Both the position numbers and the translations under genes were made by a program. A stretch of DNA of 38,628 nt from an uncultured Veillonellaceae bacterium. GTDB taxonomy: Bacteria; Bacillota; Negativicutes; Selenomonadales; Selenomonadaceae. Location of the stretch: positions 1-38,628 of the forward strand of contig ONCF01000111.1 of NCBI GenBank assembly GCA_900316275.1, in the 5' to 3' direction. Positions within the stretch are counted from its first letter, which is position 1. Every line of letters starts with the position of its first letter. The notes beneath the pieces are model-generated. The model did not search any database, was not told the DNA's origin, and saw only the letters and a program-made list of their open reading frames with translations. Below are positions 1 to 38,628 of the stretch, in pieces.

Positions 1-567
1 CATCTGCAGCTTGCAGCCATAGCGGCGGTTCAGCTCGAGGAAGTCATAGGCCTGCATGACCATGTAGTTGAACTCGAGGAACGTGAGCCCCTTCTCCCAG
101 CGTGTCTTGTAGCAGTCCGCCGCCAGCATGCGGTTGACCGTAAAGCAGGCGCCAACCTCGCGCAGCAGATCCACATAGTTCAGCTTGCGCAGCCAGTCAG
201 CGTTGTTCGCCATGATGGCTTTACCATCGGAAAAATCGATAAAACGCGCAATCTGCTTTTTGAAGCAGTTGCAGTTGTGCTCTATCTGCTCATCCGTCAG
301 CATTTTGCGCATGTCGCTGCGGCCCGAGGGGTCGCCGACCGTGCCCGTGCCACCGCCGACGAGGCAGATGGGGCGGTGCCCGGCGCGCTGCAGATGCGCC
401 ATCGCCATGAGCGCGATAAAATGTCCCGCGTGCAGGCTGTCCGCCGTCGGGTCGAAACCGATATAGAACGTCACCCGCTCTTTGTCGAACAGCTCGCGCA
501 GCTCCGCCTCATTCGTGCACTGCGCCACAAAACCGCGTTCCTTCAGAGTATCAAATACATTTGCCAA
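1..567 (-). CDS. tyrS: Tyrosine--tRNA ligase (TyrS), N-terminal part, cut by window edge
   Basis: Charges tRNA-Tyr with tyrosine in the cytoplasm. The first 189 residues are present and the frame is still open at base 1. The class I nucleotide-binding signature appears as HAGHF near residue 48, preceded by [10 protein letters not shown]. It is followed by a glycine-rich [13 protein letters not shown] stretch and, at the window edge, by [14 protein letters not shown], which in the family leads into the GGSDQWGN motif just outside. The KMSKS loop and S4 domain are missing because of the window boundary. The start is a TTG at 565-567 with GGGAGAG about 6 nt upstream; no in-frame ATG fits better. 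It lies 122 nt downstream of the penicillin-binding protein gene with no terminator visible between them, so read-through is possible. Confidence 0.95.
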
Positions 568-689
568 CAAACTCTCTCCCATCTATGTCTGACACTGCCC
601 GCCGTCGAACCGCCAGGCACGGCTGCGGGCATGTCGTTCAGGCACCTGTTCGTGCCCGACGCATAATTTCAGGTTATTTTACAGGGTGC

Positions 690-2792
690 TTACTGGCCCT
701 TGCCTACGCCGCCGCCCGGTTCAGGCGCGGCCGTCGGTGCGGGGGCAGCTGGTGCCGGGGCCGCCGGCTGCGGCTCATTGCCGCCCGCTGCCGGTTGCTG
801 TCCGCCCGTCTGCTTCTCGTCTTTCTTCTTCGCGTCCTTCGTCTCGGCCTGCTTCTCGTCCTTCTTCTTCAGGCCACTCTCGCCGTCACCGGGACCTGGC
901 TTGCGCCGCGCCGTCGTCGTGCCGTCGAAATTCTTCGGTGTCGTGTTGCCGATGGCGCCGTCCATAAAAGACTTCCAGATGCGCGCAGGCAGCTGACCGC
1001 CCGTCATGCCGCCGAGCGAATTGTTATCGTCGTTGCCAATCCAAACACCGGCCACGAGGTCCGGCGTGTAGCCAACAAACCAGGCATCCTGATAGTTATC
1101 CGTCGTACCCGTCTTGCCGGCGGCCGGCCGGTCGAGACGCGCCGCAAAGCCCGTGCCGTGCTCCACGACCGTCTCCAGCATGCTCGTGAGCTGCTGGGCA
1201 CTGCTCTCACTGATAACCTTCTTCGGGTCCGGCTTGTACTCCTTGATGACCTTGCCGTTGCGGTCCAGTACCTTGATGATGGCCGTCGGCTTTACATGCA
1301 TGCCCTTGTTGGCGAACGTACCATAGGCACTCACGAGCTCGAGCGGCGTCACGCCCTTTGTGAGACCACCGATAGCCGTCGCGAGGTTCAAGTCATTCTG
1401 CGGGCCATTTTTTACCAATGTCGAGATACCAGCCTGTTCCGCGTAGTAGAGCACCTTGTCAATATGCAGCTCCTGCGCCAGCTTGATGGTCGGCACATTC
1501 AGCGAGTGCTGTGCCACCTCACGCATCGTCACATCGCCATGCCAGCTGCGGTCGAAATTCATCGGCGACCAGCCATTGATTTTGATGGGACTGTCCTCGA
1601 TGGTCGAGTCCGGCGTATACTTGCTTTCCAGCGCCGCCGCGAACACGAAAGGCTTGAATGACGAGCCCGGCTGCCGCTCGGCCATCGTCGCACGGTTGAA
1701 CTGGTCCGTGCCACGGCCGCCGACCATGGCCTTGATATAGCCCGTATGCGGGTCAATGGCCACGAGCGCGCCCTGCGGCTGCTGGATGCCGTTGCCGTCC
1801 TTGCGGTAGACGGGCAGCTGCTGCATGGCCTGCTCCGCCGCTTTCTGCATGTCCATGTCCAGCGTCGTGTAAATCTGCAGGCCCTCTTTATAGACCGCGT
1901 CCGCGCCCAGCTCGTTGATGAGCTGCTGCGTCACATAGTCAATGAAATACGAGGCTGCCTGATGCTCCTGGCTCTTCGGCTGGGGCTTGACGATGGCGAG
2001 CTGCTCTTTTTTCGCCTTGGTGGCCGACGAGCTGTTGATATAGCCGTACTTCACCATCTGGTCGAGTACCGTGGCCTTGCGCTCCATCGCTGCCTGCATA
2101 TTGTTGACCGGCGAGTAGTAGTTCGGGCTCTTGGGGATGCCCGCGAGCATCGCGCACTCGTTGAGGTCGAGCTCGTCGACATTTTTGCCGAAATACGTCT
2201 GCGCCGCCGCCTGCACGCCATACGCGCCCTGACCGAAGTAAATCTGATTCAGGTACATCTCGAGGATTTCCTGCTTCGTATACTGGCGCTCGAGCTGCAG
2301 CGCGAGGAAGACCTCCTGCACCTTGCGCTTCAGCGTGCGGTCCTGCGTCAGATAGGCGTTTTTCGCGAGCTGCTGCGTGATAGTCGAGCCGCCCTCGGAC
2401 ACCGTACGCCCGCGCAGGTTCGCCCAGGCCGCGCGCAGGATACCGCGCGGGTCGACGCCCATGTGCTCGTAAAAGCGGTTATCCTCTACCGCTACGAACG
2501 CATTTTGCAGATTTTTTGGAATCTGCGCGATTTTCACGGGCTTGCGGTTTTCGTCCGCGTGCACGTTGGCGATTTCGTTGCCGTTGATATCGTAGATGAT
2601 TGACGTCGCCGGCGGGCGGATATCCGTCACAAGATCCGGCTTCGTATTCATGCTGGCCGTGAGAAAGCCGCAGCCCACGCCGACGAGCATCACCACGACG
2701 ACGATAAAAAAGCCGAGGACAATCCGCGAGCCCGTGCTCCCGCCGCTCTTGCGCTGCGGAGCCGGATGGCCGGCATTGGTCCGTTTATCCAT
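690..2792 (-). CDS. Class A (bifunctional) penicillin-binding protein, PBP1A family
   Basis: Polymerises and cross-links peptidoglycan outside the cytoplasmic membrane. A short basic cytoplasmic tail is followed by one membrane segment (about residues 23-45). The GT51 glycosyltransferase domain carries the EDNRFYEHMG motif (catalytic Glu103), GGSTITQQLAKN (134-145) and the RKVQEVFLALQLE helix. The transpeptidase domain shows SSFK (Ser377, Lys380), SLN (430-432) and KTGT (560-563), so both activities look intact. The last 70 residues are low-complexity, with repeated KKDEKQ blocks and then Pro/Ala/Gln/Gly-rich sequence, as in many Firmicutes PBP1 tails. ATG start with AAGGAGG at 2799-2805. It is transcribed away from ogt's terminator, with tyrS next downstream. 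Confidence 0.96.
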   Translation of the reverse strand: MDKRTNAGHPAPQRKSGGSTGSRIVLGFFIVVVVMLVGVGCGFLTASMNTKPDLVTDIRPPATSIIYDINGNEIANVHADENRKPVKIAQIPKNLQNAFVAVEDNRFYEHMGVDPRGILRAAWANLRGRTVSEGGSTITQQLAKNAYLTQDRTLKRKVQEVFLALQLERQYTKQEILEMYLNQIYFGQGAYGVQAAAQTYFGKNVDELDLNECAMLAGIPKSPNYYSPVNNMQAAMERKATVLDQMVKYGYINSSSATKAKKEQLAIVKPQPKSQEHQAASYFIDYVTQQLINELGADAVYKEGLQIYTTLDMDMQKAAEQAMQQLPVYRKDGNGIQQPQGALVAIDPHTGYIKAMVGGRGTDQFNRATMAERQPGSSFKPFVFAAALESKYTPDSTIEDSPIKINGWSPMNFDRSWHGDVTMREVAQHSLNVPTIKLAQELHIDKVLYYAEQAGISTLVKNGPQNDLNLATAIGGLTKGVTPLELVSAYGTFANKGMHVKPTAIIKVLDRNGKVIKEYKPDPKKVISESSAQQLTSMLETVVEHGTGFAARLDRPAAGKTGTTDNYQDAWFVGYTPDLVAGVWIGNDDNNSLGGMTGGQLPARIWKSFMDGAIGNTTPKNFDGTTTARRKPGPGDGESGLKKKDEKQAETKDAKKKDEKQTGGQQPAAGGNEPQPAAPAPAAPAPTAAPEPGGGVGKGQ

Positions 2793-2922
2793 AAAGTGCC
2801 TCCTTGGGGAGTGATGTATACTCTACACCATACTAACCTCTATCATAAACGATTTCCCTACTTTAAATCAAGGCCTTTCTGCCTAAAAGTCAGCCAAAAG
2901 CAAAACAACGGCCACAAAAAGC

Positions 2923-2959
2923 CGTAAAACAAAAAGACGGCTGCCCGCCACAACCGTCT
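2923..2959 (-). terminator. Intrinsic terminator after ogt
   Basis: On the minus strand, AGACGGTTGTG and CAGCCGTCT form a stem (2935-2959) followed by TTTTTGTTTT. A second weaker hairpin (ACGGC/GCCGT with a T-rich loop and a TGTTTTG tail) lies just downstream at about 2909-2926, so this may be a tandem terminator. The stem sequence is nearly the same as the hairpin at 6338-6375. Confidence 0.85.
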
Positions 2960-2989
2960 CTGTAAATATCAATCTATGCCACGACTATG

Positions 2990-3523
2990 TCAGGGCGCCG
3001 TGCTGTGTTTAGGCACGAAGAAGCGCACCTCATAGCCGCCCTCAAGTTTCAACAGATACATCTTCTTAGCGATACCGCCGGCGTAGCCCGTGAGGCTGCC
3101 GTTCGTGCCGACGACGCGGTGGCACGGGATGATGACGGAGATTTCGTTGTGCCCGACCGCACCGCCGACGGCCTGCGCCGACATGCGCGCGAGACCACGC
3201 TGCTGAGCCAGCCTACGGGCAATCTCCCCGTACGTTGTCGTCTGGCCATAGGGTATAGTCAGCAAAATCTGCCAGACGTCTTTTTGAAACGGTGTACCGA
3301 GCATATGCAGCGGCGGCAGAAAATCAGGCTCCTGTCCCGTAAAATACACGTCCAGCCAGCGCTTCGCCTCCAGGATGGCCGGCGTTTCCCGTGGCTCGTG
3401 CTCCGAGGCGAGATTGAGCGCGTAGTATTTTTCCTGGTCAAACCACAATCCCGTCAGACCCACATCGTCAGCCGCCAGCAAAATCTCCCCGAGCGGCGAC
3501 TCGTACGTGCTCGTATATTGCAT
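2990..3523 (-). CDS. ogt: Methylated-DNA--protein-cysteine methyltransferase (O6-alkylguanine-DNA alkyltransferase)
   Basis: Repairs O6-alkylguanine by transferring the alkyl group to its own cysteine in a suicide reaction. The active-site motif IIPCHRVVG is present near the C-terminus (the Cys is residue 134 from the chosen start), with the following GSLTGYAGG loop and a terminal LLKLE helix. The DNA-binding helix-turn-helix precedes it. At the place where most family members have the base-flipping arginine finger (RAVG), this protein has QAVG (Gln117 in the 177-residue form), with GHNEIS rather than the usual GxNPIS. I recall the Gln form in other Firmicutes proteins. The ATG at 3521-3523 is preferred because the AGGGGGA ribosome site sits 7 nt upstream; a TTG two codons earlier is too close to it. 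It is monocistronic and ends in a terminator. Confidence 0.94.
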   Translation of the reverse strand: MQYTSTYESPLGEILLAADDVGLTGLWFDQEKYYALNLASEHEPRETPAILEAKRWLDVYFTGQEPDFLPPLHMLGTPFQKDVWQILLTIPYGQTTTYGEIARRLAQQRGLARMSAQAVGGAVGHNEISVIIPCHRVVGTNGSLTGYAGGIAKKMYLLKLEGGYEVRFFVPKHSTAP

Positions 3524-3542
3524 CTGCAAATCCCCCTATTTT

Positions 3543-3556
3543 TGTGAGCGCTTTCG
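3543..3556. promoter_or_regulatory. cre-like / LacI-family operator candidate
   Basis: TGTGAGCGCTTTCG resembles the CcpA catabolite-response element (TGWAANCGNTNWCA) with two mismatches and contains the palindromic core AGCGCT. It lies just upstream of ogt and about 180 nt before the alpha-glucosidase start. Carbon-source control of the glucosidase is plausible, but the evidence is only this motif. Confidence 0.4.
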
Positions 3557-3644
3557 CCACATAAGCAGGTCCCACCTTAGAGGCATTATAACACATTCCG
3601 TTGCAAAGTACACATCTTGTACGCTGCAAGTGCTTGCCACGCGT

Positions 3645-3672
3645 TTGCGCTGGTTGTATCGTAGAATATAGT
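3645..3672 (+). promoter_or_regulatory. Probable sigma-70 promoter of the alpha-glucosidase gene
   Basis: A TTGCGC -35 box (3645-3650) and a TATAGT -10 box (3667-3672) are 16 nt apart. The predicted start is about 56 nt before the ATG at 3735. Confidence 0.5.
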
Positions 3673-3734
3673 AAAATCTAGCCGCGTCGCTTGCTCACCC
3701 AAGCGGCGTGGCTCTGAGCAAAGGAGGCCTTTTT

Positions 3735-5414
3735 ATGGCAGAGAAACATGCCTGGTGGAAAGAAGCGGTGATTTATCAGATTTACCCGCGCAGCTTTATG
3801 GACGCGAATGGCGATGGTATCGGTGATTTGCAGGGTATCACGCAGCGCCTGCCCTACCTTGCGCGGCTGGGCATTGACGTCATCTGGCTCTCGCCCATCT
3901 ACGCCTCACCGAACGACGACAATGGCTACGACATCTCCGACTATCGCGCCATCATGAAAGATTTCGGTACGATGGCCGATTTCGACGCGCTGCTCGCGGC
4001 TGCGCACGCGCAGGGTATCAAAATCGTCATGGACCTCGTCGTAAACCACACCTCCGACGAACACCCGTGGTTCATCGAGAGCCGTAAATCGCGCACGAAT
4101 CCCTACCGTGACTACTACATCTGGCGTGACGGCAAAGACGGTCAGCCGCCCAATAACTGGGAGTCCTGCTTCTCCGGCTCGGCCTGGCAGTACGACGACG
4201 CGACCGGCCAGTACTACCTGCACCTGTTCTCGAAAAAGCAGGCCGACCTCAACTGGGAAAATCCGCGCGTGCGCGACGAGGTCTATAACCTCATGACGTT
4301 CTGGTGTGACAAGGGCATTGACGGTTTCCGCATGGATGTCATCAGCATGATTTCCAAGGACCAGCGCTTCCCCGACGGCCCCATAAAGCCCGACGGCTAC
4401 GGCGATTTTTCGCCCTACTGCATCAGTGGTCCGCGCGTGCACGAGTTCCTGCAGGAAATGAATGCACGCGTGCTCTCGCACTACGACCTGCTCACGGTCG
4501 GCGAGGCCGCGGGCGTGACCATCGACGAAGCGAAACGATACGCGCGCAGCGACGGCAAGGAGCTCGGCATGGTATTCCAGTTCGAGCACGTCGAGGCGGG
4601 CAACGGACGCGGCAGCCTCGACGAGAAATGGACGCTCGGCAAGCCGCAGCTCCAAAACGTACGCGCCATCCTCAATAAATGGCAGACGGAGCTCGCAGGG
4701 AAGGCCTGGAACTCCCTCTATTGGGATAACCATGACCAGCCGCGCGCCGTCTCCACATTCGGCAACGACGCGCCAGAGTGGCGAGAGCTGTCAGCGAAAA
4801 TGCTCGCGACCTGTCTGCACCTCATGCAAGGCACGCCCTACATCTATCAGGGCGAGGAACTCGGCATGACGAATACGCATTTCCGCTCGCTCGCCGACTG
4901 CCGCGACGTAGAGGAGCTCAACGCATGGCACCAGTTCGTCGATGAGCAGAAAAAACTCACCCCCGAGACCATGCTGGCCTGCTTCGACAATATGGCCCGC
5001 GACAACGCGCGCACGCCCATGCAATGGGATGCTACGGCCAACGCCGGCTTTACGACGGGCACGCCGTGGCTCGCGGTCAACCCGAACTACACGACGATTA
5101 ACGCGGCCGCCGAGGTTGATGACCCGAACTCCGTATTCAACTACTATCGCCAGCTCATCGCCCTGCGCCACACGCACGCGCTCATCGTCTACGGCACGTT
5201 CGAGCCGCTGCTCACAAACGACGCGGCCGTCTACGCCTACGCGCGCCACTACGCGGGCCAGACACTCTACGTCGCCTGCAACTGGACGCAGGACACCGCC
5301 CCCTGCCCCCTCCTAGACAACAAAACAGGCACCGAGCTCATCAGCAATTACAAGGCGCACCAAAAGGGCTGCCTCCAACCCTACGAGGCCCGCGCCCTCC
5401 TATGCCAGGACTAA
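3735..5414 (+). CDS. GH13 alpha-glucosidase, probably oligo-1,6-glucosidase (isomaltase type)
   Basis: Cytoplasmic 559-residue glycoside hydrolase releasing glucose from short alpha-glucosides. There is no signal peptide. The GH13 barrel opens with VIYQIYPRSFMDANGDGIGD, followed by DLVVNHTS, the nucleophile in DGFRMDVI (Asp201), the acid/base in TVGEAAG (Glu257) and the transition-state Asp in NHDQPR (Asp334). The residue after the nucleophile is Val. In the GH13 oligo-1,6-glucosidase/isomaltase group Val favours alpha-1,6 bonds, whereas maltases usually carry Thr or Ala. Trehalose-6-phosphate hydrolase and dextran glucosidase share this Val and cannot be excluded. The start is the ATG behind AAAGGAGG (3720-3727); an upstream in-frame ATG at 3708 has no ribosome site. 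It stands alone, with no sugar transporter beside it. Confidence 0.93.
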   Translation: MAEKHAWWKEAVIYQIYPRSFMDANGDGIGDLQGITQRLPYLARLGIDVIWLSPIYASPNDDNGYDISDYRAIMKDFGTMADFDALLAAAHAQGIKIVMDLVVNHTSDEHPWFIESRKSRTNPYRDYYIWRDGKDGQPPNNWESCFSGSAWQYDDATGQYYLHLFSKKQADLNWENPRVRDEVYNLMTFWCDKGIDGFRMDVISMISKDQRFPDGPIKPDGYGDFSPYCISGPRVHEFLQEMNARVLSHYDLLTVGEAAGVTIDEAKRYARSDGKELGMVFQFEHVEAGNGRGSLDEKWTLGKPQLQNVRAILNKWQTELAGKAWNSLYWDNHDQPRAVSTFGNDAPEWRELSAKMLATCLHLMQGTPYIYQGEELGMTNTHFRSLADCRDVEELNAWHQFVDEQKKLTPETMLACFDNMARDNARTPMQWDATANAGFTTGTPWLAVNPNYTTINAAAEVDDPNSVFNYYRQLIALRHTHALIVYGTFEPLLTNDAAVYAYARHYAGQTLYVACNWTQDTAPCPLLDNKTGTELISNYKAHQKGCLQPYEARALLCQD

Positions 5415-5436
5415 ACGACCCGCCAAAAATCAAACA

Positions 5437-5470
5437 GTGGCTGCGCCATGGACGCAGTCGCTTTTTTGTT
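5437..5470 (+). terminator. Intrinsic terminator after the alpha-glucosidase
   Basis: GTGGCTGCG (5437-5445) pairs with CGCAGTCGC using G-U wobbles, and TTTTTTGTTT follows. It shares the loop start GCCAT and the flanking GAC.CAG pattern with the hairpin at 6338-6375. Confidence 0.88.
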
Positions 5471-5585
5471 TATTACGAAATTTCACCGGCAGGATTATGC
5501 CTAACCTTGCGCGAATAAGAATAATGAAATAGTAGATAGTTTGCTTTGTAACAAATAAGTAAGATTTGAGATGGAGGCAGCCAGT

Positions 5586-6284
5586 ATGGGATTTTTTGAC
5601 AAACTATTTGGCCATAGCGAGCCAGAGATACAGCAGCCGCACATGACTGACATCCAGCCCCAGGGGAGGCCGCAGGCCAGACCCGAGATGGCGCCAACAA
5701 TGGAGTCCCCGACCGCACAGGCACAAGCAGGTGCTGTGCAGGCACAGCCGGCTGTGGCACAGGCAGCTGACGGGGTGGCAACGCAGGCCCAGCCGAAATT
5801 CTGCTCGCAGTGCGGGCAGGCACTCCAACCGAGAGCTAAGTTCTGTGCGCAATGCGGGGCACCTGTCCCACAGCTTGCTCCCCAGCCGCAGGCCGCACAG
5901 GCGTATGGTGCTGCACCGAACGGCGCGCAGTCCCGCACCACACAGGGAGAGACTGCGCGGCAGCCTGAGGAGCGCGACCACTCGACGCTCCACTCTGCCG
6001 CCGCTGGCATGGCGGGGGCCGTCGCTGGCACTATGATTGGCAACGCCCTTTTCCACCACGACGCCGCAGCCGCTGGCCGCAGTGAGCAGACGACGGAGCA
6101 GGTCATCTACGAGTCAGACTATGGCGACGATGACGACGATACTGACGACAGCGATGACTATGATGACAGCTATGCCGACGACACGGACGATTACGACAAC
6201 GACAATGACGACGACTTCTTCGGCAGTGACGATGATGACGGCGACTTCTTCGGTGGCGACGACGATGGCGGCGACTGGTTCTGA
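5586..6284 (+). CDS. Zinc-ribbon protein with Asp-rich C-terminal tail, function unknown
   Basis: A 232-residue protein that I do not recognise as a named family. It starts MGFFDKLFG, followed by a long Gln/Ala/Pro-rich disordered segment. Next comes a double zinc knuckle, FCSQCG (Cys73/Cys76) and FCAQCG (Cys87/Cys90), which can bind one zinc ion. A glycine-zipper-like AAAGMAGAVAGTMIGNALF stretch at about 138-156 could insert in or lie on a membrane. The last 55 residues are mostly Asp, punctuated by FFG, FFG and a terminal WF. The start is the ATG with GGAGG 9 nt upstream; an ATG 15 nt earlier contains that ribosome site. It has its own terminator on each side. Localisation and role are unknown. 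Proteins with similar zinc ribbons often serve as adaptors. Confidence 0.85.
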   Translation: MGFFDKLFGHSEPEIQQPHMTDIQPQGRPQARPEMAPTMESPTAQAQAGAVQAQPAVAQAADGVATQAQPKFCSQCGQALQPRAKFCAQCGAPVPQLAPQPQAAQAYGAAPNGAQSRTTQGETARQPEERDHSTLHSAAAGMAGAVAGTMIGNALFHHDAAAAGRSEQTTEQVIYESDYGDDDDDTDDSDDYDDSYADDTDDYDNDNDDDFFGSDDDDGDFFGGDDDGGDWF

Positions 6285-6337
6285 AGCAAAGAGTTGTGCC
6301 AAATTTCTCCGTCAGGATTAAGCTATATAAAAATAGC

Positions 6338-6375
6338 AAAAGACGGTTGTGCCATCACTGACACAGCCGTCTTTT
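6338..6375. terminator. Bidirectional terminator between the zinc-ribbon gene and hicB
   Basis: A 14-bp stem, AAAAGACGGTTGTG paired with CACAGCCGTCTTTT, has an A run on one side and a T run on the other. It can therefore stop the plus-strand zinc-ribbon transcript and the minus-strand hicAB transcript. Confidence 0.88.
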
Positions 6376-6423
6376 GACTTGCAAATTTCGTACCAAATAT
6401 ACGCATTTTGCATCATACCATCA

Positions 6424-6765
6424 TCAAGATTCTGCTGCCAATTTTTCTTCCAGCGCCTCCGTAACGACTTTGTTCAGGGATTCCTGATGGTTGAGCGCAT
6501 AGATGGCCGCTCGGCGATGCAGTTCTGGCGTCGTGCGCACGTTAAAACTACCCTTGTAAGCCTGCTCCGGCTGCACACCCTCAGCCTCGCAACTGGCCAG
6601 ATAGTCATCGACTGCGCCGTGAAAATCCGTAACTAGTTCCTCTGCCGTGCGCCCTTCATACGAAATCAGTGAACGCACCCCCAGCACCTTGCCGTAAAAA
6701 ACACCATCCTCTGCGGCAAACTCCAGACTGCCAGTATAGTTCTTATAGGTCAACGTATTTTTCAT
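6424..6765 (-). CDS. hicB: HicB-family antitoxin with ribbon-helix-helix domain
   Basis: Antitoxin expected to bind and neutralise the adjacent HicA RNase and to repress its own operon. The first 60 residues form the partially degraded RNase H-like HicB fold (YTGSLEFAAEDGVFYGKVLG, then EGRTAEELVTDFHGAVDDYL). Residues 71-108 form a ribbon-helix-helix DNA-binding domain (FNVRTTPELHRRAAIYAL, then SLNKVVTEALEEKL). Its ATG overlaps the hicA stop by 4 nt (ATGA), so translation is probably coupled. The order is toxin first and antitoxin second, as in many hicAB loci. Length (113 residues) is normal for this subgroup. Confidence 0.92.
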   Translation of the reverse strand: MKNTLTYKNYTGSLEFAAEDGVFYGKVLGVRSLISYEGRTAEELVTDFHGAVDDYLASCEAEGVQPEQAYKGSFNVRTTPELHRRAAIYALNHQESLNKVVTEALEEKLAAES

Positions 6766-7019
6766 ATGAGCCCCTCCTCTACCAACTGGTCAATAAGCTG
6801 CTGTATCTGATAACCAAGCAATTCCTTACGTGGATGTGGCTTATGCAGCAAGATATGTGACGATGTATCATCATTGACAAACATCACGCGCAAGCCGCTC
6901 GTCCGCCCCTTATCAGAGCGATGATAGGCAAAATACCCTAGCAATGTCTCCGCCTCGGCAAAAGTAAAATCCTTTGGCCTTGTCTTCAGCCTGGCTACCA
7001 ATTTATCTTTCTTGCCCAC
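6762..7019 (-). CDS. hicA: HicA-family mRNA interferase toxin
   Basis: Small basic toxin (85 residues) of the double-stranded-RNA-binding-like HicA fold, which cleaves mRNA independently of the ribosome when not bound by HicB. Visible features are an N-terminal basic helix (KKDKLVARLKTRPKDFTF), the AETLLGYF helix, the GRTSGLRVMF strand and the HKPHPRKEL segment with His59 and His62, followed by a C-terminal helix. I cannot say from sequence alone which histidine is catalytic. The start is GTG (7017-7019) with GGGAAG about 8 nt upstream. It overlaps hicB by 4 nt. A good extended -10 promoter sits directly upstream. Confidence 0.9.
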   Translation of the reverse strand: MGKKDKLVARLKTRPKDFTFAEAETLLGYFAYHRSDKGRTSGLRVMFVNDDTSSHILLHKPHPRKELLGYQIQQLIDQLVEEGLI

Positions 7020-7039
7020 ACGATCACTTCCCTACTGCC

Positions 7040-7068
7040 AGTGTAACATTTTCTCATCTTCATTGCAA
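7040..7068 (-). promoter_or_regulatory. hicAB promoter, extended -10
   Basis: TTGCAA (7063-7068) and TACACT (7040-7045) are separated by 17 nt, and a TGT precedes the -10 box (extended -10). The predicted transcription start is about 14 nt before the hicA GTG. Confidence 0.75.
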
Positions 7069-7080
7069 CTAAATATAGTT
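7067..7080. promoter_or_regulatory. Inverted repeat next to the hicAB -35 box, possible HicB operator
   Basis: AACTA-AATA-TAGTT, with 5-bp arms, abuts and slightly overlaps the -35 box. HicB proteins with a ribbon-helix-helix domain typically bind such repeats to repress their own genes; the assignment here is inference. Confidence 0.45.
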
Positions 7081-7163
7081 ACTAATTTAAACAATTTTAT
7101 GAAACGAAACCTCCCCCTTACGACTGATTAAACCTCTCTGCCGTCTAATACCACATCAATATG

Positions 7164-7207
7164 GTACGCAAAAAGGACACCTGCAACATATACCTGTAGG
7201 TGTCCTT
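7164..7207 (-). terminator. Intrinsic terminator after the nitrilase gene
   Basis: A perfect 10-bp stem, AAGGACACCT/AGGTGTCCTT (7173-7182 and 7198-7207), is followed on the minus strand by TTTTTGCG. It ends the LysR-linked symporter/nitrilase transcript. Confidence 0.88.
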
Positions 7208-7228
7208 AAAAAATATTTAACAGTCCTT

Positions 7229-8269
7229 CTATATTAACGGCTCATCTGACGTCCCATCAGCCACCGTTGGTTCTGTAGCTATGGGCTCCTGCGTGTAGAG
7301 GTGCACAGGCTTGATAGGCGTCTGGTTGACATGTACCTGAAATATATCCAGGCGCTGATAGGAGCCCACCAGGTCCTGCACTCCTTTGAGCGCAATCTCC
7401 TTGTTGATGTCGATATCGGCGTAGATAATGCCCTCGTCGCCGACGAGCGGCTCCGTGACATATTCACCGTCTGGGCCGACAATCATCGTGGCAGGTTTCA
7501 CGACACCGCGCAGATAGGTGGCCAGTTCCTCATCGCCCTCGGCTACGGCCGCTATCGTGGCTTCATCGAGTACGCCGGACGAGGCCACGACGAAAACCTT
7601 GGCTTCGAATGCATGCGCCGCCGAGCGCACATGGATAACATCTTTCATGTTGTAGCCGCCAGGCATCGGTGAGATACGGCGCGTTGGCCAGCAGGGTGGG
7701 TAGGTGGCGATATGCAGTTGCTCCCCCTGCGAGGCCAGACTGTAGCGTGCGAGCGTGTTCGAGTTCTCCCCGCAGATGAGACAGCCCAGCTTACCTATGT
7801 CCGTCGAATGTACCTGCAACGTCGAGCCATCGCCAAAATTATGGGCGAGTTTCTCCGCCCACGTCGGCATGATTTTGCGGTGCTTGCCCACAAGGCTGCC
7901 GTCCGGGGCGAAAATGTAATTCGTGTTCCACATCGCCCCCATGCTATAGTCGCCCTTTTCCGTCACGCCTACGGAGAGATAGGCGCCGTATTTGCTCGCG
8001 AGCGAGGCCAAACGGTTGTAGTCCTCACTGCCGTCGGCCACGGCGTTTTTAAACAACAGCTCAAAGAATTTATGCTGGTCGATGGGTGCTCGCACGAGGC
8101 ACCACAGCGGGAACCCCGGTACAAACGACTCTGGAAACACCACGAGCTGTGCGCCTTTGCCTACAGCCTCGGCAAACATACGTTCCAATTTGTCTATGGT
8201 CGCCTCACGGTCGAGAAAGACCGGTGCGGCCTGCACAGCTGCGACCTTGACGATAGGATACTCATCCAT
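7229..8269 (-). CDS. Nitrilase (carbon-nitrogen hydrolase family)
   Basis: Predicted to hydrolyse an organic nitrile to the carboxylate and ammonia in the cytoplasm. The Glu-Lys-Cys triad of the nitrilase superfamily is visible: Glu47 in VVFPESFVPGFP, Lys132 in KHRKIMPTWAEK and Cys166 in GCLICGENSNTLARY. The typical nitrilase order (MPTWAEKLAHNFGDGS, then HIATYPPCWPTR) supports branch 1 nitrilases over amidases. The sequence after the catalytic Cys is GEN rather than the commoner WEN/WEH. The substrate is unknown. The ATG at 8267-8269 is chosen because AAAGGAG lies 8 nt upstream; the longer frame has no such site. It is the last gene of an operon, 25 nt after the symporter. A cyanide-processing activity is possible but not shown. 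Confidence 0.93.
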   Translation of the reverse strand: MDEYPIVKVAAVQAAPVFLDREATIDKLERMFAEAVGKGAQLVVFPESFVPGFPLWCLVRAPIDQHKFFELLFKNAVADGSEDYNRLASLASKYGAYLSVGVTEKGDYSMGAMWNTNYIFAPDGSLVGKHRKIMPTWAEKLAHNFGDGSTLQVHSTDIGKLGCLICGENSNTLARYSLASQGEQLHIATYPPCWPTRRISPMPGGYNMKDVIHVRSAAHAFEAKVFVVASSGVLDEATIAAVAEGDEELATYLRGVVKPATMIVGPDGEYVTEPLVGDEGIIYADIDINKEIALKGVQDLVGSYQRLDIFQVHVNQTPIKPVHLYTQEPIATEPTVADGTSDEPLI

Positions 8270-8294
8270 AAAAAACGCTCCTTTAACGGCAATT

Positions 8295-9824
8295 TCACTC
8301 GGCACCGAGGCCGCTATGGGCACGCACCGACAGTTCGATATACTTATCCTCCTCAACCTCACGTGCCGAAAGCTTCGAGGCCACAACCGTGATGAGCAAA
8401 TCCAGCGGGATGGTCACAATGCCCGGATTCGACAACGGGAAAATAGCGTCCTTGCCCATGAAGGACGGGCCGCCGACCACGGCGAAAAGCGAAAGGGCGA
8501 TACCACCGAGGATACCGGCGAGTGCACCTGTCGTCGTGAAGTTCTTCCAATAGAGAGCGAGAATAATCGCTGGCAGGTTGACCGTAGCTGCAATGGAGAA
8601 CGCGAGGCCGGAGAGATAAGCCACGTTGACGTTTTTCAGCAGTAGCGAAACTCCGATGGCCATAACACCGATGGCGATGGCTGCGATGCGTGCCGTACGT
8701 ACCTGTGACGCATGGCTCTGCTGACCGTTCTTGACGACTTTGAACCAGAAATCATAGGAGAACGCCGTCGAAGCTGCAATGCAGAGCCCAGAAACCGTTG
8801 CAATGACCGTGATGAAAGCCACGGAGACGATAAAGGCCATGAAAAGTTCGCCTGTGAACGTGCCTGCACCACCTGCTACATACTGGGCGAGCATCGGCGT
8901 CGCGAGGTTGCCGCCCGGGTCCATGGCCGCAATAGCCTTGCGGCCAACGAGTACGGCTGCGCCGAGGCCAAAGATGAATGTCACCATATGGAACATCCCC
9001 ATGAATAGCATCGTCCACAGGGCACTCTTCTGTGCCTCCTGCTTCGTCTTGACGGTAAAGAGACGCATGAGCACGTGTGGCATGGCCGCTGTACCAAAGA
9101 GCAGGCTGATGCCCAGCGAGTAGCGCTCAATAGGGTTGGAGAGCCAACCGCCCTGCTCAATCCACTGCTTGCCGAGGTCTGGTGCCTCCGCCACGGCTGC
9201 GAACAGGTTGGGCACACTGAAATCGAAATGTGACATCGTGAGGAATGCCAGGATGTAACCACCTGTGAGCAGAAAAACCGCCTTGATAGACTGAATCCAC
9301 GTCGCAGCCTTCATGCCACCGAACGAGACATAGATAATCATGAGCGTACCAACGATGAGAATACCGAGTGTATCCGAGATGCCGAACAGGATGCGGCTGA
9401 GCGCGCCTGCAGCCACCATCTGGGGAATCAGGTAGGCCAGGCTGATGATGAAAATCGTCACGGCTACCGCCGGGCGAATCTTCTTCGGATCCATGCGATA
9501 GGAGACGATATCCGTCACCGTATATTTGCCGGAATTGCGGATAACCTCCGAAACGAGAATCAACACCACGAAGAACGAGGCAAACCAGCAAATAGAGAAA
9601 ATCTCGCCATCGAGGCCGTGAAAAGCAATTAGGCCGGAAATACCGAGGAACGCCGCCGAGGCCATGAACTCGCCGGCTATCGCGAGACCGTTCTGCCAAC
9701 CCGGTACCGAGCCACCAGCGGCGTAGAAATCCTTGTCGTTCTTGATGTTATGCGCCGCATGCGCCGTGATAATCAGCGTACCGGTGATAAGTACGAGAAA
9801 AACGATAATCGACAGGTAATGCAT
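8295..9824 (-). CDS. Sodium:solute symporter, ActP (acetate permease)-like
   Basis: A 509-residue integral membrane protein with about 13 hydrophobic segments, starting MHYLSIIVFLVLITGTLIITAH. It has the solute:sodium symporter signature around NDKDFYAAGGSVPGWQNGLAIAGEFMSA-like sequence and the later FFVVLILVSEVIRNSGKYT and SFGGMKAATWIQSIKA regions. It most resembles the cation/acetate symporter ActP, which imports short-chain monocarboxylates. It is paired with a DUF485 gene 36 nt upstream (the yjcH-actP arrangement) and followed 25 nt later by a nitrilase. The likely cargo is a carboxylate or a related compound. The start ATG has AAGGGAG 9 nt upstream. Confidence 0.92.
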   Translation of the reverse strand: MHYLSIIVFLVLITGTLIITAHAAHNIKNDKDFYAAGGSVPGWQNGLAIAGEFMASAAFLGISGLIAFHGLDGEIFSICWFASFFVVLILVSEVIRNSGKYTVTDIVSYRMDPKKIRPAVAVTIFIISLAYLIPQMVAAGALSRILFGISDTLGILIVGTLMIIYVSFGGMKAATWIQSIKAVFLLTGGYILAFLTMSHFDFSVPNLFAAVAEAPDLGKQWIEQGGWLSNPIERYSLGISLLFGTAAMPHVLMRLFTVKTKQEAQKSALWTMLFMGMFHMVTFIFGLGAAVLVGRKAIAAMDPGGNLATPMLAQYVAGGAGTFTGELFMAFIVSVAFITVIATVSGLCIAASTAFSYDFWFKVVKNGQQSHASQVRTARIAAIAIGVMAIGVSLLLKNVNVAYLSGLAFSIAATVNLPAIILALYWKNFTTTGALAGILGGIALSLFAVVGGPSFMGKDAIFPLSNPGIVTIPLDLLITVVASKLSAREVEEDKYIELSVRAHSGLGAE

Positions 9825-9860
9825 AACAGGTCACTCCCTTCTGTGTCATCAGGTAGCAAC

Positions 9861-10262
9861 TCAGGCCACCGTTTCCTCCGGGTCCGTGTTGAGCACCCAC
9901 TGCACGTCCACATGCACGGCAGGCTCCGGCGCGACCCAACTGGCATGCACGGGCGAGAACTCGTGCACTACGGCCTCCTCATAGGGGTAGACGTATTTCT
10001 GCGTGTATTTCACAAAGAGGATGCCCAACAAGCCCGTAAATGGAAACAATGCCATAACGAGGCAGAAACCCAAATCCACATAGCCGACCACAGGAATCTG
10101 TGCAATATCCTTCAAGTAGCTCTGGAGCGTAAACAACGTGAGGAACATGGCCGTGAACAGGCCCAACATGGGGATGACATAACGCATGCGGTTGCCTTTG
10201 GCTTTCTTGAAAGCCTCTGAATGATACGCGGCATTCCAATCGATAATAGCTGCTGCTGACAT
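9861..10262 (-). CDS. DUF485 (YjcH-like) small membrane protein
   Basis: A 133-residue protein with two membrane segments (about residues 29-48 and 64-86), a cytoplasmic-type N-terminus (WNAAYHSEAFKKAKGNRMRY) and a polar C-terminal tail. The position directly upstream of an ActP-like symporter matches the conserved yjcH-actP pairing, where YjcH is thought to accompany the transporter; its role is unproven. The C-terminal tail is about 30 residues longer than in the E. coli protein. AAAGGAA lies 9 nt before the ATG. First gene of the three-gene transcript. Confidence 0.88.
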   Translation of the reverse strand: MSAAAIIDWNAAYHSEAFKKAKGNRMRYVIPMLGLFTAMFLTLFTLQSYLKDIAQIPVVGYVDLGFCLVMALFPFTGLLGILFVKYTQKYVYPYEEAVVHEFSPVHASWVAPEPAVHVDVQWVLNTDPEETVA

Positions 10263-10306
10263 GATGAATCATTCCTTTCCCTTATAGACATTTTTGTATA
10301 CACAAA

Positions 10307-10342
10307 GAGCCATTTACAGAAACACTTTCCTGTAAATGGCTC
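10307..10342 (-). promoter_or_regulatory. 13-bp perfect hairpin in the leader of the DUF485-symporter-nitrilase operon
   Basis: GAGCCATTTACAG pairs with CTGTAAATGGCTC over a 10-nt loop. On the minus strand it is followed only by TTTGTGTATAC, a poor U tract, so it looks more like a leader stabiliser or weak attenuator than a full terminator. It lies between the predicted transcript start and the DUF485 ATG. It could also trim read-through from the LysR gene. Confidence 0.6.
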
Positions 10343-10346
10343 CATT

Positions 10347-10372
10347 GCCATAGGTGTTATTCACCTTATGGC
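10347..10372. promoter_or_regulatory. Dyad overlapping the transcription start, possible operator
   Basis: GCCATA-GGTG and CACCTTATGGC form an inverted repeat with a 5-nt spacer and a single-base bulge. It spans the predicted +1 (about 10369) of the promoter at 10376-10404, a typical place for a repressor operator or a leader hairpin. Confidence 0.45.
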
Positions 10373-10375
10373 TGT

Positions 10376-10404
10376 ATTGTATAATATTTTCTGTCCGTGG
10401 TCAA
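10376..10404 (-). promoter_or_regulatory. Promoter of the DUF485-symporter-nitrilase operon
   Basis: TTGACC (10399-10404) and TACAAT (10376-10381) are exactly 17 nt apart. It starts only 13 nt beyond the end of the LysR gene, so the operon can be transcribed separately from its presumed regulator. Confidence 0.8.
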
Positions 10405-10416
10405 ATATCAATAGTT

Positions 10417-11328
10417 TTATCGCTTCATAACAGATTTGTTATGCTTTTCCTGCAAGGTGTGAAAAAATTGTATAAGGAAATCTTTAAACCGCAACACGGC
10501 CTGCGCATGGTATGTGCCCGAGCGCAAACGCACGTTGATATAGCGGCAGCACTCCATATCCTTGATAGGGATGAGCGCAATCGTATCGTCGGACACTTCG
10601 CTCCATGTAATTACGGGATTGAAGGCAATACCAATCCCCAGGTGCATGAGGCCGCGCAACGTAGCCGGGTTATCACTCTCCAGCACGACGTTGGGCTTAA
10701 AACCCGCTGCCGCGCAATAGCTGGCCGCAATCTCGTTCATGCTGCTGCCCTTTTGCAAACCGATGAACGTCTCCTCCGCCACTTCGCGCAACGCGATTTC
10801 GCGCCGCGCGGCCAACGGGTGATTTTTCGGCATGGCGAGGCAGATTTCCTCTTTGAGTACGCACCAGGCATCCCGTGCCTCCTCCGCCTTGATAGTGGCA
10901 TCGAGGCAAATATCCCATTTGCGCTCCACGGGCATGCCCGCCGTGTTCTGTACGATGACGAAATGTATATTCGGATATTGCTGCGAAAACTCCGAAATGA
11001 TCTGCGGCAGAAATTTAGACGCCACCTTGACGATAAATACGATGGTGTCGTCCGCCTTTAGCGTATTAGCATCTGCGATTTCGCGTCGCATATCCTTGAG
11101 GTTATCCATGACACGGCCCGTGTATTTGAGCAGAATTTGTCCGTTCGTATTCAGGTAGAGGTGGTTATGCACGCGGTCAAAAAGCTGCACGCCCAGTTCG
11201 TTTTCCAGGCCACGCAGCACGCGGCTCAGTGCTGACTGAGCTACATGCAAATCTTTCGCCGCCTGGGTCACACTTTCGAACTGCGCGATTTTCTGGAAAT
11301 AGCGTAAATGCTGCAATTCCATAGCCAT
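10417..11328 (-). CDS. LysR-family transcriptional regulator
   Basis: A 303-residue regulator. The N-terminal winged helix-turn-helix (about residues 3-62) reads LQHLRYFQKIAQFESVTQAA then HVAQSALSRVLRGLENELG and LFDR, the classic LysR pattern. The rest is the periplasmic-binding-protein-like effector domain (DTIVFIVKVASKFLPQIISE, the later IGIAFNPVITW). The usual effectors are small metabolites, often the pathway substrate or product. It sits directly upstream of the DUF485-symporter-nitrilase operon on the same strand, so control of that operon is likely but inferred. Three candidate starts lie within seven bases. The ATG at 11326-11328 has AAGG 5 nt upstream, while the preceding GTG is too close. 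Only 12 nt separate it from the prfC stop codon, so it may be co-transcribed with prfC. Confidence 0.92.
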   Translation of the reverse strand: MAMELQHLRYFQKIAQFESVTQAAKDLHVAQSALSRVLRGLENELGVQLFDRVHNHLYLNTNGQILLKYTGRVMDNLKDMRREIADANTLKADDTIVFIVKVASKFLPQIISEFSQQYPNIHFVIVQNTAGMPVERKWDICLDATIKAEEARDAWCVLKEEICLAMPKNHPLAARREIALREVAEETFIGLQKGSSMNEIAASYCAAAGFKPNVVLESDNPATLRGLMHLGIGIAFNPVITWSEVSDDTIALIPIKDMECCRYINVRLRSGTYHAQAVLRFKDFLIQFFHTLQEKHNKSVMKR

Positions 11329-11340
11329 CACTACCTTCTA

Positions 11341-12963
11341 TCAGACTTCCTTCTTGTCAAACGGCACGTGGTTGAGCTGCAGGCCGGGGTTGTTGTCCAG
11401 AATCCAGCCGAGGGCCCATTCGTTGCTTACAAGCAGCACGGGGTTTTCGTGGCGGTCGTAGACGAACATGCCGCGGTCTGTACCCTTGAGCGAGGTGGGC
11501 GTGACCTCGCGGGCGTCATCCCAGGCGAGCCAGCGCGCGACTTCGTAGGGCAGCATGTTCATTTCGATGTCGACGTTGTACTCGTTTTTCAGCCGATACT
11601 CGAGCACCTCGAACTGCAGCGTGCCGACCGTGCCCACGACGTAGGACTCCGTGCCGGCGCCCGCCTGCTGGAACAGCTGGATAGCGCCCTCCTGCGTGAG
11701 CTGCTCTATACCCTTGACGAACTGCTTGCGCTTCATCGTGTCCTTGGCCTGCACGCGCGCGAACTTCTCAGGCGGGAACACGGGGAAATCGGCGTATTTG
11801 AATTTGTGGCTCGGCATGCAGACCGTGTCGCCAATGCCGAAAATACCCGGGTCAAAGAGGCCGATGATGTCGCCGGGATAGGCCGTGTCGATAATCTGCC
11901 GATCCTGCGCGAGGAACTGCTGCGGCTGCGCGAGTTTAATCATCTTGTCGCTGCGTTCATGCCAGACCTCCATGTTGCGCTCGAACTTGCCCGAGCAGAT
12001 GCGGATAAAGGCCAGACGGTCGCGGTGCGCCGGGTTCATGTTGGCCTGAATTTTGAACACGAAACCGGAGAACTCCTCGTCGTTCGGCGCGATGAGGCCG
12101 TCGGACGACTGGCGCGGACGCGGCGCGGGGGCGAGGCGGATATACTCCTCGAGGAAATCCTGCACACCGAAGTTCGTCATGGCCGAGCCGAAGAACATCG
12201 GCGTGAGGTCGCCCGCATCCACACGCTGCTGGTCGAACGTCTCGCCCGCCTCGTCGAGCAGCTCGATGTCCATCTGCAGCTGCTCGTACGCGGCCTCGCC
12301 GATGCGGGCCACGACCTCGGGGTCATCCGGCTCGTACTCGTCGGCCACGCGCGCCTCCTGGCCGTGCGTCGTGTCGCTGGCGAACAGCAGCACCTTTTTA
12401 CGGCGACGGTCGTAGACACCCTGATACTGCCCGTCCTGCCCGATAGGCCAGTTCATGGGGTACGACTGCATGCCGAGCACGTTTTCGATTTCATCCATGA
12501 GGTCCAGTGGTGCCTTACCGAAATGGTCGAGCTTGTTGACAAAGGTAAAAATGGGGATACCGCGCTGCTTGCAGACCTTGAACAGCTTTTTCGTCTGCGC
12601 CTCAACGCCCTTGGCCACGTCGATGACCATAACGGCGCTGTCCACGGCCATGAGCGTGCGGTACGTATCCTCGGAGAAGTCCTGATGGCCCGGCGTATCG
12701 AGGATGTTGATGCGGCAACCATCGTAGTCGAACTGCAGCACGGAGCTCGTGACCGAGATACCACGCTGCTTCTCGATTTCCATCCAGTCGGAGACGGCGT
12801 GACGCTGCGTCTTGCGCGACTTGATGGAGCCCGCGAGGTGGATGGCGCCACCGTAGAGCAGCAGCTTCTCCGTGAGCGTCGTCTTACCGGCATCCGGGTG
12901 CGAGATGATGGCGAACGTGCGGCGTTTCTGTATTTCCTTATCGAGTGCTTCGCTGAGTGCCAA
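11341..12963 (-). CDS. prfC: Peptide chain release factor 3 (RF3)
   Basis: Translational GTPase that recycles RF1/RF2 from the ribosome after termination. The G domain has the P-loop SHPDAGKTTLTEKLL, the switch region with RGISVTSSV, DTPGHQDF and the guanine-specifying NKLD. The C-terminal region YRLKNEYNVDIEMNMLPYEVARW matches RF3 rather than EF-G or the tetracycline-resistance proteins. Length (540 residues) is close to the usual 530. The start is TTG at 12961-12963 with AGGAGG 8 nt upstream. There is no terminator between it and the LysR gene. Confidence 0.97.
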   Translation of the reverse strand: MALSEALDKEIQKRRTFAIISHPDAGKTTLTEKLLLYGGAIHLAGSIKSRKTQRHAVSDWMEIEKQRGISVTSSVLQFDYDGCRINILDTPGHQDFSEDTYRTLMAVDSAVMVIDVAKGVEAQTKKLFKVCKQRGIPIFTFVNKLDHFGKAPLDLMDEIENVLGMQSYPMNWPIGQDGQYQGVYDRRRKKVLLFASDTTHGQEARVADEYEPDDPEVVARIGEAAYEQLQMDIELLDEAGETFDQQRVDAGDLTPMFFGSAMTNFGVQDFLEEYIRLAPAPRPRQSSDGLIAPNDEEFSGFVFKIQANMNPAHRDRLAFIRICSGKFERNMEVWHERSDKMIKLAQPQQFLAQDRQIIDTAYPGDIIGLFDPGIFGIGDTVCMPSHKFKYADFPVFPPEKFARVQAKDTMKRKQFVKGIEQLTQEGAIQLFQQAGAGTESYVVGTVGTLQFEVLEYRLKNEYNVDIEMNMLPYEVARWLAWDDAREVTPTSLKGTDRGMFVYDRHENPVLLVSNEWALGWILDNNPGLQLNHVPFDKKEV

Positions 12964-13021
12964 AATAAAATCCTCCTGTCAAAACAAATCAACCTACATT
13001 CTAACACAATCCCGCCAATGC

Positions 13022-13054
13022 CTGCAACAAAAAACGCACGGCGTACCGTGCGTT
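13022..13054 (-). terminator. Intrinsic terminator after ttdB
   Basis: A 9-bp GC-rich stem, AACGCACGG/CCGTGCGTT (13033-13041 and 13046-13054), with a 4-nt loop, runs into TTTTTTG on the minus strand. Confidence 0.9.
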
Positions 13055-13077
13055 GCTTTGCCTGAGTGAGGCTGCTT

Positions 13078-13689
13078 TTACTTGATGAATTTCACTTGCT
13101 TGCAGATTTCCTCGTAGACCTTTTCCTTGCGCTCGTTGAAGATGACCTTGTTCTGCTCGAACAAATTGTTGCCGTGCGTGTCGATAGAGACGATGAGCGG
13201 ACCGAACTCCTTGACTTTGCACGTCCAGAGCGTCTCCGGCATGCCGAGGTCGCGCCAGTTCGCGTCGACGATTTCCTCAACGCAGTTCGCGGCCACGACG
13301 GCGCAGCCCGCGGGGAACACGCAGTGCAGCGCCTTGTTATCGCGGCAGCCGCGCATCGTGCCCTCGCCCATGCCGCCTTTGCCGATGACGAGGCGCACGC
13401 CCGTCTCCTTGATGAACTGCTCCTCGAATTTCTCCATGCGCATGGAAGTCGTGGGGCCGACCGTAACCATCTGGAATTTATCATCGCCGAGCGGGCGGAT
13501 GATGGGGCCTGCGTGCAGGATGGCGCCATCGCGCACGTCGACGGGCAGCGGCCGTCCCTCCTCGATGACGCGGCGGTGCGCCACGTCGCGGCAGGTGGTC
13601 AGATAGCCCGTCAGATAGATGACGTCGCCGACCTTGATATCTGCTAAATCCTCGGCGCTGATGGGCGTCGTGAGTACCTTCTTGGCCAT
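13078..13689 (-). CDS. ttdB: L(+)-tartrate dehydratase subunit beta (class I fumarase-type hydro-lyase)
   Basis: Beta subunit of an oxygen-sensitive [4Fe-4S] hydro-lyase; TtdAB converts L-tartrate to oxaloacetate. The sequence follows the E. coli TtdB pattern nearly end to end: [89 protein letters not shown] and the C-terminal [11 protein letters not shown]. It is 203 residues long, as in E. coli. Single-subunit or two-subunit fumarases are related, and fumarate hydratase activity cannot be excluded. Its ATG overlaps the ttdA stop by one base (TAATG), so the subunits are translationally coupled. A terminator follows. Confidence 0.9.
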
Positions 13690-14588
13690 TAGAAATCCAC
13701 CTCCGAATGCGAATCAATCGTGTAGTTGAGCTCGCGGTCAAAGACGATATGCCCGCGACGGTGCGACCAGCAGCCGACGCTCACGCCGACGCCGATGACC
13801 GAGGGATGACGCGCCGAGTTCACGATGTTGACGCCGAGCACGGAGTTCTTGCCGCGCAGGCCCTGCGGGCCGAGGTCGATTTTATTGATACCGTCCTCCA
13901 GCAGGCGCTCCATCTCCGCCGCCTTCGCGTTCGGATTGTGCGAGCCGATAGGCCGCAGCAGCGCCTCCTTGGAGTGCAGGGCCGCGACCTCCACCGACGT
14001 GCCGATGCCCACGCCCACGAGCAACGGCGGGCATGCGTTCAGGCCATAGCTCGTCATGCAGTCGAGCACGAAACGCGTCACGCCCTCATAGCCCTCGCCC
14101 GGCATGAGCACCTTCGCGCGGCCCGGCAGCGAGCAGCCGCCGCCCGCCATGTAGGTGTAGATTTCGCAGTCATCACGCTCCGGCACGATTTTCCAGAACA
14201 GCGACGGCACCTCGAGACCCACGTTTTTGCCCGTGTTGTACTCGTCAAACGTCTCCACGGCGTTGTGGCGCAGCGGTGCGTCCTGCGTCGCCTGCATAAC
14301 CGCGTTGCGCAGCAGCTCCGGCAGCTCGCCGAGATAAGGGAATTTCGCGCCGCATTTGACGAAAAATTGCAAAGCGCCCGTGTCCTGGCAGCTCGGCCGG
14401 TTCAAATTCCACGCGAGCTCCTGGTTCTTGTCCATTGTGGCATAAAGTGCCTTCGCGAGCGGCTCCTCTTCCTGCGCTGCGAGCTCCTTGATTTTCGCAC
14501 GCACATCATCCGGCAGACGCTTGCCCGTAAAGGCCACGAACTTCGCCATCGTGTCAGTCAGCCGCGCTACAGCTTCCGCTTGTGTCAT
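13689..14588 (-). CDS. ttdA: L(+)-tartrate dehydratase subunit alpha (class I fumarase-type hydro-lyase)
   Basis: Alpha subunit carrying the [4Fe-4S] cluster. Probable cluster cysteines are Cys67 (RPSCQDTG), Cys186 (NACPPLLVG) and Cys273 (VGCWSHRRG). The blocks [54 protein letters not shown] and [12 protein letters not shown] match TtdA more closely than typical Firmicutes fumarase alpha subunits. At 299 residues it is close to the E. coli 303. No tartrate transporter or TtdR-like regulator is adjacent, so in this organism the enzyme could instead serve as the fumarate/malate step of a reductive succinate pathway. The start ATG has GGAGAGG about 8 nt upstream, and a clear promoter lies about 55 nt further up. 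Confidence 0.9.
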
Positions 14589-14641
14589 ACAGCCATCCTC
14601 TCCTTTGCCTACACACAGTTTTTTCTTGTTTGTTATGGCTT

Positions 14642-14670
14642 ATTGTAGCACGCTGGTAAATGCAAGTCTA
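14642..14670 (-). promoter_or_regulatory. ttdAB promoter, extended -10
   Basis: TACAAT (14642-14647) is preceded by TGC (extended -10) and, 17 nt further upstream, by TAGACT (14665-14670). The extended -10 compensates for the weak -35 box. Confidence 0.7.
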
Positions 14671-14708
14671 ACAATATTTTTTCATATTTCATATGCTTTA
14701 ACTATGGC

Positions 14709-14744
14709 ACAATAAAAAAGCCTGATCCTGCGAAGAATCAGGCT
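14709..14744 (-). terminator. Intrinsic terminator after coaBC
   Basis: AGCCTGAT/ATCAGGCT (14719-14726 and 14737-14744), with a 10-nt loop, is followed on the minus strand by TTTTTTATTG. It ends the dapF-to-coaBC transcript. Confidence 0.9.
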
Positions 14745-14786
14745 GGCAGTGTCTCTAAAGACGTTCTCGGATATGATAAAGCGAAT

Positions 14787-16133
14787 TCAGTGCTGCTGCA
14801 ATTTCTGCTGCGCATAGTCGAGAATGCGCGCCGCCACCTCGCGCTTGCTGAGCAGCGGCAGCGCGGCCTCGGTGCCGTCGGCGCCGTAGATGGTCACGCG
14901 GTTTGTCTCGCTGGCGAAGCCGGCGTCCGCCTCGGCGACGTTGTTAGCCACGATGAAGTCGAGTTTTTTCTTTTGCAGTTTGGCCTGCGCGTAGGCCGCG
15001 ACGTTTTCCGTCTCGGCGGCGAAGCCCACGAGCACCTGTTGTTTTTTACGCTGACCGAGCTCGTAGAGGATATCCGGATTGCGCGTGAGCGTGAGCGTGA
15101 TATCGTCCGCGCTTTTTTTGATTTTCTGTGGCGCAACCTCTACGGGACGGTAGTCGGCCACGGCTGCCGCCTTGATGACGATATCGGCGTCCGCGTACTC
15201 CGCGAGCACGGCGTCACGCATCTCCCGCGCCGTCTCGACGTCCACGCGCCGCACGCCTGCCGGTGTCGCGAGACTCGTGGGGCCGGAGACGAGCACGACG
15301 TCCGCGCCGCGCGCTGCCGCCTCGTCCGCCACGGCGTAGCCCATGCGCCCCGTCGAGCGGTTGCCGAGATAGCGCACGGGGTCGAGCGGCTCGCGCGTGC
15401 CGCCCGCCGTCACGAGCACCTTGCGCCCTGCGAGCGGCTGGGGTGGCACTGCGGCACCAGCAGACTGCGCTGCTGTCACTGCCAAAGGCTGCGCTGGAAT
15501 CTGGCCTGCTTCCGTCTGGCTGTCTCGCAGCATTACAGCCCCAATCTGCATAAAATGCTGCACCACAGCTGCCACAATGTCTGCGGGCTCGGGCAGACGG
15601 CCCTTGCCCTCCGTACCGCAGGCGAGGTGGCCTGTGGCGGGCTCGAGGATGTGGCAGCCGCGCGCGCGCAGCGTCGCAATATTCGCCTGGGTTGCAGGAT
15701 GCGTGTACATGTTGGTGTTCATGGCCGGCGCGAAATACACGGGCGCCTGTGTTGCGAGCAGTGTCGTGGAAAGCATGTCGTCGGCGAGGCCCTGTGCCGC
15801 CTTCGCGAGCACGTGCGCCGTCGCTGGGGCCACGAGCACGAGGTCCGCGAGCTGCGCCAGTGCGATATGCTCGACGTGGAATTCCTGTACGGGCGCCCAC
15901 ATATCGCTGGCCACCGGCTGGCCGCTGATTTCGCGGAACGTCAGCGGCGTCACGAACTTCTGCGCCGCACGGGTCATGATGACATGCACTTCGGCGCCGA
16001 GCTTGCGCAGACGGCTCACGATTTCCACGGCCTTGTACGCCGCGATACTGCCCGTTACCCCCATAACAATATGGCGGCCGGCAAGTTGCCCTGCCTGAGC
16101 CGCCATTTTGTCAGGGGCCTGCTGCCCCGCCAT
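14787..16133 (-). CDS. coaBC: Bifunctional phosphopantothenoylcysteine decarboxylase / phosphopantothenate--cysteine ligase
   Basis: Performs two consecutive steps of coenzyme A synthesis, adding cysteine to phosphopantothenate and then decarboxylating it. The N-terminal CoaC flavoprotein domain (about 20-190) has VTGSIAAYKAVE, His89 in EFHVEHIAL, PAMNTNMY and LACG (Cys172). The C-terminal CoaB domain (from about 237) has KVLVTAGGTREPLDPVR, GNRSTGRMGYA and ADYRP. Two features exceed the family norm: an extra N-terminal segment of about 20 residues, and an Ala/Gln/Pro-rich linker of about 40 residues (196-236) between the domains. The ATG directly abuts the rpoZ stop codon, and a start further inside cannot be ruled out. 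It is the last gene of the operon. Confidence 0.95.
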   Translation of the reverse strand: MAGQQAPDKMAAQAGQLAGRHIVMGVTGSIAAYKAVEIVSRLRKLGAEVHVIMTRAAQKFVTPLTFREISGQPVASDMWAPVQEFHVEHIALAQLADLVLVAPATAHVLAKAAQGLADDMLSTTLLATQAPVYFAPAMNTNMYTHPATQANIATLRARGCHILEPATGHLACGTEGKGRLPEPADIVAAVVQHFMQIGAVMLRDSQTEAGQIPAQPLAVTAAQSAGAAVPPQPLAGRKVLVTAGGTREPLDPVRYLGNRSTGRMGYAVADEAAARGADVVLVSGPTSLATPAGVRRVDVETAREMRDAVLAEYADADIVIKAAAVADYRPVEVAPQKIKKSADDITLTLTRNPDILYELGQRKKQQVLVGFAAETENVAAYAQAKLQKKKLDFIVANNVAEADAGFASETNRVTIYGADGTEAALPLLSKREVAARILDYAQQKLQQH

Positions 16134-16364
16134 TTATCGGTCCGCCTTGGCGAACGTGTAGTTGACCTCGCCCTCGGCGATTTCCTCCAGCGCGTTCGTC
16201 ACGTTCTTCGTCGACTGCTTGCGCGCCTTGTTCTCGGCGCCATCCAGCAGCTCGCGCGCGCGTTTTGCCGCGCAGACGACGAGGCCGTAGCGGCTGTCAA
16301 CCTCCTGCATCAGCTGGTCGGTCGAGGGATTGACCATGCTCATCGGCTCATTATCTCTTTTCAT
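16134..16364 (-). CDS. rpoZ: DNA-directed RNA polymerase subunit omega
   Basis: Small subunit that helps assemble RNA polymerase by holding the beta-prime C-terminus. The conserved core SRYGLVVCAAKRARELL is followed by KNVTNALEEIAEGEV. The length from the chosen ATG is 76 residues, normal for the family. This ATG (16362-16364) has GAGGTG 7 nt upstream and overlaps the end of gmk by 14 nt. A later ATG at 16341-16343 lacks a ribosome site, and an earlier GTG/ATG option is unsupported. The gmk-rpoZ-coaBC order is typical of Firmicutes. Confidence 0.95.
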   Translation of the reverse strand: MKRDNEPMSMVNPSTDQLMQEVDSRYGLVVCAAKRARELLDGAENKARKQSTKNVTNALEEIAEGEVNYTFAKADR

Positions 16365-16962
16365 CTTGCAACACCTCAAACAGTTCTGTATTCAGGTCCA
16401 CGCGGCAGTGCTCTGCCGTCAGGATGCTCTTGATGCGGGCCACGGCCAGCTCCACCTCGTCGTTGACCACCACATACTTGTATTTACGCCCAATCTGGAT
16501 TTCCTTTTTCGCGTTGCCGAGGCGACGCGCCAGCGTCTCCTCCGTCTCCGAGCCGCGGCCGCGGATGCGGTGCTCGAGCTCCGTGAGCGACGGCGGCAGT
16601 AAAAAGATGAACAGGCCGTCCGGGCAGCGCTGCATGACGTTCAGCGCGCCCTGCGTGTCGATTTCCAGCAGCACGTCCTCACCTGCGGCGCGGCGTTCCT
16701 GGATTTTGCCGAGCGGCGTACCGTAGTAGTTGCCGTAGACGTTCGCGTACTCGAGGAAATCGCCCTCCGCAATTTTCTGCTCGAACTGCTCGCGCGTGAG
16801 GAAATAATAGTTCTGCCCATCAACCTCGCCCGCGCGCGGCTGGCGCGTCGTGGCGGAGATGGAGTAAGCGAGCTCCGGCGTTGACGCCAGCAGACGCTCG
16901 CAGACGGTGCCTTTGCCCGTGCCCGAGGGACCGGACACGACAATCAGCAGCCCTTGTTTCAT
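16351..16962 (-). CDS. gmk: Guanylate kinase
   Basis: Phosphorylates GMP to GDP with ATP. The P-loop GPSGTGKGT lies at residues 10-18, followed by the GMP-binding region [21 protein letters not shown] and the [13 protein letters not shown] segment. The later [10 protein letters not shown] and [20 protein letters not shown] blocks are standard. At 203 residues it is full length. Its ATG overlaps the remA stop by 4 nt (ATGA), so coupling is likely; it overlaps rpoZ downstream. Confidence 0.97.
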
Positions 16963-17246
16963 GCCTCTGCCTCCTGTTCCTGTTTCTTCGGTGCCTTGCC
17001 ATCATTGTCGTAGGCAAAGCGGTTGGCCACGGTGTCCGGCTGCACGGCCGAGAGCACGACGTGGTCGCTGTCCATGATGATGACCGCGCGCGTGCGGCGG
17101 CCATACGTGGCATCGATGAGGCGGTTGTCATCGCGCGCCTCCTGGATGATGCGCTTGATAGGTGCCGACTCCGGGCTCACAATCGCGATGAGCCTGTTGG
17201 CCGCCACGAGATTGCCAAAACCGATATTGACGAGTTTTACCTCCAT
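16959..17246 (-). CDS. remA: RemA-family (DUF370) DNA-binding regulatory protein
   Basis: A 95-residue protein of the RemA family. In Bacillus subtilis RemA is a DNA-binding activator of biofilm-matrix and osmoprotection genes. The core [19 protein letters not shown], then [38 protein letters not shown] and [15 protein letters not shown], is highly conserved. The C-terminal tail [12 protein letters not shown] is variable. The ATG at 17244-17246 has GGAGG 7 nt upstream. It lies between dapF and gmk, where it is often found in Firmicutes next to gmk. The regulon in this organism is unknown. Confidence 0.93.
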
Positions 17247-17260
17247 GTCGCTGCCTCCGC

Positions 17261-18100
17261 TCATGCCTGCCACTCGCCCGCAAAGACCTGCTCCGCCGGG
17301 CCCGTCATAAAGACGTGGTTGTTTGCGACCCACTCGACGACGAGTTTGCCGCCGTCGAGCTGCACCTCGACCTTGCGGTCGATTTTGTCGTTGAGCACAC
17401 CCGCGACGGTCGTCGCGCAGGCACCCGTACCGCAGGCCAGCGTCACGGCCGCGCCGCGCTCCCAGACGCGCATGCGCACGTGCGTGCGGTCTTTCACCTC
17501 AACGAACTCCGTATTCGTCTTGCGCGGGAAACGCCCGTGATGCTCAAACTGCGGGCCGAGCTCGAAAATGGGGAACGCCTCGGCGTCGTCGACGAAAATC
17601 ACGCAATGCGGGTTGCCCATGGAAACGCAGGTCATGTGGAACTCCTGCCCCGCAACCGTCAGAGGCTCGCTGATGACCCGGCCGCTGCCAAAACCGGTCA
17701 CAGGAATGTCATCCCCCGCGAGAATGGGCTCGCCCATATCGACGCGCACGGCCTGCACCTGACCGTTTTCCACGACCACATGCGGCACGAGCACGCCCGC
17801 GCCCGTCTCCACTTTGAACTCCTCGCTGTCGACCATGCCCTGCTCGTAGGCGAGGCGGGCAAAGCAACGGATGCCGTTGCCGCACATCTCTGCCTCACTG
17901 CCGTCCGTATTGAAAATGCGCATGCGCAACGGCACATCCGGCAGCGTACTCGGCAGCACGGCGATGATGCCGTCCGCGCCGATGCCGTAGTGGCGGTCAC
18001 ACATTTTGATGGCCAGCTCGCAGTAGTCTGCCGGCTCCTGCGCACGGCAGTCCAGCAGCACAAAATCGTTGCCGCAGCCCTGCCATTTCGTAAATTTCAT
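17261..18100 (-). CDS. dapF: Diaminopimelate epimerase
   Basis: Converts LL- to meso-diaminopimelate for lysine and peptidoglycan synthesis, using two cysteines and no cofactor. Catalytic Cys73 lies in [11 protein letters not shown] and Cys223 in [10 protein letters not shown]. The N-terminal [17 protein letters not shown] is also characteristic. At 279 residues it is normal. Its ATG has AAGGAGG 7 nt upstream. It is the first gene of dapF-remA-gmk-rpoZ-coaBC, behind its own promoter. Confidence 0.97.
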
Positions 18101-18220
18101 GGGATTGCCTCCTTAACGCGAGCAGACACTGTCGGCCACGGCAAAGCCGCTTAGGCCGTCAGGCCATGCAGCAACTTTGTTCCGTAAGCCCTGCCTGCTC
18201 CCACTGGTTCCTATCCCTAC

Positions 18221-18249
18221 ATATTACTATGATTTTGCCGTACGTGCAA
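18221..18249 (-). promoter_or_regulatory. Promoter of the dapF-remA-gmk-rpoZ-coaBC operon
   Basis: TTGCAC (18244-18249) and TAATAT (18221-18226) are exactly 17 nt apart, about 115 nt before dapF. The leader contains small GC-rich inverted repeats (GGCCTGACGGCC and a GCGGC/GCCG pair) but no U tract. No terminator was seen after plsC, so read-through from that gene may add to expression. Confidence 0.78.
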
Positions 18250-18287
18250 GCACTGGTGTACATTTACGCACGCTTACGTCCGAACGC

Positions 18288-18890
18288 TCACGCGCCCGCC
18301 GCCTCGCGCATGGCAGCCACACGGTCGAGGATGGACTGGGCAAACGCGGCCATGGCCGCCTTGTCCTTTTTGTCCCCCTCATAGTACATGGGCTCGCCGT
18401 AGATAACGCGCAGTTTCGGCAGAAAACCACCGTTGGCGAACAGTTTATCCGTACCGATGATGGCCACAGGGATGACCGGTGCGCCCGACATCGCCGCGAG
18501 CAGGCCGACACCGGCCTGCGCCTTGCGCATGTGACCGTCCTTCGCACGGTGCCCCTCGGGGAACAGCGCAATCTGCTGCTCGGCCCGCAGCGCCTGCTGC
18601 GCCGCGCGGATAGCGCCGCGGTCGCCCGTGCCGCGCTTGATGGGGATGGTCTTTGTCTGACGCAGTACCCAGCCGATAAACGGCACGTGGAACAGCTCTT
18701 CCTTGCAGATATAGTTGATGCGCCGCGGCAGATGACAGCCGATGAGCGGGGGATCGGCGTTGCTCATATGGTTCGCCGCGAGGATAACGCGCCCCTCACT
18801 GGGGATATTTTCGAGGCCATAATACTCAGCGCGGCAGAGCACGCGGAACAGGAGGTTAAACCCCCAGCGCAAAAAATCGTAGACCCACAT
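18288..18890 (-). CDS. plsC: 1-acyl-sn-glycerol-3-phosphate acyltransferase (PlsC)
   Basis: Adds the second acyl chain to lysophosphatidic acid, giving phosphatidic acid, at the inner face of the membrane. Acyltransferase motifs: block I is NHMSNADP (His-x4-Asp), block II is around IKRGTGDRGA, block III is FPEGHR and block IV is VIPVAIIGTD. A short hydrophobic N-terminus (YDFLRWGFNLLFRVL) provides membrane contact. At 200 residues it is typical. Its ATG overlaps the cmk stop by one base (TAATG). The cmk-plsC pairing is widespread in Firmicutes. Confidence 0.95.
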   Translation of the reverse strand: MWVYDFLRWGFNLLFRVLCRAEYYGLENIPSEGRVILAANHMSNADPPLIGCHLPRRINYICKEELFHVPFIGWVLRQTKTIPIKRGTGDRGAIRAAQQALRAEQQIALFPEGHRAKDGHMRKAQAGVGLLAAMSGAPVIPVAIIGTDKLFANGGFLPKLRVIYGEPMYYEGDKKDKAAMAAFAQSILDRVAAMREAAGA

Positions 18891-19555
18891 TACTTTTCAC
18901 CACACATCGCTAAAATCCGGTCCACCACCTCGTCGATAGAGAGGCCCGTCGTATCGAGCAGTACAGCGTCCTCCGCCTGACGCAGCGGCGAAATCTCGCG
19001 CTCGGAGTCCGCCTTATCACGCGCTGCAATGTCGTGCTGCAGTTCCTCCAGCGTCATCGTGTAGCCTTTGGCCTGCATCTCCTGCCAACGGCGCCGTGCC
19101 CGCTCCTCCACGGAGGCCGTAAGGAAAATCTTCACGTCGGCGTTCGGCAACACGTGCGTGGCAATGTCGCGGCCGTCCATGAGCACGCCGCCACGCGCCG
19201 CCATCTGACGCTGCAGCTCGACCATTTTCTCGCGCACGGGGCCGAGCTTCGCCACCTGCGAAACGATGTGGCTGACCTCCGGCGTGCGGATAGCCTGACT
19301 CACATCCGTGCCATCGACGAGTACCGTCGTCTGACCGTCCGCATACTGCAGGTCCACGACGATATCCGGCACGACGGAAAGGATGAGCTCATCCGTGACC
19401 GGCTGCTTCTGCTGCAGCGTCTTCCAGGCTACGGCGCGATACATGGCGCCCGTGTCGATATAGGTATAGCCGAGGCGTTTTGCCGCGAGCTGCGCCACCG
19501 TGCTTTTGCCTGCGCCCGCCGGGCCGTCGATGGCCACTACCAGTTTCTTTGCCAA
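18890..19555 (-). CDS. cmk: Cytidylate kinase
   Basis: Phosphorylates CMP and dCMP. The P-loop DGPAGAGKST lies near the N-terminus and is followed by YTYIDTGAMYRAVA. The NMP-binding segment RQMAARGGVLMDGRDIATHV and the lid region TASVEERARRRW are present. At 221 residues it is full length. An AGGAGG-type ribosome site precedes the ATG. It lies between aroA and plsC in one transcript, separated from aroA by 110 nt that hold a perfect 14-bp palindrome. Confidence 0.97.
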   Translation of the reverse strand: MAKKLVVAIDGPAGAGKSTVAQLAAKRLGYTYIDTGAMYRAVAWKTLQQKQPVTDELILSVVPDIVVDLQYADGQTTVLVDGTDVSQAIRTPEVSHIVSQVAKLGPVREKMVELQRQMAARGGVLMDGRDIATHVLPNADVKIFLTASVEERARRRWQEMQAKGYTMTLEELQHDIAARDKADSEREISPLRQAEDAVLLDTTGLSIDEVVDRILAMCGEK

Positions 19556-19594
19556 AGTATATTCCTCCTCAGAATAGCCGGCGCACCGCCCTCA

Positions 19595-19608
19595 GGCTGT
19601 GCACAGCC
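19595..19608. repeat. 14-bp perfect palindrome between aroA and cmk
   Basis: GGCTGTGCACAGCC, followed closely by the near-dyad GCAAATATTGC. There is no U tract, so it is not a normal terminator. It may be an RNA processing hairpin or a protein site; no further support. Confidence 0.4.
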
Positions 19609-19665
19609 AGCAAATATTGCTCACGCCGGGGCACTTTATCATCGCGCCTTGACGGCATATCGGCT

Positions 19666-20979
19666 TTATTTCAACAAATGTTCCAGTGTCGGATAGAACT
19701 GCGGATAGGAAATATTGACACAATCCGCATCCTGAATGCGCACGCCCGCGCCCGCCGCGCCGAGAATCGCATAGCTCATGGCCATGCGGTGGTCGAGCTC
19801 TGAGGCGAGCGTCTGCCCAGCCTGCAGCGTCTGGCCGCCGTGTACAGTGAAATCGTCGCCATCCACGGTTAGTGAGCCCGGCGCTACGGCGTTGCACGCC
19901 ACCTCCAGACCGTGCAGACGGTCGCTCTCCTTGACGCGCAGCTCATGCGCGCCGAGCACGCGTGTGTCGCCATCGGCAAAGAGCGCCGCGATGGCAATGA
20001 TAGGCAGCTCGTCGATGAGGCGTGGCATCATGTCCTCGGTGACGGTCGTGCCGTGCAGCTGCGCGGCACGCACGCGGATGTCCGCCGCTGGCTCGCCACC
20101 ACTCTCCCGCTGATTTTCAAACGTCAGGTTGGCGCCCATGTCCTGCAGCACGTCGATGATGCCCGTGCGCGTCGGGTTGAGGCCCACGTTGCGCAGCAGC
20201 AGTTCACTTTCGGGGATAATGGAACCCGCTACGAGCCAGTAGGCCGCCGAACTGATATCGCCCGGTACCTCGATGCTCGCGGGGGCGGTAAACTTTTCTA
20301 CCGGACGGATGGTCACGGCCTTGCCCGTGCGCTGCGTCTCCACGCCGAAGGCCGCGAGCATGCGCTCCGTATGGTCACGCGAAACCTCCGGCTCCACGAC
20401 CGTCGTCGGGCCGTCCGCGTACATGCCCGCGAGCAGCAGCGCCGATTTCACCTGCGCACTGGCCACGGGGCTCTCGTAGGTGAAGCCGTGCAGGCCGCCC
20501 GCCGCCGGTACGATGGTGAGCGGCAGTTTCGTATTCTCCGCCCGGCCGTAAATCTGGGCTCCCATCTGGCTAAGCGGCTTTACGACGCGACCCATGGGGC
20601 GCTCGGAGAGCGAGGCATCGCCCGTGAACGTCGTGAGGAATGGCTGCGCCGCCATGAGGCCGAGCATCAGACGCAGTGTCGTGCCCGAATTGCCCGCATC
20701 GAGGATGTGCGGCGGCTCCTGCAAGCCGTGCAGGCCGTGGCCCGTCACCTGCAGGCGCGTCTTGCCAGTGGCAGCCGCAAACTCCACGTCCACACCCATG
20801 GCCTGAAAACAGGCCGCCGTGGACAGGCAGTCCTGCCCTGGCAGGAAATTGCTGATTTCCACTGGCGTGTCCGCCAGTGCCGACAGCATGATGCTGCGGT
20901 GCGAAATCGACTTGTCGCCGGGGATGTCCAGCGTCCCCCGCAGGCCATGCGCCGCGCGCGAGATAAATTTATCGCTCAT
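19666..20979 (-). CDS. aroA: 3-phosphoshikimate 1-carboxyvinyltransferase (EPSP synthase)
   Basis: Joins phosphoenolpyruvate to shikimate-3-phosphate in aromatic amino acid synthesis; it is the glyphosate target. Motifs: LDIPGDKSISHRS near the start, DAGNSGTTLRLMLGL, SLSERPMGRVV, then VVEPEVSRDHTERML, the DELPIIAIAALFA segment and ELRVKESDRL. The 437-residue length is normal. The ATG at 20977-20979 has AGGAGGAG 6 nt upstream; a longer frame adding eight residues has no site. It lies within the dacF-to-plsC transcript. Confidence 0.97.
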   Translation of the reverse strand: MSDKFISRAAHGLRGTLDIPGDKSISHRSIMLSALADTPVEISNFLPGQDCLSTAACFQAMGVDVEFAAATGKTRLQVTGHGLHGLQEPPHILDAGNSGTTLRLMLGLMAAQPFLTTFTGDASLSERPMGRVVKPLSQMGAQIYGRAENTKLPLTIVPAAGGLHGFTYESPVASAQVKSALLLAGMYADGPTTVVEPEVSRDHTERMLAAFGVETQRTGKAVTIRPVEKFTAPASIEVPGDISSAAYWLVAGSIIPESELLLRNVGLNPTRTGIIDVLQDMGANLTFENQRESGGEPAADIRVRAAQLHGTTVTEDMMPRLIDELPIIAIAALFADGDTRVLGAHELRVKESDRLHGLEVACNAVAPGSLTVDGDDFTVHGGQTLQAGQTLASELDHRMAMSYAILGAAGAGVRIQDADCVNISYPQFYPTLEHLLK

Positions 20980-21055
20980 GTCGTTCTCCTCCTCTATGCA
21001 CACAGATGATTGCAGAAAACTTGCTCCAAACCGTCATCAGCAGAACGGCTGCCGC

Positions 21056-22312
21056 TCAGGCCTCCCAGACGCTCCACTGCCCGGCCGCCGCGCCCATGGA
21101 GAACGCGGCCTGCAGGTTGTAGCCGCCCGTATAGCCGTCAACATCCGTGACTTCACCCGCGAAATACAGGCCAGGCACGAGTTTCGAGGCCATCGTTTTC
21201 GGATTGATTTCCCGCACGTCAACGCCGCCCGCCGTGACGATGGCCTCGGCGATGGGCCGCGTGCGCGTGATGGTCAGCGTGAGGTGCTGCAGCGCCGTCA
21301 CGAGCTGTTGCCGCGCGGCCACGGTCAGCTGGTTGACCGGCTGCTCCGGCGTGAGGAACGCGTTATCGATGACAATGGGTATGAGCTTGTGCGGCAGCAG
21401 GTCAACGAGCGCATTGCCGAGCTGCTTGCGCTGATATTTCGTGAAGTCACGCTGCAAACGCGCGTCGAGCTGCTCGGGGCTCAGCGCCGGCTTGAGGTTG
21501 ATTTCCAGTTCCACCAGCGCGCCTTCACGCGCCAACAGCTCCGCCGCCACACGACTCAGCGAGAGGATAATCGGCCCGCTCACACCAAAATGCGTAAAGA
21601 GCATCTCACCGAATTGCTCGGCCTGTGGCGCGCCATCGAGGAGCAGCGTGCCGCGTACATTGCGCAGCGAGAGCCCCTGCACACTGCGTACCCAGTCCTC
21701 CTCCGTCTCCAGCGGCACAAGCGAGGGCCGCGGCTCGATAATCGTGTGGCCAAGAGCCGCCGCCATACGGTAGCCGTCGCCCGTCGAGCCCGTGCCCGGG
21801 TACGAGGCACCGCCCACGGCGAGAATGACCGCCGTGCCGCGCAGGATGGCGCCCGACTCTGTGCGCACGCCCACGACGTGACCGTCCTGCTGGAGGATGT
21901 CGCGCACAGGCGTCTCGCACTGGATGTCTACGCCGAGTTCGTGCAGCCGATGCACCATGGCGTCCACACAGTCCTGCGCCTTATCGCTCTGCGGGAACAC
22001 GCGCTGCCCGCGCTCCACCTTCGTCGGCACACCGTTGTCCTCAAAAAACTGGATGACGTCGCGGTTGTCAAAGGCGCGCAGCGAGCTGTTGAGAAATTTG
22101 CCGTTGCCGTGGATGTTTTTGATAATTTCCGGCACGTCCGCCGCATTCGTGATGTTGCAGCGGCCCTTGCCCGTGATGCGCATCTTACGCCCCGGCTGCT
22201 TCATTTTCTCCAGCAGCGTGACGTGTGCACCGTTCTCGGCCGCCTTGATGGCCGCCATCATGCCGCCCGGCCCCGCACCGACGACAATTATCTGCACCTG
22301 TTCCTCACTCAT
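21056..22312 (-). CDS. NAD(P)/FAD-dependent oxidoreductase, HI0933/BaiN family
   Basis: A flavoprotein of unknown physiological substrate. The N-terminal FAD-binding Rossmann motif is VVGAGPGGMMAAIKAAENGA with LLEKMKQPGRKM. It is followed by the family signature GKGRCNITNA, VILAVGGASYPGTGSTGDGY and, near the C-terminus, TAGGVDVREINPKTMASKL then GLYFAGEVTDVDGYTGGYN. These are diagnostic of the HI0933/YhiN/BaiN group, which includes bile-acid-associated and aminoacetone-oxidase-labelled enzymes; these labels should be used with caution. The start ATG at 22310-22312 has GAGGTGGGGG upstream. It lies between rluB and aroA. Confidence 0.92.
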   Translation of the reverse strand: MSEEQVQIIVVGAGPGGMMAAIKAAENGAHVTLLEKMKQPGRKMRITGKGRCNITNAADVPEIIKNIHGNGKFLNSSLRAFDNRDVIQFFEDNGVPTKVERGQRVFPQSDKAQDCVDAMVHRLHELGVDIQCETPVRDILQQDGHVVGVRTESGAILRGTAVILAVGGASYPGTGSTGDGYRMAAALGHTIIEPRPSLVPLETEEDWVRSVQGLSLRNVRGTLLLDGAPQAEQFGEMLFTHFGVSGPIILSLSRVAAELLAREGALVELEINLKPALSPEQLDARLQRDFTKYQRKQLGNALVDLLPHKLIPIVIDNAFLTPEQPVNQLTVAARQQLVTALQHLTLTITRTRPIAEAIVTAGGVDVREINPKTMASKLVPGLYFAGEVTDVDGYTGGYNLQAAFSMGAAAGQWSVWEA

Positions 22313-22393
22313 GCCCCCACCTCTATTCTGACCAGATAGCGGACATCCACGCCGATGCCCCACCGATTAACCTGTACACGGTTCCTTGCCTGT

Positions 22394-23119
22394 TTATGAC
22401 TGCTTGAGCCCGGCCAAAGCATACAGTCGCTGCACCTCCTGCTTGCTCAGTGGCCGGTATTTGCCGAGTGGCACGCCGCGCAGCGTGAGAAACGCGAAGC
22501 GCACGCGCCGCAGACTGCGCACATCACAGCCGATAGCCGCGAACATGCGCCGCACCTGGCGGTTGCGCCCCTCGTGGATGGTGACCTCGACCTGCGTTGT
22601 GCCGCCCGCCTGTCCGAGCAAGCGAACTTTCGCCGGTGCCGTCGGGCCATCGTCGAGCGTGAGGCCCGTGGCCATTTTTTGCAATTTCGCAGCCGTTACC
22701 TGCCCCGTCACCTGTGCCACATACGTTTTCTGCACCTCGTAGTGCGGATGCAGCAGGCCGTTCATGAGCGTGCCGTCATTCGTGATGAGCAGCAGCCCCG
22801 ACGTATCGCCGTCCAGCCGCCCCACGGGATAGACACGCTCGTGCACGGTGGGCAGCAGATCGAGCACTGTGCGCCGCCCGCGGTCGTCTTTGGCCGTCGA
22901 GAGATAGCCCACCGGCTTGTGCAGCAGGAAATACACGTGCTGCTCCGCGCGCCCCAGCGGCTGACCGTCCACACGGATGTCCTGCGTGCGCTCGGCCTGT
23001 TGCCCGAGCACCGCCACCTGGCCGTCGACCATCACGCGGCCCGCGCGTATCAGGCCCTCCGCCGCGCGGCGTGAGGCCACGCCCGCCTGAGCGATGATTT
23101 TTTGCAAGCGTTCTGCCAT
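22394..23119 (-). CDS. rluB: 23S rRNA pseudouridine synthase, RluB/RsuA family
   Basis: Converts a uridine in large-subunit rRNA to pseudouridine, probably near the peptidyl-transferase centre as RluB does. An N-terminal S4 RNA-binding domain (RLQKIIAQAGVASRRAAEGL, GRVMVDGQV) precedes the catalytic domain with the active-site Asp in PVGRLDGDTSGLLLITNDG. The HEGRNRQVRRMF motif and RRVRFAFLTL follow. The exact target among RluB, RluE and RsuA cannot be fixed from sequence, though gene context and length (241 residues) favour RluB. AAAGGA, overlapping the dacF stop, lies 6-7 nt before the ATG, so translation is probably coupled. Confidence 0.93.
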   Translation of the reverse strand: MAERLQKIIAQAGVASRRAAEGLIRAGRVMVDGQVAVLGQQAERTQDIRVDGQPLGRAEQHVYFLLHKPVGYLSTAKDDRGRRTVLDLLPTVHERVYPVGRLDGDTSGLLLITNDGTLMNGLLHPHYEVQKTYVAQVTGQVTAAKLQKMATGLTLDDGPTAPAKVRLLGQAGGTTQVEVTIHEGRNRQVRRMFAAIGCDVRSLRRVRFAFLTLRGVPLGKYRPLSKQEVQRLYALAGLKQS

Positions 23120-23130
23120 AGCTCTGTCCT

Positions 23131-24411
23131 TTAAATGCTGTGCCAGAGCGACTGGAAGAACGCGCCCACGGTGCGGAAGAACGACTTTTTCTCCACCGTC
23201 GCGCCTGCCACGAGGTCGACGCGTGCACACTCCTGTCCCTGATAGCTCACCACAAGCTGGCCCACGACGTCGCCCGCCTGCACGGGAGCCGCCAGACTGT
23301 GTGGCAGCTCGAATGTGGTCTCGTACTCGTGGCCGTCACCGCCCTTGTCACGCGGCAGCACAACATCTTTAGCCGCCTGCACGGGCACGGACTGGCTTTT
23401 GCCCGAGCGCACGGGCAGCTGGCAGACCGTCTCGCCCGCCGTCAGCAGGCGGTGGCTCTCCACCTGGCGGAAGCCGTAGTCCAGCAGTGCAATGGAGTCA
23501 TTCCACATATAGGTCGAGTCCAGCACGACCGTCACGAGCTGCAGGCCGTCCTTTTTCGCGCCCGACACGAGGCAGCGTCCCGCCGCGTCCGTGTAGCCCG
23601 TCTTGACACCATTGCCGCCCTTGTAGAGCCAGAGCATCTGGTTCTCGTTGCGCAGCAGATGCGTGTCATCCTTGACCCAGGGGAACGTGGCCTCCTTCGT
23701 GCTCACGATTTCCTCGAAATGCGGCACCTCACGATAGCCGTAGGCCGTAATGAGCGCGAGGTCGTGCGCCGTTGTGTAGTGATTTTCATCGGGCAGACCA
23801 CTGGAGTTGACGAAAGAGGTGTCCCTGGCCCCGATGGCGTGCGCCTTCTCCGTCATCATGCGCGCGAATGCCTCCACAGAACCCGCCACGTGCTCGGCCA
23901 CAGCCACGGTCGCATCGTTGCCGGAGCGCAGCATCATGCCCTGCAGCAGTTCGCCCATCGGCACCTCGTCGCCAGCCTGCAGCCAGAGCGTCGAGCCCTC
24001 CGTGCCCTCGGCGTGGCGGCTCACCGTCACCGTTTCGTCCAGGCTGCAGTGCTCGAGCGCCACGATGAGCGTCATGATTTTCGTCGTGCTCGCGGGGAAA
24101 CGCCGCGTATCCATGTCGCGCTCGTAAATGATGCGTCCCGTCGCCGCGTCCATGACGACAGCTGAACGGGCCGTCAGCGTCTGCAGCGGATCACTTGGCG
24201 AAACATAGAGTCCCGGGATGTTCGGCCGCTCGCGTTGGTCGATGCGGAACATCGCCCCCGTATGCGGGCCCGCCGTGTCCTCATCCGCCCAGGTCGTATC
24301 CGTCACCGCCTCGTGACGTGGTGCCGCCCCGGTGAGCGGCGCACTCAGGCCCGCCACGATACACAGTGCCAGCAGGCTGCTGCCCGCTTTCGTAGATAGC
24401 CGATTCTTCAA
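23131..24411 (-). CDS. dacF: D-alanyl-D-alanine carboxypeptidase (DacF-like, peptidase S11)
   Basis: Trims the terminal D-alanine from peptidoglycan pentapeptides outside the membrane. The first 30 residues form a Sec signal peptide (basic start, LLALCIVAGL core, cut after GAA). Active-site motifs are STTK (Ser108, Lys111), SGN (163-165) and KTG (270-272). The C-terminal beta domain (about 325-410) is followed by an amphipathic TVGAFFQSLWHSI tail that can anchor it to the membrane, as in the PBP5/DacF group. It starts with TTG, with AAAGGAG 10 nt upstream. A 15-codon open frame ends on that ribosome site. It is the first large gene of a six-gene transcript. Confidence 0.94.
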   Translation of the reverse strand: MKNRLSTKAGSSLLALCIVAGLSAPLTGAAPRHEAVTDTTWADEDTAGPHTGAMFRIDQRERPNIPGLYVSPSDPLQTLTARSAVVMDAATGRIIYERDMDTRRFPASTTKIMTLIVALEHCSLDETVTVSRHAEGTEGSTLWLQAGDEVPMGELLQGMMLRSGNDATVAVAEHVAGSVEAFARMMTEKAHAIGARDTSFVNSSGLPDENHYTTAHDLALITAYGYREVPHFEEIVSTKEATFPWVKDDTHLLRNENQMLWLYKGGNGVKTGYTDAAGRCLVSGAKKDGLQLVTVVLDSTYMWNDSIALLDYGFRQVESHRLLTAGETVCQLPVRSGKSQSVPVQAAKDVVLPRDKGGDGHEYETTFELPHSLAAPVQAGDVVGQLVVSYQGQECARVDLVAGATVEKKSFFRTVGAFFQSLWHSI

Positions 24412-24426
24412 GGGATAAAAACTCCT

Positions 24427-24474
24427 TTATCGTGAAGCAATGCCGACGCGCGCCCGCACTGCCTCCTTTTTCAT
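24427..24474 (-). CDS. Possible leaderless leader peptide before dacF
   Basis: ATG followed by 14 codons gives MKKEAVRARVGIASR and a TAA that overlaps the dacF ribosome site (24422-24428). The ATG lies 9 nt beyond the -10 box, so the transcript would start almost exactly at this codon. An internal AAAAAGGAGG precedes an in-frame GTG that would give a 10-residue form, but the spacing is short. It could tune dacF translation, or be chance. No homology is claimed. Confidence 0.3.
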   Translation of the reverse strand: MKKEAVRARVGIASR

Positions 24475-24482
24475 ATCATTTT

Positions 24483-24511
24483 ATTCTATCATGCAGCCAC
24501 GGCCTTGACAA
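24483..24511 (-). promoter_or_regulatory. Promoter of the dacF-rluB-FAD-aroA-cmk-plsC operon
   Basis: TTGTCA (24506-24511) and TAGAAT (24483-24488) are 17 nt apart, with TGA before the -10 box (extended -10). An inverted repeat TTGACA/TGTCAA (24505-24510 and 24530-24535) spans the -35 region and could be a regulator site. Confidence 0.82.
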
Positions 24512-24555
24512 CCTGCCGCCTGCTGCCAATGTCAACGTGACCCCCAGGTCGCGCC

Positions 24556-27500
24556 TCAGCGCAACTTGACGCAGGACTCACCGAGCAGCGTCACGAGCGC
24601 CGTCATGGTCGCATCGTCAGCGGCCATGGTGCTCAGCTCGGGCGGCAATGGCTGCCAGACCGTACCGATGCGCAGATGCACGGGCGAGGCCCCGGGATGG
24701 GCCGTGATGAAGTCTTTGAGCTGCTGTTGCAACTCGGCCGTACCCTGCGCCGCCGTCAGCAGCAGATAGTACTCGGGCTCGTAGTCATCAATATCCCAGC
24801 ATTTATCGGCCAGCACCTTCACACCGTCGTCCTGGAAATCCGTGCGTCCCTGAATGATGAGCGCCGCATCCGGCACGAGCAGGTTCACGTACTGATAGAA
24901 CGTGCGCGGGAACACCGTGACCTCGATGCTGTCCGTGAAATCCTCCAGCGTGAGGAAACACATCGTATCGCCTTTTTTCGTCGTGATGCGCTTCGCGGAG
25001 CGCACGAGGCCACCGATGCGCACGAGCTGCTTGTCCTGTACGCCGCCGCTGAGCAACACACTGAGTGGTGGCAGATGCTTGAGCTTCGGCGCGTAGCGGT
25101 CCAGCGGGTGCCCCGTGATGTAAAAGCCCGTGTTCTCCTTTTCCCACGCGAGGCGCTCCACATCCTCCACCTCGGGAATGTCGGGTAGCCGCAGCTGCAC
25201 GGAGACCGCCAGCGCTTCGTCGCTGAACAGGTTCAGCTGGCCCGTGAGGTTGTCTTTCTGCGCCTGCTGGGCCTCCACCACGGCCTGGTCCAGCACGGCG
25301 AGCAGCTGCGAGCGCCGTGCACCCGTGCTGTCAAACGCGCCGCATTTGATGAGGCTCTCTATCATGCGCTTGTTCAGCACGCGCATGTCGACGCGCGAGC
25401 AGAAATCGAGCAGGTCCTCAAACGGACCGTCAGCCTGCCGCACCTGCATCATGTTCTCGATGGCGGACTCACCTACGTTGCGCACGGCCGCAAGGCCGAA
25501 GCGGATGGCCTCGCCGTCGACCGTGAACTGCGCGTCACTGGCGTTGATATCCGGCGGCAAAATCTGGATATTCATGCGGCGGCAGAGGTCGATGTACTGT
25601 GGCACGCGCTGCGTATCCATAACACTCGTGAGCATGGCCGCCATGAACTCCGCGGGATAATGCGCCTTGAGATAGGCCGTCTGCCAGGCCACAAGCGCAT
25701 AGGCCGCACTGTGCGATTTGTTAAAACCGTAGTTGGCAAAATGCGTGAGCAGGTCGAAAATCGTATTCGCGAGTCCCGGCTCAAGACCGTTCTTTTTACA
25801 GCCGTCGAGAAAGTCCTGCTTCTGCGCCATGAGGATTTCGGCCTTTTTCTTGCCCATGGCGCGCCGCAGCAAATCGGCCTGCCCGAGGCTGAAGCCCGCG
25901 AGCACCTGCACGACCTGCATGACCTGCTCCTGATAGAGCACAACGCCGAACGTCTCCTTGAGGATGGGCTCCAGCAGCGGGTGCAGGTACTCGACCTGCT
26001 TCGTGCCGCGGCGGCCCGCGATGAAATCATCCACCATGCCCGAGCCGAGTGGCCCCGGCCGGTAGAGTGCCACAGTCGGGATGAGGTCGGCAAAGCACGT
26101 CGGCGCGATATCCTTGACGAGGTTCGTCATGCCGCCCGACTCCATCTGAAACACCGCGCCCGTGCGCCCGGCACAGAGCATCTTTGACGTCAGCTCGTCC
26201 GCGAGCGGAATGTGGCGGATATCGACCTTTTCGCCGCGCGTCTTCTCGATATTGGCGAGACAGTCACTGATGACCGTGAGCGTGCGCAGGCCGAGAAAGT
26301 CCATTTTCAGCAGGCCGAGCTCCTCGACGTGATCCTTGTCGTACTCCGTGATGAGCGTGCCCTCGTCCATGGAGACCGGCACGTAGTCCGTGAGCGGGTG
26401 GCGCGCGATGACGACGCCCGCCGCATGTGTAGAGGTGTTGCGTGGCAGCCCCTCCACCTGGCGCGCGAGGTCGATGAGCCGTTTGACCTCCGCATCGCCC
26501 TCATAGAGCTGGCGAAAATCCTGCGAGCTCTTGAGTGCGCCGTCGATGGTGATGTGCAGCTCGTTCGGAATGAGCTTCGCGATATCCGAGACCTGGGAGT
26601 ACGGCATGCCCAGCACGCGCCCCACGTCGCGGATGGCGCCCTTGGCTGCCATCGTACCAAACGTGACAATCTGCGCCACGTGGTCGGCGCCGTAGCGACG
26701 CTTTACATACTCGATGACCTCGCCGCGACGGATGTAGTCAAAGTCCACGTCGATATCCGGCATGGTCACGCGCTCCGGATTCAGGAAGCGCTCAAAGAGC
26801 AGGTCGTACCGGAGCGGGTCGATGCTCGTGATGCCGAGGATGTAAGAGACGATAGAGCCAGCCGCCGAGCCACGCCCCGGACCCACGCCGATGCCGACCT
26901 CGCGACAGTAGTTGATATAGTCCCAGACGATGAGGAAATAGCTGTCGTAGCCCATGCGGTGGATAATCGCGAGCTCGTAGTCCAGGCGCTTGCGGATGGC
27001 GTCCGTCACCTCAGGATAGCACGTAGGCAGCTGCTTTTCGCAGAGCGCGCGCAGATAGGCCTCATCATCTTTATACGGCTCAGGAATGGGGTAATACGGC
27101 AGCTGTGTATGGCCGAACTCGAACTCCACCTGGCAGCGCTCCGCAATGCGCTGCGTGTTCGCGATAGCCCCGGGGTACTCGTCCTCGGGGAACAGTTCCG
27201 CCATCATTGCGGGCGGCTTCAGATAGTAGTCATCGCTGTTGAAACGCATGCGGTCCGGGTCATCCAGCGAGCGCCCCGTCTGCAGACAGAGCAGTATATC
27301 GTGGAACTCGCTGTCCTCGCGGTGCACATAGTGCAAATCGTTCGTTGCCACGAGGCCGAGACCGTATTTTGCTGCCAGCTGCACGAGGCCGCGGTTCGCT
27401 TTCTGCTCCTCAGGCAGGCCGTGGCGCTGCACCTCGAGGAAGAAATTTTCTTTACCAAAGATGTCGATATATTCCTGCACGAGCTGCTCCGCCCGCGCGT

Positions 27501-27981
27501 CATCGCCCTGAATGAGCGCGCGTGGTATCTCGCCCGCCACGCAGGCCGACAGGCAGATGAGCCCTTCATGGTATTTACGCAGCAATTCCTTGTCCACGCG
27601 CGGCTTGTAGTAAAAACCCTCGATATGCGCAAGTGAAACCAGTTTTACCAGATTGCGATAACCAGTCTGATTTTCCGCGAGCAGAATGAGGTGGTAATAG
27701 CGGACACCCTGCACCTCTTCACGCTGCTGACGCGCGCCCGGCGCGAGATAGACCTCGCAGCCGATGACGGGTCGGATGCCCTCTTTTTTGCAGGCTTTAT
27801 AAAAATCAATGACGCCATACATGACGCCGTGGTCTGTAATGGCCAGTGAGTCCATGCCCAGCGCCTTCGCCGTGTGCACGAGGTCGCCGATGCGGCTTGC
27901 GCCATCGAGCAGGCTGAACTCCGTATGCACATGCAGATGCGCAAAGGGAATCTGTTTCTCCGCCTGTGCCGTCTCCGCCAT
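24556..27981 (-). CDS. dnaE: DNA polymerase III subunit alpha (DnaE)
   Basis: Replicative-type C-family DNA polymerase, 1141 residues. The PHP domain opens HLHVHTEFSLLDGASRIGDL (15-34) and contains ITDHGVMYG and the EVQRHG segment. The polymerase core has GPGRGSAAGS (367-376) and the metal-binding aspartates in MPDIDVDFDY (Asp409, Asp411), followed by LGLLKMDFLGL. The helix-hairpin-helix and OB domains (VRIGGLVRSAKRITTKKGD) lie near the C-terminus. It is the DnaE type, lacking an inserted exonuclease. The ATG at 27979-27981 has GGGAGG 7 nt upstream; an ATG five codons earlier does not. It is preceded by a -10-rich promoter region. Confidence 0.97.
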   Translation of the reverse strand: MAETAQAEKQIPFAHLHVHTEFSLLDGASRIGDLVHTAKALGMDSLAITDHGVMYGVIDFYKACKKEGIRPVIGCEVYLAPGARQQREEVQGVRYYHLILLAENQTGYRNLVKLVSLAHIEGFYYKPRVDKELLRKYHEGLICLSACVAGEIPRALIQGDDARAEQLVQEYIDIFGKENFFLEVQRHGLPEEQKANRGLVQLAAKYGLGLVATNDLHYVHREDSEFHDILLCLQTGRSLDDPDRMRFNSDDYYLKPPAMMAELFPEDEYPGAIANTQRIAERCQVEFEFGHTQLPYYPIPEPYKDDEAYLRALCEKQLPTCYPEVTDAIRKRLDYELAIIHRMGYDSYFLIVWDYINYCREVGIGVGPGRGSAAGSIVSYILGITSIDPLRYDLLFERFLNPERVTMPDIDVDFDYIRRGEVIEYVKRRYGADHVAQIVTFGTMAAKGAIRDVGRVLGMPYSQVSDIAKLIPNELHITIDGALKSSQDFRQLYEGDAEVKRLIDLARQVEGLPRNTSTHAAGVVIARHPLTDYVPVSMDEGTLITEYDKDHVEELGLLKMDFLGLRTLTVISDCLANIEKTRGEKVDIRHIPLADELTSKMLCAGRTGAVFQMESGGMTNLVKDIAPTCFADLIPTVALYRPGPLGSGMVDDFIAGRRGTKQVEYLHPLLEPILKETFGVVLYQEQVMQVVQVLAGFSLGQADLLRRAMGKKKAEILMAQKQDFLDGCKKNGLEPGLANTIFDLLTHFANYGFNKSHSAAYALVAWQTAYLKAHYPAEFMAAMLTSVMDTQRVPQYIDLCRRMNIQILPPDINASDAQFTVDGEAIRFGLAAVRNVGESAIENMMQVRQADGPFEDLLDFCSRVDMRVLNKRMIESLIKCGAFDSTGARRSQLLAVLDQAVVEAQQAQKDNLTGQLNLFSDEALAVSVQLRLPDIPEVEDVERLAWEKENTGFYITGHPLDRYAPKLKHLPPLSVLLSGGVQDKQLVRIGGLVRSAKRITTKKGDTMCFLTLEDFTDSIEVTVFPRTFYQYVNLLVPDAALIIQGRTDFQDDGVKVLADKCWDIDDYEPEYYLLLTAAQGTAELQQQLKDFITAHPGASPVHLRIGTVWQPLPPELSTMAADDATMTALVTLLGESCVKLR

Positions 27982-28059
27982 CTGACTACCTCCCACCAGT
28001 ATATGAGTACGCTGCAGCCGGGGGCCACAGCAATGCTTGTACTAAAAGATAACCATATT

Positions 28060-28088
28060 ATTATATGCCATACTGCACCAAAAATAAA
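28060..28088 (-). promoter_or_regulatory. Probable dnaE promoter
   Basis: A perfect TATAAT (28060-28065) is preceded 17 nt upstream by the weak TTTATT. The surrounding sequence is AT-rich. The start would lie about 70 nt before the dnaE ATG. Confidence 0.48.
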
Positions 28089-28139
28089 GCACCTTTGACT
28101 ATCTGTCTCTGACCAAAATACGTTATGGGCACCCGTGCC

Positions 28140-28170
28140 AACAAAAAGAGCAGCCTATGTTCAGCTGCTC
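28140..28170 (-). terminator. Intrinsic terminator after the 28193-28672 gene
   Basis: A 7-bp GAGCAGC/GCTGCTC stem (28148-28154 and 28164-28170) runs into TTTTTGTTGG on the minus strand. Confidence 0.87.
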
Positions 28171-28192
28171 ACAATAGCCTGTATTTTCGCTC

Positions 28193-28672
28193 TCAATGCG
28201 TGGCCGGCATGGCGCGCATGATTTTGCTGCGCGAATAATGCCAGACTTTATCCCAGCGGCCCTCGTCGACGAGGTATTTTTTGCCCTTGGCCTGGAGCTC
28301 CTCGTAGAGCTTGTGCAACCAGGCGCGGAACTGCTCGAAGTCGGCTGGATGCTGGCCAAAGCCTTTTATCTGACGCGCCTTGCCGCCCTCCTCGCGGTAC
28401 GTCACATACCACTGGTCGCCGTCTTTGCCCTGCGCATCGTCCGCATGATAGCTGTCGAGCCAGTCGCGCACCTTGAGCTTTTCCCACGCCTCCACCCAGG
28501 CACTATGCTGCTGCTCCGGCGCCTCGTCCTTCGCCAGCTGCACGGCGTTGCCACTGATGGTACTGCCAAACTGCCCCTTGAGGAACGTCAGGCAGCGGTT
28601 GGCATCGACCAGCACATGAAACACCTTAAAACTCTGCTGACTGCCATCCACATATTCAATCTCTTTCAGCAC
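28193..28672 (-). CDS. Hypothetical protein, 159 residues
   Basis: I do not recognise a family. It is soluble, with no signal or membrane segment. It begins LKEIEYVDGSQQSFKVFHVL. A mid-region reads DGDQWYVTYREEGGKARQIKG then FGQHPADFEQFRAWLHKLYE, a pattern seen in small Firmicutes hypothetical proteins, and it ends in a basic stretch with SRSKIMRAM. The start is GTG (28670-28672) with AAGGGG 9 nt upstream. It is a single-gene transcript between an extended -10 promoter and a terminator. Nothing about the neighbours (dnaE, RNase J) points to a job. Confidence 0.72.
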   Translation of the reverse strand: MLKEIEYVDGSQQSFKVFHVLVDANRCLTFLKGQFGSTISGNAVQLAKDEAPEQQHSAWVEAWEKLKVRDWLDSYHADDAQGKDGDQWYVTYREEGGKARQIKGFGQHPADFEQFRAWLHKLYEELQAKGKKYLVDEGRWDKVWHYSRSKIMRAMPATH

Positions 28673-28738
28673 AATAATCAGCCCCTTAAAAGCCAGATAT
28701 AAGCCTCATGATTTACCAAAACTTAGGAACACATCCTA

Positions 28739-28747
28739 ATTATACCA
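28739..28747 (-). promoter_or_regulatory. Extended -10 promoter of the 28193-28672 gene
   Basis: TGG followed by TATAAT (28739-28744 on the plus strand, extension at 28745-28747). No good -35 box is present at 17 nt (GCGCAT). It lies about 65 nt before the GTG start. Confidence 0.5.
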
Positions 28748-28783
28748 CTTCTTTTCAGAAATGCGCGCCTAATACGTAAAAAA

Positions 28784-28817
28784 TAAGCAAAAACCGCTGG
28801 TAAACTCTCACCAGCGG
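28784..28817 (-). terminator. Intrinsic terminator after rnj
   Basis: An 8-bp stem, CCGCTGGT/ACCAGCGG (28794-28801 and 28810-28817), with an 8-nt loop, is followed by TTTTTGCTT on the minus strand. Confidence 0.9.
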
Positions 28818-28838
28818 CTGATATTACGTAAGCTGTAA

Positions 28839-30503
28839 TCAGATTTCCATGATAATCGGCAAAATCATCGGGCGGCGGCGCGTTTTGTCGAAGAGGTAGC
28901 GGCCGAGGGCGTCGCGGACGTTGGCCTTGATGGCGGCCCACTCCTTGACGTTCTCGTCCTCGCAACGGTCGAGCGCCTGCTGCACGCGGGCGCGCGCCTC
29001 GTCCATAAGCGCCTCGGACTCGCGCACGTAGACGAAGCCACGCGACACGATGTCCGGGCCGGCCACGACGCGGTTCGTCTGGCGGTTCATCGTCACGACG
29101 ACAATGAGGATACCGTCCTGTGAGAGCTGGCGGCGGTCACGCAGTACGATGTTGCCCACATCGCCGACGCCGAGGCCGTCAACCATGACCATACCGGCCT
29201 GCACCTTGCCTGCCACGGTGCCTTTGTCCTTCGTGAACTCGAACACGAGGCCGTTCTCGCCGATAAAGACGTTCTCCTTCGGCATGCCGAGCTCACGCGC
29301 GAGCTGCGCGTGCTTCACGAGGTGATGATACTCGCCGTGCACGGGAATGAAGAATTTTGGGCGCACAAGGTTGTGCATGAGCTTGAGCTCCTCACGGCTC
29401 GCATGGCCCGAGACGTGAATGCCCTCGCCACGGCCGTAGATGACGTCAGCGCCGAGCTTCAGCAGATTGTCGATGGTCTTCACGACCATTTTCTCGTTGC
29501 CCGGAATGGGGTTGGCCGAAATGATGACCGTGTCGCCCGGCACAATGCCGACCTTGCGGTGGTCGGACATGGCCATGCGCGTGAGCGCCGACATCGGCTC
29601 GCCCTGGCTGCCCGTCGTGATGACGACGACCTGCTCCATGCGGTAGTTGTTGATTTCGTCGATGTCGATGAGCGTGCCCTCCGGCGCGTGGATATAGCCG
29701 AGCTCGAGCGAGATGTTCACGACGTTGACCATGCTGCGGCCCAGCACGGCCACGCGGCGCTTGTAGCGTACAGCCGTGTCGATGACCTGCTGGATGCGGT
29801 GCACGTTCGAGGAGAACGTCGCGACGATAATGCGGCCGCGTGCCTTGTGGAACGCGCGGTCAAACGCCGCGCCCACCGTGCTCTCCGACGGCGTATGCCC
29901 CTCGCGCTCCGCGTTCGTGGAGTCGGCCATCATCACGAGCACGCCCTTGTTGCCGAGGTCGGAGAAACGGCGGAAATCCGTCATCTTGCCATCAATCGGC
30001 GTATAGTCGAGCTTGAAGTCACCCGTGTGCACGATCATGCCCACTGGCGTCTTGATAGAGAGGCCCACAGCATCGGGGATGGAGTGGTTCACGCGGATAA
30101 AGCCGACGCTGAAGCAGCCCACATTGATGATATCGCCCTGCATGACGGAGTGCAGATTGCTCGAGTCCACGCCGTTCTCCTGCAGACGCCCCTCGAGGAT
30201 GCCCAGCGTCAGACGCGTGCCATAGACCGGTACGTTAATCTGCTTCAGCACATACGGCAGCGCGCCGATATGATCCTCATGGCCGTGCGTGAGCACGATG
30301 GCCTTGATTTTATCCTTATTCTCGAGCAGATATGTGATGTCTGGGATAACGAGGTCGACGCCGAGCATCTCCTCATCTGGGAACATCAAGCCCGCATCGA
30401 TGACGAGAATTTCGTCGTCGCAGCGGATGACCGTCATATTTTTACCGATTTCCCCCAGGCCGCCCAGAGGAATGATTTGCAATTTCTGTGCTGTTTTAGC
30501 CAA
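28839..30503 (-). CDS. rnj: Ribonuclease J
   Basis: Metallo-beta-lactamase/beta-CASP nuclease with 5'-to-3' exonuclease and endonuclease activity, central to mRNA decay and rRNA processing in Firmicutes. Zinc ligands appear in THGHEDHIGALP and in VHTGDFKLD. The beta-CASP region has the ADSTNAEREGHTPSE and GIHVSGHASREE blocks, then FIPVHGEYHHL. At 554 residues it matches the B. subtilis RNase J1 length. The start is TTG at 30501-30503 with AGGTGAGGTG 8 nt upstream; an earlier GTG would fall inside that site. It is monocistronic with an unusually long leader. Confidence 0.97.
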   Translation of the reverse strand: MAKTAQKLQIIPLGGLGEIGKNMTVIRCDDEILVIDAGLMFPDEEMLGVDLVIPDITYLLENKDKIKAIVLTHGHEDHIGALPYVLKQINVPVYGTRLTLGILEGRLQENGVDSSNLHSVMQGDIINVGCFSVGFIRVNHSIPDAVGLSIKTPVGMIVHTGDFKLDYTPIDGKMTDFRRFSDLGNKGVLVMMADSTNAEREGHTPSESTVGAAFDRAFHKARGRIIVATFSSNVHRIQQVIDTAVRYKRRVAVLGRSMVNVVNISLELGYIHAPEGTLIDIDEINNYRMEQVVVITTGSQGEPMSALTRMAMSDHRKVGIVPGDTVIISANPIPGNEKMVVKTIDNLLKLGADVIYGRGEGIHVSGHASREELKLMHNLVRPKFFIPVHGEYHHLVKHAQLARELGMPKENVFIGENGLVFEFTKDKGTVAGKVQAGMVMVDGLGVGDVGNIVLRDRRQLSQDGILIVVVTMNRQTNRVVAGPDIVSRGFVYVRESEALMDEARARVQQALDRCEDENVKEWAAIKANVRDALGRYLFDKTRRRPMILPIIMEI

Positions 30504-30634
30504 AAAAATACACCTCACCTTTCATGATTATATATATTTATCGCTTGCTTACGGTTTGATAAATGATAATAGCAGCAATGCGCTCGCCTCTGCCCGTCAC
30601 AACGCTCCGGCAAAAGTGGCTCTTTAGTTAGCTA

Positions 30635-30671
30635 CACAAAAACAAGGCTGCTTTCCGTTCTCTTGACAGCC
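30635..30671 (-). promoter_or_regulatory. Attenuator-like hairpin in the rnj leader
   Basis: On the minus strand GGCTGT (30666-30671) pairs with GCAGCC (30646-30651), with TTGTTTTTGTG directly after. The stem is only 6 bp including a wobble, so termination would be partial or conditional. It lies about 50 nt downstream of the predicted start and 130 nt before rnj. Confidence 0.45.
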
Positions 30672-30727
30672 TGCACATGTGCCTGACAGTGCCCTATGTA
30701 GTTTTATCCGCTCAAATCATTTCCTTT

Positions 30728-30756
30728 ATTTTAGCATTCTGTGTACACATTGTAAA
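30728..30756 (-). promoter_or_regulatory. Distal rnj promoter
   Basis: TTTACA (30751-30756) and TAAAAT (30728-30733) are exactly 17 nt apart, with TGC before the -10 box. This is one of the best promoter matches in the window. It gives a leader of about 220 nt. Confidence 0.72.
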
Positions 30757-30785
30757 GGAAGGACGGCCAATTTCCGCGCGCGGGC

Positions 30786-30859
30786 ATAAAAAAACGCTGC
30801 CTGCATCGGGTGCCGGCACTGTAAAACGTGTCAGCAGTCTCTGCACCAGGCAGCGTTTT
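30786..30859 (-). terminator. Terminator with long structured loop after the 30871-31161 gene
   Basis: A perfect 13-bp stem, AAAACGCTGCCTG/CAGGCAGCGTTTT (30791-30803 and 30847-30859), encloses a 43-nt loop with an inner GGTGC/GCACC pairing. T7 follows on the minus strand. Confidence 0.82.
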
Positions 30860-30870
30860 GCGCTACGACT

Positions 30871-31161
30871 TTACTCGGCGGCCTCCATATCCAGCATGGC
30901 GACGTCGCAATCGGGCTCGGAGAGCATCCAGTTGTCGATGACCTCCCCGGCCGCCTCGATGAGCGCGCCATCCCCGGCCGTATACTCACCGCTCGGGCGA
31001 TGCCACTCCGAATACACCTTGTGCATGGTCTGCGGCCGTCCATGCTCCAAACGGTAGGCCACATCACCATGAATGCCCGCCGGCCGGATTTCCGCCACCA
31101 CGCGGTAACGGTCACTGTTGGGGTCGTGGAATAAAGCTCTGCCCACATCAATCTTCATCAT
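30871..31161 (-). CDS. Hypothetical protein, 96 residues
   Basis: Small acidic soluble protein without a recognised domain. It starts MMKIDVGRALFHDPNSDRY, includes VVAEIRPAGIHGDVAYRLEH and YSEWHRPSGEYTAGDGALIE and ends in an acidic LDMEAAE. Two ATG codons in a row form the start, behind a weak AAAAGAG site. It is followed by a terminator and preceded by about 250 nt of non-coding sequence with a rod-like inverted repeat. Function unknown. Confidence 0.7.
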   Translation of the reverse strand: MMKIDVGRALFHDPNSDRYRVVAEIRPAGIHGDVAYRLEHGRPQTMHKVYSEWHRPSGEYTAGDGALIEAAGEVIDNWMLSEPDCDVAMLDMEAAE

Positions 31162-31226
31162 ACTTCACTCTTTTCTATCACAATGCCGTTTCCCTGTTCC
31201 CTGGCACCATCTATGCATTCCCTTTT

Positions 31227-31316
31227 TAGGTGCAAAAACTCTGGTCTGTGTCCTTGCCCAAAGAAGTGGCACCAATCCCACTAACTGGCAACCCGACAAC
31301 CATCTGATTGCACCTA
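31227..31316. repeat. 90-nt rod-like inverted repeat (RNA element or small transposon-derived element)
   Basis: The outer arms TAGGTGCAA (31227-31235) and TTGCACCTA (31308-31316) are a perfect 9-bp pair. Inside lie nested pairs GGT/ACC, TGTC/GACA, TTGCC/GGCAA (31254-31258 and 31287-31291) and AGTGG/CCACT (31265-31269 and 31278-31282), all in register. No U tract follows on either strand. The ends are TA on both sides. It may be a structured leader of the gene at 30871-31161 or a TA-flanked miniature element. The 92 nt between it and the methyltransferase gene are AT-rich with no feature beyond weak promoter-like sequence. Confidence 0.6.
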
Positions 31317-31408
31317 CGCTGTAAATATTTCGTTATAAATGTAAATTTTCCTGCAAGAAAACGATTAATTTTTGTTTAAAGCATAAAAATTATACTTGGA
31401 ACGCATAG

Positions 31409-32206
31409 TTATACCTTGATGAAACCGTAGTGCACTTTGCTATACTTACCACCTGTGACCTGTGTGAAACCCAGCCGCGCGAACTCGGTGCTGCGCGCGG
31501 TCTCCTTCATGACGACGCGCTCGCGGGCAACGCGGCAGGCCTCGGCGACAGTCTCCTCTGTCAGGGCCCGCCGGTCGGCCACCGTGCGCAACGGGTCGAG
31601 TGCCTTGCTCGCATAGAGCGGATGGCGGAACATCGGGTCGAAGTACACCACATCGTAGCTGTCCGCAGGTTGCGCGCGCAGATAGGTCAGGGCATCGGCA
31701 CAGACGGGTGTAACGCGCCGCATGGCCGCGAGCACATGCGGACTGTCGGCCGTGAAATGCGCGAGCCCCCAGCCGACGACAGCCGCGATGAGCGGCTGCG
31801 ACTCGAGCCCCGTGACTGTGCCCTGCTCCCCCACGAGATAGGCCGCCGTGATGGCGTCTGCGCCGAAGCCGAGCGTGCAGTCAAGCACGCGCATGCCTGG
31901 GTGCAGCTGCATAGCTTCGCCGAGGCGGTCGCCCTGCCCGTGGCGGATATTTTTGATGCGCAGATGGGCCATATTCGGATGAAAGAACAACTCGCCCGCC
32001 GGTGTCTCCAGCATGAGCAGGCCGTTTTTCGCCACCAGTACGTAATGCACGCCATAACGTGCGCGCACCTCCGCCAGTGAGAGCGTACGTCGCTCGGCAT
32101 AGGGGATGCCCAGCCGTGCCGCCGCCGTCTGCGCCAGGGCCAGCGTCTCCTCGTCCCATTTGCGCGAGGTCGTGACTACGGCGTCCAAAGCATTTTGTTG
32201 TTCCAT
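31409..32206 (-). CDS. Class I SAM-dependent methyltransferase, RsmJ-like
   Basis: A probable rRNA methyltransferase. The SAM-binding motif I is RVLDCTLGFGADAITAAYLVG. The acidic residue after motif II is in VTGLESQP, and motif IV is YDVVYFDPMFRHPLYASKALDPLR, the pattern of RsmJ (16S rRNA guanine-N2 methyltransferase). The N-terminal extension of about 100 residues, beginning VVTTSRKWDEETLALAQTAA, is typical of the Firmicutes members, whose target is not proven. The start ATG at 32204-32206 follows the mutL stop by one base. The ribosome site is weak, so expression probably depends on mutL translation. Last gene of mutS-mutL-methyltransferase. Confidence 0.86.
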   Translation of the reverse strand: MEQQNALDAVVTTSRKWDEETLALAQTAAARLGIPYAERRTLSLAEVRARYGVHYVLVAKNGLLMLETPAGELFFHPNMAHLRIKNIRHGQGDRLGEAMQLHPGMRVLDCTLGFGADAITAAYLVGEQGTVTGLESQPLIAAVVGWGLAHFTADSPHVLAAMRRVTPVCADALTYLRAQPADSYDVVYFDPMFRHPLYASKALDPLRTVADRRALTEETVAEACRVARERVVMKETARSTEFARLGFTQVTGGKYSKVHYGFIKV

Positions 32207-32207
32207 C

Positions 32208-34148
32208 TTAAAACCCAAATCCCGTCCTTTTAAACATCTTCGCGAGGTCGTCGCTCGAGAATTTTAAAATCGTCGGGCGGCCGTGCGGGCAGGTGAAGGG
32301 GAACGGAGTCTGCGCGAGCTGCTCGAGGATAATCTGCATCTGCTGCCGGCTGAGCTCCTCACCCGCCTTGATGGCCGCGCGGCAGGCCGTCGTCGCGAGG
32401 CAGGCCTGGCGGATCTCCTGCGGCGTCGTGGCATGCTGCTCCATGAGGTTCGTGATGATTTCCCGTACGGTGTCCTCCGCCTCGCTCACCGGGATATCCG
32501 CCGGCACCTCGCGCAGACGGAACTCGTTGTCACCGCACGGCTCCAGACTGAAGCCCAGCTGCTGGAACAGTTCCTGATGCGCCGCCACGAGCGCGGCCTC
32601 GCGCGCATCAAAGGACAAAATCTGATGCACGAGCAATTGCTGCGCCGGTATCTCCGCCGCCTCGGCCGAGAAGCGGTCGAACAAAATGCGCTCGTGCGCC
32701 GCGTGCTGGTCGATAATGTAGAGCCCCTTGGCATCCTGTGCGATGATGTACGTGAGGTCGACCTGCCCGATAGGCACGATATTGCCCTCCGGGGCCATAG
32801 CCTCATTGGTGGCAGTGCCTGTGGCCACTGATGCACCATCGTTGGCTGCCTCAGCCGCAGTCTCGGCCACGGCACGTCCGTCAGCCTGTGTTGAGGCTGC
32901 AATCGTGGCATACTGCACCTGCGGCTGCAGCTGGGCCCGCGCCTCCGCCATGGACATAGCCGGCTGCTGACCACCCAGAGCCGCTGGCTGATGCACGGCC
33001 TCGTAAATAGTCCGTGGCTGCCACTGACCACGGGGCTGCTGCGCCTGCGGTTGGGCGACGGAAGTACCGGGACGGAACTGCAACGGCTCCTGCGTATAGG
33101 CCGGCTGCTCGACGCGTGGTTTCTCCACGACGGCCGCCACCTGCGTGAGCGTGCGGTCCACGGCGGGGCGCAGCGCATCGTGCACGGCCTTGTAAACGGC
33201 CTTGAACACGCTGCTCTCATCCTCGAATTTCAGCTCGCTTTTCTGCGGATGCACATTGACGTCGATGGTGCGTTGCGGTACCTGGATGTTCAGGAAGGCA
33301 AACGGATAACCACTCTTGGGGATAAGCGCCCGGTAGGCGTTGTCGATGGCCTTGGCGATGGCGCGGTTCTGGATGAGGCGGCCGTTGACGATGAACGTCT
33401 GCCAGCCACGGCTCGCCTTGAGCATAGAGGGCTTCGTAATATAGCCGTCGACGCTGATATCCTCGCCCACGAACTCCAGGCCCAGCAGGCTGTCCGCCAC
33501 ATTCACGCCATAGATGGCGCGGATGGTATCGACAAGGTTGCCCTTGCCCGGCGTGGCCACAGCCGTCTTGTTGTTGCTGATGAGGCGGAACGCCATCTCA
33601 GGATGTGAGAGCGCGAGTTTCACGATAAAGTCGTTGATATGCGCCGTCTCCGTGTGGTTCGTCTTGAGGAATTTCTTGCGTGCGGGCGTGTTGAAAAACA
33701 GGTCCTCGACCTGTATCGTCGTACCGAGGCTGCAACCTGCCTCGCGGATATCCGTGTCCTTGCCGCCCGTAATGCTGACGCGCGTGCCGAGATCACTGCC
33801 CGCCTCACGCGTCAGCATGGTAAAGCGCGAAACCGAGGCAATGGTCGGCAGCGCCTCGCCGCGGAAACCGAGCGTCGCGACCGTATTGAGGTCACTCACC
33901 TCGCGGATTTTGCTCGTGGCATGGCGTTGGATAGCCATTTCCGCGTCCTCGCAGCTCATGCCCTTGCCGTTGTCCGTCACGCGGATAAAGCTCGTGCCAC
34001 CCGCCATAATCTCGACCTCGACGCGCGTCGCACCGGCGTCGATGGCGTTCTCCACAAGCTCCTTGACGACGGAGGCTGGCCGCTCCACAACCTCACCGGC
34101 CGCGATTTTGTTAATGGTGCTGTCGTCCAACAGATGGATAATGCTCAT
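32208..34148 (-). CDS. mutL: DNA mismatch repair protein MutL
   Basis: Couples MutS mismatch recognition to strand nicking. The N-terminal GHKL ATPase has ELVENAIDAGA, VTDNGKGM, ATSKI and TLGFRGEALPTIASV. A 110-residue Gln/Ala-rich linker follows. The C-terminal endonuclease domain has DQHAAHE (480-486), ACR (588-590), CPHGRP (620-625) and FKRTGFGF at the end. The usual motif is DQHA(X)2E(X)4E; here the last Glu is Asp491. The other metal-site residues are present, so nicking activity is likely. Its ATG overlaps the mutS stop by 4 nt. 646 residues, normal. Confidence 0.96.
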   Translation of the reverse strand: MSIIHLLDDSTINKIAAGEVVERPASVVKELVENAIDAGATRVEVEIMAGGTSFIRVTDNGKGMSCEDAEMAIQRHATSKIREVSDLNTVATLGFRGEALPTIASVSRFTMLTREAGSDLGTRVSITGGKDTDIREAGCSLGTTIQVEDLFFNTPARKKFLKTNHTETAHINDFIVKLALSHPEMAFRLISNNKTAVATPGKGNLVDTIRAIYGVNVADSLLGLEFVGEDISVDGYITKPSMLKASRGWQTFIVNGRLIQNRAIAKAIDNAYRALIPKSGYPFAFLNIQVPQRTIDVNVHPQKSELKFEDESSVFKAVYKAVHDALRPAVDRTLTQVAAVVEKPRVEQPAYTQEPLQFRPGTSVAQPQAQQPRGQWQPRTIYEAVHQPAALGGQQPAMSMAEARAQLQPQVQYATIAASTQADGRAVAETAAEAANDGASVATGTATNEAMAPEGNIVPIGQVDLTYIIAQDAKGLYIIDQHAAHERILFDRFSAEAAEIPAQQLLVHQILSFDAREAALVAAHQELFQQLGFSLEPCGDNEFRLREVPADIPVSEAEDTVREIITNLMEQHATTPQEIRQACLATTACRAAIKAGEELSRQQMQIILEQLAQTPFPFTCPHGRPTILKFSSDDLAKMFKRTGFGF

Positions 34149-36790
34149 GCCTGCCCCGCCTCCTGTTTCGCCTGCGCCTGCAGTTTATAAAGTTCGTTCA
34201 TGGCCTCGAGCGGCGTCATGGTCATGATATCGAGCGCGAGCAGCGCGTCGCTGATAGCGTTGCCAAACAGCGACGCCATAGCGGGCGCTGGTGCGGGCTG
34301 TACCTGGGCCGTCTGCCCGGCAGCAGCCTGCCCCTTCTGGGCAGAGCCTGCCTCCGCGCTCGCCGGGCTCCCCGTCTGCGCCGCCTGCATTTCGGCCGCG
34401 TGCTGGCTCTCGAGCGTGCCCAGGATAGCCTCAGCTCGCTGCGTCACCGCCTTCGGCAGGCCCGCGAGCCGTGCCACGTGGATACCGTAGGATTTATCGG
34501 CCGCGCCGCGCACGATGCGCCGCAAAAACGCCACCTGCGTGCCGCGCTCCTTTACGGCCACACAGTAATTTTTGATTTTCTCGTTCTCGAGGTCCGTGAG
34601 CTCGTGATAATGTGTGGCAAAGAGCGTCTTGGCGTGTATTTTGCGCTCGATATGCTCGATGACCGCCTGCGCGATGCTCATGCCGTCGAACGTACTCGTG
34701 CCACGCCCGATTTCGTCGAGGATGACGAGGCTGTCGCGCGTCGCGTATTTCAGAATCTGCGCGACCTCGTTCATCTCCACCATGAACGTGGACTGCCCGC
34801 TCACGAGGTCATCGCTGGCGCCGATGCGTGTAAAGATGCGGTCCACGGGCGAGATATGCGCCTCGCGCGCGGGCACGAAGCTGCCGACCTGCGCCATGAG
34901 CGTCAAAAGCGCCACCTGCCGCATATAGGTGGACTTGCCCGCCATGTTGGGCCCCGTGATGAGCATAATTTCGCAGTCACGGTGGTTCAGCGCCGCGTCA
35001 TTCGGCACGAAGAGGTCGCGCGTGAGGATACGCTCTACGAGCGGATGGCGGCCGTCCTTGATGTCGATTTCGCCGTTGTCGGTGAGCACGGGGCGCGTGT
35101 AGTCATAGCGCGTGGCGGCCTCGGCGAGGCTCACGAGCACGTCGACGATGGCCACCTGATGCGCCGTGGCCTGAATGTCGGTGAGGCGTGCCTTGATGGT
35201 CTCGCGTACCTCGGTAAAGAGATTGTACTCGATATTGATGATTTTTTCCTGCGCGCCGAGGATTTTCGTCTCGAACTCCTTGAGCTCCTCCGTGATGTAG
35301 CGCTCCGCATTGGCGAGCGTCTGCTTGCGGATATAGCGCTCCGGCACGAGGTCGGCGCCGGAGTTGCGCACCTCGATATAGTAGCCGAACACCTTGTTGT
35401 AGCCGATTTTCAGCGACTTGATGCCCGTCTTGGCCTTTTCCTGCTCCTCCATCTCCTGCAGCATAGCCTTGCTGTCGTGGGCGATGCGGCGGTATTCGTC
35501 GAGCTCGGCGTTATAGCCGTCCTTGATGATGCCGCCCTCGCGCACCGTGAGCCCCGGCTCGTCGACAATGGCGCGCGTCAGGAGGTCCACGAGCTCGTCA
35601 AAGGCCTCCACGCCCGCCGCACACTGCTGGAGGAGCTGCGCCTGCGCCCCCTTGAGCCCCTCGCGGATAGCAGGCAGGCAGGCGAGTGAGACCTTCAGCG
35701 CGATGAGGTCGCGCGCGTTCGCCGTGCCGACCTCGATGCGCGTGAGCAGGCGCTCGAAATCGTGCACCTGCTGGCAGCCCGTGCGCAGGCTCTCACGCCG
35801 TGCGAAGTCGTTCACGAGCTCCTCCACGGCGTCCTGCCGCCGCCCGATACGCACGAGCGAGAGCAGCGGATACTCCAGCCACTTTTTCAGCAGGCGGCTG
35901 CCCATCGGCGTCTCCGTGAAATCGAGCACGTCTAAAAGCGTATTCTTCTTGCCGCCGTCACGCAGATTGCGCGTGATTTCCAGGTTGCGCAACGTGTAGG
36001 TGTCGACGACGAGGTTTTCCGAGGCATCGAGGAACGTCAGCGTGTTCAGATGCGTTAGGTCGGTTTTGACCGTCGCGTGCAGGTAGTCGAGCAGCGTCGC
36101 CACGGCCTCGCCCGCCGCCGCATCGCTCGGCCGGTTCGCCGCATCGAAATGCTGCACGAGCCTATCCTCCACGTGCGCCGAAATCTCGGGTATGCGCGTA
36201 AAGGCGCAGTGCGGCAGGCGCAGCGTCATAAAGTCCTGCAGCGCCGTCTGAAACGAAAGCTCGCCCACGAGCAGAAGCTCGGGCATCTGCAGGCGGTAAA
36301 GCTCGTCTAAAAGCATCTGCAGACGGTTCGCGCCGCCATAAAGACCATAGAAGCACTCGCCCGTCGAGATGTCGGCGCCGGCGAGGACGATGCGCCCGCC
36401 CGCCTCGTAGATGAGCGCGATATAGTTGTTCGCTGCGTCGCGCAGTGCGTCCGCCGTGAGCACCGTGCCCGGCGTGATGATTTTGATGACCTCGCGCTTC
36501 GTGAGGCCTTTCGCCTTCGGGTCGCCGATTTGCTCCGCAATGGCCACTTTGTAGCCCTTTTTGATGAGCTTGTTGATGTAGACTTCGGCCGCATGGTAGG
36601 GCACGCCGCACATGGGTGCCTTGTCCTTGTTGCCACTGCGGCTCGTCAGCGTAAGGCCGAGCTCGCGCGAGACGAGGCGCGCGTCGTCAAAGAACATCTC
36701 ATAGAAATCGCCCAGACGGAAAAAGAGAATGTCGTCCGGGTGCTGCTCCTTCGTGGCCAGATACTGCTGCATCATCGGCGTGTATTCCAT
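34145..36790 (-). CDS. mutS: DNA mismatch repair protein MutS
   Basis: Recognises mispairs and small loops. The mismatch-reading FYE motif lies at residues 29-31 (LGDFYEMFF). Walker A GPNMAGKSTYMRQ is near residue 612, followed by Walker B as DEIGRGTSTFDGMS and FATHYHEL. The 881-residue length is normal for MutS1. The C-terminal region carries an Ala/Gln/Pro-rich stretch of about 55 residues (AAQTGSPASAEAGSAQKGQ and onward) before the final helices. AGGAGGT lies 8 nt before the ATG. A perfect TATAAT (36824-36829) without a good -35 box lies upstream, directly after the miaB terminator, so the mutS-mutL unit may depend on weak initiation or read-through. Confidence 0.97.
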   Translation of the reverse strand: MEYTPMMQQYLATKEQHPDDILFFRLGDFYEMFFDDARLVSRELGLTLTSRSGNKDKAPMCGVPYHAAEVYINKLIKKGYKVAIAEQIGDPKAKGLTKREVIKIITPGTVLTADALRDAANNYIALIYEAGGRIVLAGADISTGECFYGLYGGANRLQMLLDELYRLQMPELLLVGELSFQTALQDFMTLRLPHCAFTRIPEISAHVEDRLVQHFDAANRPSDAAAGEAVATLLDYLHATVKTDLTHLNTLTFLDASENLVVDTYTLRNLEITRNLRDGGKKNTLLDVLDFTETPMGSRLLKKWLEYPLLSLVRIGRRQDAVEELVNDFARRESLRTGCQQVHDFERLLTRIEVGTANARDLIALKVSLACLPAIREGLKGAQAQLLQQCAAGVEAFDELVDLLTRAIVDEPGLTVREGGIIKDGYNAELDEYRRIAHDSKAMLQEMEEQEKAKTGIKSLKIGYNKVFGYYIEVRNSGADLVPERYIRKQTLANAERYITEELKEFETKILGAQEKIINIEYNLFTEVRETIKARLTDIQATAHQVAIVDVLVSLAEAATRYDYTRPVLTDNGEIDIKDGRHPLVERILTRDLFVPNDAALNHRDCEIMLITGPNMAGKSTYMRQVALLTLMAQVGSFVPAREAHISPVDRIFTRIGASDDLVSGQSTFMVEMNEVAQILKYATRDSLVILDEIGRGTSTFDGMSIAQAVIEHIERKIHAKTLFATHYHELTDLENEKIKNYCVAVKERGTQVAFLRRIVRGAADKSYGIHVARLAGLPKAVTQRAEAILGTLESQHAAEMQAAQTGSPASAEAGSAQKGQAAAGQTAQVQPAPAPAMASLFGNAISDALLALDIMTMTPLEAMNELYKLQAQAKQEAGQA

Positions 36791-36840
36791 TCCGCTGTAC
36801 CTCCTGCTTTACATTCAGCTTCTATTATACTCGATAAAGT

Positions 36841-36867
36841 CAAGAAAAGCCTCCCCGAAAGGAGGCT
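36841..36867 (-). terminator. Intrinsic terminator after miaB
   Basis: A 7-bp AGCCTCC/GGAGGCT stem (36848-36854 and 36861-36867) with a 6-nt loop; TTTTCTT follows on the minus strand. The mutS TATAAT box lies just beyond it. Confidence 0.85.
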
Positions 36868-36873
36868 AAAAAA

Positions 36874-38319
36874 TCACTCCCGCTCACCCTTCAGCACCCA
36901 GGTCTGTGGCTGCGTGATGCGGATGTGTACGAAGTCGCCTGGCTGCTCGTCCGCATGCGGGAACAGCACGAGCTTGTTCGTGCGCGTGCGGCCGCTCCAG
37001 ATAGCGGCGTCGTTCTTGCTCGGTCCCTCGACCATAATTTCCTGCACCGTGCCCAGCAGCTGCGCGTTAATCTCGGCCGAGATTTTATTTTGCACGGCCA
37101 TGAGCTGCTCGAGACGTGCGTGCTTCACGTCAGCCGGCACCTGGTCCGGCATGTCGGCCGCCGGCGTGCCACTACGCGGCGAATAGATGAACGTATAGGC
37201 TGAGTCGTAGCGCATTTCCTGTAAAAAGGCCAACATCTGCTGGAAGTCCGCCTCCGTCTCACCGGGGAAGCCCACGATAAGATCCGTCGTGAGCGCGACC
37301 TCGGGCAGGGCGGTGCGGATGCGTTGCACGAGCGCGCGATACTGCGCCACCGTGTAGACGCGGTTCATAGCCTTGAGGATATGGTCACTGCCATACTGTA
37401 CGGGCAAATGGATATGCTCGCAGAGGTGCTCACCGTCACGGATAGCCGCGATGACTTTGTCCGACAAATCCTTCGGATGCGAGGTCATAAAGCGCACGCG
37501 CCGGATACCCGGCACGGCGTCCACCATTTGCAGCAAGTCGGCGAAGTCCGCGCGTCCATGGTCCTTGCCGTAGGAGTTCACGTTCTGCCCGAGCAGCGTG
37601 ACCTCTTTATATCCCTGTGCCACAGCCGCCGCGACCTCGCGCACGACATCCTCCGGCTGGCGGCTGCGCTCACGCCCACGTACATAGGGCACGATGCAGT
37701 AGCTGCAGAAATTGTTACAGCCGTACATGATGGGCACCCAGGCCGAGAGCTGCCCCTGCCGTGCCACCGGACCGCCCGCAAGGTCGTCCAGCGCGCCATA
37801 GGCCACCGTGAACTCATCCGCCTCGCTGAGCCTGCTGCCCTGACCGGCCAGCACCTGCCCCCGCTCCGCACGTACCGCAGCGTTATCCTTGGCTGCGCCG
37901 TAGCGGTGTGCCGCCGCGCCGAGCGCTGTGTCGACGACGTGGCCGCGCCGCTTTTCGATATCCTGCACGACGCGCGTGAGCTCGTGGATTTTATTCGTAC
38001 CGAGCACGAAATCGATATGCGGCGCGCGCGCGATGAGCCGCCCCGCCTCTTTCTGCGCCATGCAGCCCGTGATGCCCAAAATGAGCTCCGGCTTCTGCTC
38101 CTTGAGATGCTTGATCTCGCCGATTTTGCCGTAGACTTTATCCTCGGCCGTCTCGCGCACGCAGCAGGTATTGATGAGGATGAGGTCGGCCGCCGCCATG
38201 TCGTCCGTCTGCGCGTAGCCGATGGTCGCCAGCTCGCCCGCCATGCGCTCACCGTCGCTCACGTTCATTTGGCAGCCATACACGAGCAGCTTGCAGAGTT
38301 TCTGTTTTTTCGTCGTCAT
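36874..38319 (-). CDS. miaB: tRNA-2-methylthio-N6-dimethylallyladenosine synthase (MiaB)
   Basis: Radical SAM methylthiotransferase acting at A37 of tRNAs that read UNN codons. The N-terminal cluster cysteines are Cys16 (YGCQMN), Cys52 (NTCCVRE) and Cys86 (TGCMAQ). The radical-SAM CX3CX2C is Cys201, Cys205 and Cys208 (YGCNNFCSYC). A C-terminal TRAM domain ends the protein. It is 481 residues, about 35 longer than usual. The excess is a variable segment of roughly residues 130-180 with GAAAHRY, AAKDNAAVRAERGQ and GGPVARQG between the two domains. The family HLPVQSGS is HLPVQYGS here. ATG start with AAAGGA about 11 nt upstream. It follows a tRNA cluster. Confidence 0.96.
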   Translation of the reverse strand: MTTKKQKLCKLLVYGCQMNVSDGERMAGELATIGYAQTDDMAAADLILINTCCVRETAEDKVYGKIGEIKHLKEQKPELILGITGCMAQKEAGRLIARAPHIDFVLGTNKIHELTRVVQDIEKRRGHVVDTALGAAAHRYGAAKDNAAVRAERGQVLAGQGSRLSEADEFTVAYGALDDLAGGPVARQGQLSAWVPIMYGCNNFCSYCIVPYVRGRERSRQPEDVVREVAAAVAQGYKEVTLLGQNVNSYGKDHGRADFADLLQMVDAVPGIRRVRFMTSHPKDLSDKVIAAIRDGEHLCEHIHLPVQYGSDHILKAMNRVYTVAQYRALVQRIRTALPEVALTTDLIVGFPGETEADFQQMLAFLQEMRYDSAYTFIYSPRSGTPAADMPDQVPADVKHARLEQLMAVQNKISAEINAQLLGTVQEIMVEGPSKNDAAIWSGRTRTNKLVLFPHADEQPGDFVHIRITQPQTWVLKGERE

Positions 38320-38349
38320 AAAATGCTGTTTCCTTTACTTTGTAACATA

Positions 38350-38374
38350 ATAAAAACCCGGAATTTCTTCCGGG
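38350..38374 (-). terminator. Intrinsic terminator of the tRNA cluster
   Basis: A 7-bp CCCGGAA/TTCCGGG stem with a 4-nt loop (38357-38363 and 38368-38374), then TTTTTATT on the minus strand. Confidence 0.9.
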
Positions 38375-38387
38375 CTGCGCTTCATCT

Positions 38388-38461
<74 letters not shown>

Positions 38462-38491
38462 AATCTCTATATAAAATCTGTTAAACACACA

Positions 38492-38566
38492 TGGAGCGGA
38501 AAACGAGGCTCGAACTCGCGACCCCCACCTTGGCAAGGTGATGCTCTACCACTGAGCTATTTCCGC
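38492..38566 (-). tRNA. tRNA-Gly (GCC anticodon)
   Basis: Starts GCGGAAA, with D-arm GCTCAGTGGTAGAGC, anticodon loop TTGCCAA, T-loop TTCGAGC and a closing TTTCCGC, U discriminator and encoded CCA. 75 nt. Confidence 0.96.
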
Positions 38567-38570
38567 AAGA

Positions 38571-38628
38571 TGGCGACCCGAATGGGACTTGAACCCATGA
38601 CCTCCGCCGTGACAGGGCGGCATTCTAA
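38571..38628 (-). tRNA. tRNA-Asp (GTC anticodon), 5' end cut by window edge
   Basis: 58 nt of the 3' part are visible: anticodon loop CTGTCAC in a GCCGCC/GGCGG-type stem, the T-loop TTCAAGT, the 3' acceptor strand TCGGGTC, G discriminator and CCA. The acceptor 5' half and D-arm lie beyond the window. Confidence 0.94.

Follow-up and report, generated by a model that had tools for sequence, protein, structure and literature searches.

A single-copy, TA-ended hairpin in the spacer ahead of a 96-residue gene in an uncultured Veillonellaceae bacterium

Is the 90-nt imperfect inverted repeat at positions 31227 to 31316 a structured leader RNA, a miniature mobile element, or neither of these? The repeat, which we call the rod, lies in a window of 38,628 nucleotides (the whole stretch of DNA that was analysed), within a 247-nt spacer (31162–31408) that has the gene of a SAM-dependent methyltransferase on its upstream side (31409–32218; Pfam SAM_MT) and a gene of 96 residues on the other (30871–31161), both on the minus strand. 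The 96-residue gene has coding-like codon usage. Beyond its end lies a 69-nt inverted repeat (30791–30859, minus strand) and then a T run; found from a repeat listing and from reading the sequence, this is probably its terminator. The terminator scan, whose loop limit is 8, did not list this site. The neighbours include mutL and a ribonuclease J gene, and the gene order is common to one relative from the same genus, G001. Another, G003, has a different gene upstream, with that of the methyltransferase about 3.3 kb off.

The original prediction described a rod with these coordinates, TA at each end, a perfect 9-bp closing pair and nested inner helices, and all of these are present in the sequence and its fold. 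On the minus strand, the rod has 27 pairs and is closed by a helix in which TAGGTGCAA pairs with TTGCACCTA over a perfect 9 bp, leaving a repeat of 7 bp without the TA; its fold energy is −34.1 kcal/mol on the minus strand and −29.6 kcal/mol on the plus strand. The original prediction missed two further helices of the minus strand, both of them predicted from the fold of the spacer. The larger is an 11-bp outer pairing with one G-U pair, whose 5′ arm (31398–31408) begins directly past the stop codon of the methyltransferase gene and whose 3′ arm lies at 31211–31221, so that it encloses the rod, with predicted pair probabilities of 0.99–1.0. The other is a second small hairpin of 8 bp (31180–31210) that carries the purine-rich AGGGAACAGGGAAAC in its loop. 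The 18 nt ahead of the start codon of the 96-residue gene are unpaired in the predicted minimum-energy fold of the spacer, and masking of the start is therefore not predicted. Like intrinsic terminators, the rod is an intergenic stem, but it differs from them in that no T run follows either of its ends, on either strand, as had been stated from the outset; 0 terminator sites are listed at 30500–31500 (loop limit 8), and we rejected this candidate.

Compared with shuffled sequences, the rod has z-scores of −2.9 on the minus strand and −3.7 on the plus strand, with 0 of 200 shuffles as good on each, values to be read in light of the fact that 31227–31316 was picked because of its repeat. The best 90-nt fold in its own spacer (−33.5 kcal/mol) can be set against a shuffle mean of −21.9 kcal/mol (sd 2.8), which 0 of 200 shuffles equalled, and a repeat estimate for the rod in its own spacer gave a z-score of −3.96 with 0 of 100 shuffles as good. 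When the 247-nt spacer is shuffled 2000 times, an inverted repeat with 9 perfect base pairs and a span of 60–120 nt turns up in 96 cases, of which 5 also match the rod's energy on either strand. The fold of the whole spacer (−65.7 kcal/mol, compared with −54.3 and an sd of 4.3) was equalled by 6 of 500 shuffles. Both the energy of the rod and the fold of the spacer thus beat shuffles of the same spacer, and the structure is above chance for its own spacer.

The genome background was taken from a sample of 474,777 bases, in which 124 spacers of 120–400 nt were scored in 90-nt windows. By structure z-score, the rod's spacer ranks 42nd of the 124, and 24 of the 41 more extreme spacers among the other 123 are without a T-tail by a crude test. 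The rank of 42 is noisy, since it comes from a crude gene caller and 20 shuffles per strand, which gave the rod a z-score of −2.9; the better-sampled values (about −4.2 with 200 shuffles, −3.96 with 100) would place it at about 21st to 23rd. A 9-bp repeat with a span of 60–130 nt is found in 9 of the 124 spacers, the rod's own counted. Given these numbers of more extreme and of repeat-bearing spacers, the rod is no outlier in its genome at either rank. The survey also brought up two other structured spacers. The most structured of the 124 (z −9.3) is at 10263–10416 of the window; its minus strand folds into 34 pairs, with a 17-bp hairpin around GAGCCATTTACAG/CTGTAAATGGCTC, it has no Rfam match at the gathering threshold, and it is possibly just a strong terminator. 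The other, a near-perfect long hairpin of CT/GA repeats (TTGCTTTCTCTCTCTTTCTC ... GAGAAAGAGAGAGAAAGCAA), is at L072:13198–13438 on contig C29 of the same genome, in a spacer between genes that the crude caller gives as divergent.

One of the two explanations in the original prediction was a miniature mobile element, and the copy number contradicts it, since BLAST, a structure model and a pattern of the arms each give one genome copy. BLASTN against the genome found the rod itself alone at E up to 10, and a short-word blastn search of the 475-kb genome sample returned, beyond the rod itself, matches of 11–20 nt only. A covariance model likewise gave a single copy in the rod's own genome at E up to 10, and the pattern TAGGTGCAA-N50..80-TTGCACCTA occurs at its own site only, in one of four genomes. 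Across genomes, the structure model, which was built from the rod alone as two identical rows and is without covariation, hit only the rod's own genome, both among 60 genomes under strict filters and among four at E up to 10. That BLAST searches of this kind are able to see dispersed families is clear from a control, a dispersed palindrome with 23 matches in the same genome. The palindrome is near-perfect and about 162 bp long, with ends GGAAACACTGATTAAT / ATTTAATCAGCGTTTCC and a copy at L077:3286–3450 (contig C34), and its fold energy is about −89 kcal/mol for a 195-nt stretch. Besides those 23 matches, of which 22 lie elsewhere than the copy just named, BLAST gives 21 in G001, 4 in G009 and 3 in G005, and the remaining 17 of the 21 genomes searched have none; several copies are at contig ends, and the palindrome is probably a MITE-like repeat.

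A narrower version of the mobile-element explanation would see in the rod the single remnant of a miniature inverted-repeat element that an IS630/Tc1-type transposase had left at a TA. The rod is, like MITEs, short and hairpin-forming with TA at both ends; it differs from them in its single copy, set against the 23 matches of the control, and in a repeat that is just 7 bp long without the TA. The comparison with an empty site cuts both ways. Of the relatives, G001 alone was seen to share the gene order, and its 208-nt spacer has strongly diverged from that of the TA-ended rod: the A+T-rich upstream part still aligns, at a score that 0 of 300 shuffles reach, and the downstream part gives a borderline result (reached by 26 of 300), but for the rod there is no alignment (218 of 300 shuffles do as well). 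When a cut of 90 nt is imposed, the best cut against the G001 spacer starts 1 nt from the rod under all four scoring schemes, which hints at an insertion, and the score with the rod removed is reached by 0 of 500 downstream-flank and 3 of 500 upstream-flank shuffles; however, when the length of the cut is left free, each of the four best cuts misses at least one edge of the rod, and neither of the 35-nt stretches that border the rod shows significant similarity to G001 (35–81 of 400 shuffles reach the score). Searches of phage and plasmid records at E up to 10 gave 4 and 1 records, respectively, with short weak matches that each cover at most 20% of the query, and an exact 21-base piece of the rod had 0 matches in viral contigs. 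We consider the mobile-element explanation to be unsupported, and an insertion relic to be unlikely.

The other explanation was a structured leader RNA of the 96-residue gene, possibly sensing a ligand or a protein, and it fares differently in its parts: there is weak support for position and shape and none for sensing, no sign of a sensed ligand having been found. Conservation upstream of the same gene had been proposed as a check, and the sequence of the rod is absent from the leaders of both G001 and G003. Nothing in the genus relatives G001–G003 matches the structure model at E up to 10. In a DNA search of 100 relatives, the rod's own genome included, 42 had at least one match at E up to 1; no listed match other than the window's own spans more than 41 of the 141 query nucleotides. 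Five of the best matches near the left arm (L003, L004, L005, L008 and L010) are each inside a stop-free frame of 510–1455 nt and thus probably in coding DNA, and they look like chance matches.

The leader of the G003 homologue (L040) nevertheless holds a rod of its own, with a sequence unrelated to that of 31227–31316. It is 105 nt long, reaches from 127 to 22 nt before the start codon, and is closed by the perfect 9-bp pairing of CAGCAGGAT and ATCCTGCTG, inside which another perfect 9-bp helix is nested; its energy of −34.1 kcal/mol compares with a shuffle mean of −19.3 (sd 3.2), and 0 of 300 shuffles are as good. The scan in 90-nt windows scores this leader at only z −2.25 (rank 54 of 126), its window being shorter than the 105-nt rod. 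No such rod is seen in the G001 leader (z −1.5 to −1.6, with 5–7 of 100 shuffles as good), which has no 9-bp repeat of that span and just a short hairpin of about −11 kcal/mol. Rods of similar size and energy are thus present in two of three leaders, the window's own included. Shuffled leaders yield such repeats at 19–45 per 1000 for each leader (19 per 1000 for that of G003), and together with the 9 of 124 genome spacers this puts the chance frequency of such rods in spacers at about 2–7%; by arithmetic from those rates, the chance that one of two tested homologues has such a repeat is a few to about 14%. At this frequency, the rod in G003 is a hint, and no demonstration, of a fast-changing structured leader conserved in shape only.

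How far, then, does the evidence go towards a cis-regulatory leader RNA, that is, an attenuator or a protein- or ligand-binding leader of the 96-residue gene, with an architecture that is kept while the sequence changes fast? The position ahead of the gene and the stable fold agree with it, the single G-U pair of the enclosing 11-bp helix fits an RNA of the minus strand, and the G003 rod agrees with it in closing helix and energy. Set against this are the G001 leader, which is without such a rod, the lack of any sequence common to the homologous leaders, and the occurrence of repeats of such span in 9 of 124 spacers, as well as the lack of a terminator-like site in the scan and of a pairing that masks the start in the minimum-energy fold. 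Rfam has nothing in the spacer, either at the gathering threshold (searched over the window) or at E up to 5 (searched over the spacer), consistent with the original prediction, which had recognised no riboswitch class. An abstract-level survey of the literature found nothing on this rod element. Compared with 5′ leader hairpins known to stabilise or attenuate mRNAs, the rod shares the same-strand position before a gene, a stable stem and a similar-size rod at one of two homologues; it differs in that its sequence is not common to the homologues, in that no terminator or start-masking alternative was seen, and in that transcription is here inferred. We regard a cis-regulatory leader as a tentative and rather doubtful reading. 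More specifically, it may be imagined that a rod leader of about 90–105 nt, with a perfect 9-bp closing helix and ending 22–65 nt before the start codon, undergoes complete turnover of sequence between species while the mRNA is under the control of a protein that reads only its shape, such as a double-strand nuclease or the product of the gene itself; this we hold to be improbable.

The protein itself gives little help in this respect. Among 189 genomes of its family, the 96-residue gene is found in three, own included, all in the genus (of which four genomes were searched), and 100 wider relatives give the same three genomes; the proteins are 71–76% identical across the three, and a search of genome_contigs returned two loci, with identities equal to those of the two genus relatives. 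The protein has no match in Pfam, NCBIfam or PHROGs and none in viral contigs, and nothing convincing among PDB sequences (best E 0.77). Its structure model, a confident one with a mean pLDDT of 91.4, consists of four strands, a helix and a strand; Foldseek gave no match at E 0.001 or better (best 0.16), and VIA-align gave middling matches only (best Z 6.0, rmsd 3.1, 84 aligned). No sign of nucleic acid binding came from these searches of sequence and structure.

Two further readings of the same DNA can be weighed. A frame on the minus strand at 31226–31303, which runs from an ATG through 24 further codons to a TAA whose last base is one past the rod, could be a short leader-peptide gene; 7 nt upstream of its ATG is an AGGTG that resembles a Shine-Dalgarno motif, with a duplex energy of −6.4 kcal/mol with a 16S-tail sequence. 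This motif is inside the closing helix, where pairing with the frame's own end would mask it. Frames as short as this often arise by chance, the codon usage is not coding-like (−0.25 per codon, compared with 0.52 for the 96-residue gene, and 1236 of 2000 letter shuffles score as high), and nothing recognisably alike was found by eye in the leader frames of G001 and G003, all of which makes a leader peptide very unlikely. The rod and its outer helix together measure about 200 nt and are rod-like with a closing helix, as 6S RNA is, yet the spacer has no Rfam match at E up to 5, and 6S RNA has just one match in the genome at E up to 0.001, which is elsewhere, on contig C109 (E 1.1e-7; RF00013 at 44.0 bits, just under the family cut-off of 46.4). 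On these grounds 6S RNA was rejected, and we give hardly any credence to it or to another known large structured RNA.

We lean, if only just, towards a species-specific hairpin in the spacer between the methyltransferase and 96-residue genes, which would be mostly passive, as a stem in the leader of an mRNA. The analysis shows directly that the stem exists, that it has one copy and that the genus relatives lack its sequence; its transcription and its passive role we infer. Transcription would start at a promoter within the A+T-rich 31317–31408, or would continue into the spacer as read-through from the methyltransferase gene; the stem would then belong to the 5′ leader of the mRNA of the 96-residue gene, where it may act mostly passively, for example by slowing the decay of the RNA or by setting a processing site, and no ligand, dedicated protein partner or transposition would be involved. 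The fold, which is real on both strands, its presence in one copy, the rank of 42nd among 124 spacers, the 9 spacers with such a repeat, the lack of any alignment or structure-model match of the rod in the relatives, the unpaired 18 nt ahead of the start codon and the lack of an Rfam match are in line with a passive stem. Against it, the rod beats shuffles of its own spacer, and the rod of the same energy in G003 favours a role common to both leaders. Taken together, it is the copy number, the relatives and the genome's background of structured spacers that argue for an ordinary stem. The value of this finding is mainly negative, as TA ends on a neat inverted repeat readily suggest a mobile element or a sensor RNA. 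If the leader were indeed conserved in shape only, it would be a regulatory RNA invisible to sequence-based searches.
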